Positions 1-64,000 of a DNA stretch of 64,000 nucleotides are shown in pieces. The DNA is from Faecalibacterium sp. Lineage in GTDB: Bacteria; Bacillota; Clostridia; Oscillospirales; Ruminococcaceae. The position numbers were made by a program, and so were the translations under genes. The notes under the pieces were generated by a model that saw only the letters and a list, made by a program, of their open reading frames with translations, did no database searches and was not told the DNA's origin. How positions within the stretch are numbered: position 1 is the first letter of the stretch; every line of letters starts with the position of its first letter. Where the stretch lies: assembly GCA_022652735.1 (NCBI GenBank), contig JALCRP010000002.1, positions 124,001-188,000 on the forward strand, written 5' to 3'.

Positions 1-149
1 TGGATGCCAAGTTCGTTAAGAGCGCGGCCAATATCCCGGGCGTCAAGACGACCTTCGCCGGCAGCGTAAACACCTACGACGTGCTGAACGCCGACAAGCT
101 GATCCTCAGCGTCGACGCAGCCAAGAAGCTCGAGGAGGTGCTGGGCTGA
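1..149 (+). CDS. rplD: 50S ribosomal protein L4, C-terminal fragment
   Basis: Only the last 48 codons are in the window; the reading frame enters from the left edge (first full codon at base 3). The translated tail (ANIPGVKTTFAGSVNTYDVL, then a helix ending KKLEEVLG) is the typical end of L4, a protein that lines the peptide exit tunnel. Its TGA shares one base with the ATG of rplW (TGATG), so the two are translationally coupled, as expected in the S10 operon. Confidence 0.93.
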   Translation, partial: DAKFVKSAANIPGVKTTFAGSVNTYDVLNADKLILSVDAAKKLEEVLG

Positions 150-445
150 TGAAAACCGCACAGGACATTATTCTGAAGCCGGTCATCACCGAAAACTCTA
201 TGGCCGGCATTGCCGACAAGAAGTACACCTTCAAGGTTGCTACGGACGCAACGAAGATCGACATCGCAAACGCTGTCGAGACGCTGTTCCCGGGCACCAA
301 GGTGAGCAAGGTGAATACCGTTTCCGTCCGCGGCCGTTATCGCCGCCAGGGCATGCACGAGGGCTACACGGCCGCCTCTAAAAAGGCGATCGTTACCCTG
401 ACGAAGGATTCCAAGGAAATCGAATTCTTTAACAGCATGGTCTGA
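149..445 (+). CDS. rplW: 50S ribosomal protein L23
   Basis: The 98-residue product matches the usual L23 length and opens with the family pattern of a helix followed by 'KPVITENSM', then a basic loop (RGRYRRQG) that contacts 23S rRNA. L23 sits at the tunnel exit and docks trigger factor and SRP. It lies between rplD (1-base overlap) and rplB, the standard S10-operon order. The 77 bases before rplB hold a small hairpin (gagcccgccgagggctc) and the rplB ribosome binding site. Confidence 0.96.
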   Translation: MKTAQDIILKPVITENSMAGIADKKYTFKVATDATKIDIANAVETLFPGTKVSKVNTVSVRGRYRRQGMHEGYTAASKKAIVTLTKDSKEIEFFNSMV

Positions 446-522
446 TCGAAGAGCCCGCCGAGGGCTCACTTATGGGGATATGACCCCGATAATAAGTCAT
501 AAGATGATCAAAGGAGTAAACA

Positions 523-1356
523 ATGGCTATTAAAAAATACGGCCCCACCACCCCGGGCCGCCGCGGAATGACTGTTACCGATTACAGCGTTCTGTCTGAC
601 GTCGCACCCGAGCGCAGCCTGCTGGAGCCTATGAAGAAGCATGCCGGCCGCAACAACATGGGCCGCATCACTGTCCGCCATCAGGGCGGCGGCAACCGCA
701 CCAAGTACCGTGTGATCGATTTCAAGCGTCAGAAGCTGGATATGCCCGCTGAAGTCAAGACCGTCGAGTACGATCCGAACCGCAGCGCATTCATCAGCCT
801 GATTCAGTATGAAGACGGCGTGAAGAGCTATATCATCTGCCCGGACGGCCTGAAGGTCGGCGATAAGGTAGTGAGCGGCGCTTCGGCCGACATCAAACCG
901 GGCAACTGCCTGCCGTTTGAGAACATCCCGGTCGGTACCATCATCCACAACATCGAGCTGTACCCCGGCAAGGGCGCGCAGCTGGTGCGCAGCGCCGGCA
1001 ACATGGCGCAGCTGATGGCAAAGGAGAACGGTTACGCGCTGGTTCGCCTGCCTTCCGGTGAGATGCGCAATGTGCAGATCAACTGCACCGCTGTCATCGG
1101 CCAGGTTTCCAACATCGACCACGAGAACGTGAACCTTGGCAAAGCCGGCCGCAAGCGCCACATGGGCGTTCGCCCGGGCAGCCGCGGCGCCGTCATGAAC
1201 CCGTGCGATCACCCGCACGGCGGCGGCGAGGGCAAAGCACCTGTCGGCCACGCAGGGCCTATGACCCCGTGGGGCAAGCCCGCTATGGGCCTCAAGACCC
1301 GTAAACACCACAACCGCTCCAACAAGTTCATTGTGAAGCGCTGCAACGAGAAATAA
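523..1356 (+). CDS. rplB: 50S ribosomal protein L2
   Basis: The 277-residue protein is full length for L2, which binds 23S rRNA near the peptidyl transferase centre and is needed for subunit joining. Hallmarks are the N-terminal '[17 protein letters not shown]', '[13 protein letters not shown]', and the C-terminal loop '[20 protein letters not shown]' with the conserved histidine reaching the active centre. An AAAGGAG site lies upstream of the ATG. rpsS follows after 17 bases. Confidence 0.98.
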
Positions 1357-1373
1357 GAGAGGAGATTTGACTT

Positions 1374-1655
1374 ATGGGTAGAAGCATTAAAAAGGGCCCT
1401 TACGTACAGCCCGCTCTTATGAAGCACGTGGAAGCGATGAACGCATCCGGCAAAAAGCAGGTCATCAAGACTTGGAGCCGTTCCTCCGTGATCTTCCCGG
1501 AGTTCGTGGGCCACACCTTCGCCGTCCATGACGGCCGCAAGCATGTGCCTGTGTACGTGACGGAAGATATGGTTGGCCATAAGCTGGGCGAGTTCGTACC
1601 CACCCGCACATTCAAGGGCCACGCCAGTGCGGCAGCAGCTGCTGCGGCGAAATAA
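1374..1655 (+). CDS. rpsS: 30S ribosomal protein S19
   Basis: The 93-residue product carries the S19 signature ([11 protein letters not shown] near the start, '[20 protein letters not shown]' centrally and '[16 protein letters not shown]' near the end). S19 forms part of the 30S head with S13. The last seven residues are an alanine run plus lysine, a little unusual but harmless in this flexible tail. It is tightly spaced between rplB and rplV. Confidence 0.97.
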
Positions 1656-1674
1656 GTAGAAGGAGGAACACAAA

Positions 1675-2010
1675 ATGGAAGCACGGGCTATTCTTCGTTA
1701 TGCCCGCATCAGTCCTCGCAAGGTTTCGATCGTGATGGATCTCATCCGCAACAAACCTTTGGACGAAGCGCTGGCAATCATGCAGTACACCCCGAAGGCC
1801 GCTTGTGAGCCCCTTCTGAAACTGGTGAAATCTGCAGCCGCAAACGCGGAAAACAATTTCAATATGGACAGAAACAATCTGTATGTAGCAGAATGCTTCG
1901 TTGCGCCGGGCCCCACGCTGAAGCGTATGATGCCCCGCGCACAGGGCCGCGGTTTCCGCATCCTGAAGCGTACCAGCCACATGACAGTTGTTCTGAAAGA
2001 GAAAGCGTAA
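1675..2010 (+). CDS. rplV: 50S ribosomal protein L22
   Basis: The 111-residue L22 shows the family beginning ([20 protein letters not shown]) and the long beta-hairpin loop that reaches into the exit tunnel, with the basic tip '[12 protein letters not shown]' near residues 82-93. This hairpin is where macrolide-resistance changes arise in other bacteria; nothing abnormal is seen. A GGAGG site precedes the ATG, and rpsC follows 12 bases after the stop. Confidence 0.97.
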
Positions 2011-2022
2011 GGAGGTAAACAA

Positions 2023-2727
2023 ATGGGCCAGAAAGTTAATCCCCACGGGCTTCGCGTGGGTGTCATCCAAGACTGGGACAGCCGCTGGTTTACTTCCAAA
2101 AAGGAATTCAGCGATGATCTGGTTGAAGATCATAAGATTCGTAAAGAACTGAAGAAAGAGCTTTACGATGCAGGTATCCCCAAGATCGAGATCGAGCGTA
2201 CCGTGGATTCTTCCACGAGCGCACCGCGTGTAACGGTGAACATCTTCTGCTCTAAGCCGGGCATGGTAATCGGCAAGGGCGGCGAAGCTCGCGTTGCATT
2301 GCAGGATCGTCTGTCGAAGGAATACGGCAAAGCCTTTGTTGTAAACGTGGTGGAAGTGAAAGCTGCCTCCACGAACGCACAGCTGGTTGCCGAGGACATC
2401 GCCCGCCAGCTGGAAAACCGCATCACGTTCCGCCGCGCTATGAAGCAGGCGATGCGCAATGCCATGAGCCCGCGTGACCGCAGCACTGCTCCGGCCAAGG
2501 GCATTAAGGCAATGTGCTCCGGCCGCTTGGGCGGCGCGGACATCGCGCGTGTGGAAACTTACCATGAGGGCACCATCCCTCTGCAGACCCTGCGCGCTGA
2601 CATCGACTATGGTTTTGCGGAAGCAAATACCACCTACGGCAAAGTTGGCGTCAAGGTTTGGACCTACAAGGGCGAAGTGCTCAAGGGCGCTAAGCCTGCC
2701 GCCAAAAAGGAAGGAGGCAACAAGTAA
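2023..2727 (+). CDS. rpsC: 30S ribosomal protein S3
   Basis: The 234-residue S3 has the start '[15 protein letters not shown]', the KH type-II domain core '[10 protein letters not shown]' around residues 79-88, and the C-terminal domain with '[10 protein letters not shown]'. It sits at the mRNA entry channel and contributes to mRNA helicase activity. The C terminus is lysine-rich. Its TAA overlaps the ATG of rplP by one base (TAATG). Confidence 0.97.
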
Positions 2728-3164
2728 TGTTACTGCCTAAGCGTGTTAAGTACCGCCGCGTTCAGCGCGGCCGCATGAAGGGCAAAGCCCTGCGTGGCAA
2801 TACTGTATGTCAGGGCGATTACGGCCTTGTTGCTCTTGAGCCGGCGTGGATCACCTCGACACAGATCGAGGCCGCCCGTGTCGCCATGACGCGTTACATC
2901 AAGCGTGGCGGCAAAGTCTGGATCAAGATCTTCCCGGATAAGCCCGTTACTGAAAAGCCGGCCGAAACTCGAATGGGTTCCGGCAAAGGCTCCCCGGAAT
3001 ACTGGGTTGCTGTCGTTAAGCCGGGCCGTGTTCTGTTTGAACTGGCCGATGTCGACGAAGCAACGGCGAAGGAATCTCTTCGCCTGGCAATGCACAAGCT
3101 GCCGATCAAATGCAAATTTGTGGTCCGTGAGGGCTTGAAGGAGGATGGCACGAATGAAGGCTAA
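2727..3164 (+). CDS. rplP: 50S ribosomal protein L16
   Basis: The 145-residue L16 begins '[20 protein letters not shown]' and contains '[20 protein letters not shown]' and '[20 protein letters not shown]', all diagnostic. L16 positions tRNAs at the A site. The gene starts inside the rpsC stop codon and its last codons hold the ribosome binding site of rpmC, so the three genes are translationally linked. Confidence 0.97.
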
Positions 3165-3339
3165 GGAACTGCGTGAAATGCAGACCACTGAGCTGACCAC
3201 CAAGCTGGCCGAGCTGAAAAGTGAGCTGTTCAACCTCCGTTTCCAGCATGCCATCAACCAGCTGGACAACCCCGGCCGCATCGAAGCAGTCAAGAAGGAC
3301 ATCGCGCGAGTGATGACCATTCTGGCGGAAAAACAGTAA
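3154..3339 (+). CDS. rpmC: 50S ribosomal protein L29
   Basis: A 61-residue L29 beginning '[18 protein letters not shown]', with the two-helix body '[20 protein letters not shown]'. An in-frame ATG at 3145 would add three residues, but the GAAGGAGG site at 3137-3144 abuts it; the ATG at 3154 has normal spacing and gives the usual L29 start. The gene overlaps the 3' end of rplP by 11 bases in another frame. L29 lies at the tunnel exit beside L23. Confidence 0.94.
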
Positions 3340-3352
3340 GGGAGGTTAAACG

Positions 3353-3610
3353 ATGGAAGAGCGTAATCTGAGAAAAACCCGCATCGGAACCGTTGTTTCC
3401 GATAAGATGGATAAGACCATCGTGGTTGCCGTTAAGGACAGCGTGCAGCACCCCCTGTACAAGAAGATCCTGAAGCGTACTGCCAAGTTCAAGGCACACG
3501 ACGAAACGAACGAAGCAGGCATTGGCGACCGTGTTGAGATCATGGAGACCCGCCCCATCTCGAAGGATGTGCGTTGGCGCCTGGTCAAGATCGTGGAGAA
3601 GGCGAAGTAA
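3353..3610 (+). CDS. rpsQ: 30S ribosomal protein S17
   Basis: The 85-residue S17 has the OB-fold signature '[20 protein letters not shown]', '[19 protein letters not shown]' and '[20 protein letters not shown]'. It is a primary 16S rRNA binder in the 30S body. A GGAGG site lies about 7 bases before the ATG. Order rpmC-rpsQ-rplN is the standard spc-operon junction. Confidence 0.97.
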
Positions 3611-3646
3611 TTTCGCCGTGGTACTTTGAAAGGAGAAATCTGACTT

Positions 3647-4015
3647 ATGATTCAGATGCAAACTTATCTCAAAGTGGCCGACAACACCGGTGCCAAAGAA
3701 CTGATGTGCTTCCGTGTGCTGGGCGGTACCCGCAAGAGATATGCTAACATTGGTGATATTGTTGTCTGCTCTGTCAAAAAGGCAGCTCCGGGCGGCACTG
3801 TCAAAAAGGGCGACGTCGTGAAGGCTGTTATTGTACGCAGCAAGCACGGCCTGCGCCGCGACGACGGCAGCTACATCCGTTTCGATGAGAATGCCGCCGT
3901 GATCGTTATGGCCGACAAGAGCCCGAAAGGCACCCGTATCTTCGGACCGGTTGCCCGCGAGCTTCGCGAATCCGGCTTCACCAAGATCCTGAGCCTGGCT
4001 CCGGAATCGCTGTAA
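3647..4015 (+). CDS. rplN: 50S ribosomal protein L14
   Basis: The 122-residue L14 is exactly the usual length: '[20 protein letters not shown]' at the start, '[19 protein letters not shown]' centrally, and '[20 protein letters not shown]' near the end. L14 forms inter-subunit bridges and is the docking site of the silencing factor RsfS. The gap to rpsQ is 36 bases and holds an AAAGGAG site. Confidence 0.97.
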
Positions 4016-4029
4016 GGAGGTTTTAAGTA

Positions 4030-4368
4030 ATGAATACACTTCATGTTAAAACCGGCGACACCGTCAAGATCATCAGCGGCAAGGACAAAGGCCAGACCGG
4101 GAAGGTGCTGCAGGTCAGCCCCGACGAGAACAAGGTCATTGTCGAAGGCCGCAATATGGTCACGAAGCATGTCAAGCCTCGCCGTCAGGGCGAGCAGGGC
4201 GGCATCGTAAAGGCTGAGGGCGCTATGTATGCGTCCAAGGTCATGCCGGTTTGCCCCAAGTGCGGCAAAGCTACGCGCGTTGCCCACAAGCTGGTAACCA
4301 AGACGGTTTCCGGCAAAGAAAAGACTGTCAGTGTCCGCGTCTGCAAAAAATGCGGCGCCGAACTGTAA
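4030..4368 (+). CDS. rplX: 50S ribosomal protein L24, zinc-ribbon form
   Basis: The 112-residue protein has the KOW motif near the start (KTGDTVKIISGKDKGQTGKV) and the L24 core 'VIVEGRNMVTKHVKP'. The C-terminal third carries two Cys pairs, CPKC about residue 77 and CKKC near the end, a zinc-ribbon form found in many Clostridia. L24 starts 50S assembly. GGAGG lies before the ATG, and rplE follows 19 bases after the stop. Confidence 0.96.
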   Translation: MNTLHVKTGDTVKIISGKDKGQTGKVLQVSPDENKVIVEGRNMVTKHVKPRRQGEQGGIVKAEGAMYASKVMPVCPKCGKATRVAHKLVTKTVSGKEKTVSVRVCKKCGAEL

Positions 4369-4387
4369 AGGAAGGAGTAGGAATTAA

Positions 4388-4927
4388 ATGGCTCGTTTGA
4401 AAGAACAGTATGTCAAAGAGATCGCTCCTGCTCTGAACAAGAAGTTCGGTTACAAGAGCGTGATGCAGATCCCGAAGCTGGATAAGGTTGTTGTCAACGT
4501 CGCCTGCGGCGATGCAAAGGACAACGCTAAGATCCTCGATGCAGTTCTGGCTGATCTGGCACAGATCACCGGCCAGAAGGGCACTGCCTGCAAAGCAAAG
4601 AAGAGCGTGGCTAACTTTAAGCTGCGTGAAGGCACCCCGATCGGTGTCAAGGTCACCCTCCGTGGCGACCGTATGTACGAGTTCGTGGATCGTTTCTTCA
4701 ACGTGGCTCTGCCGCGTGTGCGTGACTTCCGCGGCATCAATGGCGATTCTTTTGACGGCCGCGGCAACTATGCCTGCGGCATCAAAGAGCAGATCATCTT
4801 CCCGGAAATCGACTTTGATAAAGTCGATGCTGTCCGCGGCATGGACATCTGCTTTGTAACCACCGCCAAAACGGACGAAGAGGCCAAGGAGCTGCTGAAG
4901 GCTCTGGGCGCTCCGTTCGCAAACTGA
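4388..4927 (+). CDS. rplE: 50S ribosomal protein L5
   Basis: The 179-residue L5 has the family length and the motifs '[19 protein letters not shown]', '[20 protein letters not shown]', '[20 protein letters not shown]' and '[20 protein letters not shown]'. L5 binds 5S rRNA and the P-site tRNA and is part of the central protuberance. It is flanked by rplX and rpsN in the standard order. Confidence 0.97.
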
Positions 4928-4946
4928 GAAAGGGAGGAACTTGAAT

Positions 4947-5132
4947 ATGGCTAAACTGTCTATGAAGCTGAAGCAGGCTCGTCCCGCGAAGTTCTCTACC
5001 CGCGCCTACACGCGCTGCCGCATCTGCGGCCGCCCGCATTCCGTGCTGCGCAAGTACGGCATCTGCCGTATCTGCTTCCGCGAGATGGCGTACAAGGGCG
5101 AGATCCCCGGCGTCAAGAAGGCTTCTTGGTAA
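4947..5132 (+). CDS. rpsN: 30S ribosomal protein S14, zinc-binding (type Z)
   Basis: A 61-residue short S14 beginning '[20 protein letters not shown]' with the zinc motif CRIC-x14-CRIC. A TTG six bases upstream is in frame, but ATG at 4947 has the better spacing from the GGGAGGA site and gives the usual N terminus. Zinc-containing S14 is typical of Gram-positives. No zinc-free paralogue is seen in this window. Confidence 0.96.
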
Positions 5133-5181
5133 GCCTTTCACCCGAAAATCCACATACGAGATAATTTAGGAGGTTAGTGGC

Positions 5182-5580
5182 ATGCAAATCACCGATCCTA
5201 TCGCGGACCTGCTTACCCGCATCCGCAACGCCTGCACTGCCAAACACCCTTCTGTTGAAGTCCCCGCTTCTAATATGAAGAAGGCTATCAGCCAGATTCT
5301 GGTGGACGAGGGCTACATCAAAGGGATGCAGGTGAAAGACGATACCGTTCAGGGCACGATTGTTCTGACGCTGAAGTATCAGGATGACGGTTCTCCCGTC
5401 ATCGCCGGCCTGCGCCGCGTTTCTAAGCCGGGCCTGCGCATCTACACCAACTGCGAAGATATGCCGAAGGTCATGAAGGGCCTTGGCACCGCAATCATTT
5501 CCACTTCCAAAGGCATCATGACCGACAAGGCTGCCCGCGCAGCCAAGGTCGGCGGCGAAGTGCTCGCCTTTGTGTGGTAA
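5182..5580 (+). CDS. rpsH: 30S ribosomal protein S8
   Basis: The 132-residue S8 has '[20 protein letters not shown]' at the start and the C-terminal hallmark '[20 protein letters not shown]'. S8 is a primary binder of 16S helix 21 and in Escherichia coli represses its own operon; whether that holds here cannot be seen. A GGAGG site precedes the ATG after a 49-base gap from rpsN. Confidence 0.97.
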
Positions 5581-5597
5581 GAAAGGGGTAAAAGACA

Positions 5598-6149
5598 ATG
5601 TCGAGAATTGGAAGAAAACCCATCGTCATTCCTGCCGGCGTCACGGTTACTATTGACGAAGCTGCACACACCGTTGACGTCAAGGGCCCCAAAGGTAGCC
5701 TGCATTCCACCTACAACCCTCTCATGAATGTGAAGGTCGAGGGCAATGAGGTTCTGGTTACCCGCCCCAATGACGAGAACTTGTCTAAGAGCCTGCATGG
5801 CTTAACCCGCACCAACATCGCCAACATGGTGAACGGTGTGGTTACCGAATACGAAAAGAAGCTGGAGATTCAGGGTGTTGGCTACCGCTGCGCAAAGCAG
5901 GGCACCAAGCTTGTCCTCACGCTGGGCTTCTCTCATCCGGTTAACATCGAAGAGACGGATGACATCAAGATCGACTGGGTAGACGCCAACAACTTCACCA
6001 TTCGCGGCGTCGACAAACAGAAGGTCGGCCAGTTCGCTGCCGAAGTGCGCGCCAAGAAGCCGCCGGAACCCTATAAGGGCAAGGGCATCCGCTATCTGGG
6101 CGAAGTCGTCCGGCACAAGGAAGGCAAAGCCGGCAAGGCTAAAAAGTAA
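5598..6149 (+). CDS. rplF: 50S ribosomal protein L6
   Basis: The 183-residue L6 has the start 'MSRIGRKPIVIPAGVTV', the internal duplication typical of the family, and the rRNA-binding tail 'KKPPEPYKGKGIRYLGEVV' around residues 154-172. L6 lies at the base of the L7/L12 stalk next to the factor-binding site. It stands 17 bases after rpsH and 18 before rplR. Confidence 0.97.
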   Translation: MSRIGRKPIVIPAGVTVTIDEAAHTVDVKGPKGSLHSTYNPLMNVKVEGNEVLVTRPNDENLSKSLHGLTRTNIANMVNGVVTEYEKKLEIQGVGYRCAKQGTKLVLTLGFSHPVNIEETDDIKIDWVDANNFTIRGVDKQKVGQFAAEVRAKKPPEPYKGKGIRYLGEVVRHKEGKAGKAKK

Positions 6150-6167
6150 GGTAAGGAGTGAGAAACA

Positions 6168-6527
6168 ATGGTCAAACAGATCGACAAAAACGAAGCTCGT
6201 CTTCGTCGTCATCGCCGCGTTCGCGGCAAGATCAGCGGTACTGCTGCTCGTCCGCGCCTGGATGTTTTCCGCTCCGCCAAGCATATTTACGCACAGATCA
6301 TCGATGATGAAAAGGGCGTAACGCTGGCTGCGGCTTCCACGCTGGACAAAGATTTCAGCGGCAACGGCGGCAACATCGACGCTGCAACGCAGGTTGGCAA
6401 GAACATCGCCAAAAAGGCGCTCGAAAAGGGCATCGAAGAGGTCGTTTTCGACCGTGGCGGTTTCGTTTATCATGGCCGTGTCAAGGCCGTAGCTGAGGGC
6501 GCCCGCGAGGGTGGCCTGAAGCTGTGA
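6168..6527 (+). CDS. rplR: 50S ribosomal protein L18
   Basis: The 119-residue L18 shows a basic N terminus ([20 protein letters not shown]), then '[18 protein letters not shown]' and '[20 protein letters not shown]', all characteristic. L18 binds 5S rRNA with L5. Its spacing to rpsE is 19 bases and includes a GAGGAGGA site. Confidence 0.97.
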
Positions 6528-6546
6528 TGAGAGGAGGAGACACAGT

Positions 6547-7053
6547 ATGGCTATGATGAGAAACAGACAGCCGGATGATGGTATGACTACCAAGGTCGTC
6601 TCCATTAACCGCGTATCCAAGACCGTCAAGGGCGGCCGTATCATGAAGTTCGCGGCGCTCGTCGTCGTGGGCGATGGCAAGGGCACGATCGGCTATGGCA
6701 TCGGCAAATCCGGCGAAGTGCCGGAAGCGATCCGCAAGGGCGAATCCGCTGCCAAAAAGGATCTGCACAAGATCGCGCTGCGCGGCACTACGATTCCGCA
6801 CGAGATCGTCGGCAACTACGGCGCTGGCTCCGTTTTGATGAAGCCGGCTGCCCCCGGTACCGGCGTGATCGCCGGCGGCCCGGTTCGTGCCGTCATCGAA
6901 GTGTCCGGCATTAAGGACATCCGTACGAAATCCATGCGCTCCAACAACCCCATCAATGTTGTGTCCGCTACTTTCGCGGGCTTGTGCGGCCTTGTCAGCG
7001 CAGAAGATGTCGCTGCAAAGCGCGGCAAGACCGTGAAAGAGATTCTGGGCTGA
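6547..7053 (+). CDS. rpsE: 30S ribosomal protein S5
   Basis: The 168-residue S5 has the double-stranded-RNA-binding N-terminal domain with '[20 protein letters not shown]' and '[20 protein letters not shown]', and the C-terminal domain with '[20 protein letters not shown]'. S5 sits at the mRNA entry pore and influences decoding accuracy. The stop lies 13 bases before rpmD. Confidence 0.97.
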
Positions 7054-7066
7054 GGAGGGTACTAAC

Positions 7067-7474
7067 ATGGCAGAAAAAATGCTCAAGATCGAGCTGCATA
7101 AAAGCCTGATCGGCCGCGGCGCAAAACAGATTTCCACCGCTGCGAGCCTTGGCCTGAGAAAGCCGGGCGACGTTACCGTTCAGCCTGACAATGCAGCAAC
7201 GCAGGGCAAACTTACGCAGATTGGTTATCTGCTGAAGGTGTCTGAGGCCGCCGAGAAGGCTGCCAAGGCCCCGAAGAAGGCTGCCCCGAAGAAGGCTGCC
7301 GCGCCGAAGGCTGAAAAAGCCCCGGCCAAGAAGGCTGCCGCACCGAAGGCTGAAAAAGCCCCGGCCAAGAAGGCCGAAAAAGCTCCGGCAAAGAAAGCGG
7401 CTTCCGCTGAAAAGAAGCCTGCCGCAAAAAAGCCGGCAGCTAAGAAAACGACCAAGAAGGAGGCGCAGGCATAA
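7067..7474 (+). CDS. rpmD: 50S ribosomal protein L30 with long Lys/Ala-rich tail
   Basis: The first 60 or so residues are a normal L30 (LKIELHKSLIGRGAKQISTA; 'LGLRKPGDVTVQPDNAATQG'). From about residue 61 a tail of some 70 residues follows, made almost only of Lys, Ala and Pro in motifs such as PKKAAPKKAA and KAEKAPAKKA, like a histone-H1 C terminus. Standard bacterial L30 is about 60 residues, so the gene is double length. Part of the tail is a 39-bp tandem duplication. The stop codon overlaps the rplO start by one base, so the tail is genuinely in frame in the operon. Confidence 0.93.
   Translation: MAEKMLKIELHKSLIGRGAKQISTAASLGLRKPGDVTVQPDNAATQGKLTQIGYLLKVSEAAEKAAKAPKKAAPKKAAAPKAEKAPAKKAAAPKAEKAPAKKAEKAPAKKAASAEKKPAAKKPAAKKTTKKEAQA
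7292..7369 (+). repeat. 39-bp tandem duplication inside the rpmD tail
   Basis: Two head-to-tail copies (7292-7330 and 7331-7369) start aaggctgccgc and end ccccggccaag, and differ at a single base (g to a at unit position 12). Each encodes 13 residues of the Lys/Ala/Pro tail of L30. This suggests the tail grows and shrinks by slippage or unequal exchange. Confidence 0.9.
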
Positions 7475-7914
7475 TGAAACTGCATGAACTGCATGCTGTC
7501 AAGGGCGCCAACAAGCCCGTTACCCGTAAGGGCCGCGGCGCAGGCTCCGGCAACGGCAAAACTGCCGGTTACGGCAGCAAGGGCCAGAAGGCTCGTTCCG
7601 GTGTCAAGAAGGCCGGTTTTGAAGGCGGCCAGATGCCGCTGCAGCGCCGCCTGCCGAAAGTCGGCTTCAACAATATTTTTGCAACCGAGTATGCCACGGT
7701 AAACGTGGGCGTTTTGGATGCAAAGTATAATGCCGGTGAGACTGTGGATGCCGAGAGCCTGAAGGCAAAGGGCATCCTGAAGAAAACGCTGGATGGCGTT
7801 AAGATTCTCGGAAACGGCGAGCTGACCAAGGCCCTGAACGTTAAAGTCGCAGCTTATTCCGCCTCCGCCAAAGAAAAAATCGAAAAGGCGGGCGGAAAGG
7901 CTGAGGTGATGTAA
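7474..7914 (+). CDS. rplO: 50S ribosomal protein L15
   Basis: The 146-residue L15 has the glycine/arginine-rich N-terminal extension (RKGRGAGSGNGKTAGYGSKG), 'GFEGGQMPLQRRLPKVGFNN' and the C-terminal 'VKVAAYSASAKEKIEKAGGK'. The extension threads into 23S rRNA. It shares one base with rpmD and its stop is one base before the GTG of secY, so it is closely coupled to both. Confidence 0.97.
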   Translation: MKLHELHAVKGANKPVTRKGRGAGSGNGKTAGYGSKGQKARSGVKKAGFEGGQMPLQRRLPKVGFNNIFATEYATVNVGVLDAKYNAGETVDAESLKAKGILKKTLDGVKILGNGELTKALNVKVAAYSASAKEKIEKAGGKAEVM

Positions 7915-7915
7915 G

Positions 7916-9211
7916 GTGCTCAAAACATTCCGAAATGCATGGCAGATCCCGGAACTGCGCAAGCGTCTTTTGTTTACGCTGCTCATCCTTGTCATCTACC
8001 GCCTCGGATGCGCTGTGCCGGTGCCGTTTATCGCGGCCTCGGCGCTGGAGAACATGTTTTCTACCGGCAGCATGCTCACCTATCTGAACATGATGTCCGG
8101 CGGCGCGCTTTCTGAGTGTACGCTTTTCGCTTTGGGTGTGATTCCCTACATCAACTCGTCTATTATCATTCAGCTGCTGTGCGTGGCGATTCCTTACCTC
8201 GAAAATCTGGCCAAGGAACCCGACGGGCAGCAGAAGCTGCAGCAGATTACACGGTACGCAGGCGCGGCCATCGCAGTTGTGATGTCCATCGGCTACTACT
8301 TTGTTCTGCGCAGCGAGGGTGGCCTCAGCTATACTTCCGGCGCTGCCGGATGGTTCACGGCAATCGTCATTATTTTGGCCTTTACCGCGGGCGCACAGCT
8401 GATTACTTGGTGCGGCGAGCAGATCGACGACAAGGGCATCGGCAACGGCATTTCGCTGTTGATCTTTGTCTCTATCGTATCGCGCTGGTCGAGCCTGTAT
8501 ACCACCGTCAAAGGCCTGCTGACGAAAGCCGCGGCCGGGGAAAGCAAGTATTATATCCTTCTGCCGCTTCTGGTCGTTTTGGCTTTGGTCGTCGTGGTGT
8601 TCATCATCGTGCTGACCAACGCCGAGCGCCGCATCACGGTTCAATACGCCAAGCGCGTAGTTGGCCGCAAGATGATGGGTGGGCAGAACAGCTATATCCC
8701 GCTGAAGATCAACATGAGCGGCGTTATGCCGATCATCTTCGCCTCGGCGATGGTCTCCATCCCCGGCACGATTGGCAGCTTTATCAATGTCACGAGAGAG
8801 GCACATCCGTTCTGGTATGCCTTTTTGCATGCGTTCGATTATACGAGCGTGGTGTATATCGTGCTGTATCTGCTGCTGATTCTGGCTTTCAACTATTTCT
8901 ATGTGGCTATCCAGTACAACCCGATCGAAATCGCCAACAACCTGCGCCAGAATAACGGTACCATCCCTGGTATCCGTCCGGGCAAGCCGACGAGCGATTT
9001 CATTACCAAGACCCTGAGCAAGATTACGCTGATCGGCGCGATCTTCCTGGCTGCGGTGGCCGTGCTGCCCATTATCTTGGGCAACCTGACCGGCGTAAGC
9101 ATCCAGCTCGGTGGTACCAGCCTGCTGATCGTTGTCGGCGTGGCGCTGGATTCCTCCCGCAGCTTGGAGAGCTTCATGACGATGCGCAACCACAAAGGAT
9201 TCTTGGGCTGA
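7916..9211 (+). CDS. secY: Preprotein translocase subunit SecY
   Basis: The 431-residue protein has ten predicted hydrophobic segments and SecY landmarks: 'RKRLLFTLLILVIYRLGCAV' at the first segment, 'GVIPYINSSIIIQLL' and 'ADRRITVQYAKR'-like 'AERRITVQYAKRVVGRK' in the cytosolic loop that meets SecA and the ribosome. It is the channel of the Sec translocon with SecE (52361-52657). The start is GTG, one base after the rplO stop; the ribosome binding site GAGGTGAT lies inside the end of rplO. Confidence 0.97.
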   Translation: MLKTFRNAWQIPELRKRLLFTLLILVIYRLGCAVPVPFIAASALENMFSTGSMLTYLNMMSGGALSECTLFALGVIPYINSSIIIQLLCVAIPYLENLAKEPDGQQKLQQITRYAGAAIAVVMSIGYYFVLRSEGGLSYTSGAAGWFTAIVIILAFTAGAQLITWCGEQIDDKGIGNGISLLIFVSIVSRWSSLYTTVKGLLTKAAAGESKYYILLPLLVVLALVVVVFIIVLTNAERRITVQYAKRVVGRKMMGGQNSYIPLKINMSGVMPIIFASAMVSIPGTIGSFINVTREAHPFWYAFLHAFDYTSVVYIVLYLLLILAFNYFYVAIQYNPIEIANNLRQNNGTIPGIRPGKPTSDFITKTLSKITLIGAIFLAAVAVLPIILGNLTGVSIQLGGTSLLIVVGVALDSSRSLESFMTMRNHKGFLG

Positions 9212-9269
9212 TCGCCGCAAAACGACAAAACAATTAAAAATGCTGACTACGAAAGGGGACTTTTGACCT

Positions 9270-9908
9270 ATGAATCTGATTCTGCTCGGCGCCCCCGGCG
9301 CCGGTAAAGGGACCTATTCCGAGATCATCTGCGCAAAGTGCAAGATTCCCGCCATCAGTACCGGCAACATTTTGCGCGCCGCTGTCAAAAACGGCACGGA
9401 GATGGGCCAGAAGGCGAAAAGCTTTATGGATGCCGGCGCTCTTGTCCCTGACGACGTAATCATCGGTATTGTCAAGGAACGCCTTGGCGAGCCCGACTGC
9501 GCCAATGGCTTCATTCTGGACGGCGTGCCCCGCACGATCGCGCAGGCCGAAGCTATTGAGCGTATGGGAATTCGGATTGACAAAGTTCTGGAGCTGTCCG
9601 TGGCGGACGATGTGATTCTGCAGCGTATGGCAGGCCGCCGTGTATGCGAAAAATGCGGCGCGAGTTATCACATCCAGAACAAACCCAGCAAAACCCCCGG
9701 CGTCTGCGACGCCTGCGGCGGCAAGCTGGTAATCCGCAAGGATGATAATCCGGATACCGTGCGGGATCGTCTGAAAGCATACCATGAGCAGACAGAACCG
9801 CTTGTGGCGTTTTATAAGGAGCGCGGCAAGCTGGCCACGGTAGAAAACCAGAAAACCTTAGCGGAAAATGTGGCCGCTGTTCTACACGCTCTCGGTGTGG
9901 AGGCGTAA
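9270..9908 (+). CDS. adk: Adenylate kinase
   Basis: The 212-residue enzyme interconverts ATP plus AMP and two ADP. The P-loop is GAPGAGKGT (residues 7-15), the AMP site includes 'ISTGNILRAAV', and the LID domain carries a four-cysteine zinc site (C126, C129, C146, C149) as in Gram-positive enzymes. It follows secY by 58 bases with a GAAAGGGGA site, in the usual secY-adk-map order. Confidence 0.97.
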   Translation: MNLILLGAPGAGKGTYSEIICAKCKIPAISTGNILRAAVKNGTEMGQKAKSFMDAGALVPDDVIIGIVKERLGEPDCANGFILDGVPRTIAQAEAIERMGIRIDKVLELSVADDVILQRMAGRRVCEKCGASYHIQNKPSKTPGVCDACGGKLVIRKDDNPDTVRDRLKAYHEQTEPLVAFYKERGKLATVENQKTLAENVAAVLHALGVEA

Positions 9909-9911
9909 GTT

Positions 9912-10685
9912 TTGATCCAGATTAAAAATGCCAAAGAACTGGAAGGGATGCGCCGTGCCTGCGCAATCAGCGCGGCGGCCCTGAAGTTTGGCGGCGACAG
10001 CATCGAGCCCGGCATGACAACGGCAGAGCTGGATAAGCTGATCTATGATTTTATCGTGAAGCACGGCGCAAAGCCGAACTTCAAGGGGCTTTACGGATTT
10101 CCGGGCACGGCTTGCATCAGCCTGAATGACGTTGTCATTCACGGCATCCCGAGCCATGATACGGTGATTCACCCGGGCGATATTATCAGCATCGACACGG
10201 GCGCAAAGATTGACGGCTTCAACGGCGATAATGCCTGCACGTTTGCATGCGGCAAAATCGACAGCGAAGCCCAGCGCCTGCTGGATGTAACCAAAGAAGC
10301 ACTTCACTTGGGCATTGCGCAAGCGAAGGCGGGCAACCGCATCGGAGACATCGGCCATGCCGTGCAAAGCTACTGCGAGGAGAACGGATTTTCCGTTGTC
10401 CGCGATTATGTGGGCCACGGCGTAGGCAAGGAGCTTCATGAGGACCCCGAGGTTCCGAACTACGGGAACGCAGGGCGCGGGCCGCGCCTTGTCAGCGGCA
10501 TGACGATTGCCATTGAGCCGATGGTCTGCCAGAACGATTATCACGTAGTACCGGGGCCAGGCGGCTGGACGGTAAAAACTCGTGACGGCGGTTTGGCGGC
10601 ACATTTTGAGCACAGCGTCGCCATTCTGCCTGGCGGGCCCGAGATCCTGACCAGAGGTTGGGAAGACCCTGATTTTAAGCTGTAA
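9912..10685 (+). CDS. map: Methionine aminopeptidase, type I
   Basis: The 257-residue enzyme removes the initiator methionine from nascent proteins. Metal ligands are visible in 'SIDTGAKIDGFNGDNACTF' (two Asp), 'VGHGVGKELHEDPEVPNYG' (His), 'IEPM' (Glu) and a final Glu in the C-terminal loop (AHFEHSVAI). The start is TTG, three bases after the adk stop, so translation is coupled. After it there is a 257-base gap with the infA promoter and leader. Confidence 0.96.
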   Translation: MIQIKNAKELEGMRRACAISAAALKFGGDSIEPGMTTAELDKLIYDFIVKHGAKPNFKGLYGFPGTACISLNDVVIHGIPSHDTVIHPGDIISIDTGAKIDGFNGDNACTFACGKIDSEAQRLLDVTKEALHLGIAQAKAGNRIGDIGHAVQSYCEENGFSVVRDYVGHGVGKELHEDPEVPNYGNAGRGPRLVSGMTIAIEPMVCQNDYHVVPGPGGWTVKTRDGGLAAHFEHSVAILPGGPEILTRGWEDPDFKL

Positions 10686-10760
10686 AGGCATTTTTGCGCC
10701 GAAAGGGGCGAGAATTGCCGCAGCGGGGCCGTTTTTTCTTGGACAAAAACGAAAAAATGC

Positions 10761-10789
10761 TTGTCAAGGAAGAAATCCCGGTGTATAAT
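10761..10789 (+). promoter_or_regulatory. Sigma-A type promoter for infA and the alpha operon
   Basis: TTGTCA at 10761-10766 and a perfect TATAAT at 10784-10789 with the optimal 17-base spacer. It lies between map and infA, so the infA-rpmJ-rpsM-rpsK-rpsD-rpoA-rplQ run can be transcribed separately from the upstream spc operon. Confidence 0.85.
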
Positions 10790-10807
10790 AAATTATTGCC
10801 GTGGTAG

Positions 10808-10883
10808 GCCAGATACTTTCTCGGGAAGAGGTCAAAAAGCCTGTTTTTCTGCGGATTTTGTGCCGCGGGAGAAAGTATGTGGC
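10808..10883 (+). ncRNA. Structured leader RNA upstream of infA
   Basis: Downstream of the promoter, ATACTTTCTC (10813-10822) pairs perfectly with GAGAAAGTAT (10869-10878). The stem extends past a single mismatch by further pairs out to 10808 and 10883. Inside the loop are two smaller hairpins (AAAAA...TTTTT around 10834-10848; GCGG 10851-10854 with CCGC 10863-10866), giving a three-way-junction shape. It ends about 60 bases before the infA start. A role in ribosomal autoregulation is inferred; I do not recognise it as a named family. Confidence 0.6.
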
Positions 10884-10942
10884 ATCCACCGCTGCCCGTC
10901 CGCACAAAGACAAACTGAGAAATCCTTAAGGAGGCAATTAGC

Positions 10943-11194
10943 TTGTCTAAAGAAGACGTCATCGAAGTAGAAGGCATCGTGCGCGAAGCAATGCCCAACG
11001 CGATCTTTAAGGTCGAGCTGCTGAGCGAGGACAAAGATACCGGCCGGCTTACGCCGAACGGCCATGTTCTGCTGGCGCACATCTCCGGTAAATTGCGGAC
11101 CAATTTTATCCGCATCCTGCCGGGGGACAAAGTTACGATGGAAATGTCGCCCTACGATCTTACGAAGGGCCGCATTACCTGGCGCTCGAAGTAA
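10943..11194 (+). CDS. infA: Translation initiation factor IF-1 with internal insertion
   Basis: The 83-residue product is IF-1 ([20 protein letters not shown]; '[20 protein letters not shown]'; '[15 protein letters not shown]'), which occupies the A site during initiation. Bacterial IF-1 is normally about 72 residues; the surplus is an 11-residue charged segment around residues 27-38 ([12 protein letters not shown]) in the loop after the second OB-fold strand. The start is TTG with AAGGAGG eight bases upstream. Confidence 0.95.
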
Positions 11195-11234
11195 TTCGCC
11201 CGCCGAGTTATTCACCAAAAGGAGGTTCATCATC

Positions 11235-11348
11235 ATGAAGGTCAAGCCTTCCGTCAAACCCATCTGCGAGAAATGCAAAGTCATTCGCCGTAAAGGCCGC
11301 GTGATGGTCATTTGCCCGAACCCCAAGCATAAGCAGCGCCAGGGCTGA
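11235..11348 (+). CDS. rpmJ: 50S ribosomal protein L36, zinc form
   Basis: A 37-residue L36 beginning '[20 protein letters not shown]' with the CxxC pair, then '[14 protein letters not shown]' giving the third Cys and the His ligand of the zinc site. It is the usual length and sits between infA and rpsM as in other Firmicutes. An AGGAGG site precedes the ATG. Confidence 0.95.
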
Positions 11349-11428
11349 TTTCCTGCGCCTGGGGGCCAAGTGCGTAGATTCCCGGCGCAGGCCCCGACAC
11401 TGACATGGGATGCATTGGAGGAAAAACT

Positions 11429-11800
11429 ATGGCACGTATTGCCGGCGTTGACCTTCCCCGCGAAAAGCGCGTGGAGATCGGTCTCACCTACATCTACGGT
11501 ATCGGCCGTACCACTTCTAACAAGATCCTGAGCGCGACCGGCATCAGCCCGGACACCCGCGTGAAGGACCTGACCACAGACGACGAAGCCAAGATCCGTG
11601 ATTATATCGATCAGGCTGGCATCATCGTGGAAGGCGACCTGCGCCGCAATGTGGCGCTCGACATCAAGCGTCTGACCGAGATCCAGTCCTATCGCGGCAT
11701 GCGTCATCGCAAGAATCTGCCTTGCCGTGGCCAGCGCACGAAGACGAATGCACGTACCTGCAAAGGTCCGAAGCGCACGGTCGCTAACAAGAAGAAGTAA
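11429..11800 (+). CDS. rpsM: 30S ribosomal protein S13
   Basis: The 123-residue S13 begins '[20 protein letters not shown]' and ends in the basic tail that reaches the decoding site ('[20 protein letters not shown]'). An in-frame ATG at 11405 would add eight atypical residues and overlaps the GGAGG site, so 11429 is chosen. S13 forms bridges to L5 and touches P-site tRNA. Confidence 0.96.
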
Positions 11801-11815
11801 GGAGGATTTGCGATA

Positions 11816-12217
11816 ATGGCTAACGATAAAGCTACCAAAGGCGTCTCTCGTAAAAAGCGCGAGCGCAAGAATATTGTTGCGGGCCAAGCTCATATCCAGT
11901 CTACGTTCAACAACACTGTTGTGACGATCACGGATATGCAGGGCAACGCAGTGTCTTGGTCCAGCTGCGGTGCGCTGAGCTTCCGCGGCAGCCGCAAGAG
12001 CACCCCGTATGCAGCCCAGAGCGCAGCCGAAACGGCTGCCAAGGCCGCTATGGAGCATGGCATGAAAACGGTGGAAGTTTACGTAAAGGGCCCCGGCGCC
12101 GGCCGTGAGAGCGCGATCCGCGCCCTGCAGGCTACCGGCCTCGAAGTTACGCTCATCAAAGACGTAACCCCGATCCCGCACAATGGCTGCCGTCCCCCGA
12201 AGCGCCGCCGCATTTGA
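11816..12217 (+). CDS. rpsK: 30S ribosomal protein S11
   Basis: The 133-residue S11 has '[20 protein letters not shown]', '[20 protein letters not shown]' and the ending '[18 protein letters not shown]', all canonical. It is a platform protein near the E site. It stands 15 bases after rpsM. Confidence 0.97.
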
Positions 12218-12237
12218 TTGAAGGAGGAAACGAAATT

Positions 12238-12843
12238 ATGGCTAAGAATATGCAGCCCATCGCAAAGCGTTGCAAGGCTCTGGGCATTTCTCCTGCAGTC
12301 ATGGGCTACGCAAAGAAAAACACAACCCGTAACTCCAGCACGAGCAACTTCCGCAAGAAGGAGTCCGAGTATGCTACCCAGCTGAAGGAAAAGCAGAAGG
12401 TTAAGTTCATCTATGGTGTGTTGGAGCGTCAGTTCTCCAACTACTTCTCCGAGGCAGCTCGTCTTCCGGGCCAAACCGGCGAGAACTTGCTTCGCCTTTT
12501 GGAGTGTCGGCTTGACAACGTCGTGTTCCGCATGGGCTTTGCTTCCACGCGCCGCGATGCCCGCCAGCTGGTCAGCCACGCACATTTTACTGTGAACGGT
12601 AACAAGGTCAACATCCCGTCTTATCAGGTGAAAGCCGGCGACGTGATCGAAGTGAAGGCGAGCAGCCGCGCTTCTGCCAAGTTCGCAAAGCTTGTTGGGC
12701 CGGAAGCCCCGGTTGTGGCGCTGCCGTCCTGGCTGAGCCGCGATGCAAGCGCCCTGAAGGGCAAGGTTGAAAAACTGCCGGAGCGCAGCGACATCGACTA
12801 CGAAGTTTCCGAGCACCTCATCGTCGAGTTGTACTCCAAGTAA
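12238..12843 (+). CDS. rpsD: 30S ribosomal protein S4
   Basis: The 201-residue S4 has a basic N-terminal domain and the S4 RNA-binding domain with '[20 protein letters not shown]' and '[20 protein letters not shown]'. S4 is a primary 16S binder and assembly initiator, and an autoregulator in other bacteria. The ATG at 12238 (AGGAGGAAACGAAATT upstream) is preferred over a spurious ATG at 12214 inside the rpsK end. Its N terminus lacks the classical Cys zinc cluster. Confidence 0.95.
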
Positions 12844-12849
12844 TCCATT

Positions 12850-12921
12850 GGGAAGCGCGTTTATAGGCGCGTTCCCCGCATTCTTCGCAACAAGAATAAA
12901 TGGGCTGGCGCTTTTTGCGCC
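12850..12921 (+). other. Two hairpins between rpsD and rpoA
   Basis: The 101-base gap contains GGGAA-GCGC pairing with GCGC-TTCCC (12850-12876, one bulge) and GGCGC-TTTTT-GCGCC (12907-12921). Neither is followed by a T-run, so they are not terminators; processing or translational control of rpoA is possible but unproven. Confidence 0.45.
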
Positions 12922-12944
12922 GGTGTTACAAGGAGGGCATTGAT

Positions 12945-13901
12945 ATGATGGAGATTGAACGTCCCAAAATCGAAACGACGAGCCTTTCTCCCGATGGCCG
13001 CTACGGTAAGTTTGTGGCCGAACCTCTGGAGCGCGGCTTTGGCATTACGCTGGGCAACAGCCTGCGTCGTGTGCTGCTTTCTTCTCTGCCCGGGGTCGCG
13101 GTCACCAGCGTCAAGATCGACGGCGTGGTCCACGAGTTCTCCACCATCGAGGGCGTCAAGGAAGATGTCACGGAAATCGTTCTGAACCTGAAAGGCATTG
13201 CTGCAAAGCTGTATACGGATGGCCCCAAGGCTGTTCGTATCGAGGCTGTCGGCCCGTGCGAAGTCACGGCGGGCAGCATCAAGCAGGGCGATGAGATCGA
13301 AATCCTGAATCCCGATTGGCATATTGCCACGCTGGCCGAAGGGGCAAAGCTTGTAATGGAGCTGACCTTCGACAAGGGCCGCGGCTATGTGCCGGCGGAG
13401 CGCAACAAACAGGCGATCCTCGAGAAAAACGACATCAATACACTGCCGGTTGACAGTATTTATACCCCGGTGCTCAAGGTGAACTACAACGTGGAGAATA
13501 CCCGCGTCGGCCAGATCACCGACTACGACAAGCTGACGCTTGAAGTATGGACGGACGGCACAATCAACGCGCAGGAGGCGGTAAGCCTTGCTGCTCGTGT
13601 GCTGACGGAGCATTTGAACCTCTTTGTGAATCTCTCCGAGGAGGCTGCCGGTACAGAAATCATGGTGGAAAAGAACGACCAGAGCAAGGAAAAGGCGCTT
13701 GAGATGACTATCGAAGAGCTGGATTTGAGCGTTCGTTCGTTCAACTGCCTGAAACGCGCCGGTATCAATACCGTCGAGGATCTGGTAAACAAGAGTGAGG
13801 ACGAGATGATGAAGGTTCGGAATCTCGGCCGCAAGAGCCTGGAAGAAGTTATGGCCAAGCTGGATTCGCTCGGCTTTAAGCTGAACCAGGACGACGACTA
13901 A
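12945..13901 (+). CDS. rpoA: RNA polymerase alpha subunit
   Basis: The 318-residue alpha subunit has the dimerisation domain with '[20 protein letters not shown]' and a C-terminal DNA-contact domain ([20 protein letters not shown]; '[17 protein letters not shown]'). The start ATG at 12945 lies eight bases after AAGGAGG and is followed at once by a second ATG. Linkage rpsD-rpoA-rplQ is standard. Confidence 0.97.
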
Positions 13902-13922
13902 TTTTGTAAGGAGTGAAACGGG

Positions 13923-14264
13923 ATGCCCGGTACCAGAAAGCTCGGTAGAACCAGCGACAGCCGCAACGCGATGCTGCGCGCGATGGTTACCTACCTGTTA
14001 GAGAATGGCAAAATCGAAACTACCGTTCCTCGTGCCAAGGACGTTCGTTCTATGGCCGAGAAGATGATTACCCTGGGTAAGAGCGGCGACCTGCACGTAA
14101 AGCGTCAGGTTTACAGCTATATTACCAAGGAAGATGTCGCCAAGAAACTGTTCGATGAGATCAGCCCGAAGTATGCCGACCGTAACGGCGGCTACACCCG
14201 CATTGTCAAGATTGGCGCGCGCCGTGGCGACGCCGCTGAAATGGCTGTGCTGGAGTTGGTTTGA
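13923..14264 (+). CDS. rplQ: 50S ribosomal protein L17
   Basis: The 113-residue L17 shows '[20 protein letters not shown]' and the ending '[20 protein letters not shown]'. It lies 22 bases after rpoA, and a strong terminator follows, marking the end of the long ribosomal cluster. Confidence 0.97.
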
Positions 14265-14285
14265 TCCAGCCGAAGATCATGGCTT

Positions 14286-14326
14286 AAAAGTGCCCTGCCG
14301 CAGAATACGCGGTGGGGTACTTTTTC
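14286..14326 (+). terminator. Intrinsic terminator after rplQ
   Basis: An inverted repeat (aaaagtgccctgccgc with gcggtggggtactttt) followed by five T residues, 22 bases after the rplQ stop. Confidence 0.85.
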
Positions 14327-14402
14327 TTTGAACATTTTTTGCCGAATGCCCAAAACAGCGCATGTACGGTATCTTTTTTGGGCAAACTGGGCGGTTTGTA
14401 CG

Positions 14403-14431
14403 TTTACGCCGCCGCGCCGGAATGGTAAAAT
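14403..14431 (+). promoter_or_regulatory. Probable metK promoter
   Basis: TTTACG at 14403-14408, a 17-base spacer, and TAAAAT at 14426-14431. Transcription would begin just before the riboswitch at 14455. Confidence 0.55.
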
Positions 14432-14454
14432 TCTTTTTGCAAAACAGAATAGCA

Positions 14455-14559
14455 ACTTATCCAGAGTGGTGGAGGGGACAGGCCCTATGAAACCCGACAA
14501 CCTGCGCGGCTGCACGGCCGTGTAAGGTGCCAAATCCTGCGGGAAACCGAAAGATAAGA
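14455..14559 (+). promoter_or_regulatory. SAM-I (S-box) riboswitch controlling metK
   Basis: The S-box signature blocks are in order: cttatccagagtggtggagg, gacaggccctatgaaacccg, acaacctgcg, ggtgccaaatcctgc and a closing gaaagataag that pairs with the opening cttatc. A terminator follows directly. In this class SAM binding favours the terminator, so high SAM should turn metK off. Confidence 0.95.
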
Positions 14560-14564
14560 GTGTC

Positions 14565-14595
14565 AAGCTCGGACCTTTCGGGTCCGGGCTTTTTC
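14565..14595 (+). terminator. Riboswitch expression-platform terminator
   Basis: aagctcggacc-tttc-ggtccgggctt followed by a T-run, directly after the SAM aptamer and about 105 bases before the metK start. Confidence 0.9.
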
Positions 14596-14699
14596 ATTGT
14601 CTTGAAACAGCGCGCCGTAAGGCGCTTTCCGTCAGTTGCCTTTCTGTGCATGTTCGTGTGGCCGCACCGGCGGCCGTGGAATTTGAAAGGAGACCAAAT

Positions 14700-15848
14700 A
14701 TGTCGAGACATCTGTTTACTTCCGAATCCGTTACCGAAGGGCATCCCGATAAGATCTGCGACCAGATCTCGGATGCCATTCTGGATACGATCCTCGCGCA
14801 GGACCCTAACGCCCGTGTTGCCTGCGAAACCTGCTGCTCTACGGGCCTTGTCCACATCATGGGCGAGATCACCACAAAATGCTATGTCGATTTTCAGGGC
14901 GTTGTGCGTGGGGTGCTGCATGACATCGGCTACGACCGCGCCAAATACGGCTTCGACGCCGATACCTGCGCGGTGATTTCCAACATCGACGGCCAAAGCC
15001 CGGACATTGCGCTGGGCACGAACGATGAAGTTGGCGGCGCGGGCGATCAGGGCATGATGTTTGGCTATGCCTGCGACGAAACGCCGGAGCTGATGCCCAT
15101 GCCGATCAGCTTGGCGCATAAGCTTTCCAAGCGCCTGACCGAAGTGCGCAAAAGCGGCCTGATGGGCTATCTGCGCCCGGACGGAAAAAGCCAAGTGACC
15201 GTGGAATATGTGGACGGCAAGCCCGTGCGTGTGGATACGGTTGTAATCTCCAGCCAGCACAGCCCCGAAGTTTCGATGGCACAGCTGCGCGCCGACGTGC
15301 AGGAGCATGTCATTCAGGCAGTGATCCCCGCCGAGCTGCTGGACAGCAAAACGAAGTATTTCATCAACCCGACCGGCCGCTTTGTAGTAGGCGGCCCGCA
15401 GGGCGACAGCGGCCTGACGGGCCGCAAGATCATCGTCGACACCTACGGCGGCTATGCGCGCCACGGCGGCGGCGCTTTCTCCGGCAAAGATCCGAGCAAG
15501 GTTGACCGCAGCGCCGCCTACGCCACACGCTGGGTGGCAAAGAACATTGTGGCCGCCGGCCTTGCCAAAAAGTGCGAAGTACAGGTTGCTTACGCCATCG
15601 GCGTGGCAAAGCCTGTCTCGATCATGGTCGATACCTTTGGCACCGGCGTAGTGGCCGACGAGAAGATCGAGCAGGCCGTGGAAAAGGTGTTTGACCTGAC
15701 CCCCGCTGCGATCATCCGCGATTTGGACCTGCGCAAGCCGATTTACCGCCAGCTGTCCGCTTACGGCCACATGGGCCGCGAGGACCTTGGCGTAAAGTGG
15801 GAAAACACCGACCGTGTCGACGCGCTGAAAGCCGCCGTCGGCTGCTAA
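14700..15848 (+). CDS. metK: S-adenosylmethionine synthetase
   Basis: The 382-residue enzyme makes SAM from methionine and ATP. It shows GHPDK (14-18), 'DQGMMFGYA' near 118 and the loop '[19 protein letters not shown]' near 255, which bind ATP and triphosphate. ATG at 14700 lies after GAAAGGAGACC; an upstream in-frame ATG at 14646 lies in the leader and lacks a good site. It is the only gene between the riboswitch and its own terminator. Confidence 0.97.
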
Positions 15849-15856
15849 AATGCAAC

Positions 15857-15890
15857 AAAAGCCTGCCCGATGCATACGGGCAGGCTTTTC
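15857..15890 (+). terminator. Intrinsic terminator after metK
   Basis: A perfect 13-bp stem, aaaagcctgcccg with cgggcaggctttt, around a short loop, nine bases after the metK stop. Confidence 0.93.
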
Positions 15891-16100
15891 CTGTTTACAT
15901 TTGGTAAACAACAACTATAATATTTGTCAAAACAACCAGTACCCATTTCGATTTTTCAAAATACATGTGCAAGGCGCAGAAAATGTCAAAGCAGGCCGAA
16001 AGCCTGTAACGGCGGGCAAAAAATGTGCTAAAATAAAAATAACAGTGGTTGTGGGCGAAAAACAGCTGCATTTTGTGGAGAGTAAAAGGAGTTGCGCGGT

Positions 16101-17264
16101 ATGGCAGGAAGCTATGTGAACCCGAGGGAATTTTTTGCACGAGATACACAGGTGGCCGATCTGGGGCTGATCGCCTGCCCGGGCGCCGAAGAACTGACCA
16201 ACCTGATTGATCGGTATCTGATCGGCTGGGCAAAGGAAGTTGGCTTTGACACCGAAACATTTATTATTGCAAGCGATTGCCCGCGCTTTCAAAGCGGCGA
16301 CGCAAAGGGCCTCGTAAAGGATTCCGTCCGCGGGGACGACATCTATATCGTTGTCGATCCCGGTAATTACAGCGTCACCTATAAGCTGTTCGGCAACGAA
16401 AATCACCTTTCTCCGGATGACCATTTTGCCAACCTGAAACGCATCATTCAGGCCGTTTCCGGCAAGGCGCACCGTGTAACAGTGATTATGCCGAGCCTGT
16501 ACGGCGGCCGCCAGCACCGCCGCATCTCGCGCGAAAGCCTTGATTGCGCCGTGGCTTTGCAGGAGCTGCAGTCGATGGGCGTACGCAACATTATTACCTT
16601 TGACGCACATGACCCGCGCGTACAAAACGCTGTGCCTCTGATGAGCTTCGACAACGTTATGCCGACGTATCAGGTGCTCAAAACGCTGCTGCGCAATATG
16701 CCCGAGCTGGATTTCGATCAGGATCATTTCATGGTCGTAAGCCCGGATGAGGGCGCCATGAACCGCAACATGTATTTTTCCAGTGTGCTGGGATGCAACC
16801 TCGGCATGTTCTATAAGCGCCGCGATTATACCCGCGTGGTAAACGGCCGCAACCCGATCGTTGCCCACGAATACCTGGGCGAATCCGTAGAGGGCAAAAC
16901 CGTCTTTATCGCCGACGACATCATTGCCTCCGGCGAGAGCATGCTGGAAGTGGCAGGGGAGCTGAAAGCCCGCGGCGCGGCGCGCATCATTGCGGACGCA
17001 ACTTTTCCGCTGTTTACGGCGGGCACGGATAAGTTTGACAAAGCCTATGCCGACGGCATTATCACCGCCGTGCTGGGCACAAACCTTACCTACCGCACAC
17101 CGGAACTGCTGGGCCGTGAGTGGTATATGGATGTGGATGTATCCAAATACATTGCCTATTTTGTCGCGGCGCTGAACCACGATATGTCGGTTTCTTCCAT
17201 CTGCGATCCGATGAAGAAGATCCAGCATTTGCTGGCCGTCCGCCACGGCGAGATCGAAGAATAA
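16101..17264 (+). CDS. prs: Ribose-phosphate pyrophosphokinase, long clostridial form
   Basis: The 387-residue protein is a PRPP synthetase-family member: 'VVDPGNYSVTYK', 'RVTVIMPSLYGGRQHRRISR', 'FDAHDPRVQNAVP' and the PRPP loop 'VFIADDIIASGES' near residues 274-286. It is longer than the usual 310-320 residues, as in a clostridial subfamily. The ATG at 16101 has AAAGGAG nine bases upstream. PRPP made here feeds the his operon at the right of the window, as well as nucleotide synthesis. Confidence 0.85.
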   Translation: MAGSYVNPREFFARDTQVADLGLIACPGAEELTNLIDRYLIGWAKEVGFDTETFIIASDCPRFQSGDAKGLVKDSVRGDDIYIVVDPGNYSVTYKLFGNENHLSPDDHFANLKRIIQAVSGKAHRVTVIMPSLYGGRQHRRISRESLDCAVALQELQSMGVRNIITFDAHDPRVQNAVPLMSFDNVMPTYQVLKTLLRNMPELDFDQDHFMVVSPDEGAMNRNMYFSSVLGCNLGMFYKRRDYTRVVNGRNPIVAHEYLGESVEGKTVFIADDIIASGESMLEVAGELKARGAARIIADATFPLFTAGTDKFDKAYADGIITAVLGTNLTYRTPELLGREWYMDVDVSKYIAYFVAALNHDMSVSSICDPMKKIQHLLAVRHGEIEE

Positions 17265-17323
17265 CGCTGTGCATCTGCCCCAAAAGGGCAAAGGCGTTGC
17301 TGCGAAAGCCAAAAACAAAAAAG

Positions 17324-17373
17324 AAAACCGCCCCGCGTTCGGCAAGAAACAGCCGACACGGGACGGTTTTTTA
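17324..17373. terminator. Terminator between convergent prs and the binding-protein gene
   Basis: aaaaccg...cggtttttt inverted repeat with an extended stem (ttcggc / gccga). A-rich and T-rich flanks on both sides suit termination from either direction. Confidence 0.8.
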
Positions 17374-17440
17374 TATAAGAGCGCGCGGCGGATGCTCGCC
17401 GCACAACCGGCTTCACCGGCAAAAATCGGCGCACAAAAGG

Positions 17441-18997
17441 TTACTGCTTTATTTCTGCGCCGGTAACGTCAATCAGCGGGCCGTAAGGATCAAAGCGAAG
17501 GCCCACGATCGAAGGATCGACCAGCAGGCGCTTTTCCTGCGCATAAAGCGGCACAACTTCACAGCTGTCCGTCAGGCGGCGCTCTGCCTGATAAATGGCG
17601 TCGCACTTGGCCTTGCCCGAAACAGAGGCGGCCTGCCGCATCAAGCCGGAAAAGGAAACGTCCGGGAAAAGCGCTGTATCGGTAAAGGGCGACAGCATCG
17701 AGAGCGGATCGCTTTGAGAAAGCGAAAGCGGCACAAGCGCCATCGTGTAATCGCCGCTGTTGTAGCGCTGCCAAAAGGTTTCGTCCTCTACCGTGTCGAT
17801 AGAGAAAAACAGTGAGTAATCCTCTTGCCAAAGGCTGTTAAGCGCCTGCACATAGGCGGCGTCGGCGCTTTCAGGCACAAGGATGCGCAGGCCCTTCAGG
17901 TTTTCTGTGCCGGCCTCGGCCAGCGCTTGGGTAAAGAGGGCTTTCGGATCGGACAAAGAGGCGCGCGCGCTGCCTGCCGTTGTACGGTAATCGTAGCCAT
18001 CCACGGCCACGCCGCGGGGGATAATGCCGTCCACCGCGGTATACAGCGTGGTATCGGCGGGCATATCAGCTTTTTGCGCGTCCGCCGCCAGCGCCATGCG
18101 CAGCGACGTACTGGAAAATACGCTGCTGCCATTAAATACGAGGCACCACGTTGTATCGGAATACGAGATTTCTTGCAGCGCGGTAGGCTCAGAAGAAGTA
18201 TCTAATGCCGCCGTGCATTTTTCGTTTTCCACAAGGGCTTGCGGCGACATGCCGGAAGCGTCGGTGTTCTGCACAAGGCGCAGGCTGTTGATTGCATTTC
18301 CTTTTGCGCCGCTGCGCAAAAACAAGCCGCTTTCCGTCCAGTTATAAAGGTAAAACGGGCCGTTTGTCAGCACGGTATTTTTGCTGAGGCCATAAGAGCC
18401 TTTTGTGCTGTTGAAGAAAGCCTCGTTACAAGGCATGGCGCCGGGCAGCGTCAGCTTTTCCAAAAAGTTTTCGTCCGGCGAGGAAAGCCGAATTACCAGC
18501 GTGGTATTGTCGGGCGCCGAAACGCCCAGCGCGGTGGCGGGCTGGGCACCGGATAAAACCTCCGGGCCGTTTTCAATGGCCGCAAAGCTCGAAGCATACG
18601 GCGAGGCGGTGGCGGCATCAAACACGCGCCGGAAGGCAAACACAAAATCTTGCGCGGTAAGCGGATGTTCTGAGGCACCGCCCTTGAACTCCTGATAGGT
18701 AAGCCCGCTTTCCAGCGTAAACGTATAGGTGAGGCCGTCAGACGAAACTGTATAGTTGGCGCAGCAGGCGTTTTGCGGGGTGCCGTCGGCATCCTTGCGG
18801 AAAAGGCCATCATACAAATGTGTACACGCGATCACGTCCGCGCTGTCGGAGGCGACCTGCGGGTCGAGATTTGTGGGGATGTCATCTACGAACCATGTAA
18901 AACTGTTTACCTTACTTTTGCCGCAGCCGGCCAGCGTGGCCGAAAGCGAGACCAAAAGCAGCATAGACAGCAGAATTGAAAGCAATCGTTTTGCCAA
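17441..18997 (-). CDS. Peptide-type ABC transporter substrate-binding lipoprotein
   Basis: The 518-residue protein starts with a lipoprotein signal: a hydrophobic stretch, then the lipobox LAGC with Cys at 25. The mature part belongs to the SBP_bac_5/OppA family (IPTNLDPQVASDSADVIACT near the start, 'YTFTLESGLTYQEFKGG', 'AQDFVFAFRRVFDAATASPY'). Such proteins catch oligopeptides outside the cell. No permease or ATPase genes adjoin it, so it must work with a transporter encoded elsewhere. It is transcribed away from murD. Confidence 0.88.
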   Translation of the reverse strand: MAKRLLSILLSMLLLVSLSATLAGCGKSKVNSFTWFVDDIPTNLDPQVASDSADVIACTHLYDGLFRKDADGTPQNACCANYTVSSDGLTYTFTLESGLTYQEFKGGASEHPLTAQDFVFAFRRVFDAATASPYASSFAAIENGPEVLSGAQPATALGVSAPDNTTLVIRLSSPDENFLEKLTLPGAMPCNEAFFNSTKGSYGLSKNTVLTNGPFYLYNWTESGLFLRSGAKGNAINSLRLVQNTDASGMSPQALVENEKCTAALDTSSEPTALQEISYSDTTWCLVFNGSSVFSSTSLRMALAADAQKADMPADTTLYTAVDGIIPRGVAVDGYDYRTTAGSARASLSDPKALFTQALAEAGTENLKGLRILVPESADAAYVQALNSLWQEDYSLFFSIDTVEDETFWQRYNSGDYTMALVPLSLSQSDPLSMLSPFTDTALFPDVSFSGLMRQAASVSGKAKCDAIYQAERRLTDSCEVVPLYAQEKRLLVDPSIVGLRFDPYGPLIDVTGAEIKQ

Positions 18998-19036
18998 AAG
19001 AATCCGCCCTTTCCAGAAATATCAAGCTAATACTAC

Positions 19037-19065
19037 ATTCTAACAAAGAACGACATAAAACGCAA
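19037..19065 (-). promoter_or_regulatory. Promoter for the substrate-binding lipoprotein
   Basis: On the minus strand TTGCGT (19065-19060), a 17-base spacer, and TAGAAT (19042-19037), about 40 bases before the start codon. Confidence 0.6.
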
Positions 19066-19093
19066 ATTTCCTCCCGGCGTAGCGGCTTTTACG

Positions 19094-19122
19094 TTGCGCC
19101 GGCGCCGTAAAAAGGCTATAAT
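19094..19122 (+). promoter_or_regulatory. Promoter for murD
   Basis: TTGCGC at 19094-19099, a 17-base spacer, and perfect TATAAT at 19117-19122, about 35 bases before the murD start. Confidence 0.7.
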
Positions 19123-19156
19123 ACCATTTGTATCATGATAGAAAAGAGGGGTTTCT

Positions 19157-20554
19157 ATGCAACAGGAACAGCAAAAGCTTGCGGCGCTGATCTGCGGCAA
19201 AAAAGTTGCCTTTATCGGCGCCGGCGTAAGCCATAAGGCGTTGATCCCGGCGTTTGCCGAAATGGGGGCCAAGGTAACGCTTTGCGATAAAAAAGAAAAG
19301 CTTGAGGATTTCGGAGATTTCGCCGCAACGATTGAAAAATACGGCGTGGCGCTGAGCCTCGGCGAACACTATATGGACGGCTTTGCCGGGCAGGACATCA
19401 TCCTGCGCACACCGGGCTTTGAGTTTTACCAAAAGCCTTTGCAGGATGCGCTGCATGCCGGCGCGATGGTGACAAGCGAGGTTGAGCTGTTTTTTGAGTT
19501 CTGCCCCTGCGAGATCGTGGCCGTAACCGGCTCTGACGGAAAGACGACAACAACGACCCTCATCAGTAAATTCTATGAGGCGGCGGGCCGTACCGTGCAT
19601 CTCGGCGGCAATATTGGCGCGGCGCTGCTGCCCATGCTGCCCGAAGTACGCCCCGAGGATGTGGCCGTGGTAGAGCTTTCAAGCTTCCAGCTAATCAGTA
19701 TGCGCCGCAGCCCGAAGATCGCCGTGGTGACGAATGTGACGCCGAACCATCTCGACCATCATAAGGATATGCAGGAGTATATCGACGCAAAACGCAATAT
19801 TTTGCTGCATCAAACGCCGCCTTGCCGCGAGGTTCTGGGCTACGAAAACGAGATCACCCGCGGTATGCAGAAGGACTGCAAGGGCACACAGGTGTGGTTT
19901 ACGCGCCTGCACGATACCGATAACGGCGCTTTTCTGCGCAAGGACGGCATGCTCTGCATGGCCGAAAACGGAAAGATAACGCCGTTTTTGGCGCAGAAGG
20001 ATGTAAAACTGCGCGGCTTGCACAATATCGAAAACCTGCTGGCGGCGGCCGCCGCGGTATGGGGCGAGGTGCCGGTTTCGTGTATCCAAAAGGTAGGCAG
20101 CACGTTTATGGGCGTCGAGCATCGCATCGAGCCGGTACGCACATTGGACGGCGTAACGTGGTATAACGATTCTATTGCATCCAGCCCGACGCGCACGATC
20201 GCGGGTTTGCGCAGCTTTGCAGAAAAGATCATCCTGATCGCGGGCGGATACGATAAAAAAATCCCGTATGAGCCGCTGGCCCCGGAAATTGTGGCGCACG
20301 TAAAGCATCTGGTGCTGATGGGCGCGACAGCGCCGCGCATCGAAAAGGCCCTGCGGGAGGACCCGGGCTTTGCCGCAAGCGGCCTTGTGATCGACCACGC
20401 GAAGGATATGGAAGAAGCCGTTGCGCTGGCGCGTAAAGCCGCAAAGCCGGGCGATGTGGTAAGCCTTTCGCCCGCAAGCGCTTCGTTCGATCTCTACCCG
20501 AACTTTGAAGTGCGCGGCAAAGATTTTAAGCGTATCGTGAACGCGCTCCGGTGA
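19157..20554 (+). CDS. murD: UDP-N-acetylmuramoyl-L-alanine:D-glutamate ligase
   Basis: The 465-residue ligase adds D-glutamate to UDP-MurNAc-L-Ala in peptidoglycan synthesis. It has the N-terminal Rossmann domain (KKVAFIGAGVSHKALIPAFA), the ATP loop GSDGKTTTT near residue 125, 'NVTPNHLDHHKDMQEYIDAK' and 'VEHRIEPVRTLDGVTWYNDS'. It is outside any mur cluster, but the D-glutamate source murI is encoded at 49987-50799. The stop overlaps the next start (GTGA). Confidence 0.95.
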   Translation: MQQEQQKLAALICGKKVAFIGAGVSHKALIPAFAEMGAKVTLCDKKEKLEDFGDFAATIEKYGVALSLGEHYMDGFAGQDIILRTPGFEFYQKPLQDALHAGAMVTSEVELFFEFCPCEIVAVTGSDGKTTTTTLISKFYEAAGRTVHLGGNIGAALLPMLPEVRPEDVAVVELSSFQLISMRRSPKIAVVTNVTPNHLDHHKDMQEYIDAKRNILLHQTPPCREVLGYENEITRGMQKDCKGTQVWFTRLHDTDNGAFLRKDGMLCMAENGKITPFLAQKDVKLRGLHNIENLLAAAAAVWGEVPVSCIQKVGSTFMGVEHRIEPVRTLDGVTWYNDSIASSPTRTIAGLRSFAEKIILIAGGYDKKIPYEPLAPEIVAHVKHLVLMGATAPRIEKALREDPGFAASGLVIDHAKDMEEAVALARKAAKPGDVVSLSPASASFDLYPNFEVRGKDFKRIVNALR

Positions 20555-21300
20555 TTACGGCCGTAAAAGATGCCTTGCAGCGCCAGCAGTATCTGCGCGC
20601 GGCAATGGCACAGGATTATTTCCGCGCGGTTATGGGGCTTCGGCTTTCGCTGTACGGCGAGACACCGGCGGCCGGCTGGCAGTTTTATACAGGCGGGCGC
20701 GGCGTATGCGCCGCTTTGGCGGTGCGCGGCGATACGGCGTTTGCCTGCGGCGCGTGGGAAACAGAGGAGCTGGCCGCTTTCTTGGCCTTTTTGGGGGCCA
20801 CACATCTGCTGGCGGCCGAGAGGCTTTCACTGCCCGGGTGGCGGCCGGAGAAATCCCTTTCGCTTTATGTGCTGCCGGCGGGGGTACAGCTGCCGCTTCC
20901 GCCGTGCGAAACGGCCTTCACACTTTTGCGTGAACCGCCGATGCGCACGGTGACGCACCTTTTATGGGGCGGCGCGCCGGATGCCGACGCCTTTTATGCC
21001 GAAAGCTGTGCGGCGCGTAACCGCGGCTGGGCCGAATATCGCTTGGCGCTTTGCGGCGGCGAGGCCGTCAGCACGGTGGGCGCCTGCGCGATTTTTGGCG
21101 GCGAAGCCTATATGGCTGCGGGCGAAACCGCACAAGGCTGGCGCGGCAAAGGCATTGGCGGGCGGCTGATCGTGCAGCTGGCAAACGAACTGGCGGCGCG
21201 CGGCGAGCGCGTTACGCTGCTGTGCGAGGCGGCGCTTTGCCCGTTCTATGCGCGCCTCGGGTTTATGGCGGCGGGCACCTATTTGCAGATGACACGATAA
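20551..21300 (+). CDS. GNAT-family N-acetyltransferase
   Basis: A 249-residue protein whose C-terminal half carries the GNAT acetyl-CoA site 'AQGWRGKGIGGRLIVQL' and the ending 'PFYARLGFMAAGTYLQM'. The N-terminal half is divergent and may bind the unknown acceptor. The start GTG overlaps the murD stop by four bases, so it is translationally coupled to murD. A link to cell-wall metabolism is only inferred. Confidence 0.82.
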   Translation: MITAVKDALQRQQYLRAAMAQDYFRAVMGLRLSLYGETPAAGWQFYTGGRGVCAALAVRGDTAFACGAWETEELAAFLAFLGATHLLAAERLSLPGWRPEKSLSLYVLPAGVQLPLPPCETAFTLLREPPMRTVTHLLWGGAPDADAFYAESCAARNRGWAEYRLALCGGEAVSTVGACAIFGGEAYMAAGETAQGWRGKGIGGRLIVQLANELAARGERVTLLCEAALCPFYARLGFMAAGTYLQMTR

Positions 21301-21349
21301 GACGTTTTGAACATAAAAATAAAAAATATACAGATTGGAAAACGCTGCT

Positions 21350-22618
21350 ATGAAGTTAAGTGAGTTCTTTCCCTATCAGCCCGAGGCGCTGGCGCTGGAC
21401 GAAAAGGCGATGGAAGCCTGCCGCCCCTATTTTGCCCGCATGGAGGAAATTCGGGATTACAATCAGCTGAAAATGCTGAAAGCCTTTACCGAAAACCAAA
21501 TGGCGGAAACGCATATGCTGGGTTCAACCGGCTATGGCCTTTGGGATGCCGGCCGCGAAAAGCTTGAACAGATTTTTGCGCAGCTTGTGGGCGCCGAGGA
21601 TGCGCTGGTGCGCACCCAGTTTATGTCGGGCACACACACGCTGGCGGTGGCACTGTTTGGGGTTTTGCGCACGGGCGATACGCTGCTGGCCGCGACGGGC
21701 CGCCCGTATGATACGCTCGAAGGCGTGATCGGGCTGGACGGAAAATGCAAAGGCAACGGCACCTTGGCGGATTACGGCGTGAAATACGACGAAGCCCCGC
21801 TGAAGCCCGACAAAACGCCCGATTATGCGCTGATTGCGCAAAAGGCGCCCGGCGCCACGGTATGCCATATCCAGCGCAGCCGCGGCTATATGCAGCGCAC
21901 AGCGTTTTCGCTGGAGACAATTCAAAAAATCGCCGAGACGGCAAAAAAAGCCAACCCGAATATTATCATCTTTGTGGATAACTGCTACGGCGAATTTACG
22001 CAAAAACAGGAGCCGACGCAGGTGGGCGCCGATTTGATCGTGGGCAGCATGATTAAAAATCCGGGCGGTGGCATCGCGCCGACGGGCGGCTATATCGCCG
22101 GCCGGAAAGATCTTGTCGCAAAATGTGCCTGCCGCCTGATGGGGCCGAGCCTTGGCAAAGAGCTGGGCTGTACGCTGGATACGCTGCGCGCGCTGTATTT
22201 GGGGCTTTATTATGCGCCGGGCGTGGTGTGCGAAGCCGTGAAAACTGCGATCTACGCGGAATATTTGCTGGAGCAGTGCGGCGTAAAGCCCGTGCCCCGC
22301 TATTGCGAAGATCATAACGACATTGTGACATGCTTTGATTCCGGCAGCGCCGAGGCTCTGACGGGCTTTTGCCGCGGCATCCAGCAGGCCAGCCCCGTGG
22401 ATAGCTATGTCGCGCCGGAGCCGAGCGAGGAGCCTGGCTATACCGACCCTGTTGTGATGGCCAGCGGCAGCTTTACCGAGGGCAGTACGATCGAGCTTTC
22501 GTGCGATGGGCCGCTGCGCGCGCCGTATACCTGCTATTTACAGGGCGGGCTGAACTTTTCGGCCAGCCGTGCCGGGGTGCTGATGGCGGTGCAGAACGCT
22601 TTTCTTCCGAAAGGATAA
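21350..22618 (+). CDS. PLP-dependent methionine gamma-lyase family / aluminium-resistance family protein
   Basis: The 422-residue protein matches the YnbB-type 'aluminium resistance' family of fold-I PLP enzymes, related to cystathionine gamma-synthases. Visible are 'LGSTGYGLWDAGREKLEQIF', 'FMSGTHTLAVALFGVLRTGD', the predicted PLP lysine in 'VGSMIKNPGGGIAPTGGYIA', and a C-terminal 'YTCYLQGGLNF'. The true reaction is not established. No clear ribosome binding site precedes the ATG at 21350 or an in-frame TTG at 21335, so the start is uncertain. Confidence 0.82.
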   Translation: MKLSEFFPYQPEALALDEKAMEACRPYFARMEEIRDYNQLKMLKAFTENQMAETHMLGSTGYGLWDAGREKLEQIFAQLVGAEDALVRTQFMSGTHTLAVALFGVLRTGDTLLAATGRPYDTLEGVIGLDGKCKGNGTLADYGVKYDEAPLKPDKTPDYALIAQKAPGATVCHIQRSRGYMQRTAFSLETIQKIAETAKKANPNIIIFVDNCYGEFTQKQEPTQVGADLIVGSMIKNPGGGIAPTGGYIAGRKDLVAKCACRLMGPSLGKELGCTLDTLRALYLGLYYAPGVVCEAVKTAIYAEYLLEQCGVKPVPRYCEDHNDIVTCFDSGSAEALTGFCRGIQQASPVDSYVAPEPSEEPGYTDPVVMASGSFTEGSTIELSCDGPLRAPYTCYLQGGLNFSASRAGVLMAVQNAFLPKG

Positions 22619-22642
22619 AGCGGCACAGCCGTAAGATATAAC

Positions 22643-22687
22643 AAAACCGCCTTGTTCCGGCGCAGTGGCCGGGGCAGGGCGGTTTTT
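22643..22687. terminator. Bidirectional terminator between convergent genes
   Basis: aaaaccgcc at 22643 pairs with ggcggtttt at 22679, with an inner cc-ggc / gccgg stem. A and T tails on either side suit both the lyase-family gene and eno. Confidence 0.8.
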
Positions 22688-22714
22688 GTATCAACGATGG
22701 GAAAGGCGTCGGGC

Positions 22715-24019
22715 TTACCCCTGAAAAGCGGCGCCCGGCACCGCGAAAGCGGGCCATATAGCCGCCGCGCCAAGCTCGCCTTCAATGCGCAGCAGGCGGT
22801 TATACTTTTCCGTGCGCTCGGCGCGGCAGGGCGCGCCCGATTTGATCTGCCCGGCGTTCAGCCCTACGGCAAGGTCGGCGATCGTGGTGTCGGCCGTTTC
22901 GCCGCTGCGGTGGCTTAAAATGGCCGCATAGCCGGCACGGCGCGCCATGCGCACGGCCGCCATTGTCTCGCTCAGGGTACCGATCTGGTTCGGCTTGATG
23001 AGGATGGCGTTTGCCACACCTTGGCGGATGCCCTTTTCCAGCAGCGTCGTGTTCGTAACGAAAAGGTCATCGCCCACAAGCTGCACGGTGGGGCCGAGTT
23101 GCTGCGTCAGCTCCTGCCATGCGGGCCAATCCTCCTCGCCAAGCGGGTCTTCCAGGCTGACGATCGGATAATCGCGGCACAGCTGCGCCCAGTGGGCGAT
23201 CAGCTCCTGCGCGGTAAAGCGGCGGCCGGATTTCGGCATGGCATAGCCGTTGCCGCTGGCCTTGGCCCACTCGCTGGCCGCTGCATCCAGCGCCAGCACA
23301 CAATCCCGCCCGGGGCGGTAGCCGGCCTTTTCGATGCCGAGCAAAATCAGCTCCAGCGCCTCGGTTTCGTCGGCGCAGGCAGGGGCAAAGCCGCCTTCGT
23401 CGCCTACGGCGGTAGCGAGATTTTTCTCCTTCAGCACGGCGGCCAGCGCGTGATAGATTTCTGCGCCCATACGCAGCGCATCCGCAAAGCAGGCGGCCCC
23501 GGCGGGCATCACCATAAACTCCTGTACATCCAGCCCGTTGGCGGCATGGGCGCCGCCGTTCAAAATATTCATCAGAGGCACGGGCATCGTTGTGGCCGAA
23601 ACACCGCCCAAAAAGCGATACAAAGGTACGCCCAGCGCGCCGGCCGCCGCTTTTGCCGCCGCGATGGATACGGCCAAAATGGCATTGGCTCCGTAACAGC
23701 TTTTATCCGGGGTGCCGTCGGCTTTGCAAAGTGCGGCATCCACGGCCGCCGTATCGCGCGCATCCAAGCCCCGCACGGCCGAAAACAGCGCCCCGGCCGC
23801 CGTGGCGGCTGCTTCGCGCGTACCTTTGCCGCCATAGCGCCCGGCCACGCCATCCCGCTTTTCCAGCGCTTCGTGCCGCCCGGTGGAAGCGCCGCTTGGC
23901 GCCGCGCCGCGCCCGGCAGCCCCGCCGGAAAGCCGCACCTCGGCCTCTACCGTCGGATTCCCGCGGGAATCGAGAATTTCCCGTGCCACGATTTCTTCAA
24001 TTTCAAATTGTGTGCGCAT
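22715..24019 (-). CDS. eno: Enolase
   Basis: The 434-residue enzyme converts 2-phosphoglycerate to phosphoenolpyruvate. All key parts are there: '[17 protein letters not shown]', '[20 protein letters not shown]' (catalytic His/Glu), '[10 protein letters not shown]' and '[12 protein letters not shown]' (metal ligands), '[13 protein letters not shown]' (catalytic Lys) and '[19 protein letters not shown]'. Start 24019 has GGAGG six bases upstream. It stands alone rather than in a gap-pgk-tpi-eno operon, so it may be a second copy. Confidence 0.94.
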
Positions 24020-24096
24020 CGCGTATCCTCCGCTTTCTGTATGGTTTCGGATACAGTGTGCCCGCACAGAGAAAAATTAAACCAAAAGCGCGGCGC

Positions 24097-24144
24097 AAAA
24101 AAAGATGCCCCCCCGCAGCGTATAGCTGCTCGGGGCATCTTTTG
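24097..24144 (-). terminator. Terminator after mgsA
   Basis: On the minus strand aaaagatgccccg...cggggcatcttttttt with a small inner stem, lying between the mgsA stop and the eno start, so eno needs its own promoter. Confidence 0.85.
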
Positions 24145-24172
24145 TGTTTCGATGTGGGCGCCTGCGGCGCCA

Positions 24173-24580
24173 TCAGGATTCCGTATTGTGCAAGCCCTCG
24201 CGATAATCCAAATCGCCTTCGTCCAGCCCGCGCACCAGCATTTCGGCGGTGGCGATGTTCGTGGCAATGGGGACGCTGTGCATATCGCACAGGCGCAAAA
24301 TGGTCTGCTCGTTCGGCTCCGAGGGTTTGGCATGGACGGCATCGCGGAAAAACAGCACCAAATCGACCTCGTTGCAGGCGATCTGGGCTGCAATCTGCTG
24401 CGCGCCGCCCAGCCGCCCGGCCAGATAACACTGTACCGGCAGCCCGATGGATTGCTGCAGCAGGCGGCCCGTTGTGCCGGTGGCAATCAGCTTATGCTGC
24501 GCCAAGATACCGCTGTAAGCCGTGCAAAATTGCAGCATCAGCTCTTTCTTGGAATCATGCGCAATCAAAGCAATCGTCAT
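24173..24580 (-). CDS. mgsA: Methylglyoxal synthase
   Basis: The 135-residue enzyme turns dihydroxyacetone phosphate into methylglyoxal, a bypass that frees phosphate. It begins 'MTIALIAHDSKKELMLQFC', with 'IATGTTGRLLQQSIGLPVQC' (phosphate loop) and 'VLFFRDAVHAKPSEPNEQTI' carrying the catalytic Asp. The start follows a GAGAGATT site; an ORF extension to 24682 is not needed. It sits beside eno but behind its own terminator. Confidence 0.93.
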   Translation of the reverse strand: MTIALIAHDSKKELMLQFCTAYSGILAQHKLIATGTTGRLLQQSIGLPVQCYLAGRLGGAQQIAAQIACNEVDLVLFFRDAVHAKPSEPNEQTILRLCDMHSVPIATNIATAEMLVRGLDEGDLDYREGLHNTES

Positions 24581-24652
24581 AATCTCTCGTCCTTTTCTGT
24601 CTGGCTGCAGGCAGATACTGCGACAGCCGGGCACTTTCGTTTCGTATTTTCT

Positions 24653-24682
24653 ATTATAAACGAGCAACCCCCTAAAAGGCAA
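24653..24682 (-). promoter_or_regulatory. Promoter for mgsA
   Basis: On the minus strand TTGCCT (24682-24677), an 18-base spacer and TATAAT (24658-24653), about 70 bases before the mgsA start. Confidence 0.6.
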
Positions 24683-24702
24683 GGTTTTTGGAGAAACTTC
24701 CT

Positions 24703-24751
24703 AAAAAAGAGGCCTCTCTGCCGGGCACGAACGTGCAAAACAGAGAGGCTT
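24703..24751 (-). terminator. Terminator after proA
   Basis: Minus-strand stem gcctctctg with cagagaggc around an inner gcacg/cgtgc stem, followed by a run of T residues; 13 bases past the proA stop. Confidence 0.85.
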
Positions 24752-24763
24752 GTGCGGCCCACT

Positions 24764-26023
24764 TTAGCGAATTTGCCCATTGCCGCGAATAATATATTTG
24801 TAGGTGCAAAGCTCTGCAAGGCCCATCGGGCCACGGGCATGCAGCTTTTGCGTGGAAATACCGATTTCGCAGCCTTTGCCGAACTCGCCGCCGTCCGTAA
24901 AGCGTGTAGAGCAGTTAACGTACACGGCGGCGCTGTCGACGGCGGCGGTAAAGCGCGCAGCATCGGCTTCGCTGCGGGTAACGATCGCCTCGCTGTGGCC
25001 CGTCGAATGTGCGGCGATGTGTGCAATGGCCTCGTCGGTGCTGTCCACAACCTTTACGGCGAGGACATAATCGAGAAATTCTGTGTCGAAATCCTGCGGG
25101 CCGGCCGGTGTGCCGGAAATGATCGCCGCGGCGCGCGGCGCAAGGCGCAGCTCGACGGGATGCAGGCCCTTGGCGATGCGCTCGGGGCCAAGGCGCGAAG
25201 CAAGCATCGGCAAAAACTGCGGCGCGGCGGCCGCGTGTACAAGGCAAACCTCTTCGGCGTTGCAGACGCTGGGGCGGCTGGCTTTGGCGTTTTCGATGAT
25301 GTCAAGCGCCATCGCAAGGTCGGCGCTTGCATCCACATACACATGGCAGATGCCGGTGCCCGTCTGGATACAGGGCACCTTCGCATTTTCGACGCAGGCG
25401 CGGATCAGCCCGGCGCCGCCGCGCGGGATCAGCAGATCAACAAGGCCCACGGCCGTCATCAACTCGCCTGCGCCCGCGTGGGTGGTATCTTCCAGTAGAG
25501 CAAGGCAACTTTCCGGCAGGCCGGCCGCCGCAAGGCCGCCGCGCAGCGCGGTTACGATGGCCATACAGCTGCCCCAAGCCTCTTTGCCGCAGCGCAGCAC
25601 ACAGGCGTTGCCGCTTTTTACGGCCAGCGCGGCGGCGTCGCTTGTCACATTGGGGCGGCTTTCGTAGATGATCGCCAGCACACCCATCGGCACGGCCGTT
25701 TTCTCGATCACAAGGCCGTTCGGGCGCGCAAGGCGCTGTAAAACAGCCCCGGCGGGGTCGGGCAGGGCGGCAACATCGCGGATGCCCTCGGCCATTGCGG
25801 TAAGGCGCGCTTCGTCCAGCGCCAGCCGGTCGAGCATTACATCGGAAATATGCCCGCGCGCGGCGGCCAGATCGGCCGCGTTGGCGGCAAGAATCTCTGC
25901 CGTGCCGGCCAAAAGCGCATCGGCCATCGCCAGCAGGGCGCGGTTTTTCTGCGCCGTATCCGCAAGGGCCAATACGCGCTTTGCGCTTTGCGCTTCGAGT
26001 AAGATCGCATGCGTCGATTTCAT
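24764..26023 (-). CDS. proA: Gamma-glutamyl phosphate reductase
   Basis: The 419-residue NADPH enzyme makes glutamate-5-semialdehyde, the second step of proline synthesis. Hallmarks are '[20 protein letters not shown]', '[13 protein letters not shown]', the catalytic-Cys region '[15 protein letters not shown]' and '[20 protein letters not shown]'. It is the last gene of the proC-proB-proA operon, 24 bases after proB, and is followed by a terminator. Confidence 0.96.
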
Positions 26024-26047
26024 GAAAAGCTCCTTTGCATCGTGCAG

Positions 26048-26818
26048 TTAGGCTTTGTGGCCGGAAAAGCGTGTGCCGACGGGCAGCCCGGCGACAACAT
26101 CATATAAAAGCTCGGGCTTTGCGCCGTTGGCGATCACCATATCGACGCCGGCCGCCGTGGCAAGGCGCGCCGCATGAAGTTTCGTCTCCATGCCGCCCGT
26201 GCCGAGTGTCGAGCCTTTGCCCCCCGCCAGCGCCTCGATCTCGGGCGTGATGTCCGTTACAAGCGGGATCAGCATGGCATCCTTGTGGCGATGCGGGTCG
26301 GCCGTATACAGGCCTTCGATGTCGCTGAGCAAAACCAGCAGATCGGCTTTGGCACAGCAGGCGACCACGGCCGCCAGCGTATCGTTGTCGCCCACGGCAA
26401 TTTCCTCGGTGGCGACGGTGTCGTTTTCATTGATGACAGGCAGCGCGCCCAGCTCCAGCAGGCGGAACAATGTGTTTTGGAAGTTTTGGCGGCGGTCGTC
26501 ATGGTCGATGTCCACGCCCGTAAGCAAAATCTGGGCCACAGTATGGTTATAGCCGCTAAACAGCTTATCGTATGTATACATTAGCTCGCACTGGCCCACG
26601 GCCGCGGCGGCCTGTTTGCCCGGCATATCCGCGGGGCGCTCTTTCAGCGAAAGCTTGCCCACGCCCATGCCGATGGCGCCGGAGGACACTAAAATTACTT
26701 CATGGCCCGCGTTTTTTAGATCGCTCAAAACCTCGACGAGCTTTTCCACATGGCGGATATTCAAAAGCCCTGTGGGATGCGCCAGCGTCGAGGTACCTAC
26801 CTTGACGACAATTCTCAT
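26048..26818 (-). CDS. proB: Glutamate 5-kinase, short form without PUA domain
   Basis: The 256-residue kinase phosphorylates glutamate, the first and normally feedback-controlled step of proline synthesis. It shows 'RIVVKVGTSTLAHPTGLLNI', 'VILVSSGAIGMGVGKL', 'VINENDTVATEEI' and 'GTGGMETKLHAARLATAAGV'. It ends after the amino-acid kinase domain, so the C-terminal PUA domain of the E. coli enzyme is missing. The start overlaps the proC stop by four bases. Confidence 0.95.
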   Translation of the reverse strand: MRIVVKVGTSTLAHPTGLLNIRHVEKLVEVLSDLKNAGHEVILVSSGAIGMGVGKLSLKERPADMPGKQAAAAVGQCELMYTYDKLFSGYNHTVAQILLTGVDIDHDDRRQNFQNTLFRLLELGALPVINENDTVATEEIAVGDNDTLAAVVACCAKADLLVLLSDIEGLYTADPHRHKDAMLIPLVTDITPEIEALAGGKGSTLGTGGMETKLHAARLATAAGVDMVIANGAKPELLYDVVAGLPVGTRFSGHKA

Positions 26819-27618
26819 TTTGCCTGCCCCATATCTTTGGTTTTGTCATATGCGGCAATCACCGCATCGGTGACGGCCCCGCGGAAAGCGCGCTGCTCTA
26901 AAAGGCGCACCCCCTGAATCGTCGAGCCGCCCGGGCTGCATACGGCATCTTTCAGCGCGCCGGGATGCTGCCCGCTTTCCAGCACAAGGCTGGCGCTGCC
27001 CGCCAGCATCTGCGCGGCATATTCGATGGCTTTGGCGCGCGGCAGCCCGCAGGCCACGCCGCCATCGGCCAGCGCCTCGATGAACTGATAGGCCCATGCC
27101 GGCCCACAGCCCGAAACGCAGCTTGCCGCGTCAATCAGGCTTTCAGGGATTTCATCCAGCCGGCCCGCGGCCGCGAGAAGCCTACAAAAAGCGGCCGTTT
27201 CTTCGGGCGTGGTGCCCTCGGCACAAAACTGGATCATGCCCGCGCCGATGGAGGCCGGCGTGTTCGGCATCATACGGATTACGGGATAGCGCCCGCCGGA
27301 AAGCGCCTGGATACGCGCCAGCGAAAGCCCGGCTGCCATCGTGACAAGCACGAAGCGATCCTTCCGGGCGGCGAGCTGCGGCATAAGCGCGGAAAGCATC
27401 GCGGGCATGCCCTGCGGCTTTACGGCCAAAAATACCCAGCTGCAGGCCGCGGCCTCGGCGTTTGTGCCGCTTTTGCAGCCAAGCTCTGCGGCAAGCGCCT
27501 GCGCTTTTTCCGGGGTGCGGTTTGCCAAAAGGACGTTTTGCGGCGCAGTGGCTTTGCATACGGCGCGCGCAATGGCCCCGCCCATATTGCCGCAGCCGAT
27601 AAACCCGATCGTTTCCAT
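26815..27618 (-). CDS. proC: Pyrroline-5-carboxylate reductase
   Basis: The 267-residue enzyme performs the final step to proline. It has an N-terminal dinucleotide fold (IGFIGCGNMGGAIARAV), 'RMMPNTPASIGAGM' and the C-terminal helical domain with 'SGCGPAWAYQFIEALADGGV' and 'SPGGSTIQGVRLLEQ'. It is first in the operon, with all three proline genes present. A GGGAGGT site precedes the ATG. Confidence 0.96.
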   Translation of the reverse strand: METIGFIGCGNMGGAIARAVCKATAPQNVLLANRTPEKAQALAAELGCKSGTNAEAAACSWVFLAVKPQGMPAMLSALMPQLAARKDRFVLVTMAAGLSLARIQALSGGRYPVIRMMPNTPASIGAGMIQFCAEGTTPEETAAFCRLLAAAGRLDEIPESLIDAASCVSGCGPAWAYQFIEALADGGVACGLPRAKAIEYAAQMLAGSASLVLESGQHPGALKDAVCSPGGSTIQGVRLLEQRAFRGAVTDAVIAAYDKTKDMGQAK

Positions 27619-27769
27619 AAAGCTACCTCCCTGATTTGCATTTCCGTGTGGAATCTATATCCTTATAATCTAATCGCATCCGGCTGAGAATGCAAGCATT
27701 TTGCGCAAGGCGTACAGCGGATTCTTTTTGTAAAATTCCGGCAAAAGCGATGGAAAAGCCCCTATTGCC

Positions 27770-27778
27770 TGTTATAAT
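27770..27778 (+). promoter_or_regulatory. Extended -10 promoter for the MFS gene
   Basis: TGTTATAAT (a TGn motif plus perfect TATAAT), with a weak -35 TGGAAA at 27751-27756. It lies 54 bases before the start of the transporter gene. Confidence 0.65.
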
Positions 27779-27831
27779 AGAGGGCGTAAGAAATACCGGC
27801 GGTTCACCCGCATGAACGAGGAGGCCCCTGC

Positions 27832-29172
27832 ATGGAAAAGCTGAAACTGGATACCCGGCGCACCATCCTGATCGGTTTTGCATTTTTGTCGATCTGTTCG
27901 TTCTGGCAGATGTACAACAGCGTCATCCCTTTGATTTTAACAAACACCTTTCACCTCAACGAAACATGGTCGGGCGTCATCATGGCGGCGGATAACATCT
28001 TGGCCTTGTTTTTGCTGCCGCTGTTTGGCGGCCTGAGCGACCGCTGCAAGGCGCGCCTTGGCCGCCGCAAGCCTTTTGTTTTGGCGGGCACGATCGCGGC
28101 CGTTGTGCTGATGCTGGCGCTGCCCTTTTTGGATGACAGCTATTTTACGGCCGCCGCAACGTGGAAGCTGGCTGCCTTTATCGGTGTGCTGGGCTGCCTT
28201 TTGGTGGCGATGGGCACCTACCGAAGCCCGGCCGTGGCATTGATGCCGGACGTTACCCCGAAGCCTTTGCGCAGCAAAGCAAACGCCATTATTAACCTGA
28301 TGGGCGCGGTGGGCGGCATCCTGTATTTGATTATCGCGAGCGTACTGTATTCTTCGGCGCGCACCGCCGGCATGGCGCATGTCAGCTATGTGATGCTGTT
28401 CTGCGTGGTGGCGGGCATCATGTTGCTGGCGTTGGCCGTCTTGATGACGACTGTGGATGAGCCGAAGCTTTCGGCCCGCGCGCAGGCGTATGAGGCCGCG
28501 CACCCTGAAGAAAACCTTGTTGTTACCGACGAAAACGGCAAGGAAACGCTTCCGCCGGAAGTGAAAAAAAGCCTCGGCTTTTTGCTGGCGTCGATCGCGC
28601 TGTGGTTTATCGGCTACAACGCCATCGAAACATGGTTTACAACGTATGCGAACCACATGTGGGGCATGGCGCTGGGCGATGCCTCGATCTGCCTGACGAT
28701 CGCCACGGTAGGCGCGATTTTAAGCTACATCCCGGCGGGCGCGCTGGCCAGCCGCTTTGGCCGCAAAAAAACGATTCTCGGCGGCGTGGCGCTGCTGACA
28801 GGATGCTTTTTCGCGGCGTTTATCTATACCTGCTTTTCGCATAGCTTCCACCCGGGGCTGTATCTGCTGTTTGCGCTGGTCGGCGTGGCGTGGGCTTCCA
28901 TCAACGTGAACAGCCTGCCGATGGTTGTAGAAATGTGCAAGGGCAGCGAGGTAGGAAAGTTCACAGGTTATTATTATACTTTTAGTATGGCGGCACAGAC
29001 GGTGACGCCGATCGTGGCCGGCGCCCTTTTAAGCCGTGTCGGCTACACGACGCTGTTTCCGTATGCGGCGGCCTTTGTGGGCTGTGCCTTTGTCACAATG
29101 CTGTTTGTAAAACACGGCGACAATCAGGTAAAGCCGAAAACGGGCCTCGACGCCTATGAAGATCTCAACTAA
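27832..29172 (+). CDS. Major facilitator superfamily transporter, sugar-type
   Basis: The 446-residue protein has about 12 hydrophobic segments and the MFS loop 'GGLSDRCKARLGRRKPFVLA' between segments 2 and 3, with a second 'SRFGRKKTILGG' in the other half. The 'GRRKPF' form and the segment 'SKANAIINLMGAVGGILY' resemble sugar carriers of the GPH/SLC45 kind, so a sugar or glycoside is the likeliest substrate. It is followed after 83 bases by the diesterase gene. Confidence 0.8.
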   Translation: MEKLKLDTRRTILIGFAFLSICSFWQMYNSVIPLILTNTFHLNETWSGVIMAADNILALFLLPLFGGLSDRCKARLGRRKPFVLAGTIAAVVLMLALPFLDDSYFTAAATWKLAAFIGVLGCLLVAMGTYRSPAVALMPDVTPKPLRSKANAIINLMGAVGGILYLIIASVLYSSARTAGMAHVSYVMLFCVVAGIMLLALAVLMTTVDEPKLSARAQAYEAAHPEENLVVTDENGKETLPPEVKKSLGFLLASIALWFIGYNAIETWFTTYANHMWGMALGDASICLTIATVGAILSYIPAGALASRFGRKKTILGGVALLTGCFFAAFIYTCFSHSFHPGLYLLFALVGVAWASINVNSLPMVVEMCKGSEVGKFTGYYYTFSMAAQTVTPIVAGALLSRVGYTTLFPYAAAFVGCAFVTMLFVKHGDNQVKPKTGLDAYEDLN

Positions 29173-29255
29173 ACTTATACGGCGGGCAGGCGAAGGCGGC
29201 GTTTTGCCGCGGGCGCCGCATCGTACAAAATCAAAAGCAAGGAAGGCATTTTATC

Positions 29256-30080
29256 GTGCAGGCAGTTTGGATTATTTTGCTTATTTTGGCCGTGCTATGT
29301 GCGGCCTATCTCTGGATTGTGAAAGGCCATACCGGTAACCCGAAGCGCGCCCTGCTGGATGGCCATCGCTATGCGCACCGCGGCTATCACGCCGAGCCGG
29401 ACGCGCCCGAAAACAGCCGAGAGGCGTTTCGCCGCGCGGTGGCGCGCGGCTTTGGCGCTGAGCTGGACGTACATTTATTAAAGGATGGCACGCTCGCTGT
29501 AATGCATGACAGCGAATTGCAGCGCATGACGGGCAGGCCCGGCGTCGTGGAGGATTTGACGGCGGCCGATCTCGCAAATTATACGCTGGGCAAAAGCCGC
29601 GAGACGATCCCCACTTTCGCCGATGTGCTGGATATTTTCGGCGGCAAAACGCCGCTGATTATCGAGGTGAAAACCTACCGCAAAAACGCGGCGGCCTTAT
29701 GCAAAGCCACATGCGCGATGCTTGACAGCTATCCGGGCCTTTACTGCATCGAAAGCTTTGATCCGCGCGCGGTGCAGTGGCTGCGCAAAAACCGCCCCGA
29801 CATTGTGCGCGGCCAGCTTTCTAACAACTTTATGAAAAACCGCTGCGGCTTGAGCCGCCCGTTGGCTTTCATGGCTACGTATCTGTTGGCAAATCTGTTT
29901 ACTCGGCCGGATTTTATTGCTTATAAGTTTGAGGACCGAAAAAATTTTTCCAACCGCATTTGCTTAAAGCTTTGGCATACGGCCGGCGCAAGCTGGACGC
30001 TGCGCACCAAAGCCGATCTTGCCGCCGCCGAGGCAGAGGGGCTTTGGCCGATTTTTGAAAATTTTGATCCAGAAAACTGA
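29256..30080 (+). CDS. Membrane-anchored glycerophosphodiester phosphodiesterase
   Basis: The 274-residue protein has one N-terminal membrane segment (residues 3-21), then a GDPD barrel: 'YAHRGYHAEPDAPENSREAF', 'FGAELDVHLLKDGTLAVMHD', 'PLIIEVK' and 'GLYCIESFDPRAVQWLRKNR' with the catalytic His pair and metal-binding Glu/Asp. It would release alcohols and glycerol phosphate from lipid head groups at the cell surface. The start is GTG. A terminator follows. Confidence 0.88.
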   Translation: MQAVWIILLILAVLCAAYLWIVKGHTGNPKRALLDGHRYAHRGYHAEPDAPENSREAFRRAVARGFGAELDVHLLKDGTLAVMHDSELQRMTGRPGVVEDLTAADLANYTLGKSRETIPTFADVLDIFGGKTPLIIEVKTYRKNAAALCKATCAMLDSYPGLYCIESFDPRAVQWLRKNRPDIVRGQLSNNFMKNRCGLSRPLAFMATYLLANLFTRPDFIAYKFEDRKNFSNRICLKLWHTAGASWTLRTKADLAAAEAEGLWPIFENFDPEN

Positions 30081-30086
30081 TCTCTG

Positions 30087-30117
30087 AGAAGCCGACGCTT
30101 TTGTCGGCTTCTTTTTT
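30087..30117 (+). terminator. Terminator after the diesterase gene
   Basis: agaagccgac-gctttt-gtcggcttct followed by six T residues. Confidence 0.92.
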
Positions 30118-30191
30118 ACAAAAAATACTTGACTTTCCCCCTGATGGAAGGACTATGCTGGACGCGGAATCAGAAAGAGGAGGCAATCGAA

Positions 30192-30908
30192 ATGCTGAAA
30201 ATTGAACATTTTACCAAAGCCTATGGCGGCAAAAAGGCCGTCGACGATCTTTCACTGCACATTCTGCCGGGGCAGATCTATGGCTTTATCGGCCACAACG
30301 GCGCGGGCAAAACCACAACGCTGAAAGCCTGCTGCGGCATTTTGCAGCCGGACAGCGGCACCATCACGGTAAACGGCATCTCCGTACAGGAAAACCCGCT
30401 TGCCGCAAAACAGTGCCTTGCGTATATCCCGGATAACCCCGATCTGTACGAATTTCTGTCCGGCATCCAGTATCTCAACTTTATCGCGGATATTTTCGGC
30501 GTCGAGCCGGAGCAGCGCGCCGCGCGCATCCGCCGCTATGCCGAGGCCTTTGCGCTGACGGACGACCTTGCCCAGCCGATCTCGGCGTATTCGCACGGCA
30601 TGAAGCAGAAGCTGGCGATCATCTCGGCGTGGCTGCATGCCCCGAAGCTGATTTTGATGGATGAGCCGTTTGTCGGGCTTGACCCGATCGCCGCGCACAC
30701 GCTGAAAGAGCTGATGCGCGAACACTGCGATAAGGGCGGCGCGATCTTCTTTTCCACGCATGTGCTGGAGGTGGCCGAAAAGCTGTGCGATCAGGTGGCC
30801 ATCATCAAACAGGGGCGGCTGGTGGCCGCGGGCGGTATGCAGGAAATTAAAGGCAATGCCTCGCTGGAAAGCGTGTTTTTGGAGCTGGAGGAGGAGAAAC
30901 CATGCTGA
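30192..30908 (+). CDS. ABC transporter ATP-binding protein
   Basis: The 238-residue ATPase has Walker A 'GHNGAGKTTTLKA' near residue 35, the signature 'YSHGMKQKLAI' near 137 (a variant of LSGGQ), Walker B 'LILMDEPFVGLDP' and the switch His in 'FFSTHVLEVAEKL'. The form is that of ABC-2 exporter ATPases. A possible -35 TTGACT at 30129-30134 is followed by weak -10 options. It overlaps the permease start by seven bases. Confidence 0.92.
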   Translation: MLKIEHFTKAYGGKKAVDDLSLHILPGQIYGFIGHNGAGKTTTLKACCGILQPDSGTITVNGISVQENPLAAKQCLAYIPDNPDLYEFLSGIQYLNFIADIFGVEPEQRAARIRRYAEAFALTDDLAQPISAYSHGMKQKLAIISAWLHAPKLILMDEPFVGLDPIAAHTLKELMREHCDKGGAIFFSTHVLEVAEKLCDQVAIIKQGRLVAAGGMQEIKGNASLESVFLELEEEKPC

Positions 30909-32500
30909 AAGCGTTGATTGCTACGCGGATGCATGCGCTGGGCGCCGCGCTAACGCCGCAAAGCAGCCGCAGGCGCCGCAATCTGGCGGTGACGATCTTG
31001 CTTTTGCTGCTGATCGTTTACTCGTCCGTCACCGTTGTGTTTTTGTTTTACATTACTGATCAGGCGCTTTGCGCGCCGCTGTATGCGCAGGGCCTTGGCT
31101 GGCTGTACTGGGCGATTTCGGCGCTGGCGGCCGGTGCGATCAACTGCATCATGACGATGTTTTTGGCCGAGCACCAGCTGTTTTTGGCGCGGGATAACGA
31201 GCTTCTTTTGGCGCTGCCGATCCCGCCCAAGGATATTTTGTTCAGCCGGATGTGCCCGCTTATAGCGACGAACTATGCGGTTTCTTTGCTGACGCTGGCC
31301 CCGGCGGCTTTGGTATACGGGCAGCAGAGCGGCTTTTCGGGCGCACAGGCGCTGGGGCTTTTGCTTGCGGCGGTAACGCTGCCGCTTTTCTGCCTTGCGC
31401 TGTCGTGCCTTGCGGGGTGGGGCCTCGCCATGTTGGAAAGCCGCACAAAGCAAAAGAATAAATCCCTTATAGTGGTTCTGGTATCCGTGGCTTTTCTGGG
31501 CATCTATTTTGCAATCGTCAGCACGGCGAACCGTCTGCTTTCGTATCTGCTTGTGGCGGGCGCGCAGGCCGCGGCCGGCGTAAAAATGTGGTGCGCGCCG
31601 CTGTACTGGTTTGGCCTTGCGGGCGAGGGAAACCTTGCCGCGGCGCTGGGCATTGCGGCGCTGAACCTTGCGGTATTTGGGCTGGTATATTTCTGCTTGG
31701 CGAAAAACTTTATTCGCATCGCAACGATGCACCGCGGCGCCGCGAAGGTGCAGTATCACGAACAGGCGGCGGCGCGTATCCCGGCGGGCAAAGCGTTGTG
31801 GAAAAATCAGCTGCGGCATTTCGGCGCGGCGCCGGGCTGGATTTTGAACGGCGCGCTCGGCTCGCTGTTTGCCGTAGCGGCCGGCGTGATGCTTCTGGTG
31901 CGGCGAGATTTCTTGATGGAAGTGTTTCGCCAGATGCCGGCAAGCTTGCCGCTGTCGCTGCTGCTGGCGGCTGTGCTCGGCTTCTGCTTTGCCATAACGC
32001 TGATCTCCGCTGCGGCGATTTCTCTTGAGGCGAAAACGCTGTGGATTTTGCAATCCTGCCCCGTTACGGGCGGGCAGGTGTTGTACGGCATGGCAGCGCT
32101 TCAGCTGACGATCACGCTGCCGGCGGCCGTGTTGGCGCCGATCTTGGGCGGCATCGGCCTTGGCCTAGGCGCAGGGCAAACGGTGGCCCTATTGCTGTGC
32201 GTGGCGGCGTATGCCGTGCTGACGGCGCTTTTGGGCGTATGGTGCAATGTCAAACTTCCGAAATTTGATTGGATGAGCGAAACACAGGCTGTGAAATCCA
32301 GCATGAGCACGATTGTTTCCATGTTGCTGGACATGGGCATTCTGCTTTTGTGCGGCGGCGCGTATGCGCTGCTGGCGCTATTGGGCAACGTGCCGGATGT
32401 GGCATTTTTGCTGGGATGTGCGGCCGCGTTCGTGCTGGTAGGCGCGGCGCTTTGGCATTGGGCGGCGCATAAGGGCGCACAGGAATTTGCAAGGCTGTAA
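30902..32500 (+). CDS. ABC exporter membrane subunit
   Basis: The 532-residue protein is strongly hydrophobic with about 12 predicted membrane segments and no ATPase domain. 'LFLARDNELLLALPIPPKDI' after the third segment is typical of ABC-2-like exporters. With the upstream ATPase it forms a two-gene exporter of unknown cargo, with no regulator beside it. The start lies inside the end of the ATPase gene. Confidence 0.82.
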   Translation: MLKALIATRMHALGAALTPQSSRRRRNLAVTILLLLLIVYSSVTVVFLFYITDQALCAPLYAQGLGWLYWAISALAAGAINCIMTMFLAEHQLFLARDNELLLALPIPPKDILFSRMCPLIATNYAVSLLTLAPAALVYGQQSGFSGAQALGLLLAAVTLPLFCLALSCLAGWGLAMLESRTKQKNKSLIVVLVSVAFLGIYFAIVSTANRLLSYLLVAGAQAAAGVKMWCAPLYWFGLAGEGNLAAALGIAALNLAVFGLVYFCLAKNFIRIATMHRGAAKVQYHEQAAARIPAGKALWKNQLRHFGAAPGWILNGALGSLFAVAAGVMLLVRRDFLMEVFRQMPASLPLSLLLAAVLGFCFAITLISAAAISLEAKTLWILQSCPVTGGQVLYGMAALQLTITLPAAVLAPILGGIGLGLGAGQTVALLLCVAAYAVLTALLGVWCNVKLPKFDWMSETQAVKSSMSTIVSMLLDMGILLLCGGAYALLALLGNVPDVAFLLGCAAAFVLVGAALWHWAAHKGAQEFARL

Positions 32501-32511
32501 GCAATATAAAA

Positions 32512-32567
32512 ACAAAAACGCTCTAAAAAGGCTTTTACAGGCCGATTCAGGGCGTTTTCGTTTTTTT
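32512..32567. terminator. Terminator between convergent permease and alcohol dehydrogenase genes
   Basis: aaaaacgctct pairs with agggcgttttcg around an inner ggc...gcc hairpin; A-runs and T-runs flank both sides, so it can act in both directions. Confidence 0.75.
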
Positions 32568-32578
32568 GGCAAGCAAAT

Positions 32579-33784
32579 TTATGCGTCTTTCAAAACCCGA
32601 CGATACACGGCCTCAAGCTGGGAAGCATCCCATAAAACGGGCACCGGATAAAGCGGGTTTGCCTCGTGCGCGGCGGTGCGGGCAAGCGCAGGGATGTCGG
32701 CGGGTTTCAGCACATCGAACGCGGCAGGGATGTTCCAATCTGCGTTCAGGCGGCGGACGGCGGCGATGAAAGCCGCGGCAGCCGCTTCGTCCGAAACATC
32801 CTCTTCGCAAAGGCCGGCGGCCCGCGCCAGCGCGGCTAAACTGCCCCATACGGCGCTGCCGTAGGCTTCAAGCACGGTGGGCAGCAAAATCGCGTTCGCC
32901 ATGCCGTGGGCGACGCCGTATTTTCCGCCGAGCGAATGTGCGATGGCATGGACATAGCCCACATAGCTTTTGGTAAAGGCCGTGCCGGCCAGATACGAGG
33001 CGCGCAGCATGTTTGCGCGCGCCAAGCGGTTTTGTCCATCCGCGCAGGCGAAGGGCAGGTTTTCAAAAATAAGCCGCACGGCTTCGGTGGCGGCAGCGCG
33101 CGTCTCGGGGGTTGTGCTGCGGCCAATATAAGCCTCGACGGCATGCGTCAAGGCGTCCATGCCCGTAGTAGCCGTTAAAAGCGGCGGCAGCCCAAAAGTA
33201 ACTTCCGGCGCCAGCACCGCATAAGGCGGGATCAGCACAAAATCGTTGATTGCATATTTATGGTGCGTTTTTGCATCGGTGATGACGGCTGCAACCGTCG
33301 TCTCGCTGCCGGTGCCGGCCGTAGTGGGCACGGCAATCAGCGGCACAAGCGGCTTGCGGATATGTAAAAGGCCGCCCATTTTTGCCACGGGCACATCCGG
33401 CCGGGCGATGCGCGCGCCAACAACCTTGGCGCAATCCATCGGCGAGCCGCCCCCAAATGCAATCAGCGCTTGGCTTTTGCTGGCAAGATACAGCGCCCGG
33501 GCGGCCTCAACATCGGCATCCGTCGGGTTGGAAACCGTTTTGTTGTAGACGGCACATCCGATGCCGGCCCCGGCCAACGCGGCCTCCAACGGCGCCGTCA
33601 GGCCCGAGGCGTAAATGTGCGGCCCGGTAACAAGCAAAACCTTTTGAATCCCGGCTTTTTCCAAAACCTTTGGCACGGCGGCGATGCCGTCGATCAGCGT
33701 CGGCTCCCGATAGGGCAAAAACGGCAGCGCAAGGCGCATGCAGCCCTGATAGAAACGGCAGTATGCTTTTTGGATAAGATTCAT
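32579..33784 (-). CDS. Iron-containing alcohol dehydrogenase
   Basis: The 401-residue protein belongs to the Fe-ADH family of NAD(P)-dependent alcohol/aldehyde oxidoreductases. It shows the cofactor loop 'IAFGGGSPMDCAKVVGARIA', 'AVPTTAGTGSETTVAAVI' and the metal ligands in 'GMDALTHAVEAYIGR' and 'HAIAHSLGGKYGVAHGMANA'. The start 33784 is ATG; a GTG at 33793 is also in frame. The substrate (ethanol, butanol or a diol) cannot be told from sequence. Confidence 0.9.
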   Translation of the reverse strand: MNLIQKAYCRFYQGCMRLALPFLPYREPTLIDGIAAVPKVLEKAGIQKVLLVTGPHIYASGLTAPLEAALAGAGIGCAVYNKTVSNPTDADVEAARALYLASKSQALIAFGGGSPMDCAKVVGARIARPDVPVAKMGGLLHIRKPLVPLIAVPTTAGTGSETTVAAVITDAKTHHKYAINDFVLIPPYAVLAPEVTFGLPPLLTATTGMDALTHAVEAYIGRSTTPETRAAATEAVRLIFENLPFACADGQNRLARANMLRASYLAGTAFTKSYVGYVHAIAHSLGGKYGVAHGMANAILLPTVLEAYGSAVWGSLAALARAAGLCEEDVSDEAAAAAFIAAVRRLNADWNIPAAFDVLKPADIPALARTAAHEANPLYPVPVLWDASQLEAVYRRVLKDA

Positions 33785-33849
33785 AGGAAACACCGCCCTT
33801 ATCTGTTCTTGTGCAAAACAGCATAAAACGAAAATGGCGCTGTGTCAAG

Positions 33850-33882
33850 CAAAAAGCCGCGGCAATTTCTGTCGCGGCTTTG
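33850..33882 (-). terminator. Terminator after the ferredoxin gene
   Basis: Minus-strand stem aaagccgcg / cgcggcttt followed by TTTTTGC, directly after the ferredoxin stop. Confidence 0.8.
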
Positions 33883-33885
33883 CCT

Positions 33886-34071
33886 TTAGCTCAGGGAAAT
33901 CGCGTTGACGGGGCAGCTCTGCTCTGCCTCGGCGGCTTTCGCGGCATTTTCCGCCGGGATTTCGCCGGGGATCGCCTGTGCCAGATTGCCGTCCATCGAA
34001 AAAACTTCGGGGCAGATGCCGGCGCACTGGGTACAGCCGATACACGTATTGGGATCTACTTGTGCTTTCAT
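33886..34071 (-). CDS. Ferredoxin with one [4Fe-4S] cluster
   Basis: The 61-residue protein has the cluster ligands CIGCTQCAGIC in the first third, and the final Cys in 'SCPVNAISL' near the C terminus. The linker is acidic and Ala-rich. It resembles the small single-cluster ferredoxins of Thermotoga and clostridia. It is a separate transcription unit flanked by terminators on both sides. A GGAGG site precedes the ATG. Confidence 0.92.
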   Translation of the reverse strand: MKAQVDPNTCIGCTQCAGICPEVFSMDGNLAQAIPGEIPAENAAKAAEAEQSCPVNAISLS

Positions 34072-34138
34072 ATTTTGCGGCCTCCTTTTTACGGTTGTAT
34101 CCGCAGTGTGGGCGCGCAGGGGGGCATTTATGCAAAAC

Positions 34139-34179
34139 AAAAAAGCCCGTGCTTTCCTTTTTACAAAAAAGCACGGGCA
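34139..34179 (-). terminator. Terminator after the patatin gene
   Basis: Minus-strand stem gcccgtgctttt / aaagcacgggc followed by six T residues, 40 bases after the patatin stop. Confidence 0.85.
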
Positions 34180-34219
34180 AACATGCGGATCAAAGAAAGG
34201 GCAAACAGGTTTGGGCGCG

Positions 34220-35083
34220 TTACGCCTCCACGGCCGCGGTTTTTCCGGCCAAGAATGCTTCTACACGCGCCGCATCGGCCACGCCCTTTTCATAAAGGCG
34301 CTCGATGGAAGCCGCATCTTTGGAAAGCGTTTCTACGCCGCAGCAATCGTCCGGCGCAACCACAAAAATGCGCCCCTGCGCGGCATAATACTCCACCACG
34401 CCCATTGCCTGATTGTAAAGGGTGCTGCGCTTTTTCAAAAGCTGCCCGACGGCCGGATATTTCAGCCCAAGGGCTTTGCCGGCCTTTTCGTCTACGCTGC
34501 CGGGGGCCATGCGCCAGCTTTCGGGGCGTGTCAAAATCACGACGAGGCGATCACATCCATCGGCAAACGCGCGCCGGAAGGGGATAGGGTCGGATACGCC
34601 GCCGTCAAAATAAGCGCGGCCTTTCCATTCGGCCGGGCGGCAAACAACGGGCAGGCAGGAGGTGGCCTTTAAAATGCCATAGTTGTTTTCTTCAATGTCC
34701 GTCTTATCAAAATAGGTGGGCTTACCGGTTTCGGCATCGGTGGCGACGATTTTCAGCCGGGCGGGGCTGGCCAGCATGGCGGCATAATCCAGCGGGTTTT
34801 CGCCGCCCGCGTTGGAGAGGGTGCCGTATATGTAATCGAGGTCAAGCAGAGAGCGCGAATTGCGTAGCGCCGCAAGGCCCAGATACTCCGACCGCTGAGA
34901 ATAATCGCGGTAAAACGGCAGATTCCGCCCGCGCTGGCCGGCCACATAGCTGCACATATTTGCCGCCCCGGCAGATACGCCGATACAATAATCGAACAAA
35001 ATCCCCTGCGCCATACAGCCGTCCAGCACACCCGCGCCGTATGCGGCACGCAGGCCGCCGCCCACATCCAAGATGCCCGTCAA
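34220..35083 (-). CDS. Patatin-like phospholipase
   Basis: The 287-residue protein has the oxyanion loop 'GGGLRAAYGAGVLDG' at the start, the nucleophile motif GVSAG and the catalytic Asp in 'YFDGGVSDPIPF', i.e. the Ser-Asp dyad of bacterial patatins (YjjU/RssA type). The likely start is TTG at 35083, with AGGAGG eight bases upstream; the open frame extends further but without family similarity. It would cleave acyl ester bonds in lipids. No signal peptide is seen. Confidence 0.88.
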   Translation of the reverse strand: MTGILDVGGGLRAAYGAGVLDGCMAQGILFDYCIGVSAGAANMCSYVAGQRGRNLPFYRDYSQRSEYLGLAALRNSRSLLDLDYIYGTLSNAGGENPLDYAAMLASPARLKIVATDAETGKPTYFDKTDIEENNYGILKATSCLPVVCRPAEWKGRAYFDGGVSDPIPFRRAFADGCDRLVVILTRPESWRMAPGSVDEKAGKALGLKYPAVGQLLKKRSTLYNQAMGVVEYYAAQGRIFVVAPDDCCGVETLSKDAASIERLYEKGVADAARVEAFLAGKTAAVEA

Positions 35084-35236
35084 AACAGATTCCTCCTGCT
35101 TTTGCGTTTGATTTTTATTTATCTTACGCGAAAAAATCGGCCGGCGAAACAGACGAATAAAACCGGATGGCCAAATTTGGGCATACGCCCCATTTTGCGC
35201 AAAAAAAGAGAAGAGTTGGTTTTGGTACTTTCGCTG

Positions 35237-35245
35237 TGCTATGAT
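35237..35245 (+). promoter_or_regulatory. Extended -10 promoter for sbcDC
   Basis: TGCTATGAT with a TTGGTT -35 about 18 bases upstream, roughly 110 bases before the sbcD start. Confidence 0.55.
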
Positions 35246-35355
35246 AGAGCAAAGCGGGAAAAATGCCCGCAGAAAACGTGCCTGAAAAGCTGCCCGGCGG
35301 CGCGCAAAAAACTGCGCGCCTGAAAAACGCCTCACCGCGAAAGGAGATCTCGGCT

Positions 35356-36516
35356 GTGAAACTGCTGCATCTTTCGGATCTGCATATCGGGAAAACGCTT
35401 GGCGGGGTAAGCCTGCTGGAAGATCAGCGCGCCGTTCTGGGCGAGATACTGCGCCTGATCGACGCCGAAAAACCGGACGCCGTGCTGGTGGCCGGAGATT
35501 TGTATGATCGCTCAAACCCATCGGAGGATGCCGTGCGCCTTGCCGATTGGTGGATTGGCGAAGCCGCCGGCCGCGGGGCGCCGCTTTGTATCACAAGCGG
35601 CAACCATGATGCCGCGGGGCGTATTGCCTATCTCGGCCGCGTGGCGGCACGGGCGGGCGTCTATCTGCCACATGTTGTCGAGCCGGGATTCAGCGGGCTG
35701 GCGCGCGTGGCGCTTAAGGATTCGGCCGGCCCTGTGGAGATTACGCTGCTGCCCTTTGTGCGCCCGGCTACCGTGCGCGCTGCTTTGCCGGCATGCGGCT
35801 GCGGCACAACACAGCAGGCCGTGCAGGCGTTGCTGGCGGCGTATGCGCCGCAAAAGGGGATGCGCAGCGTTTTGGTGGCACATCAGCTGGTTTTGGCGGG
35901 CGGCAAAGCGCCCGAAACCGGCGGCAGCGAGGAGCTTTTGGTGGGCGGCGTGGATAATATCGACGCCGCGCTGTTTGACGCCTATCAGTATGTGGCGCTG
36001 GGGCATATCCATCGCGCCCAAAACGTGAAAGGCCCTCGTATCCGCTATTGTGGCGCGCCGATGCAGTTTGCGCGCGATGAGGCCGGGCAGGAAAAATCGG
36101 CCACGCTTGCCACGATGGATGCCGCGGGCCATGTCACGATTGAGACGGCCGCGCTGACGCCGCCGCACAAAATCCAGCACCTTACGGGCCGGCTGGAAGC
36201 GCTTTTGGCGCCAGGCTTTGGCCCCGGGCAAAAAGAGGATGACTACTATTTTATTACGCTGACGGACGCGATGCTGCCCACCGCCCCGCTTGACCGCCTA
36301 AAAATGAAATATCCGAACCTCCTTGGTTTGGATTTCGACCGGGGCGCGCCGCTGACGGCGGGCGTCGCCAACGCCGCGCAAAGCCTGCACGGCAAGGCGC
36401 TGGCAGAGCTGTTTGGCGAGTTTTTCGCCGCGCGCAACGGCCGCCCGCTGAATGAGCAGGAAACGGCGGTTTTGGCGGAAATTCTTGCACAGCAGAAAGC
36501 GGGGGAAGGCGAATGA
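35356..36516 (+). CDS. sbcD: Exonuclease SbcCD, nuclease subunit SbcD
   Basis: The 386-residue subunit is a Mre11-type metallophosphoesterase: 'HLSDLHIGKTLGG', 'LVAGDLYDR', 'SGNHD' and 'YVALGHIHRAQ' supply the two-metal ligands. Start is GTG at 35356, nine bases after AAGGAG; the open frame continues upstream without similarity. With SbcC it opens DNA hairpins and processes blocked ends. It shares four bases with sbcC. Confidence 0.94.
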   Translation: MKLLHLSDLHIGKTLGGVSLLEDQRAVLGEILRLIDAEKPDAVLVAGDLYDRSNPSEDAVRLADWWIGEAAGRGAPLCITSGNHDAAGRIAYLGRVAARAGVYLPHVVEPGFSGLARVALKDSAGPVEITLLPFVRPATVRAALPACGCGTTQQAVQALLAAYAPQKGMRSVLVAHQLVLAGGKAPETGGSEELLVGGVDNIDAALFDAYQYVALGHIHRAQNVKGPRIRYCGAPMQFARDEAGQEKSATLATMDAAGHVTIETAALTPPHKIQHLTGRLEALLAPGFGPGQKEDDYYFITLTDAMLPTAPLDRLKMKYPNLLGLDFDRGAPLTAGVANAAQSLHGKALAELFGEFFAARNGRPLNEQETAVLAEILAQQKAGEGE

Positions 36517-39263
36517 AACCCGAAAAGCTCGAAATGCAGGCCTTTGGCTCCTATGCAGAAAAAACTGTGATCGATTTTTCCCGCTTCGGCGAAAATGCGC
36601 TTTTTTTGATTGCGGGCGATACCGGTGCGGGCAAAACCACGATCTTCGATGCAATCTCGTATGCGTTGTTCGGCACGGCGAGCGGCGGCGAGGACGGCCG
36701 AAAGGCGAAATCGCTGCGCAGCCAGTATAGGGATGAAACCGTCGAGCCGTATGTCGATTTTACGTTTTCTTACCGCGGGAAAATGTATCGAGTGCGCCGC
36801 AATATGGAGTATCTCGGCGCGGCCAAACGCGGGGGCGGAAGCGCCAAGCGCGATGCCGCTGTGGTGCTGTATCTGCCCGACGGCAACGTAAAGGATTGTA
36901 CGCGCGCGAAAGAAGTAGATGAGGCCATCATCTCGATCTTGGACTTTGACCAAAGCCAGTTCTCGCGCATCTCTATGATTGCGCAAGGAGAGTTTCGCCG
37001 GCTGCTGATGGCAAAAAGCGACGAACGCGAAGCGATTTTCCGCAAAATATTTGGCACAGAGACATTCTCGGCCTTTCAGGAGACGCTGCGCACGGAGTTT
37101 TTAGCCGCCGATGCGGCCCGTGAGCGCAAAAAGCAGGATGTTCTGCGGGATATGGCGCAGGCTGTGTGGCCCGCCGAAAACGAGCGGACGCCCGCTATGC
37201 CAAAGCCGGCCGGAGAAAATGCATCGGCGCCCGCCGAGGCAGCAGAAACGCCCGCCGAAAAGCCTTTGGAAGCGGTTTTGGCCGCGGCGACGGGAAACGC
37301 TTATGCCGCGCCGGATTTTTTGGCGGCCCTGAAATTGCAAAAAAAGGCCGACCGTGCCGCGGCAGACGCAAAGGAAGAAGCGAGAAAAGCCGCCCGCGCC
37401 GCACAGGATGCGCTGGTGCGAAAGATTACGGCCGGCGAGGCGCTGAACCGTGATCTGGACGAGCTTGCGGCGCAGCAGGCACACCAAAAGACGCTGGAAG
37501 CCAGCCGGGCGCAGGCCGATGCCCGCGCGGCCAAGCTCGACCGCGCCCGCAAGGCGGCCTTTGCCGCGCCGGAATACCGCCGCAGAGAAGACAGTGCCGC
37601 CGCGCTGGCACAAGCGCAAAAGCAGGGCGAGGAGCTGAAAGCACAGCAGAAGGCAACCGAACGGCAGGCCCAAGCAGCCGAGGCCGCGGCAAAAGCTGCG
37701 CAAACCGAGGCCGCACAGCTGCCCGCCTTACAGGCGGCGGCCGCCCTTTTACAGCAGTTGCCGGAAGGCTTTGCCGCGTTGGGCAGCTTACAGGCCGCCG
37801 CGGGCAAAGCGCTGGTGGCTTGGCAGCAGAAAAAGTGCGACGCAGAAAAAGTAGCCGCACAACAAAACGAGGCAACCACTGCCTTTTTGCAGAATCAGGC
37901 GGGCATTTTGGCCCAAACGCTGCGCGTGGGCGAGCCGTGCCCCGTATGCGGCGCGCGGGAACATCCCTGTCCGCATGCCGCCCCGGCCGGAAACGTAACG
38001 CAGGAAGAAGTGGAACGCCTGCAAGCGGCGGCCCGCCATGCGTCCGAGGCAGCAGCAGAAAGCGAATCTGCCGCGCAGCAGGCGGCGGCGGCCGCCGCCG
38101 CAAAGGCTGCCTCGCTGGCCGATACAGCCCAAAAGGCTGGGCTGCCGATGGACGCCGAGACGGCAAAGGCCGATTGGGCTACCTGTGGGGCACAGGCCCG
38201 GCAGCGGCTGGAGCAGGTTACGGCCGAAGCTTCCCGGCGCAAAACGGCGCTGGATGCGGCCACACAGGCGCTGCAAACCGCTGCCGCCGCACAAGAGCGG
38301 CTGAACGGCAGCTTGCAGGCGCTGGAAAAATCTCTGCCGGAGCTGCGCCGCGCCGCCGAAAGCGCGGCGGATGCCTTTGCCGCAGCTTTGCAGGAGCGCG
38401 GCTTTGCCACCGAACAGGATTTTTTGGCGGCGCAAATGCCGGAGGCCGAGCAGCGGCACGCACAGGAAAATTTGGATCAGTACCGAAAGGCCGTAGAGGG
38501 CTGCGCCGCCACTTTGAAAATACTGGCCACGCGCACGGCGGGCAAAACGCCCGCCCCGCTTGCGGCATGGAAAGCAGAATGCACCGCGCTTGAAGCTGCC
38601 CAGCAAGATGCCGCGGCGGCCTGTATGGTGCTGGAAAAACGCCTTGCCGCCAACGAGCGCACCGCCCGGCAAACAGAGGCGGATTTTGCCGCTTTACAGG
38701 CGGCCGACGGCCGCTATGCCGCGCTGCGCAGCCTGTACGGTACAGCGCTTGGGCGCCAGCAGGGCCAAAAGGATAAGCTGACCTTCGAGGCGTATATTTT
38801 GCGCTACTATTTCGGGCAGGTGCTGGAGGCCGCCAACCGGCGCCTTGGCACGATCTCGGGCGGCGCATATGCGTTGGCCCTGAAAGAGGCAGGCGGCGAC
38901 GGCCGCAGCCAGTTTGGGCTGGATCTGGACGTCATCAGCTACGCCACAGGCGGGCGGCGGGATGTGTCCACGCTTTCGGGCGGCGAAAGCTTTGAGGCAT
39001 CGCTTGCGCTTGCGCTCGGGCTTTCGGATGCGGCGCAAAATGCGGGCGGTGTGCGTATCGACAGCCTGTTTATCGACGAGGGCTTCGGCTCGCTCGATCA
39101 CGAGGTACTGAACCGCGCCGTGGATACGCTGGCGGGCCTGACGCAGGGCAGCCGCATGGTGGGCGTGATTTCGCACGTGGATACGCTGGCCGAGCGCATC
39201 CCGAACCAGATTCTTGTAAAAAAGGGCGCGCACGGCAGCAGCCTGACGCAAATTCTCGGATGA
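36513..39263 (+). CDS. sbcC: Exonuclease SbcCD, ATPase subunit SbcC
   Basis: The 916-residue protein is an SMC/Rad50-type ATPase: Walker A GDTGAGKT (35-42), long Ala/Gln/Glu-rich coiled coils, a zinc hook CPVC near residue 476, signature '[19 protein letters not shown]' near 821 and Walker B '[12 protein letters not shown]' near 850. The coils are unusually alanine-rich. An ATGA overlap couples it to sbcD. Confidence 0.95.
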
Positions 39264-39278
39264 GAAAGGGAAAACAAA

Positions 39279-39626
39279 ATGAACATTCAGATTTTCGGCA
39301 GCGCCAAAAGCTTTGATACCAAAAAGGCCCAGCGCTGGTTTCAGGAGCGTGGCGTGAAGTTTCAATATATCGACCTAAAGGAAAAGCCCATGAGCCGCGG
39401 CGAATTTGACAGCGTGAAGCACGCCGTCGGCGGCTACGAGGCGATGCTCGACCCGGCCGCGAAAGATAAAAAGACGCTGGTACTGGTACAATGCCTGATC
39501 GAATATCAGCGCGAAGATAAGCTGTTTGAGAACCAGCAGCTTTTGAAAACGCCGATTGTACGCAACGGCCCAAAGGCAACCATCGGCTGCGCGCCCGAGG
39601 TATGGGAGGCTTGGCGGCAGGCATAA
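39279..39626 (+). CDS. ArsC-family (YffB/Spx-like) protein lacking the N-terminal Cys
   Basis: The 115-residue protein has the thioredoxin-like ArsC fold: 'MNIQIFGSAKSFDTKKAQRW', 'FQYIDLKEKPMSRGEF' and 'LKTPIVRNGPKATIG'. Where arsenate reductases and Spx have the active Cys after the first strand, this protein has AKSFD, so arsenate reduction by the classical route is not expected. The only Cys residues are in 'VQCLI' and near the end. It follows sbcC by 15 bases and may be co-transcribed. Confidence 0.8.
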   Translation: MNIQIFGSAKSFDTKKAQRWFQERGVKFQYIDLKEKPMSRGEFDSVKHAVGGYEAMLDPAAKDKKTLVLVQCLIEYQREDKLFENQQLLKTPIVRNGPKATIGCAPEVWEAWRQA

Positions 39627-39628
39627 AC

Positions 39629-39665
39629 AAAAAACGCCCCGGCGGGAAAATACCCGCCGGGGCGC
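39629..39665 (-). terminator. Terminator after the YwaF-like gene
   Basis: A strong GC stem (gcgccccggcggg / cccgccggggcg) followed on the minus strand by TTTTTT; no T-run on the plus strand. Confidence 0.85.
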
Positions 39666-39723
39666 TGCCTTATAGAACTTTTTAGAGAAAAGGAGAAATC
39701 CGGTAGCCTGCCGAAAAGCGGCC

Positions 39724-40455
39724 TTACTCGGCTTTGCCGCGGCGCGCTTTCCACAGCGCAAGCTGCAGCGGAAAATACATGATCTCAATCAGCAAAAGGG
39801 CAAACAGCGCATAGCCGAACAGATACCCGCCGCCGAACGTCATTTGCAGCCATTCCAGCGGGCTGCCCGCAGGCGGCGCTTCCAAAAACAAAAAGTTGGT
39901 GCCCCAAAAATGATCGAGCAGCTTTGTCAGCGGGGCAAAGCCCAGCAAAAACAGCACACAGGAGCCTGCGCCCCGCACGGGATGCGGCCGACGGCCTCGC
40001 GCCAGCTGAAATACGATATAGGCCGCCAGCAGCCCATGAAATACAAAACTTTGTGTGCTCAAAAGGTTGAACGGCGGTTGGGGCGTCCAATCCGGGAAAA
40101 GCAACGCCCCGATTGTGCCGGGCAGGCACAGGCCGTACAGTACATCCAGCAAAAACGGGTACGGCCAAAAAGCGTCCAACAAGATTAGGAACATGGCGAA
40201 CCCGCAGAGATAAAAAGGCAGGCTGCCGGCCCAAAACTGGCCTTTTTGCCAAAGGAATATATCTTTGGCAAGCTCTGTTGCGGGCAGCGCACAGGCGAGC
40301 AGACGGGCCAACAGCCTGCCATGCCCGCGCCCAAAGCGGCACACAAGCACTGTGCCCGCCAAAAGGGCAAGCAGCCAAGCCCAGTGTGCCGGCCCAAACA
40401 GCGCAAACCCACTGCCCGCGGGCAGCTCAGAGGCCGTCAGCCAGAAGGCACCCAT
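39724..40455 (-). CDS. YwaF/TIGR02206-family membrane protein
   Basis: The 243-residue protein has about seven hydrophobic segments. 'FGPAHWAWLLALLAGTVLV', 'LPFYLCGFAMFLILLDAFWP' and 'STQSFVFHGLLAAYIVFQLA' match the TIGR02206 integral membrane family, whose function is unknown. It lies 21 bases after the threonine aldolase gene on the same strand, so the two are likely co-transcribed. Confidence 0.78.
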   Translation of the reverse strand: MGAFWLTASELPAGSGFALFGPAHWAWLLALLAGTVLVCRFGRGHGRLLARLLACALPATELAKDIFLWQKGQFWAGSLPFYLCGFAMFLILLDAFWPYPFLLDVLYGLCLPGTIGALLFPDWTPQPPFNLLSTQSFVFHGLLAAYIVFQLARGRRPHPVRGAGSCVLFLLGFAPLTKLLDHFWGTNFLFLEAPPAGSPLEWLQMTFGGGYLFGYALFALLLIEIMYFPLQLALWKARRGKAE

Positions 40456-40476
40456 GCAAAGCCCCTCCCTCTTGTT

Positions 40477-41499
40477 TTATTTTGCCGCAGCGGCCAGCGC
40501 GCGCAAAAACGCGTCTATGCTTTCGGGCTGTGTGGCCCAGCTTGTTACAAGGCGAATGGCAGTGTGCGAGGCATCGGGCTTCGACGAAAACTCAAAACTG
40601 AAATCCGGCGCGAGCTTTTCCACAACTGCGTCCGGCAGGATGGGGAACTGCTGGTTTGTTTCGCTGTGGGAGGCAAACGGATAGCCCAGCGCGGCAATGC
40701 CATCGCGCAGGCGCAGCGCCAGCGCATTTTCGTGGCGGCCAAGCTCGGTATAGAGATCATTTTGTAGCAAAACTTCAAACTGTACCCCAAGCATCCATCC
40801 TTTTGCCAGCATACCGCCGCGCTGCTTGATATTGTAGCGAAAACAGGGCTTCAAACGTGCATTCAAGATCACAAGCGCCTCGCCGAACAGCGCGCCGTTT
40901 TTGGTGCCGCCGATATAAAAGGCATCGGCCAATTCGCCCAGCTGCGGCAACGTAACGGCCCCGGCGGCCAGCGCGCTGCCAAGGCGCGCGCCATCGAGAT
41001 ACAGCAAAAGCCCCAGCTCGTCGCACACGGCGCGCAGCGCTTTCAGCTGTGCATAGGAGTAAAGGGTGCCCACTTCCGTCGTTTCGCTGACATACACAAG
41101 CGCCGGCTTTACCATGTGCTCTGTCGTGTTGGCGGCATAGGCGGCGCGCACAGCCTCGGGCGTCAGGCGGCCGTCATCGGCCGGGCAGGCGATGCATTTG
41201 TGGCCCGTGGCCTCGATCGCACCTGTCTCGTGGACGCAGACATGGCCGGTACTCGCCGCGATCACAGCCTCATACGGCCGCAAAAAGGCGCTGATCGCCG
41301 TCTGGTTGGTTTGGGTGCCGCCCACAAGGATATGGACATCGGCATCCGGACGGCCGCAGGCGGCGCGGATCAACGCATGCGCATGCTCGGAATGCGGATC
41401 AAGCGAATAGCCGAAATTGCCCTCGAGGTTGGCTGCCTCCATTGCCTTTAGAATCAGCGGATGGCAGCCCTCGCTGTAATCGTTGGTGAAACGGATCAT
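40477..41499 (-). CDS. Low-specificity L-threonine aldolase (beta-eliminating lyase family)
   Basis: The 340-residue PLP enzyme splits threonine or allo-threonine into glycine and acetaldehyde. It has 'FTNDYSEGCHPLILKAMEAA', 'ILVGGTQTNQTAISAFLRPY', 'VYVSETTEVGTLYSYAQLKA', 'LYLDGARLGSALA' and the PLP lysine in 'YIGGTKNGALFGEA'. The start is ATG 41499 after GGAGTG; the open frame further upstream is promoter DNA. Confidence 0.88.
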   Translation of the reverse strand: MIRFTNDYSEGCHPLILKAMEAANLEGNFGYSLDPHSEHAHALIRAACGRPDADVHILVGGTQTNQTAISAFLRPYEAVIAASTGHVCVHETGAIEATGHKCIACPADDGRLTPEAVRAAYAANTTEHMVKPALVYVSETTEVGTLYSYAQLKALRAVCDELGLLLYLDGARLGSALAAGAVTLPQLGELADAFYIGGTKNGALFGEALVILNARLKPCFRYNIKQRGGMLAKGWMLGVQFEVLLQNDLYTELGRHENALALRLRDGIAALGYPFASHSETNQQFPILPDAVVEKLAPDFSFEFSSKPDASHTAIRLVTSWATQPESIDAFLRALAAAAK

Positions 41500-41569
41500 A
41501 CGAAACACTCCTGTACTATTTTTTCCCTTTTTCGCCGAAAAATACGGCCGAATGCCATCATTGTACCAC

Positions 41570-41578
41570 TTTTTCACA
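41570..41578 (-). promoter_or_regulatory. Extended -10 promoter for the threonine aldolase gene
   Basis: Minus-strand TGGTACAAT, about 70 bases before the start; no good -35. Confidence 0.5.
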
Positions 41579-41598
41579 AAAATACCATGCCTTGTGTT

Positions 41599-41627
41599 TT
41601 GCGTTCCCGCAGGGGGTGTGATATACT
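41599..41627 (+). promoter_or_regulatory. Promoter for the gene at 41686
   Basis: TTGCGT (41599-41604), a 17-base spacer and TATACT (41622-41627), 58 bases before the start. Confidence 0.65.
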
Positions 41628-41685
41628 GATTTAGTGTAACGTCCGGGGCAACTTTTGTGCGCCCCGAGGAACGAAGGAGAACACT

Positions 41686-42567
41686 ATGGCAATAATGACG
41701 AAAGAAGAACACGAACGCAACCAGCGCCGCCGTATGCGGCAGCTGCTGGGCCTGCTGCTCGGGGCTTTGATCCTGATCGGCACTGTGGCGGTTGTGCGCG
41801 CGGCGGCCGGCGCGATCGGCGGCCTGTTTGATAAAACGGACGAATATACCCAGTATGCAGATAAGCTCGAGGGCTTCGTCATGTTTGATCCCTTGCCTTT
41901 CGACGGTATCGAAAACATGGACGATACCACGCTGCGCTCGGCCGCCGTTTGGGGCACAGTGTATGGCATCATGGATACGAAAAGCGGCTTTGACAGCTAT
42001 TCACGCGACCCGGACACGGATATGGTGATGCTGCCGAGCGTCGAGGTGGACGCCTATTTGGCCAAAGTGCTCGGCCCCACCTTTAAGATGGACCATAAAA
42101 GCTTCGACATGGAAGATATGACGATCACGTATGACGATGTGAATCAATGCTATCTGATCCCGGTAACCAGCAGCGTCGGCTCCTATACGCCGATGGTGAC
42201 GAAGATGTTCAAGCGCAACGGCAAGCTGTATGTAACGATGGGCTATGTGCCGGTAACGGATGAGTTTGACATTACTACTTCCACCTCAAACCAGCCGACG
42301 AAGTATATGGATTATGTCTTCAGCCGCACAAACGGCAACTGGTTCCTTTCGGGTTTGACCGAAAGCGAGACAAAGGCTGCGGCCGCTTCGGCCACGCCGG
42401 CGCCCGGCGCTTCCAGCGCGGCGCTGACGGAATCTGACGTGGAAAGCGCGATTCTTGCCGGCGTAAACGGCGAGGAGGGCACGGCGGCTTCTGCTTCGGC
42501 GAGCAGCGAGGCCGCCTCGGACGCAGCATCGTCCGAGAGCGCTTCTTCCGGCAGCGAAGCTGCCTAA
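41686..42567 (+). CDS. Hypothetical anchored extracytoplasmic protein with Ser/Ala tail
   Basis: I do not recognise a family in this 293-residue protein. It has a basic cytosolic start (KEEHERNQRRRMRQ), one membrane segment (about residues 19-40), then a beta-rich domain (residues 45-225) with 'MTITYDDVNQCYLIPVTSSV' and 'YVTMGYVPVTDEFDIT', and a low-complexity Ser/Ala/Glu tail of about 60 residues. The layout resembles an anchored lipoprotein-like scaffold outside the membrane. It has its own promoter and terminator. Confidence 0.7.
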   Translation: MAIMTKEEHERNQRRRMRQLLGLLLGALILIGTVAVVRAAAGAIGGLFDKTDEYTQYADKLEGFVMFDPLPFDGIENMDDTTLRSAAVWGTVYGIMDTKSGFDSYSRDPDTDMVMLPSVEVDAYLAKVLGPTFKMDHKSFDMEDMTITYDDVNQCYLIPVTSSVGSYTPMVTKMFKRNGKLYVTMGYVPVTDEFDITTSTSNQPTKYMDYVFSRTNGNWFLSGLTESETKAAAASATPAPGASSAALTESDVESAILAGVNGEEGTAASASASSEAASDAASSESASSGSEAA

Positions 42568-42581
42568 CACAAGCACAATGT

Positions 42582-42624
42582 AAAAAAGCACCCCGCGGCC
42601 CATCGGCTGCGGGGTGCTTTTTTG
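42582..42624 (+). terminator. Terminator after the 41686 gene
   Basis: aaaaaagcaccccgc with gcggggtgctttttt around an inner stem, 15 bases after the stop. The symmetrical A and T runs could also serve the convergent gene at 42646. Confidence 0.9.
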
Positions 42625-42645
42625 GCAAAAACAAAATGCAAAAAA

Positions 42646-42876
42646 TCAGACAAGCTCTACTTTGTATTCAAACTTGTAGGTTTCCTGCAGCTTTTTGACG
42701 GTCGGTTCGCAATCCTCGATAAAGCTCGGCTCGTAGACGGAATTGCCGTTATGGGCCTTTTTGTAATCTTCTACGACCTGCTGAAGCTTCGCCCAGCCCT
42801 CGTTTTGCAGATTCTGATCGACTTCCTCGGGGAAAGAAATGATAAATTCGCGGTGTTGTGGGATACGTGCTTTCAT
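42646..42876 (-). CDS. Small hypothetical protein downstream of tatD
   Basis: The 76-residue protein (start 'MKARIPQHREFIISFPEEVD') is not recognised. It is charged and probably mostly helical in the middle (LQQVVEDYKKAHNG), with no membrane segment. AAGGAG lies nine bases before the ATG, and the gene starts 13 bases after the tatD stop, so it looks like a real third gene of the metG-tatD operon. Confidence 0.7.
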   Translation of the reverse strand: MKARIPQHREFIISFPEEVDQNLQNEGWAKLQQVVEDYKKAHNGNSVYEPSFIEDCEPTVKKLQETYKFEYKVELV

Positions 42877-42889
42877 AGGTGATTTCTCC

Positions 42890-43726
42890 TTACTTGATTT
42901 GAAACGCCCGGCGGGCGTTTGCATCGGTGATTTGGAATATCTCAGAGGGCGTAACGCCCTTGAGCGCGGCAACTGTTTCGCCCACATAGGCGATCATGGA
43001 AGAATCACAGCGCTGCCCGCGGCAGGGCTGCGGCGCCATATAGGGGCAATCGGTTTCGAGCACAAGCTGCCCAAGCGGCGCGGCGGCAATGGCCTTTGCG
43101 GCGCGGTGCGCGCCCTGCCAAGTGCAGGCCCCGCCAAAGCCGAGATATAAACCCTGCGCCGTAAGCCACGCGGCATCCTCGGCGCTGCCGGAATAGCAGT
43201 GGACGATGCCTTTCGGGCGATATTTTTTCAGCAGGGCGTAAACCTCGGCGTGGGCCTCGCGGTCGTGCACGATGATGGGCTTATCCAGCGCAAGCGAAAG
43301 GCGAATCTCGGCCTCAAACAAGGCGAGCTGCGCCTCGGCGGGCACAGGCCAGTGATGGTCAAGCCCGCACTCGCCGATGGCAACCACCTTTGGGTCGGAA
43401 AAATAAGGCATCAGGTCGTCCAGCTCGGCGCGCCAATCGCCGTGATATTTGGTGATCGTCGGGGCAAGCTGGCCGGGCGGGCAGGTATCCGCGGGCAGCA
43501 GGCTTTCGGGGTGGATGCCGATGGCGGCATATATAAAATCATATCGGTGCGCCATCGCCACGCAGGCGGCGGCATCGCCGCTGCTGGTGGCCTGCTCGCA
43601 AATGCCCGAAACGCCCTTTGCGGGCAAAGAGGCGAGCAGTGCGTCGCGGTCGGCATCAAAATCGGCGCTGGTATAATGCGCATGGGTATCGAAAATCGGG
43701 CCGGGAACAAAAGATGCGTCGCCCAT
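42890..43726 (-). CDS. TatD-family metal-dependent deoxyribonuclease
   Basis: The 278-residue protein has the TatD metal ligands in order: 'FDTHAHYTSADFD', 'IGECGLDHHW', 'IIVHDREAHAEV', 'IVHCYSGS' and 'ETDCPYMAPQPCRGQ'. Such enzymes are 3'-5' DNases acting in repair. Pairing with metG upstream is common in Firmicutes. A start at 43726 follows AAGGAGG. Confidence 0.9.
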   Translation of the reverse strand: MGDASFVPGPIFDTHAHYTSADFDADRDALLASLPAKGVSGICEQATSSGDAAACVAMAHRYDFIYAAIGIHPESLLPADTCPPGQLAPTITKYHGDWRAELDDLMPYFSDPKVVAIGECGLDHHWPVPAEAQLALFEAEIRLSLALDKPIIVHDREAHAEVYALLKKYRPKGIVHCYSGSAEDAAWLTAQGLYLGFGGACTWQGAHRAAKAIAAAPLGQLVLETDCPYMAPQPCRGQRCDSSMIAYVGETVAALKGVTPSEIFQITDANARRAFQIK

Positions 43727-43833
43727 ACAGGCCTCCTTGCGAAAAATGGGCAAAAGCCCGGGAAAGCGGCATTGCGGCAGATGCACACCGAAAAAAGCAA
43801 AGCACATGCCGCAGTAAGAAATACCGCCTTAAA

Positions 43834-45819
43834 TCAGTGGATACGGCTGCCGGCCGGTACGCTGTCGGGATAGAACGGAATCGCGCAGCCGCCGTCGGCG
43901 GTATCCGCGGCGAAAATCATGCCCTCGCTGACATACTTGCCCTTCATCATCGGGCGCGGGGCAAGGTTTGCCACGATGCCCAGCTTTTTGCCGATCAAAT
44001 CCTCGGGCTTGTACCATTTGGCGATGCCGGAAAGGATGCAGCGCTCGCGCTCGCCGTCAAACACGGTAAGGTGCAGCAGCTTCTTGCTTTCGGGCAGCGT
44101 CTCGCAGGCTTTCACTTCGCCGACAAGAAGCTCTACCTTGCAAAAAGCGTCGTAGTCGATCTCGGCCTCGTGCGCGGCAGGCTCGCCCGCGGCGGCCTCC
44201 GGGGCCTTGGCGGCGGGCTTTGTGGCATGCGCGGCCTCGGCGGCCGCCTTGCGCTTTTCATCCTCGGCTTTCAGGTAGGCAATCTCTTTCGCCACGTCGA
44301 TGCGCGGGAACAGCGCATCGCCCTTATGCACGGTATAGCATGCCTGCCGGCCATAGGTGCAGGCGGTATAATCCAGCGCTTGGGCCGAAAGGCCCAGCTG
44401 CTCCATCATCTTCGGGGCCGTATCGGGCAGGTAAGCGTTCAGCAGAATAGCGCAGCAGCGCAGCGCCTCGCACAGATGATACAATACGCTTTCGAGGCGC
44501 GCGGCGTTGGCTTCATCTTTCGCCAGCGCCCACGGCGCGGTTTCGTCGATATACTTGTTTGCGCGCTGAATGACGGCGAAAATATCCATCAGCGCCTGCG
44601 GGATAGTAAGGCTGTCCATATCGGCCGTGACCTTCGCGGCCAGCGCATTTGTCATCTCTTCAAGCTCACGATCCAGCGCGTCGACAGGCCCGGCCTTGTG
44701 CACGGTGCCGCCAAAATACTTTTCACACATGGCGACCGTGCGCGAAAGCAGGTTGCCCAGATCGTTGGCGAGATCGCTGTTGATGCGGTTAATCAACGCC
44801 TCGTTGGTAAACATGCCGTCGTTGCCGAACGGAATTTCCCGCAGCAAAAAGTAGCGGATGGCATCGACGCCGTAGCGATCGCACAAGATCACCGGGTCAA
44901 CTACGTTGCCGACGGATTTCGACATCTTACCGCCGTTCATCAAAAGCCAGCCGTGGCCGAACACGCGCTTGGGCAGCGGGAGATCAAGCGCCATCAGCAT
45001 GGCAGGCCACAAAATCGTGTGGAAGCGCAAAATCTCTTTGCCAACCATGTGCAGGTCGGCCGGCCAGTATTTGTCGTAATCGTGGTAGGTTTCGTTGCCG
45101 TAGCCGAGCGCGGAGATATAGTTTGACAGCGCATCGACCCAGACATACATCGTATGCTTTGGGTCGAAGCTGACAGGGATACCCCACGGCACGGACGTGC
45201 GGGAAACGCAGGTATCCTGCAAGCCCTGCTCGATAAACGCGATCATCTCGTGTTTGCGGCTTTCAGGCTGGATGAACTGCGGGTTTTCTTCGTAATATTT
45301 CAAAAGGCGGGCGGCATACTTGCTCGTCTTAAAGAAATACGCTTCCTCATGCGCGTCGTATACCTCGCGGCCACAGTCGGGGCATTTGCCGTCGACAAGC
45401 TGGCTGTCCGTCCAAAAGCTTTCGCACGGCTTGCAGTAATGGCCGACATATTCGCCTTTATAGATGTCGCCCTGATCGTAAAGCTTTTTGAAAATCTTCT
45501 GGCAGGTTTCCATGTGGTAATCGTCGGTAGTGCGGATAAAACGGTCATAGCTGACATTCATCAGCTTCCACAGATCCTTGACGGAGGCAACGATCTCATC
45601 AACATAGGCTTTCGGCGTGACGCCTTTGGCGGCGGCCTTATCCTGAATCTTCTGGCCGTGCTCGTCGGTGCCCGTTAAAAACATGACATCGTAGCCCTGC
45701 ATCCGCTTGAAGCGCGCGAGCGCATCGCAGGCCACGGTGGTATAGCTATGGCCGATATGCAGTTTATCGCTGGGGTAGTAGATGGGGGTGGTAATATAAA
45801 ATGTCTTTTTTTCCTGCAT
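43834..45819 (-). CDS. metG: Methionyl-tRNA synthetase
   Basis: The 661-residue class I synthetase has HIGH (KLHIGHSYTT), a zinc knuckle (CKPC near 130 and 'CPDCGRE'), 'GWLLMNGGKMSKSVGNVVDP' with the KMSKS loop, and a C-terminal tRNA-binding OB domain joined by an Ala/Lys-rich linker. The start follows AAGGAAGG. It heads an operon with tatD (107 bases downstream) and the small gene. Confidence 0.96.
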   Translation of the reverse strand: MQEKKTFYITTPIYYPSDKLHIGHSYTTVACDALARFKRMQGYDVMFLTGTDEHGQKIQDKAAAKGVTPKAYVDEIVASVKDLWKLMNVSYDRFIRTTDDYHMETCQKIFKKLYDQGDIYKGEYVGHYCKPCESFWTDSQLVDGKCPDCGREVYDAHEEAYFFKTSKYAARLLKYYEENPQFIQPESRKHEMIAFIEQGLQDTCVSRTSVPWGIPVSFDPKHTMYVWVDALSNYISALGYGNETYHDYDKYWPADLHMVGKEILRFHTILWPAMLMALDLPLPKRVFGHGWLLMNGGKMSKSVGNVVDPVILCDRYGVDAIRYFLLREIPFGNDGMFTNEALINRINSDLANDLGNLLSRTVAMCEKYFGGTVHKAGPVDALDRELEEMTNALAAKVTADMDSLTIPQALMDIFAVIQRANKYIDETAPWALAKDEANAARLESVLYHLCEALRCCAILLNAYLPDTAPKMMEQLGLSAQALDYTACTYGRQACYTVHKGDALFPRIDVAKEIAYLKAEDEKRKAAAEAAHATKPAAKAPEAAAGEPAAHEAEIDYDAFCKVELLVGEVKACETLPESKKLLHLTVFDGERERCILSGIAKWYKPEDLIGKKLGIVANLAPRPMMKGKYVSEGMIFAADTADGGCAIPFYPDSVPAGSRIH

Positions 45820-45902
45820 GGAAAACCTTCCTTTTTGCAAAGCGCCGCGAATGGAACGGCGCCGAAGTTATAAGCCGGCGGTGGCCGGCCGATACAAATG
45901 CT

Positions 45903-45931
45903 ATTATAACGGCTGTACGAAAAAACCGCAA
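45903..45931 (-). promoter_or_regulatory. Promoter for metG
   Basis: Minus-strand TTGCGG (45931-45926), a 17-base spacer and TATAAT (45908-45903). The 328-base gene-free stretch 45820-46147 otherwise holds only this and the terminator at 46035-46069. No T-box is recognisable. Confidence 0.7.
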
Positions 45932-46034
45932 GCGGCTGGCCCGGCAGAGGACAAAAGCGAAGGAATGCGAACGAAATAGGGAAAGGCCACAGCAAAGCAC
46001 AGCGATTAAAAACCGCGGCAAAAGGCCACAGCAG

Positions 46035-46069
46035 AAAAGCCGCCCATGCATCTCTACACAGGCGGCTTT
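46035..46069 (-). terminator. Terminator after the CotF-like gene
   Basis: aaagccgcc at 46036 pairs with ggcggcttt at 46061 with a 16-base loop; the minus-strand copy ends in TTTTC. Confidence 0.6.
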
Positions 46070-46147
46070 CACTTTTTAGGAATATCCTGCTCAGCTTGGC
46101 ACAAAATCGGCCGGCCGAAAAAGAGGCCGCCTTTGCACTGGGAAAAA

Positions 46148-46609
46148 TCAGGCCATGCCGTTGGCCGTTTTGTACTCGTAGATCATTTCGGCGTGGTGCT
46201 GCTCTTCGGTTTGGATGGAGTTCAAAAGGCCACGCACCGCCGGGGAAGAAAACTGGAACAGATCGGTATCATAGGCAGAAGAAACATATTTTTCCGTCGT
46301 GATGCTGTCTGTGCACAGAAAGGCATCCTGCTTTTTGGCGGCAGATTTTCCGTTGGCGGTGTAGCTTGCCTTCGGCTTATAGGATTGTGCGGCCGAGCGC
46401 TTTGTGCTGGAAGCCGCGGGCACCTTGCCGGTTAAAACGTCCGACAGAGATTGATAGTGCTGCGTCTCCTGCGAGCCGATCTGGCCGAACAGCTTTTTCA
46501 GTTGCGGATCTTTTGCCTGCTCGGCATAGAACTCATATTTTTCGATGCACACTTTTTCCTGTGCCGCGAGGTCTTTAATCAGGCCTGATTCCTTTTGCGT
46601 AAGTTTCAT
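46148..46609 (-). CDS. CotF-like spore-coat / ferritin-like protein
   Basis: The 153-residue protein has two helical blocks of the ferritin-like CotF kind. The first is 'EKVCIEKYEFYAEQAKDPQL' with 'LFGQIGSQETQHYQSL'; the second is 'NSIQTEEQHHAEMIYEY', joined by a basic Ser/Lys linker. CotF-family proteins occur in spore coats of Firmicutes, while the His/Glu pattern could also bind metal. The AGGAG site is six to seven bases before the ATG. It is the last gene before the RNA locus. Confidence 0.72.
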   Translation of the reverse strand: MKLTQKESGLIKDLAAQEKVCIEKYEFYAEQAKDPQLKKLFGQIGSQETQHYQSLSDVLTGKVPAASSTKRSAAQSYKPKASYTANGKSAAKKQDAFLCTDSITTEKYVSSAYDTDLFQFSSPAVRGLLNSIQTEEQHHAEMIYEYKTANGMA

Positions 46610-46793
46610 ATAGCCTCTCCTTTTTGTTTTGCGTAATCGTACAAAACGAAACGCTGTTTCGGGTAGTTTTCCCTGCGGCTAGTTTTGCCCGCGGGCGCGC
46701 AGGATATACGCGGCGGCCGAAGGCGGCAGGGAAAAGCATATCAAAAAGGCGGCAAAGCGGCCCACACAAAAAAACGACAGGGGAAAATGAGCA

Positions 46794-46833
46794 TAAAAAA
46801 AGACCCCGGCGCATTGCCTTGCGCGCCGGGGCC
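46794..46833 (-). terminator. Terminator ending the large RNA
   Basis: Minus-strand ggccccggcgcgc-aaggcaat-gcgccggggtc followed by seven T residues. Confidence 0.92.
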
Positions 46834-47412
46834 ATCTTACTTCTTCGGAGTCATAGCCTCATATCCTCGTAAACCTATTTTTCGGACCGTACCATAGTTT
46901 CCATTGGTTCCACGACCTTACTTATTTCATGGGGATCGGGTCTAGCTCGATTTTATCAGAACATTGGAGTCAAAGCCTCTTTCTATTCGGTGTGATGCGG
47001 TCGATTCTCCATTTTCATGGTTCCCACATTCTTTCGGATTGCCGATAGACTACCGGTTTCTAAGCTCTGGCCTCTGCGTCCTTACCTAGTACATCGGAGT
47101 TCTCCTTTTTTAGATGATGGACGGCGGACGAGATGAAATGCTCATGTGGTCCACTTCTTTCATCCAAGTTTCTGCGGTTTGACAGGTTCTGTCGGGGGTT
47201 CGCCTTCGCTCCAGACTGTACGCTTTTCTATCTCTCTTTTTGGGTTAATACCCTTTGAATTTCAAGCGGCTCTTGCAATCCGGCGAAGCCCGACAGCCTG
47301 CCCACACTGCTCGGGTTCAACATCTACCATCGGCACCGCTCCTTTCCTCTGGCCCGCCCGATCCTGATCGGCCTTTCGGCCTTCCTTGTCTCTCCCATCG
47401 GTGGGTCTTTCT
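46794..47412 (-). ncRNA. Candidate large structured non-coding RNA (about 620 nt)
   Basis: This is a 1,050-base gene-free region (46610-47659) with lower GC than its neighbours. On the minus strand it reads from a perfect TATAAT (47423-47418) to a strong terminator (46794-46833). It contains many local hairpins, several closed by GAAA: GGCC-GAAA-GGCC (47370-47381), CCAT-GAAA-ATGG (47009-47020), and one at 46892-46907. Others are GACAG-AAC-CTGTC (47181-47193) and GATGAAA...TTTCATC (47132-47164). A CTCC module recurs three times. Size recalls OLE or ROOL RNAs, but I cannot assign a family. A tiny ORF of 22 codons near the 5' end is noted separately. Confidence 0.65.
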
Positions 47413-47417
47413 CTGGC

Positions 47418-47423
47418 ATTATA
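47418..47423 (-). promoter_or_regulatory. -10 element for the large RNA
   Basis: Perfect TATAAT on the minus strand just before the structured region. The matching -35 position (AATATC) is poor, so an activator or another start is possible. Confidence 0.5.
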
Positions 47424-47512
47424 GTATCACACCCCTGTCCGATATTCCATTGACGTTTTGAAGCAACTTTAGATGGACTTTTTGTGCATAAAATCGGCTA
47501 ATTCATGGATAT

Positions 47513-47541
47513 TTGACACATCTAAGAATTTGTGCTACAAT
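47513..47541 (+). promoter_or_regulatory. Near-consensus promoter facing a terminator
   Basis: TTGACA (47513-47518), a 17-base spacer, and TGCTACAAT (extended -10; TACAAT 47536-47541). It is among the best promoters in the window, yet a terminator hairpin begins immediately after it. Confidence 0.7.
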
Positions 47542-47542
47542 A

Positions 47543-47583
47543 AAAAAGTCGGGGCTGCCGAAAAGGCAAGCCCCGACTTTTTA
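47543..47583. terminator. Terminator hairpin downstream of argS, also abutting the plus-strand promoter
   Basis: aaaaaagtcggggct-gcc-gaaaa-ggc-a-agccccgactttttaa. On the minus strand it is an ideal argS terminator, 77 bases past the stop. On the plus strand it starts at the expected transcription start of the promoter at 47513-47541. Confidence 0.9.
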
Positions 47584-47659
47584 ATCTGTAAATTTCTGGC
47601 CGAACAGCGGCGCGGCAAAAACCAAAACGGCAAAACGCCGGGCACTTTGCCCGCCCGTG

Positions 47660-49507
47660 TTACATCTTTTCCGGCACGGTTACTTTGAACATCGTCAGCA
47701 CATTGCGGATGACGCCACGCACGGCCACGCACAAAGCAAGCCGTGCCTGTTGCAGGGCCGGCTCGGCCTCCTGAATGCGGCAGGTATTGTAGAACTTGTG
47801 GAAATCGCCGGCCAGCTCGATCACAAAGCGGTTGATACGGCTCGGGTCGTACTTTTCGGCGGCCTGAATGATTTCGTTCGGGAAATTCATCAGCAGGCGG
47901 ATCAAATCCATCTCGGCCGGTTCGGTAAGCAGCGTGGCGTCGAACACGAAGCGCGGGTCAAGCGTGACGCCCTCGCCTTCCAGCTTTTTCAGGATCGAGC
48001 AGATGCGCGCATGTGCGTATTTCACGTAATAAACTGGGTTGTTGCTGTCGGCTTTAACGGCCTGATCGAGGTCGAAGTCGATGCCGCTGCCGGCATCGTG
48101 CATGTTAAACAAAAAGCGCGCGCTGTCGATGGGCACTTCCTCAAGCAGATCCGTCAGCGTGATAGCGTTGCCGGTACGCTTGGACATACGCACGGGCTGG
48201 CCGTCACGCATCAGGTTCACCATCTGCATCAGCACCACATCAAGCCGATCTCCCGAAAGGCCGATGGCATCCATCGAGCCTTTCATGCGGGCGACGTGCC
48301 CGTGATGATCGGCGCCCCAGACATCAATCGCCTTATCAAAGCCGCGCACGGCGAGCTTGTTGTAATGGTAGGCGATGTCGGCGGCAAAATAGGTGGGGAT
48401 GCCGTTGGCGCGCACAAGAACTTCGTCCTTGGCTTCTTCCTCGGTACCGTCCTCATTCTTTTTCTTATTCACTGTGCCGTATTTGGCGGCATACTGGGCG
48501 CTGCGGTACATGATCGCGCCGTCTTCGGCCTTATAGCAGGCGCCGGTTTCGAGCAGCTTGTCCACCACGGCCTTAACGGCGCCGCTTTCGTGCAGGGTGC
48601 TTTCGTGGAACCACACATCATAATCAATGCGGTATTTGGCGAGATCGCGCTGCAAGCCGGCGATATTTTTCGGCAGGGCGTAGGCAATCAGCGCATCTTT
48701 CAGCGCGGCAAAGCCTTCGCTTTCAAAAAGGGCGTCCTCGTCCTTGCCCGCGCAGGCGGCCACATAGGCGTCGCCATGCTGTGCGGCAAACTCTTCGGCT
48801 AAAACCTTGATGTCCGCGCCCTGATAGCACTCGGCGGGCAGGGGATAGGTATCCTCGCCCTTATATTTCTGCAAATAGCGCACGGCAAGGCTCTTGCCAA
48901 ACTTTTGAATCTGGTTGCCTGCGTCGTTGATATAAAATTCGCGCGTGACATCATAGCCCGCCCAATCCAGCACGGAGGCAAGGCAATCGCCCAACGCGCC
49001 GCCGCGCGCGTTGCCCATGTGCATCGGGCCGGTAGGGTTGGCAGAAACAAACTCTACGTTAATCTTTTTGCCCTGCCCAAAATCGGTGCGGCCGTACTGC
49101 GTGTTTGCGCAGGCGCCAAGCACGACGCTGCCAAAAAAGCCGCACGACAGAAACAGGTTGATGAAGCCCGGCCCGGCAATTTCTACCTTGGCAAAGCAAC
49201 TGTCTTTAATCGAAGGCAGATGCGCCAGCAGAGCGTCGGCGATCTGGCGCGGCGCTTTGTGCCATGCGCGCGCGCCGGCCATCGCAAGGTTTGAGGCAAT
49301 ATCGCCGTTTTTCGTATCGGCAGGGATTTCCACGATAAAAGCGGGCAGCTCGGCCTCGGGCAGCGCGCCCGCAGCCATCGCGGCCTTGGCGGCCTGCGTA
49401 AGCAGCGCGCGCGCCTCGTCCAGCGCATTCTGACGCGGGTTAAAGTTTTGGTAGACGGCTTGCATCTCGGCCAGTTGGGCCTGCTCGGGCGCGGTGATTT
49501 GATTCAT
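47660..49507 (-). CDS. argS: Arginyl-tRNA synthetase
   Basis: The 615-residue class I synthetase has the N-terminal tRNA-recognition domain, the HIGH-equivalent in 'VSANPTGPMHMGNARGGALG', 'VWGADHHGHVARMKGSMDAI', the KMSKS-equivalent 'RMSKRTGNAITL' and a C-terminal DALR anticodon domain ending VTVPEKM. It closes the ddl-murI-DUF1934-argS operon, 28 bases after the DUF1934 gene, and is followed by a terminator. Confidence 0.96.
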   Translation of the reverse strand: MNQITAPEQAQLAEMQAVYQNFNPRQNALDEARALLTQAAKAAMAAGALPEAELPAFIVEIPADTKNGDIASNLAMAGARAWHKAPRQIADALLAHLPSIKDSCFAKVEIAGPGFINLFLSCGFFGSVVLGACANTQYGRTDFGQGKKINVEFVSANPTGPMHMGNARGGALGDCLASVLDWAGYDVTREFYINDAGNQIQKFGKSLAVRYLQKYKGEDTYPLPAECYQGADIKVLAEEFAAQHGDAYVAACAGKDEDALFESEGFAALKDALIAYALPKNIAGLQRDLAKYRIDYDVWFHESTLHESGAVKAVVDKLLETGACYKAEDGAIMYRSAQYAAKYGTVNKKKNEDGTEEEAKDEVLVRANGIPTYFAADIAYHYNKLAVRGFDKAIDVWGADHHGHVARMKGSMDAIGLSGDRLDVVLMQMVNLMRDGQPVRMSKRTGNAITLTDLLEEVPIDSARFLFNMHDAGSGIDFDLDQAVKADSNNPVYYVKYAHARICSILKKLEGEGVTLDPRFVFDATLLTEPAEMDLIRLLMNFPNEIIQAAEKYDPSRINRFVIELAGDFHKFYNTCRIQEAEPALQQARLALCVAVRGVIRNVLTMFKVTVPEKM

Positions 49508-49535
49508 GGGTTTTGTTTCATCCTTTCGGTTTTGC

Positions 49536-49979
49536 TCAGTTGATATGTTTTACACTTACATCAAGGCTGCTTTTGCTGACAAGCTCGGCGCTGTCGGCAT
49601 CCAGCATATAGCTGAACTGAACGCGGCCGCCTTTTTCCGTCAGCTCGCTGCGGATTTCGTCGGCGGTGACGCCGAGCGTCACACTGCCGTAGCCGGTTTC
49701 GTAATGGCACACATTGCGGCGGCCCCTTTCGATCAGCAGCTGGGCGTTGGCGCGGCCATAGCGCAGCATCGCCACGCGGGAGGCATCCTCGGCCACCTTT
49801 AAGGTAGTGGTGCTGCCCGCATAGCCGGTGGCTTCTGTTTCTTTATAGGTGATAAAAAAGCTGCCGTTTTTGCGCAGAAAACTGCCGCGCGTGGTTAGCT
49901 CGATCGTTTCCGGCTCGCTGCCCTGCTCGACGCTGCTTTTGATATGGATGATATAGTCTTCGTTCAGTTTTGCTGCCAT
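49536..49979 (-). CDS. DUF1934 (YwiB-like) beta-barrel protein
   Basis: The 147-residue protein looks like a DUF1934 member: 'DYIIHIKSSVEQGSEPETIE', 'GSFFITYKETEATGYAGSTT' and 'SVTLGVTADEIRSELTEKGG'. These calycin-like barrels usually lie just upstream of argS in Firmicutes, as here; their function is unknown. The start follows GAGGGG closely and lies eight bases after the murI stop. Confidence 0.82.
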   Translation of the reverse strand: MAAKLNEDYIIHIKSSVEQGSEPETIELTTRGSFLRKNGSFFITYKETEATGYAGSTTTLKVAEDASRVAMLRYGRANAQLLIERGRRNVCHYETGYGSVTLGVTADEIRSELTEKGGRVQFSYMLDADSAELVSKSSLDVSVKHIN

Positions 49980-49986
49980 AATCCCC

Positions 49987-50799
49987 TCAAAATTGGTCGA
50001 TGGCGACCTGCTCCACGGAACCGCCGCGGTACGGCCCAAGAAAGACGTCGGCCGAAGCGGCAAACGTATCCACGGAATCGCTGACATAAAAAGCGGCGCG
50101 GCCCTCGCTGCGCTGCGCCAGCAGGCCCTTATCTTCCAACATGCTTTTCAGCGCGTCGGCAGCGGCCTTGCCGGGGTCGATCAGCGCGACATCCGGCCCC
50201 ATAAAAGCGCCGATCATGGATTTTAGCAGCGGATAGTGGGTGCAGCCCAAAATCAGCGTGTCCACGCCCGCGGCGCGTACCGGCGTCAAATATTCCTCAA
50301 TTACAAGCTTCGCCACAGGGTTGCCGTCGTTGAAATATCCGTTTTCAACAAGCGGCACAAACATCGGGCAGGCGCGCTTGACGATCTCGACGCCGGGCAC
50401 AAGCTGCCGCAGCAGCGTTTCGTAGCTGCCCGAGCGGATCGTGGCCGCCGTACCGATCACGCCGACCTTTCGGCTGCGCGTGGCCACGGCGGCTTCGCGC
50501 GCGGCCGTGCTTACTACGCCGAGATACGGCACAGGCAGCTTTGCGGCCTCGGCGGCAGGGTAGGTGCTGGAGACGGTGCCGCAGGCCGCCATAATGTATT
50601 TTACGTTTTTGGAAAGCAGAAACGCGATGTCCTGCCGCGCATACTGCAAAATGGTATCGCGCCCGCGGCTGCCGTAGGGCACACGCCCCGTATCGCCGAA
50701 ATAAACGATGTCCTCGCCGGGCAAAAGGCGCCGCAGCTCCTTAACGCCCGTCAGGCCGCCGAGGCCGCTGTCAAATACGCCAAGCGGCCGATTATCCAT
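49987..50799 (-). CDS. murI: Glutamate racemase
   Basis: The 270-residue enzyme makes D-glutamate for MurD. It has 'VFDSGLGGLTGVKELRRLLP', 'YFGDTGRVPYGSRGRDTILQ', the first catalytic Cys in MAACGTVSS and the second in LGCTHYPLL. The usual form of the first motif is ACNTA, so Asn and Ala are replaced here, although the Cys remains. It overlaps the ddl stop by eight bases. Confidence 0.92.
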   Translation of the reverse strand: MDNRPLGVFDSGLGGLTGVKELRRLLPGEDIVYFGDTGRVPYGSRGRDTILQYARQDIAFLLSKNVKYIMAACGTVSSTYPAAEAAKLPVPYLGVVSTAAREAAVATRSRKVGVIGTAATIRSGSYETLLRQLVPGVEIVKRACPMFVPLVENGYFNDGNPVAKLVIEEYLTPVRAAGVDTLILGCTHYPLLKSMIGAFMGPDVALIDPGKAAADALKSMLEDKGLLAQRSEGRAAFYVSDSVDTFAASADVFLGPYRGGSVEQVAIDQF

Positions 50800-51892
50800 G
50801 ATTCTTCTCCCCGGCGCGGGCGGCGCGCTCCATCGCCAACGCGATCAGCTCGTCAATCAGGTCGGGCACAGGCAGGCCCTGATGCTCCATCAGCTTCGGG
50901 TACATACTGATCGCCGTAAAGCCCGGGAACGTGTTGATCTCGTTAATCAGCACATTGCCGGTGGATTTTTCCACAAAGAAATCGCAGCGGGCAAGCCCCT
51001 CGCAGCCCAGCGCGGTATATGCCTTTGCGGCAAGCCCGCGCACTTCGTCGAGCTTTTCTTCGGGCAGGCGCGCCGGGATAACGACCTGACTTTTGCCGTC
51101 CTTATATTTGTCATCGTAGGTGTAGAACTCGGCTGCCGCCAAAATCTCGCCGGGCTGCGTGGCCAAAGCCGGGTCGCTGCCCAAGACGGCGCATTCCACT
51201 TCCTGCCCGGAAACAAATGCCTCAAACACCAGTTTGGAATCCTCACGAAGGGCAAGCTCAACGGCCGTGCGCAGGGTATAACGGTCAGAAGCCTTGGTGA
51301 TGCCGACGCTGGAGCCGGCATTGGCGGGCTTAACAAACATCGGGTAGCCCAGCGCAAACTCCAGCGTTTCACAGCAGCCGTCCAGATCGCTTTCGAGCTG
51401 ATACTGCGTATAGCTCATCCACGGGCAGTGCGGGATGCCTGCCTGCGCAAACAGCGCGCAGGCCACAGCTTTATCCATGCAGACGGCGCTGGCCAGCACA
51501 TCGCACCCCACAAACGGGATGCCCGCCAACTTAAGCAGGCCCTGTACGGTACCGTCTTCGCCCCAAAGGCCGTGCAGCGCCGGGATCACGACATCGACAC
51601 GGCGCGTTTCGGCGCGGCCATCGGCATGCAGCAAAATTACGCCGTGATCGGCGCGGCTCGGGCTAACAACGCAGGGCACATTATCGGGCAGCGTTTCCCA
51701 ACTGCCGTCGGCCATTTGGGCCGTCGAAGCCTGCGTGTACAGCCAGCGGCCGCCCTTTGTAATGCCGATTTTGAGCACGGTATACTTTTCGGCCGGCATA
51801 TTGTCGGCAAAGGTGCCCGCTGAAACGCGGCTAACCTCGTGCTCGCTCGAAAGGCCGCCGAACAGCAGCGCCGCCGTCATCGTCTGTGCCAT
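50792..51892 (-). CDS. ddl: D-alanine-D-alanine ligase
   Basis: The 366-residue ATP-grasp ligase forms the D-Ala-D-Ala dipeptide of peptidoglycan. It shows 'LLFGGLSSEHEVSRVSAGTF', 'PMFVKPANAGSSVGITKASD', 'ARCDFFVEKSTGNVLINEIN' and 'TFPGFTAISMYPKLMEHQGL'. The start 51892 is chosen from similarity; its ribosome binding site (ATGGGGGTC) is 12 bases away, so ATG 51880 is an alternative. It heads the operon. The leader holds a small ggcgg...ccgcc hairpin with T-run. Confidence 0.92.
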   Translation of the reverse strand: MAQTMTAALLFGGLSSEHEVSRVSAGTFADNMPAEKYTVLKIGITKGGRWLYTQASTAQMADGSWETLPDNVPCVVSPSRADHGVILLHADGRAETRRVDVVIPALHGLWGEDGTVQGLLKLAGIPFVGCDVLASAVCMDKAVACALFAQAGIPHCPWMSYTQYQLESDLDGCCETLEFALGYPMFVKPANAGSSVGITKASDRYTLRTAVELALREDSKLVFEAFVSGQEVECAVLGSDPALATQPGEILAAAEFYTYDDKYKDGKSQVVIPARLPEEKLDEVRGLAAKAYTALGCEGLARCDFFVEKSTGNVLINEINTFPGFTAISMYPKLMEHQGLPVPDLIDELIALAMERAARAGEKNHG

Positions 51893-51955
51893 AATAAATG
51901 TAAGACCCCCATCTAAAAGGCGGAAAAAACCCGCCGGATATTCATAAGTACGGTA

Positions 51956-51964
51956 ATCATACCA
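51956..51964 (-). promoter_or_regulatory. Extended -10 promoter for ddl operon
   Basis: Minus-strand TGGTATGAT about 65 bases before the ddl start; the -35 is weak. Confidence 0.5.
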
Positions 51965-52013
51965 TAAAAATGATCGTTTTTCTACTGCCGGGCCAAAAAG
52001 TACGGCAAGACGC

Positions 52014-52042
52014 TTGACGAACATGCGCCCGCGTGGTACTAT
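52014..52042 (+). promoter_or_regulatory. Promoter for rpmG-secE-nusG-rplKA
   Basis: TTGACG (52014-52019), a 17-base spacer and TACTAT (52037-52042) preceded by TGG. A 150-base GC-rich leader follows, with hairpins such as GCCCA-TTTTTG-TGGGC and CACAGCG...CGCTGTG. Confidence 0.75.
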
Positions 52043-52193
52043 GATAGCACCTCTTTTGCGGGGGTTCTTTTTTTGTGCCCATTTTTGTGGGCGGCTCACA
52101 GCGCCGAATACGCTGTGCCCGGCCCGGCTCGCGGGCCCGCCCCGCAACTCCGAGGGAGGTTCAACAACAACCGTTAATTGGAGGTGCTAAACT

Positions 52194-52343
52194 ATGACAG
52201 TGAAAATCACACTGGCCTGCACGGAGTGCAAACAGCGCAACTACAATACCACGAAGAACAAGAAAAACAGCCCGGATCGTCTTGAGATGAAGAAGTATTG
52301 CCGTTTCTGCAAGAAGCATACGCTGCATCGCGAAACGAAGTAA
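52194..52343 (+). CDS. rpmG: 50S ribosomal protein L33, zinc form
   Basis: A 49-residue L33 beginning '[20 protein letters not shown]' and containing '[20 protein letters not shown]'; the two CxxC pairs make the zinc-binding form. The TGGAGGTG site lies before the ATG. Its place in front of secE is typical of Firmicutes. Confidence 0.95.
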
Positions 52344-52360
52344 GAAAGGCGGCTGGCATC

Positions 52361-52657
52361 ATGGCGGAAAATGTCCGGAAAAATGCGCAGGACAAGACCG
52401 AGAAGAAAGCTGACAAAAAGCCGAACTTCTTTGTCCGCGCAGCAAATGCTGTCAAGCGTTTCTTCGGCCGTATCGGAAAGTTTTTCCGTGATACGAAAAG
52501 CGAACTGAAAAAGGTCGTCTGGCCCAGCAAAAATGACACCAAGAACAACACGGTTGTTGTGCTTGTTGTCGTTGCCCTCGCGGCTGTCGTAACGATCGCG
52601 CTCGATGCTGTATTCGGCGGCACCATGCACTGGATCGTCACCGGCTCGTTTATGTAA
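52361..52657 (+). CDS. secE: Preprotein translocase subunit SecE
   Basis: The 98-residue SecE has a basic N-terminal extension, the conserved 'GKFFRDTKSELKKVVWPSKN' amphipathic helix, and one membrane segment (VVVLVVVALAAVVTIALDAV). It clamps SecY. The start at 52361 lies 18 bases after rpmG. Confidence 0.95.
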   Translation: MAENVRKNAQDKTEKKADKKPNFFVRAANAVKRFFGRIGKFFRDTKSELKKVVWPSKNDTKNNTVVVLVVVALAAVVTIALDAVFGGTMHWIVTGSFM

Positions 52658-52670
52658 GATCGGAGGAGCT

Positions 52671-53201
52671 ATGGAAGAACAGTCTCAGGAGGCCCAATGG
52701 TACGTTGTCCATACCTATTCCGGGTATGAGAACAAGGTAGCACAGGACCTGCAGACGATGGTGGAAAACCGCCACATGCAGGATATGATCCCCGACATCA
52801 AAGTACCGACCGAAATGGTCCCCGAGATCAAAGACGGCCAGGAAAAGATGGTAGAGCGCAAGCTGTTCCCGGGCTATGTCCTCGTCAAGATGATTATGAC
52901 CGATGATACCTGGTACATCGTGCGCAATACGCGCGGCTGCACAGGGTTTGTCGGCCCCGCTTCCAAGCCGGTGCCGCTGAGCGCCGAGGAAGTGGAGAAT
53001 CTGGGCGTGGAAACACAGGCGCCGCTCTCCGTCGATTTCAAGGTGGGCGACAGTGTCCAGATCACATCCGGCCCTATGGAGGGCTTTATGGGCACGGTAG
53101 AGGAAATCGACCTCGCCGCGTTCAAGGTACGCCTGAAGGTCAACATGTTCGGCCGCGAAACGCCCGCCGAGCTCGAGATCGGGCAGGTATCGCTGCTGTA
53201 A
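52671..53201 (+). CDS. nusG: Transcription antitermination factor NusG
   Basis: The 176-residue protein has the NGN domain (WYVVHTYSGYENKVAQDL; 'KLFPGYVLVKMIMTDDTWYI') and a C-terminal KOW domain (VGDSVQITSGPMEGFMGTVE). It links RNA polymerase with the ribosome or Rho. It starts after GGAGGAGCT, 14 bases from secE. Confidence 0.96.
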   Translation: MEEQSQEAQWYVVHTYSGYENKVAQDLQTMVENRHMQDMIPDIKVPTEMVPEIKDGQEKMVERKLFPGYVLVKMIMTDDTWYIVRNTRGCTGFVGPASKPVPLSAEEVENLGVETQAPLSVDFKVGDSVQITSGPMEGFMGTVEEIDLAAFKVRLKVNMFGRETPAELEIGQVSLL

Positions 53202-53270
53202 CAGGCGGCGAAGTTTGTTTTGGTAAGACGGCGTTTGCCGATCTTATAGAGCGCGCGGTGGTCGCGCACT

Positions 53271-53307
53271 CGTGGGAGGCCCGAAACACGGGCCGCAACT
53301 CACCACA
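53271..53307 (+). promoter_or_regulatory. Repeated hairpin element before rplK
   Basis: cgtgggaggcccg...cgggcc-gcaact-caccac: GTGG pairs with CCAC and GCCCG with CGGGC. Nearly the same element precedes rplA (53765). Comparable elements before rplK and rplA are common in Firmicutes; L1 binding is an inference. Confidence 0.55.
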
Positions 53308-53328
53308 GATTTTTGGAGGTGCATCACA

Positions 53329-53754
53329 ATGGCACAAAAAGTAACAGGCTATATCAAGCTGCAGATCGAAGCCGGCAAGGCAACTCCGGCTCCCCCGGTT
53401 GGTCCGGCTCTGGGCCAGCACGGCGTCAACATCATGGCGTTCACGAAGGAATTTAACGAGCGTACCAAAAACGAGATGGGCTATGTCATCCCGGTTGTCA
53501 TCACGGTTTACGCCGACCGTTCCTTCAGCTTCATTACCAAAACTCCCCCGGCAGCTGTTCTGATTAAGAAAGCCGCCGGTCTCCAGAAGGCTTCCGGTAC
53601 CCCGAACAAGGACAAGGTCGCCAAGCTGACGAAGGCACAGGTCGAGGAAATTGCCAAGACCAAGATGCCCGACCTGAATGCCGCTTCTCTGGAAGCTGCA
53701 TGCAGCATGGTTGCAGGCACCTGCCGCAGCATGGGCGTTACCGTCGAGGACTGA
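53329..53754 (+). CDS. rplK: 50S ribosomal protein L11
   Basis: The 141-residue L11 has '[20 protein letters not shown]' with '[20 protein letters not shown]' and the rRNA-binding domain ending '[18 protein letters not shown]'. It is the GTPase-centre protein needed for RelA-type sensing. The start at 53329 follows TGGAGGTG. Confidence 0.97.
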
Positions 53755-53764
53755 GCCGATAATA

Positions 53765-53799
53765 CGTGGGAGGGCCGCAAACAGGCCCGCAAGACCACA
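53765..53799 (+). promoter_or_regulatory. Repeated hairpin element before rplA
   Basis: cgtgggagggcc-gcaaaca-ggcccgcaagaccac forms an outer GTGG/CCAC and inner GGGCC/GGCCC stem, and resembles the element before rplK. Confidence 0.55.
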
Positions 53800-53813
53800 C
53801 AGGAGGATTTAGA

Positions 53814-54506
53814 ATGAAACACGGCAAGCATTATGTCGACAGCGCGAAGCTGATCGATTCTACGAAACTGTATGACCTGAACGAGGCGCTGGATCTTTGC
53901 TGCAAATCTGCCACTGCCAAGTTCGATGAAACCGTCGAGCTGCACGTCCGTCTGGGCGTCGACAGTCGCCACGCTGACCAGCAGGTTCGCGGCGCGGTTG
54001 TTCTCCCGAACGGCACCGGCAAAAAGGTGCGCGTTTGCGCCATCGCCAAAGGCCCGGCCGCGAAAGCAGCTGAGGAGGCCGGCGCGGACATCGTCGGTGA
54101 TGACGATTTGGTTGCCAAGATTCAGGGTGGCTTCATGGATTTCGACGTTGTTGTTACCACGCCGGATATGATGAGCCACGTTGGCCGCTTGGGCAAAGTG
54201 CTTGGCCCCCGCGGCTTGATGCCGAACCCGAAGGCCGGTACGGTGACGCCCGATCTGGGCAAAGCCGTTACCGAAGCCAAGGCCGGCAAGATCGAGTATC
54301 GTCTCGATAAGCAGAACATCATCCACGTGCCGGTGGGCAAAGCCTCTTTCGGCGCGGAAAAGCTGTTCACCAACTTGGATACCGTGATGGACGCCATTGC
54401 GAAAGCAAAGCCGGCGGCCTCTAAGGGCCAGTATTTCAAGAGCGCCACCATCGCTACCACGATGGGCCCCGGCATCCGTCTGAACACGCTGAAGTACGGT
54501 GTCTGA
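53814..54506 (+). CDS. rplA: 50S ribosomal protein L1
   Basis: The 230-residue L1 shows '[20 protein letters not shown]', '[20 protein letters not shown]', '[20 protein letters not shown]' and '[19 protein letters not shown]'. It forms the mobile L1 stalk. The stop lies just before a new promoter for rplJL. Confidence 0.97.
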
Positions 54507-54515
54507 TCCTGACGC

Positions 54516-54544
54516 TTGACAAAATCGCAGCGATGCGATAAAAT
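54516..54544 (+). promoter_or_regulatory. Promoter for rplJ-rplL
   Basis: Consensus TTGACA (54516-54521), a 17-base spacer and TAAAAT (54539-54544), ten bases after the rplA stop. Confidence 0.85.
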
Positions 54545-54550
54545 ACGATT

Positions 54551-54668
54551 GCTGTTTTTAAGACAGCAGGTGCTGAAATGCGTAAGAGCAAATGCTCGCC
54601 TGCCGAGAAACGCAAGATATGAAAGTATTTTGCCTCTTTCTCGCATGCGGGAAAGAGGCTTTTTCGTT
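54551..54668 (+). promoter_or_regulatory. L10 leader
   Basis: The signature blocks agacagcaggtgctg, cgtaagagcaaatgctcg and cctgccgagaaacg match the L10(L12)4-binding leader of Firmicutes. A terminator lies at 54632-54664 inside it. Excess L10-L12 complex binding here would favour termination. Confidence 0.88.
54632..54664 (+). terminator. Attenuator terminator in the L10 leader
   Basis: gcctctttc-tcgcatgcgg-gaaagaggc followed by TTTTT, about 40 bases before the rplJ start. Confidence 0.9.
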
Positions 54669-54705
54669 GCCAGTAGGAAAATTTCGGGAAACGAGGTGAA
54701 ACAAA

Positions 54706-55215
54706 ATGCCGAGTGCAAAGATTCTGAGCCAGAAGCAGGCCTACGTCAAGAGCCTGCAGGAAAAGTTTGAAAAGGCCGCCGGCGGCGCGGTTGTCGCTTA
54801 CGGCGGCATCACGGTTGCCGATGACACGAAGCTTCGTAAGGAGCTGCGTGAGGCGGGCGTTGAATATGAGGTTATCAAGAACAGCATGCTGCGTCTTGCT
54901 GTGAAGGGTACCGCATACGAGGGCCTTGCCGATAGCTTTGTCGGTGATACCGCAATGGCTTTCTCCAACGAGGACGCAATCGCTGCTGCCCGCATCCTGA
55001 ACAAATTTCAGGAAGCTGACAAGAGCAAGCGTTTTACGCTGAAAGCCGGCTTTATGGATGGCAAGGTTCTCTCTCAGAGCGAGATCAACGCCATTGCAAA
55101 GCTGCCGAGCCACGAAGGGATGCTGTCCATGTTCGCCGGCGCGCTCAAGAGCACGCTGTCCGGGCTGGCCGTCGCTATGCAGGCTTATGCCGACAAGCAG
55201 GAGCCTGCAGCCTGA
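54706..55215 (+). CDS. rplJ: 50S ribosomal protein L10
   Basis: The 169-residue L10 has an N-terminal rRNA-binding part ([20 protein letters not shown]; '[20 protein letters not shown]') and a C-terminal helix that carries L7/L12 dimers. The start follows a GAGGTGAAAC site. It lies between its leader and rplL. Confidence 0.96.
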
Positions 55216-55281
55216 TTTGGGCCGCTTCGCTGCTGCGTAATCACAACACACAAAATTTGAATGTAATTGGAGGATATTATC

Positions 55282-55659
55282 ATGGCTTCTGAAAAGATCA
55301 CTGCCATCATCGGCTCCATCAAGGAGCTGTCTGTTCTCGAGCTGAAAGAGCTCATCGACACCTACTGCGAAGAGTTTGGTGTTTCCGCTGTTGCCGCTGC
55401 TGCTGCTCCGGCTGCCGGCGGTGCCGCTGCCGGCGCTGCTGAAGAGAAGACCGAATTCGACGTCGTGCTGGCGGAAGTCGGCGACCAGAAGATGCAGGTC
55501 ATCAAGAACGTCAAAGAGATCACCGGCCTGGGCCTGAAAGAGGCGAAGGATCTGGTCGACGGCGCTCCGAAGACCATCAAGGAGAAGGCCTCTAAGGCCG
55601 ACGCCGAGGACATCAAGAAGAAGCTGGAAGCTGTCGGCGCCAAGATCGAGCTGAAGTAA
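55282..55659 (+). CDS. rplL: 50S ribosomal protein L7/L12
   Basis: The 125-residue protein has an N-terminal dimerisation helix, an Ala/Gly hinge ('[20 protein letters not shown]') and the factor-binding domain '[20 protein letters not shown]' with '[20 protein letters not shown]'. Start 55282 follows TTGGAGG. A terminator ends the unit. Confidence 0.97.
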
Positions 55660-55686
55660 TTTCTGCTCTTCGATCATTCCCGAAAC

Positions 55687-55726
55687 AAAAGAGCTGCCGT
55701 GCATTTGCACGGCAGCTCTTTTTTGT
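55687..55726 (+). terminator. Terminator after rplL
   Basis: aaaagagctgccgtgc-attt-gcacggcagctctttttt, a perfect stem with a T-run. Confidence 0.94.
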
Positions 55727-55825
55727 ATGCCCGGAAAAATAAAACGCGGTATGCATTTTTTGTGGGCCGCAAAATAACAATGCGCGGAGATTGAGGGAAC
55801 TCCTCCGCCGTGCGCAGCCCCCAAT

Positions 55826-57694
55826 TTATACGCCCAGCGGCGCGCACTTGGCCCTAAGCCATGTGCGCTCCTCGTCGTTCAGGCGCGGCGCAAGCTTTTC
55901 GTATACCTGTTGGTGATAGGCGTTCAGCCACGCGAGTTCGGTCGTATCTAATAGCGCAGGGAGCACCGGCGCCGTATCAATCGGCACCCACATCAGCGGC
56001 GCAAAACATAAAAAGTGGCCGTATTCGCTGTCGCCGGCATCGCGGCATTCCAGCTCATTTTCGATGCGGATGCCGAACGCGCCGCCCTCGTACAGGCCCG
56101 GTTCGTCCGTAATAACCATACCGGGGCAAAATACCGTGCCGTTATGCGGGCGCAGGCTTTGCGGGCCTTCGTGTACGCTGCCCACGTGCGCTACGCCGTG
56201 GCCTGTACCGCAGCGATAATCCAGCAGATGCCGCCACAGCGGCTGGCGCGCCAGCATATCCAGCTCGCCGCCGGTGGCGCCCGCTTTCCAGACGGCCGCG
56301 GCCATGTCGATATGGCATTTCAGCACACGGGTGTAGTTCTCTTTTTCCTCGTCGGTAAGCGGGCCGACGGCATAGGTGCGCGTAATGTCTGTGGTGCCGT
56401 CACGGCAGGTAGTGCCGCTGTCCACCAGCAAAAAGCCGCGCCGCTCAATAGGCCCGTCTTGGCCTTTTTGCGGCATATAGTGCATCATTGCGGCGTTGGG
56501 GCCCCATGCCGCAATCGGCGCAAAGCTCAGGCAGACAAAGGCAGGGTCGACGCTGCGCAGGGCGTACAGCGCTTCGCAGCAATCGTATTCCCGCAGGGGC
56601 GCGGCAGAAGCCAGCCTGCCTTCAAGCCAGCGCTGAAAGCGCACCATGCATACGGCATCGCGCAGATGCGCCTCGCGCGTACAAGCCAGCTCGGTTTCAT
56701 TCTTGACAGCTTTTAGCAGCAAGATCGGATCGGGCTTTTCGACCACCGTAAAGCCGGGCTGGGCCGCCAGCAGATCATACTGGGCGGCGGTAAGGCTGGA
56801 AGGGTCGGCGAGGACGGTTTCGCGGCCAAGCACGGCACAAGAGCCTTCACACGGACAAACAGGCACGGCCTTTTCACAGCCGGAAGCAGCGGCGCCCTCT
56901 GCACCAAAATAGCGATTCAACGCGCCGTATCCCCGCAGGGAAAAGCCCTCGGCCGCAAGCATAGCCTGATCGGCTGCGGGCAGGCGGGATGTATCCAAAA
57001 ACAGCACGGCGTTTTGCTGCGTTACCCAGCAAAAGGCTAGCGCATACGGCGTATCGGGAATATCAGCGGCCCGCAGGTTGCAAAGCCACGCTACGCAGTC
57101 AAGGCGATTTTCCAGCATGGCTGTGCACCCTGCTTCGACAAGGGCGGCGCGCAAAAGCGCCAGTTTTTCGCCGGGCGCTTTGCCGGTTTGCTGCGGCGAA
57201 AGCAAAAAGGCGGGCGTGGCAGGCAGCGCGGGGCGATTTTCCTGCCAAAGCGCATTTTCCAGATGCAGGGCTTTTAGCGTCGTGCCCTTTTTTGCCAGCG
57301 CCGCGCGGAGGGTGCGCTGTATTGTTAAGGGCAGCGTATCCGGGCAGTAGCCCAGCGCCTCGCCGGGCAAAAGCGCCGCGGCACAGTAGGCTTCCACGGT
57401 GGGTGTGCCCGCGGTATTCAGGCGCTGCATGTCGATACCGGTGCCGCGCAGCGCAGCCTCGGCGGCAACAAAATAGCGCCCGTCTACCCAAAGGGCGGCT
57501 TTATCCTTTGTTACCACAAGCGTGGAATTTTCACACGGAAAACCGGAAAAATACTCTCGGGCGTTATAGTGGGCCGGCATGTATTCGCTGGTGTGCGGGT
57601 CGCTTGCAGGGATGAGATAAGCGGCGCACCCCGCGGCGGGCATGGCGCTGCGCAGCAGCGCAATGCGGCGGCGCACTTCCATAGGCTCTGGCAT
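55826..57694 (-). CDS. Xaa-Pro aminopeptidase, long three-domain form
   Basis: The 622-residue protein is a family M24 aminopeptidase P: two creatinase-type N-terminal domains (PASDPHTSEYMPAHYNAREY; 'DGRYFVAAEAALRGTGIDMQ') and a C-terminal pita-bread domain. Metal ligands lie in 'VDSGTTCRDGTTDITRTYA' (two Asp), 'GTGHGVAHVGSVHEGP' (His), 'TDEPGLYEGG' and 'RIENELEC' (Glu). Length fits the eukaryote-like long form. The start is probably ATG 57694, with ATG 57682 as alternative. Confidence 0.9.
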   Translation of the reverse strand: MPEPMEVRRRIALLRSAMPAAGCAAYLIPASDPHTSEYMPAHYNAREYFSGFPCENSTLVVTKDKAALWVDGRYFVAAEAALRGTGIDMQRLNTAGTPTVEAYCAAALLPGEALGYCPDTLPLTIQRTLRAALAKKGTTLKALHLENALWQENRPALPATPAFLLSPQQTGKAPGEKLALLRAALVEAGCTAMLENRLDCVAWLCNLRAADIPDTPYALAFCWVTQQNAVLFLDTSRLPAADQAMLAAEGFSLRGYGALNRYFGAEGAAASGCEKAVPVCPCEGSCAVLGRETVLADPSSLTAAQYDLLAAQPGFTVVEKPDPILLLKAVKNETELACTREAHLRDAVCMVRFQRWLEGRLASAAPLREYDCCEALYALRSVDPAFVCLSFAPIAAWGPNAAMMHYMPQKGQDGPIERRGFLLVDSGTTCRDGTTDITRTYAVGPLTDEEKENYTRVLKCHIDMAAAVWKAGATGGELDMLARQPLWRHLLDYRCGTGHGVAHVGSVHEGPQSLRPHNGTVFCPGMVITDEPGLYEGGAFGIRIENELECRDAGDSEYGHFLCFAPLMWVPIDTAPVLPALLDTTELAWLNAYHQQVYEKLAPRLNDEERTWLRAKCAPLGV

Positions 57695-57869
57695 CAAAAC
57701 ACACTTCTTTCTCAAGGCAACACCGCATCCTGCGCGGCGCCGCCCCGGTAAATATTCTTTTTGCATTTTAGCAGGAACCGCGGCAGGATGCAAATAGCAT
57801 GCTGGTTGCGTTTCTTCGCCAAAACTTCTTAAATTTTGGAGAATTTTGGTGCAGAAGCGTTGACAGGTT

Positions 57870-57878
57870 TGCTATAAT
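57870..57878 (+). promoter_or_regulatory. Extended -10 promoter for the metal-GTPase operon
   Basis: TGCTATAAT at 57870-57878. A perfect TTGACA (57860-57865) lies only seven bases upstream, too close to serve as its -35. The 230-base leader holds small hairpins such as TTTGCG-TTTTCG-CCGCAAA and CATCC-CGAAAA-GGATG. Confidence 0.6.
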
Positions 57879-58112
57879 AGAGGTACGGTAGAAAAGCAGC
57901 CGAAGCCGCAGGCTTGTTTTAAAATTGGCTTTCGTCCGCCTGCAACGTGGCGTAAACTGCTTTGGGCTGCATGGCGTAGGCGTTCTGCCTATAAACAGAA
58001 GAAAACACAGCGCTGTTTCCGTTTGCGTTTTCGCCGCAAAATTACGACAGTTCATCCCGAAAAGGATGTTCTCAAAACGAGAAGATCAAAAAGAGAAAAC
58101 GAGGCTATTGAT

Positions 58113-59363
58113 ATGACAAAAATCGACATTTTTTCCGGCTTTTTGGGCGCAGGCAAAACCACGCTCATCAAAAAGCTGATTCGGGAATCTTTTCAGGGCC
58201 AGCAGGTAGTGCTGATTGAAAACGAGTTTGGCGAAATTGGCATCGACGGCGGATTTTTGAAAGAGTCCGGCATCCAGATCAACGAGCTGAACTCCGGCTG
58301 CATCTGCTGCAGCCTTGTGGGCGATTTCCGCGATGCGCTGAAAAAGGTTGTGGAGCAGTATCACCCGGACCGCATTTTGATCGAGCCTTCGGGCGTGGGC
58401 AAACTTTCGGACGTGACGCGCGCCGTGGAGGGCGTGGCCGAGCATCTGCCCGTGAAGCTGAACAGCTTTGTCACGGTGGCCGACGTCAACAAAGTAAAAA
58501 TGTATATGAAGAACTTCGGCGAGTTCTATGACGATCAGATCAGCCACGCCAGCTGCATCATTTTGAGCCGCACCCAGAATGCAAGCGACGAAAAGATTGC
58601 TGCGGCCGTGGCGATGCTGAAAGAGAAAAACCCCACTGCCACAATCGTGACGACCGCATGGGAGAGCCTTACCGGCGCGCAGATTTTGACGGCGATGGAA
58701 GGGCAGGATGATTTTGTGCTGGAGCTGCGCAAGCTGGCCGAGCAGGCCAATGCCGCGCATGCTGAAGAAGATGCACACGAGCATCACCACCACCATGATG
58801 ATGACGATGACGACGATCATGACGACGATCATGACGGCTGCTGCCACCATCATCACGACGATGACGATGACGACGATCACGACGGCTGCTGCCACCACCA
58901 TCACGACGATGACGATGACGACGATCACGACGGCTGCTGCCACCACCATGATGATGACGATGACGACGATCACGACGGCTGCTGCCACCACCATGATGAT
59001 GACGATGATGACCACGACGAGCACGAGCATCATCATGATGCCGACGGCCACTGCGGCTGCCATCATCACCACCATCACGACGGCCACGACGCCGACGAAG
59101 TGTTTACCAGCTGGGGCACAGAAACTGCCAAAAAGTTCACCGAGGAAGAAATCCGCCACGCGCTGGCCGAGCTGGACAGCGGCAAATATGGCGCAATCCT
59201 GCGCTCGAAAGGCATTGTGAACGGCGGCGACACTTGGTATGAATTTGACTTTGTGCCGGGCGAAGTGGACATCCGCACCCGCGGCGCGGACGTCACAGGT
59301 AAGCTGGTTGTGATCGGCTCGAAGCTGGATGAAAAAGCCGTAGCTGCGCTGTTCGGCCTGTAA
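58113..59363 (+). CDS. COG0523/CobW-family GTPase with long His/Asp/Cys metal-binding loop
   Basis: The 416-residue protein has the P-loop GFLGAGKTT (9-17), 'ENEFGEIGIDGGFLKESG', the diagnostic metal site GCICC (62-66), 'EPSGVGKLSDV', and a C-terminal CobW domain (WYEFDFVPGEVDIRTRGADV). Between residues about 222 and 328 sits a stretch almost only of His, Asp and Cys, made of repeated HDGCC units. COG0523 proteins insert or deliver metals such as zinc. It is the first gene of a three-gene operon. 'SRTQ' stands where many GTPases have NKxD. Confidence 0.92.
   Translation: MTKIDIFSGFLGAGKTTLIKKLIRESFQGQQVVLIENEFGEIGIDGGFLKESGIQINELNSGCICCSLVGDFRDALKKVVEQYHPDRILIEPSGVGKLSDVTRAVEGVAEHLPVKLNSFVTVADVNKVKMYMKNFGEFYDDQISHASCIILSRTQNASDEKIAAAVAMLKEKNPTATIVTTAWESLTGAQILTAMEGQDDFVLELRKLAEQANAAHAEEDAHEHHHHHDDDDDDDHDDDHDGCCHHHHDDDDDDDHDGCCHHHHDDDDDDDHDGCCHHHDDDDDDDHDGCCHHHDDDDDDHDEHEHHHDADGHCGCHHHHHHDGHDADEVFTSWGTETAKKFTEEEIRHALAELDSGKYGAILRSKGIVNGGDTWYEFDFVPGEVDIRTRGADVTGKLVVIGSKLDEKAVAALFGL
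58776..59097 (+). repeat. In-frame repeats encoding the His/Asp/Cys loop
   Basis: Near-identical units of about 45 bp follow one another; each contains cacgacggctgctgccacc or its catgacgg variant followed by runs of gatgac and gacgat. Four HDGCC units are encoded, then a variable tail with CGC and six His. The region probably expands and contracts by slippage. It creates long overlapping shadow frames on the other strand. Confidence 0.9.
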
Positions 59364-59491
59364 GGCGGGCACATACCTTTGCGCCACGCCGGGCAAAACC
59401 GCCCCAAAATGCGGCGAGAAAACGGCCCGGCCGGCGCAACCCAAAACAAAACCGCGGGCGCCGCAAACGTGCGCCCCAGAAGGATAAAAGA

Positions 59492-60457
59492 ATGGCTGCT
59501 AGAGAAATCCCGGTTTATCTGTTTGTCGGATTTTTGGAATCCGGCAAAACAAAATTTATTCAGGAGACCTTTGAGGACCCGCAGTTTGATTCCGGTGACA
59601 AGACGCTGCTGCTGGTATGCGAAGAGGGCGAAGAGGAATACAACGAGAAAAAGTTTGCCTTTCCCGGCACGACGGTTGCCTATCTCGCCGATAAAAGCGA
59701 GCTGAACGCGCAGAACCTCGCCAAATTGGCACAGGATGCCGACGCGGGCCGCGTGGTGATCGAGTATAACGGCATGTGGCTGATGAACGACCTTACCGCG
59801 GCGCTGCCGGCCGGCTGGATCATCTATCAGGTGATCGGCACCGCCGACGGCACCACTGCGCTGACGTATGCGCGCGATAACGCGATGCGCAGCCTGTTTT
59901 TGGATAAGTGCGCCCGCAGCGAGCTGATGGTGTTCAACCGCGCCGAGGCTGTGAACAATGATGATGCCCAGCAGGAGCTGCATAAGCTCGTGCGGCAGGC
60001 CAGCCGCAAGTGCGATATTGCCTACGAGTTCAAGGATGGCAGCGTCGCGTATGACGACATCCCCGATCCGCTGCCCTTTGATGTAAAAGCGCCCGTGATC
60101 GACATTCACGACGAGGATTTCGGTATCTGGTATATGGATTGTCAGGATGAGCCGGACAAGTATAACGGAAAGACGGTTCGTTTTTTGGCGCAGGTGTGCC
60201 AGACAAAGCGCGCAGGAAAAGGCAGCTTTGTGCCGGGCCGCTTTGCCATGACATGCTGCATCCAAGACATCCAGTTTGTGGGCTTCCCCTGCGCATACGA
60301 AGGCGTCGAGGCACTGAAGCAGCGCGATTGGATCATCGTAACGGCAAAAGTGAACGTCAAATTCCATAACATTTATCGCGGCAAAGGCCCTGTGCTTACG
60401 GCAACGAAAATCGAGCCGGGCCAAAAGCCGCTGAACGAAGTGGTCACTTTCTCGTAA
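59492..60457 (+). CDS. P-loop GTPase fused to a TIGR03943/YcgQ-like C-terminal domain
   Basis: The 321-residue protein begins with a CobW-like P-loop 'LFVGFLESGKTKFIQE' (GFLESGKT, 13-20) but lacks a CxCC site. From about residue 195 it resembles the extracytoplasmic domain of TIGR03943/YcgQ proteins: 'DKYNGKTVRFLAQVCQTKRA', 'FVPGRFAMTCCIQDIQFVGF', 'QRDWIIVTAKVNVK' and 'PVLTATKIEPGQKPLNEVVT'. No membrane segment is seen. It follows the COG0523 gene by 128 bases, and both likely act in one metal pathway. Confidence 0.75.
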   Translation: MAAREIPVYLFVGFLESGKTKFIQETFEDPQFDSGDKTLLLVCEEGEEEYNEKKFAFPGTTVAYLADKSELNAQNLAKLAQDADAGRVVIEYNGMWLMNDLTAALPAGWIIYQVIGTADGTTALTYARDNAMRSLFLDKCARSELMVFNRAEAVNNDDAQQELHKLVRQASRKCDIAYEFKDGSVAYDDIPDPLPFDVKAPVIDIHDEDFGIWYMDCQDEPDKYNGKTVRFLAQVCQTKRAGKGSFVPGRFAMTCCIQDIQFVGFPCAYEGVEALKQRDWIIVTAKVNVKFHNIYRGKGPVLTATKIEPGQKPLNEVVTFS

Positions 60458-60514
60458 GGCTGCGCAAAAGCAGCGGCCCGGCGGCAAAGCCGCCCGGCGA
60501 AAGGAGCACAGAAT

Positions 60515-61009
60515 ATGTCGGCAGTAAGCAGATTTTTGGGTACAGCGGCGGCGCTTGCCGTGGTAGGCGTGGGCGCGGCGGCGCTGGGGAAATTGCTGAA
60601 AAAGCAGCAGGAAATGCTGGACGCCGCGCGCGCCAATACAGAAGAAGATGCCTTGGAACAGGCCGCGGCCGCACTGGATGAAGAAGAACTGGCCGAAGCC
60701 GCCGCCTTGGATGCGGATGCCGTGACGGCCGACGCCGCACGAGAAGCCGCCGAACAGGAAGCCGAGGCCGCCGCGCGCCAAGCGCACGATGCGGCTGAGG
60801 CAAAGCCGGCTTTTGGCGCTGCGCCGCAAAATGCGCCCATAGAGCCGCTGGCCGGCTATACGCCGCGGCCCGATCATGGCCCGAACGCAAACCCGGTGCT
60901 GGGCACCGCTGCGTCGGCCGGGCGCCGGCCGGATGGTTCGATTGACCCGGAGAAGATTTGTTCGCCGGACGATTTTGGCGATTGGGAAGATTTAGGCTGC
61001 CAAGGATGA
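60515..61009 (+). CDS. Hypothetical anchored acidic protein
   Basis: The 164-residue protein is not recognised. It has an N-terminal hydrophobic segment (residues 7-25), a charged Ala/Glu-rich helix likely to form a coiled coil (residues 30-100), then a Pro/Gly-rich tail ending in an acidic 'SPDDFGDWEDLGCQG'. It is the last gene of the metal operon, followed by a terminator. Confidence 0.65.
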   Translation: MSAVSRFLGTAAALAVVGVGAAALGKLLKKQQEMLDAARANTEEDALEQAAAALDEEELAEAAALDADAVTADAAREAAEQEAEAAARQAHDAAEAKPAFGAAPQNAPIEPLAGYTPRPDHGPNANPVLGTAASAGRRPDGSIDPEKICSPDDFGDWEDLGCQG

Positions 61010-61010
61010 T

Positions 61011-61050
61011 AAAAACGGGCGGCCCCCGCAAGGGGGCTTGCCCGTTTTGT
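61011..61050 (+). terminator. Terminator after the metal operon
   Basis: aaaacgggc and gcccgtttt pair around an inner gcccccgcaagggggc stem. The 335-base stretch 61010-61344 otherwise holds only the his promoter. Confidence 0.88.
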
Positions 61051-61167
61051 CGTTTGCAGGGCAAAGCGCCCTGCGCTGTGGCTTGGCGCCCGGAACCATG
61101 CGGACGTACTGCTTGTGAAAAATTACAGGAAAATCGGCCCCGACACGGGAAAATCCGGCAACTTTAC

Positions 61168-61199
61168 TACTTTACAGCTTTATCATGGTAAAGTATAAT
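61168..61199 (+). promoter_or_regulatory. Promoter and overlapping palindrome before the his genes
   Basis: TTTACA (61171-61176), a 17-base spacer and perfect TATAAT (61194-61199). An 8-bp perfect inverted repeat, TACTTTAC (61168-61175) and GTAAAGTA (61188-61195), covers both promoter boxes, as an operator would. A further ACTTTAC copy lies at 61161-61167. The repressor is unknown; a TrpR-like or HisR-type protein is only a guess. Confidence 0.7.
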
Positions 61200-61344
61200 A
61201 GCCTTAGAATCGTGCGCCCCTTTACGGCGGCATGGGCACAGGCCGCAGATACGGCACGCCGGCGCAGGCCGCACCTCGTGCGGCAAATACCGGCCGATCC
61301 GTACATCCAAACCCGCCCGCAGGGCACAAGTGAGGAGGAACCCA

Positions 61345-62940
61345 ATGGATTTCGATCTTTCCATTTTGCAGCCGAAGGAGCGCGCGCAGCTTTCGCTGCG
61401 GGCGCTGTACGAAAAGGCGGGCTGTAAAAAATATCACATGGGCCGCTTTGAAGAATACAGCCTTTATCAGGAAAACCGCAGCTTTTTGTCGTCCGAGCAG
61501 GTGATTACCTTCACCGACCTTGACGGGCGGCTTTTGGCGCTGAAGCCGGATGTGACGCTTTCCATCGCCAAAACGGCGCGCCCCGAAAAGGGCGAGACGC
61601 CGAAGTATTATTACACCGAAAATGTCTATCGCCCCTCAACGGAAAGCCACACCTTCCGCGAGATTGGGCAGATGGGCCTTGAATATCTCGGCGCAGTGGG
61701 CGAGGCAGGGGTAGAGCAAGTGCTGCGCCTTGCGCTTGACAGCCTCGCCGCCGCAGGGCCGGATTTCAAGATGGAATTGAGCCACATGGGCTATATTACG
61801 GGCCTGCTGGAGGCTGTGGGCATCCCGGAAAGTGCGCGCGGCGGTATCTTGGATAAGCTGCGCCACAAAAACGCGCACGAGCTGCGCGCGGCGGCGCTTG
61901 CGGCGGGCGCGGGCGCGGCTGGGGCCGAAAAACTGGCCGCGCTGCTGACGCTTTCGGGCGAGTACGCGCCCACGCTGGAAAAGGCGGCACAGCTTGCCGA
62001 AAACGAGGAAATGCGCCTTGCGGCGGCGCAGCTCAAAGCGCTTTTGCCCGCCGTAGGCCCCTATGGCAAAAAAGTGCGGCTGGATCTTTCGCTTGCGGGC
62101 GATATGGAATATTATAACGGCCTTGTGTTTCAGGGCTATCTGGCGGGCATTCCGCGGCCGCTTTTGAAAGGCGGGCGCTATGATGGGCTGATTCGCAAGT
62201 TTACGCCCGGCGCCGAGGCCATCGGCTTCGCGCTGTACCTCGACGAGATGGATCGCCTGCAGGCCTCTGTGCCGCCCCTACAGCGCGGCGCGCAGGGCAA
62301 AACGATGCTCAATGTGGCGCTGCCCAAAGGCCGCCTCGGCGATCAGGTGTATGCGCTTCTGGCGGGTATCGGTTACGGCTGCCCCGAGGATTACAACGCC
62401 ACGCGCAAGCTCGTAGTGGAAAACCCGGCCGCAGGTATCCGATACTTTTTGGTAAAGCCCAGCGATGTCGCCATCTATGTCGAGCACGGCGCGGCCGATG
62501 TGGGGATCGTGGGCAAGGATATTTTAACCGAGGCGCGCAGCGACGTATACGAGCTTTTGGATACGCGCCTCGGAAAATGCCGCATGTGTGTGGCCGGCCC
62601 CGCGGGGTATCAGGATGACCCCTCGCGCCCCGTGCGTGTGGCGACAAAATTTGTGAATATTGCTAAGGATTATTACGCCTCGGTCGGGCGCGACATTGAC
62701 ATTATCAAGCTGAATGGCTCCATCGAGCTGGCGCCGATCTTGGGGCTTTCGGATGTAATCGTGGACATTGTAGAGACGGGCACGACCTTAAAGGAAAACG
62801 GGCTGAAGGTTGTGACGGAGTTTATGCCGATTTCGGCACGTTTTATTGCGAATAAGGCTAGCTGGCAGTTCAAAAACGCAGAGCTGACCGCGATGCTGAA
62901 AAAATTAAGTGGGGTGATCGAGCATGATGAAGATTTATGA
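61345..62940 (+). CDS. HisZ-HisG fusion: ATP phosphoribosyltransferase with its regulatory subunit
   Basis: The 531-residue protein joins two parts that are normally separate. Residues 1 to about 310 are HisZ, a HisRS-like regulatory domain (FEEYSLYQENRSFLSSEQVI; 'YYYTENVYRPSTESHTFREI'; 'LLKGGRYDGLIRKF'). Residues about 319-531 are a short-form HisG ('LNVALPKGRLGD', 'DVGIVGKDILTEARSDVYEL', 'DIVETGTTLKENGLKV'). HisG starts histidine synthesis from ATP and PRPP. The GAGGAGG site precedes ATG 61345. It overlaps hisD by 17 bases. Confidence 0.93.
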   Translation: MDFDLSILQPKERAQLSLRALYEKAGCKKYHMGRFEEYSLYQENRSFLSSEQVITFTDLDGRLLALKPDVTLSIAKTARPEKGETPKYYYTENVYRPSTESHTFREIGQMGLEYLGAVGEAGVEQVLRLALDSLAAAGPDFKMELSHMGYITGLLEAVGIPESARGGILDKLRHKNAHELRAAALAAGAGAAGAEKLAALLTLSGEYAPTLEKAAQLAENEEMRLAAAQLKALLPAVGPYGKKVRLDLSLAGDMEYYNGLVFQGYLAGIPRPLLKGGRYDGLIRKFTPGAEAIGFALYLDEMDRLQASVPPLQRGAQGKTMLNVALPKGRLGDQVYALLAGIGYGCPEDYNATRKLVVENPAAGIRYFLVKPSDVAIYVEHGAADVGIVGKDILTEARSDVYELLDTRLGKCRMCVAGPAGYQDDPSRPVRVATKFVNIAKDYYASVGRDIDIIKLNGSIELAPILGLSDVIVDIVETGTTLKENGLKVVTEFMPISARFIANKASWQFKNAELTAMLKKLSGVIEHDEDL

Positions 62941-64000
62941 ATTTGACAAGCTGCGGCCGGAAGAAATTTTGAACCGCGACATCCGCGCCGAGAAAAACGT
63001 TGAGGACGTGGTAGATGGCATCCTCGCGGACGTGCGCGCCCGCGGCGACGCGGCGCTGCGCGATTACGCCCAAAAGTTTGACGGCGCCACGCTGGGCGAG
63101 CTGGAAGTATCGCCGGCGGAGCTGGAAGAAGCCTTTGCAAACATGGATTCGTACTTTTTGGAGACGTTGCGTGCCGCCGCCGCCAATATCGAGGCCTTCC
63201 ACAAGCAGCAGGTACATAAAAATTTTGTGATGAACGAGCAGCCGGGCATTCTGCTGGGGCAAAAGTACACCGCCATCGAAAAGGCGGGCGTGTATGTGCC
63301 GGGCGGCACGGCCGCGTATCCCTCGACGGTGCTGATGGATGTCATCCCGGCCAAGGTGGCGGGCGTAAAGGATATTGTGATGACGACCCCCGCCGGCAAG
63401 GACGGCAAGGTGAACCCTGTGATCCTCGCGGCGGCGGCCACGGCGGGCGTAACGAAAATTTTTAAGGTGGGCGGCGCGCAGGCAATCGGGGCGCTGGCCT
63501 ACGGCACTGAGAGCATCCCAGCCGTGGATAAAATCGTCGGGCCGGGCAACATCTATGTCGCCACGGCCAAGCGCAAGGTATACGGCAAGGTGGGCATTGA
63601 CATGATCGCCGGCCCAAGCGAAATCCTTGTGCTGGCCGACGGCACCTGCAACCCGGCGTGGGTTGCGGCCGATCTGCTTAGCCAAGCCGAGCATGATAAG
63701 CTCGCCAGCCCTGTGCTGGTAACAGACAGCGCCGCGCTGGCCAAGGCCGTGCAGGCCGAGCTGGAAGTGCAAATTCCGCAGCTGCCGCGCGCCGAGATCG
63801 CCCGCGCCAGCGTGGATACCAACGGCAAGATCCTTGTGTGCAACGATTTGAAAAAAGCCGTCGAGGCTGTGAACATCATTGCGCCGGAACATCTTGAAAT
63901 TTGTGTTGACGACCCGTTTGCCGTTTTGAACGACATCCGCAACGCGGGCAGTATCTTCCTTGGCAAAAACGTGCCGGAGGCGCTGGGCGATTATTTTGCC
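62924..64000 (+). CDS. hisD: Histidinol dehydrogenase, N-terminal part (runs off the window)
   Basis: 359 codons are present, lacking roughly the last 70 of a normal 430-residue HisD. Visible motifs are 'EKAGVYVPGGTAAYPSTVLM', 'ALAYGTESIPAVDKIVGPGN', 'GIDMIAGPSEILVLADGTCN' and 'SQAEHDKLASPVLV' with zinc-site Gln and His. It oxidises histidinol to histidine in two steps. The start (ATGATG) lies inside the hisZG 3' end, so it is translationally coupled. Confidence 0.94.
   Translation, partial: MMKIYEFDKLRPEEILNRDIRAEKNVEDVVDGILADVRARGDAALRDYAQKFDGATLGELEVSPAELEEAFANMDSYFLETLRAAAANIEAFHKQQVHKNFVMNEQPGILLGQKYTAIEKAGVYVPGGTAAYPSTVLMDVIPAKVAGVKDIVMTTPAGKDGKVNPVILAAAATAGVTKIFKVGGAQAIGALAYGTESIPAVDKIVGPGNIYVATAKRKVYGKVGIDMIAGPSEILVLADGTCNPAWVAADLLSQAEHDKLASPVLVTDSAALAKAVQAELEVQIPQLPRAEIARASVDTNGKILVCNDLKKAVEAVNIIAPEHLEICVDDPFAVLNDIRNAGSIFLGKNVPEALGDYFA

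Follow-up and report, generated by a model that had tools for sequence, protein, structure and literature searches.

tmRNA (RF00023) is a structured RNA with a short translated frame and a resume codon, and the dual-function sRNAs RNAIII and SgrS encode peptides. Two-codon minigenes, lambda barI among them, are a further case of very short frames. Two-codon frames with a strong Shine–Dalgarno (SD) sequence have been reported to re-initiate after release and to release peptidyl-tRNA; the axe-txe minigene mg2 acted in cis only, was non-toxic and was proposed to protect its mRNA in cis, with no trans effect (PMC8708949). Nearest by size to the RNA considered below are the ornate RNAs OLE, ROOL and GOLLD, large stand-alone structured bacterial RNAs of several hundred nucleotides that form homo-oligomeric RNA-only complexes (PMC12286853).

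The candidate RNA gene examined here, located in a 64,000-nt stretch of Faecalibacterium DNA (hereafter, the window), resembles each of these systems in part. It shares size and independence with OLE, ROOL and GOLLD but has no Rfam match and carries a chain of micro-ORFs. As in tmRNA, a structured RNA would contain a short translated frame, but many start sites take the place of a resume codon, and the tmRNA of the genome lies elsewhere. Its own promoter and terminator, together with small ORFs, recall the dual-function sRNAs, from which it differs in having seven micro-ORFs in its basic form with peptides that are mostly unconserved. The arrangement of SD, ATG, one sense codon and stop is that of lambda barI and axe-txe mg2; those minigenes sit inside phage or operon transcripts, mg2 being cis-acting, whereas here two or more usually stand beside longer micro-ORFs in a dedicated, structured and terminated RNA. 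Leader-peptide attenuators likewise couple short ORFs to RNA folding, and metG lies downstream in part of the family, but the present RNA has its own terminator and the orientation of metG is inconstant. We know of no described kind of RNA that folds, stands alone and preserves a micro-ORF chain while most of the encoded peptides change, and no description of this RNA was found in the literature searched, which covered Faecalibacterium ncRNA, minigenes and ribosome sponges as well as MetaRibo-Seq and microbiome structured-RNA papers.

An earlier sequence-only reading of the window had proposed a large structured RNA in a gene-free gap of low GC content, with TATAAT at one end and a strong terminator at the other. 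The gap spans 1,050 nt between a ferritin-like gene and argS and is indeed devoid of a credible long ORF. Its GC content (49.8%) is below that of argS (58.3%), metG (57.0%) and the window as a whole (57.7%), but the ferritin-like neighbor, at just 51.7%, is scarcely richer. Both ends of the proposed RNA were recovered on the minus strand (TATAAT at 47423–47418; a 12-bp terminator stem and T-run at 46833–46795), and the span from promoter to terminator gives a minus-strand transcription unit of ~620 nt, in agreement with the earlier proposal. The features of the locus, with ORF coordinates checked by translation, are as follows, in the direction of transcription.

47660–49507, minus strand: argS, bounding the gap
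47450–47436, minus strand: upstream promoter element ATGGAATATCGGACA, which looks like a diverged form of the relatives' TGCGAATAGACA
47418–47423, minus strand: -10 box TATAAT, from sequence
46794–47413, minus strand: predicted transcript of ~620 nt, structured RNA (from promoter and terminator, aligned homologues and structure beyond shuffles)
47370–47381, minus strand: hairpin GGCCGAAAGGCC (loop GAAA), placed in the 5′ part of the RNA, which in relatives contains a covarying hairpin
47262–47330, minus strand: ORF-A, MVDVEPEQCGQAVGLRRIARAA, 22 codons; SD AAGGAG 8 nt upstream
47110–47145, minus strand: ORF-B, MSISSRPPSII; the window copy is without an SD of at least 4 nt, unlike the 14 remaining rows of alignment A1 (described below), which have one
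47086–47094, minus strand: ORF-C, two codons, ATG TAC TAG; SD AAGGAG 7 nt upstream
46983–47018, minus strand: ORF-D, MKMENRPHHTE; no SD of at least 4 nt; homologous frame in the alignment, window row unaligned at the ATG
46956–46964, minus strand: ORF-C′, two codons, ATG TTC TGA, after SD GAGG; the first repeat-module copy of the earlier reading
46875–46904, minus strand: ORF-E, METMVRSEK; SD TAAGG
46837–46854, minus strand: ORF-F, MTPKK; SD GAGG 10 nt upstream, DNA GAGG-N1-3-ATGACTCCRAAGAAGTAA; the second module copy
46795–46833, minus strand: intrinsic terminator with 12-bp stem, 8-nt loop and T-run, beginning 3 nt past ORF-F
46148–46609, minus strand: ferritin-like/coat-F domain gene, bounding the gap

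On the opposite strand, the window also holds a near-perfect sigma-70-type promoter (47513–47583, plus strand; TTGACA-17-TACAAT with TG before the -10) that faces the argS end; as it runs directly into a strong terminator-like hairpin, a transcript from it would be ~40 nt long.

The repeat modules described earlier are present, as GAGGCTNTGACTCC at 46979–46956 and 46860–46837 and as GGAGAACTCCGATG at 47105–47092. It was correctly stated that no long reading frame in the region is convincing; what had been overlooked is that the modules themselves look like ribosome-binding sites with tiny ORFs. The conserved GAGGCTNTGACTCC blocks are predicted SD sites plus micro-ORFs, and seven micro-ORFs follow one another along the RNA in the fixed order A, B, C, D, C′, E, F, with start-to-stop frames of 2 to 22 codons. 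Their typical lengths are ~16, 11, 2, 14, 2, 9 and 5 codons, respectively (ranges: A, 16 in most and 22 in the window; B, 10–12; C, 2; D, 13–16 and 11 in the window; C′, 2; E, 7 or 9; F, 5). The window RNA contains six ATGs with an SD match and a stop within 25 codons, compared to 1.99 expected (p 0.015, 200 dinucleotide shuffles). By the same criteria, five ORFs of up to 16 codons occur in it, relative to a same-strand mean of 0.36 per 620 nt; another same-strand 620-nt stretch (from 48012, inside argS) holds four, and the other strand holds at most two. Since five micro-ORFs against four make the window by itself weak evidence, the case is built on conservation across species.

To describe the distribution of the RNA, BLASTN comparisons were made to 61 genomes. 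The RNA was found in 28 of the 31 belonging to the genus Faecalibacterium (the window's own genome included), the three without a match being 77–83% complete and all 22 genus members of at least 90% completeness having it; the 30 other genomes, from 30 genera, gave no BLASTN match to the RNA. Furthermore, an exact ORF-F pattern returned 33 stretches from a collection of 84,980 species, titled Faecalibacterium, Gemmiger, Subdoligranulum (one) and "Oscillospiraceae bacterium" (one). This one pattern had no matches in a viral contig collection, and a phage origin was set aside on that single search. A sequence profile of the E–F block (R1, R2) matched 21 of 396 family genomes and 6 of 126 genera at E ≤ 0.001, with no match at this threshold in the remaining 120 genera sampled. 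Upon inspection, the members comprise five genera: Faecalibacterium, Gemmiger (g214), g212 (just the 3′ end of the RNA on its contig), g178 and g264. Within a sample of the order, 7 of 394 matched the profile, of which five were of the window's own genus and two were weak matches rejected on inspection. Weak matches in G629 (g245), G396 and G163 look like ordinary genes or chance on inspection, and three more, in G307, G537 and G144 (E 0.001–0.007), are weak candidates. Distant members may be missed, given that the Infernal profile searches were run with stricter filters.

Two loci, L082 (G429, genus g178) and L083 (G533), have two tandem copies of the RNA ~790–825 nt apart, with the promoter element before each; the peptides of these copies have diverged and the micro-ORF layout is the same. 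A Gemmiger-group genome (L116, G741) has a second, shorter paralogue with ORF-A MANFKDPIHYRRAWAC, a two-codon MY frame and MTPII, in which no ORF-E was seen between ORF-C and ORF-F.

A recognisable promoter lies at the expected place in 39 of 42 loci; that of the window is diverged, and two loci (L008 and L039) gave none. The element preceding the RNA in F. prausnitzii is GAATAGACA, and close forms also precede the RNA in g178 and g264. We considered whether the promoter defines a regulon: the exact pattern TGCGAATAGAC-N15-19-TATARTA matches once per genome, at the RNA, in 10 of 14 genomes and nowhere in the other four, and this idea was dropped. Downstream of the promoter, the RNA starts near GCCAGAAAC or TCACAGAAA, continues into a folded body and ends at an intrinsic terminator a few bases past the last ORF. 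Its length is 0.63–1.15 kb in other Faecalibacterium, 0.82–1.30 kb in the Gemmiger group and, by eye, ~0.5 kb in g178 and g264; in the long forms, B–C or B–C–D–C′ units are duplicated. A pairing that would close the 5′ and 3′ ends (AAGCC with GGCTT or TAGCC with GGCTA) seemed attractive by eye but was set aside, as several species cannot form it and it runs into the transcription start.

Conservation was assessed in two alignments, A1 (15 of 17 short-type RNAs, omitting the near-identical L014 and L015; the 10 longer Faecalibacterium forms do not enter it) and A2 (11 of 14 Gemmiger-group RNAs, without L039, L043 and L074; one titled Subdoligranulum and two from g214), and in a set of 40 RNAs (the 42 loci minus L008 and L039, which have no recognisable promoter, with the window's own RNA, L001, cut at its window coordinates). 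Across these 40 related and thus non-independent RNAs, ORFs with an SD of at least 4 nt, an ATG and a stop within 25 codons number 7.6 per RNA on average, compared to 1.8 in dinucleotide shuffles; when an SD of at least 5 nt is required, the means in the same related RNAs are 4.0 and 0.5 (one RNA, L053, gives p 0.10 when taken singly). In A1, an aligned ATG is present in 104 of 105 cells, the single exception being ORF-D of the window, whose ATG is shifted in the alignment, and all 104 are followed by an in-frame stop within 22 codons. Column identity in A1 is 0.997 at the ATG, 0.92 at the SD, 0.84 inside the ORFs and 0.81 elsewhere, so that the inside of an ORF is barely better conserved than the remaining columns. 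Within A1, the rows differ in stop codon at ORFs B, C, D, C′ and E, which makes five of the seven.

The peptides follow a different pattern. ORF-A has 16 codons in 14 of 15 A1 RNAs (22 in the window) and, where readable in four genera, 15 or 16 (again 22 in the window), but its peptides in Faecalibacterium (MVDMEPAQFGQTVGIR) and Gemmiger (MANFKDPIHHRRAWAC) are nearly unrelated, having little beyond a Pro in common. Ratios of non-synonymous to synonymous change (pN/pS), computed from distinct equal-length sequences (leaving out the 22-codon ORF-A of the window and a 15-codon ORF-A, L029), are 0.84 for A (19 sequences), 0.90 for B (20), 0.44 for D (9), 1.00 for the 30-nt form of E (12) and 0.73 for its 24-nt form (7). 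These values are biased upward, since predicted helices overlap parts of ORFs A and B and synonymous sites there are not free. ORF-E keeps the nucleotides CCGAAAA in two reading frames, ending in SEK after 9 codons or RK after 7. We weighed the possibility that the RNA is a polycistronic mRNA with structured spacers, encoding several micropeptides that function as signals, as regulators or as short antimicrobial peptides. SDs with conserved starts and stops would be expected of such an mRNA, ORF-A of Gemmiger is nearly invariant, and the pN/pS of ORF-D hints, over nine sequences, at a constrained peptide. The ORF-A peptides of three genera, moreover, have in common a motif (T/E)P(A/V)Q, as DTTPAQ in some Faecalibacterium and g178 and as EP(A/V)Q in Faecalibacterium and g264; MTPKK is encoded by ORF-F in all 33 stretches found by the ORF-F pattern, which itself required that sequence. 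Against an mRNA of this kind stand the ratios for A, B and the 30-nt E, the near-unrelated ORF-A peptides of equal length in the two main genera, the two frames of ORF-E and the two-codon frames, which carry little peptide information and change residue. We regard functional micropeptides as rather improbable.

The two-codon layout (SD, ATG, one codon, stop) is conserved for ORF-C in 15 of 15 A1 rows and for ORF-C′ in 11 of 15, the other four having 3, 3, 5 and 15 codons. Among 48 distinct two-codon sites collected from 44 RNAs of four genera by a search pattern that itself fixes the ATG and a stop, the sense codon is TAC in 37, ATT in six, ATC in three, AAC in one and TTC in one, and the stop is TAG in 26, TAA in 19 and TGA in three. 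In 26 of these sites, which are related by descent, the stop is followed at position +4 by another one in the +1 frame (TAAGTAA, TAGTTAG), compared to ~2 expected (3/64 per site); this extra stop perhaps guards against slippage or read-through. ORF-F always has five codons (MTPKK, MTPII, MTPIG, MTPIM or MKPII) and is nearly invariant at the DNA level, third positions included, in Faecalibacterium and Gemmiger. The SD is less constant: ORF-D is without one in 12 of 15 A1 rows, ORF-B in both of the distant genera g178 and g264 and ORF-E in g178, and ORF-F of g264 has no well-placed SD, just GAGG 2 nt from its ATG. Two local pairings were rejected as general features, namely a GGAG-NNN-CTCC hairpin over the SD of ORF-C (it can form in Gemmiger and part of Faecalibacterium, but several F. 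prausnitzii strains have lost the pairing) and an anti-SD in ORF-D against the SD of ORF-A (inconsistent among rows).

The single window sequence folds moderately better than its shuffles (z -2.1, 20 shuffles). RNAalifold gave -79.5 kcal/mol for A1 and -144.3 kcal/mol for A2, compared to -36.9 and -81.7 kcal/mol after column shuffling (15 shuffles each), and with the terminators removed the z-scores are -4.5 (A1) and -9.2 (A2); these column-shuffle controls preserve neither dinucleotides nor phylogeny. Without the terminator, two-sided pair changes number 12 in A1 relative to 5.7 in shuffles (maximum 9 in 15) and 31 in A2 relative to 8.0 (maximum 13 in 15). The clearest covarying elements are the Faecalibacterium 5′ hairpin, with the pair variants AGCUC/GAGCU, GGAUC/GAUCC and AGUUC/GAACU among relatives, and a long arm in Gemmiger (A2 columns 97–122 with 356–379). 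The RNA thus has homologues in five genera with two-sided changes beyond column shuffles, and no conserved long protein frame was found. We are highly confident that this structured RNA gene and its conserved chain of micro-ORFs are real.

Such conservation could also be that of a structural noncoding RNA in which the SD- and AUG-like motifs serve RNA pairing or protein binding, with little or no translation. The conserved folding and covariation are what this explanation predicts, CCGAAAA and GAGGN1-3ATGACTCC are near-invariant, codon 4 of ORF-F stands, by eye, where ORF-C-type modules have their ATG, and several ORFs of distant members are without an SD. RNA constraint can, in principle, imitate ORF conservation and push pN/pS towards 1, and may do so here, given the near-invariant third positions of ORF-F and the predicted helices over ORFs A and B. 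An untranslated RNA would not, on the other hand, be expected to keep in-frame stops of changing identity, to vary its ORF lengths by whole codons or to back up the stop of a two-codon site with one in the +1 frame, as 26 of the 48 distinct sites do. Protein binding of one specific kind was also addressed: CsrA is absent from 10 of 10 genomes of four genera, so the RNA is not a GGA-motif CsrA sponge. Overall, we consider a purely structural role unlikely.

The earlier reading had further suggested either a divergent OLE, ROOL or GOLLD or a new class, and had pointed to Rfam models for these RNAs (RF01071, RF03087 and RF01998, respectively), HEARO and raiA. No match at gathering score was obtained in the window's RNA or in that of 10 homologous loci. 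Matches of the window region up to E 10 all fall far below the families' own cut-offs, and the single match in the 10 loci is a T-box outside the RNA. A disguised tmRNA or RNase P RNA was rejected as well, as the region gave no tmRNA match and the genome's tmRNA and RNase P lie at G000:C1:84167-84510 and G000:C1:185955-186295. Similar size and a stand-alone gene speak for a divergent form of one of the known large RNAs (OLE, ROOL, GOLLD, HEARO, raiA), of tmRNA or of RNase P, but with Rfam silent in the window RNA and in 10 homologous loci this is very improbable. Homologues, promoter, terminator and structure thus support the new-class half of the suggestion, and its OLE/ROOL/GOLLD half found no support. 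The same Rfam search located a SAM riboswitch (14454–14560, plus strand; 67.2 bits) and a ribosomal protein L10 leader (54539–54674, plus strand; 51.5 bits) elsewhere in the window.

Gene neighborhoods were compared over 33 named loci by tblastn with four window genes, many loci being cut short. In 14 loci argS precedes the RNA on the same strand, and five loci gave no match to any of the four genes. metG lies downstream in 20 of the 33, in 13 on the strand of the RNA (169–1,854 nt after ORF-F) and in seven on the opposite strand beyond tatD (five Gemmiger, two Faecalibacterium); the other 13 loci show no metG in the stretch examined. In the window, metG is ~1.0 kb downstream of the RNA, behind the ferritin-like gene. 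The argS–RNA–metG/tatD neighborhood is therefore largely common, with variable orientation and intervening DNA. That two aminoacyl-tRNA synthetase genes lie so near may reflect nothing more than ancestry; it is also a lead on a candidate link to aminoacyl-tRNA supply. By eye, an ATP-synthase-like gene lies upstream of the RNA in several F. prausnitzii and relatives.

These neighborhoods bear on a further explanation, that the RNA acts in cis as a leader (attenuator) and controls, through its micro-ORFs, the gene that follows, with metG (methionyl-tRNA synthetase) as the candidate. A row of short ORFs that ends in a terminator has the look of a leader-peptide attenuator, a cis role is conceivable in the 13 of 33 loci where metG follows on the strand of the RNA, and two-codon ORFs act in cis in axe-txe (PMC8708949). 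In one sequence (L010, identical to L058; Faecalibacterium An121), a T-box leader (L010:1729-1995, plus strand) lies ~130 nt past the RNA terminator and before metG, which can likewise be counted on the side of a leader. Of the 20 loci in which metG is seen, however, 7 have it past tatD and in the other orientation, so that a cis leader of metG could apply in part of the family only; in the window, furthermore, the RNA has its own terminator 3 nt after ORF-F and another gene intervenes. We judge a cis-acting leader to be quite unlikely.

The reading that we favor, if tentatively, is that of a structured ribosome-engaging RNA in which translation itself, and not the peptides, is under selection, most plausibly as a trans-acting translation sensor or decoy. 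Translation is proposed as the function because starts and in-frame stops are kept while most peptides drift. According to this proposal, the product of an autonomous structured RNA gene would be engaged by ribosomes at a chain of micro-ORFs, where they would initiate, make a few peptide bonds, terminate and possibly re-initiate, and this traffic would hold or remodel the RNA fold. The RNA would take up initiating ribosomes and initiator tRNA, and its two-codon fMet-Tyr, fMet-Ile and fMet-Phe frames would take up dipeptidyl-tRNAs, such that RNA stability, shape or drain on translation could report or tune ribosome supply. A folded RNA with several such sites would amount to a platform for ribosomes, and the step from there to a sensor or decoy is a further inference. 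A still somewhat more guarded suggestion is that this represents a new kind of RNA, neither an mRNA nor a usual noncoding RNA, namely a folded platform on which several ribosomes would initiate and terminate on micro-ORFs with irrelevant products, their occupancy being the signal or effector (a reservoir, decoy or gauge of ribosomes or initiator tRNA).

If this holds true, the RNA would belong to a class fitting neither "coding" nor "noncoding", with translation sites conserved and most peptides not. It is present in all 22 near-complete genomes examined of the genus of Faecalibacterium prausnitzii, a major commensal of the human gut, yet has no Rfam match. Pipelines treating structured RNAs and small ORFs as alternatives could, on this view, miss such genes. 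For this lineage of human gut bacteria, it would then be a natural example of an RNA whose functional output is ribosome occupancy.
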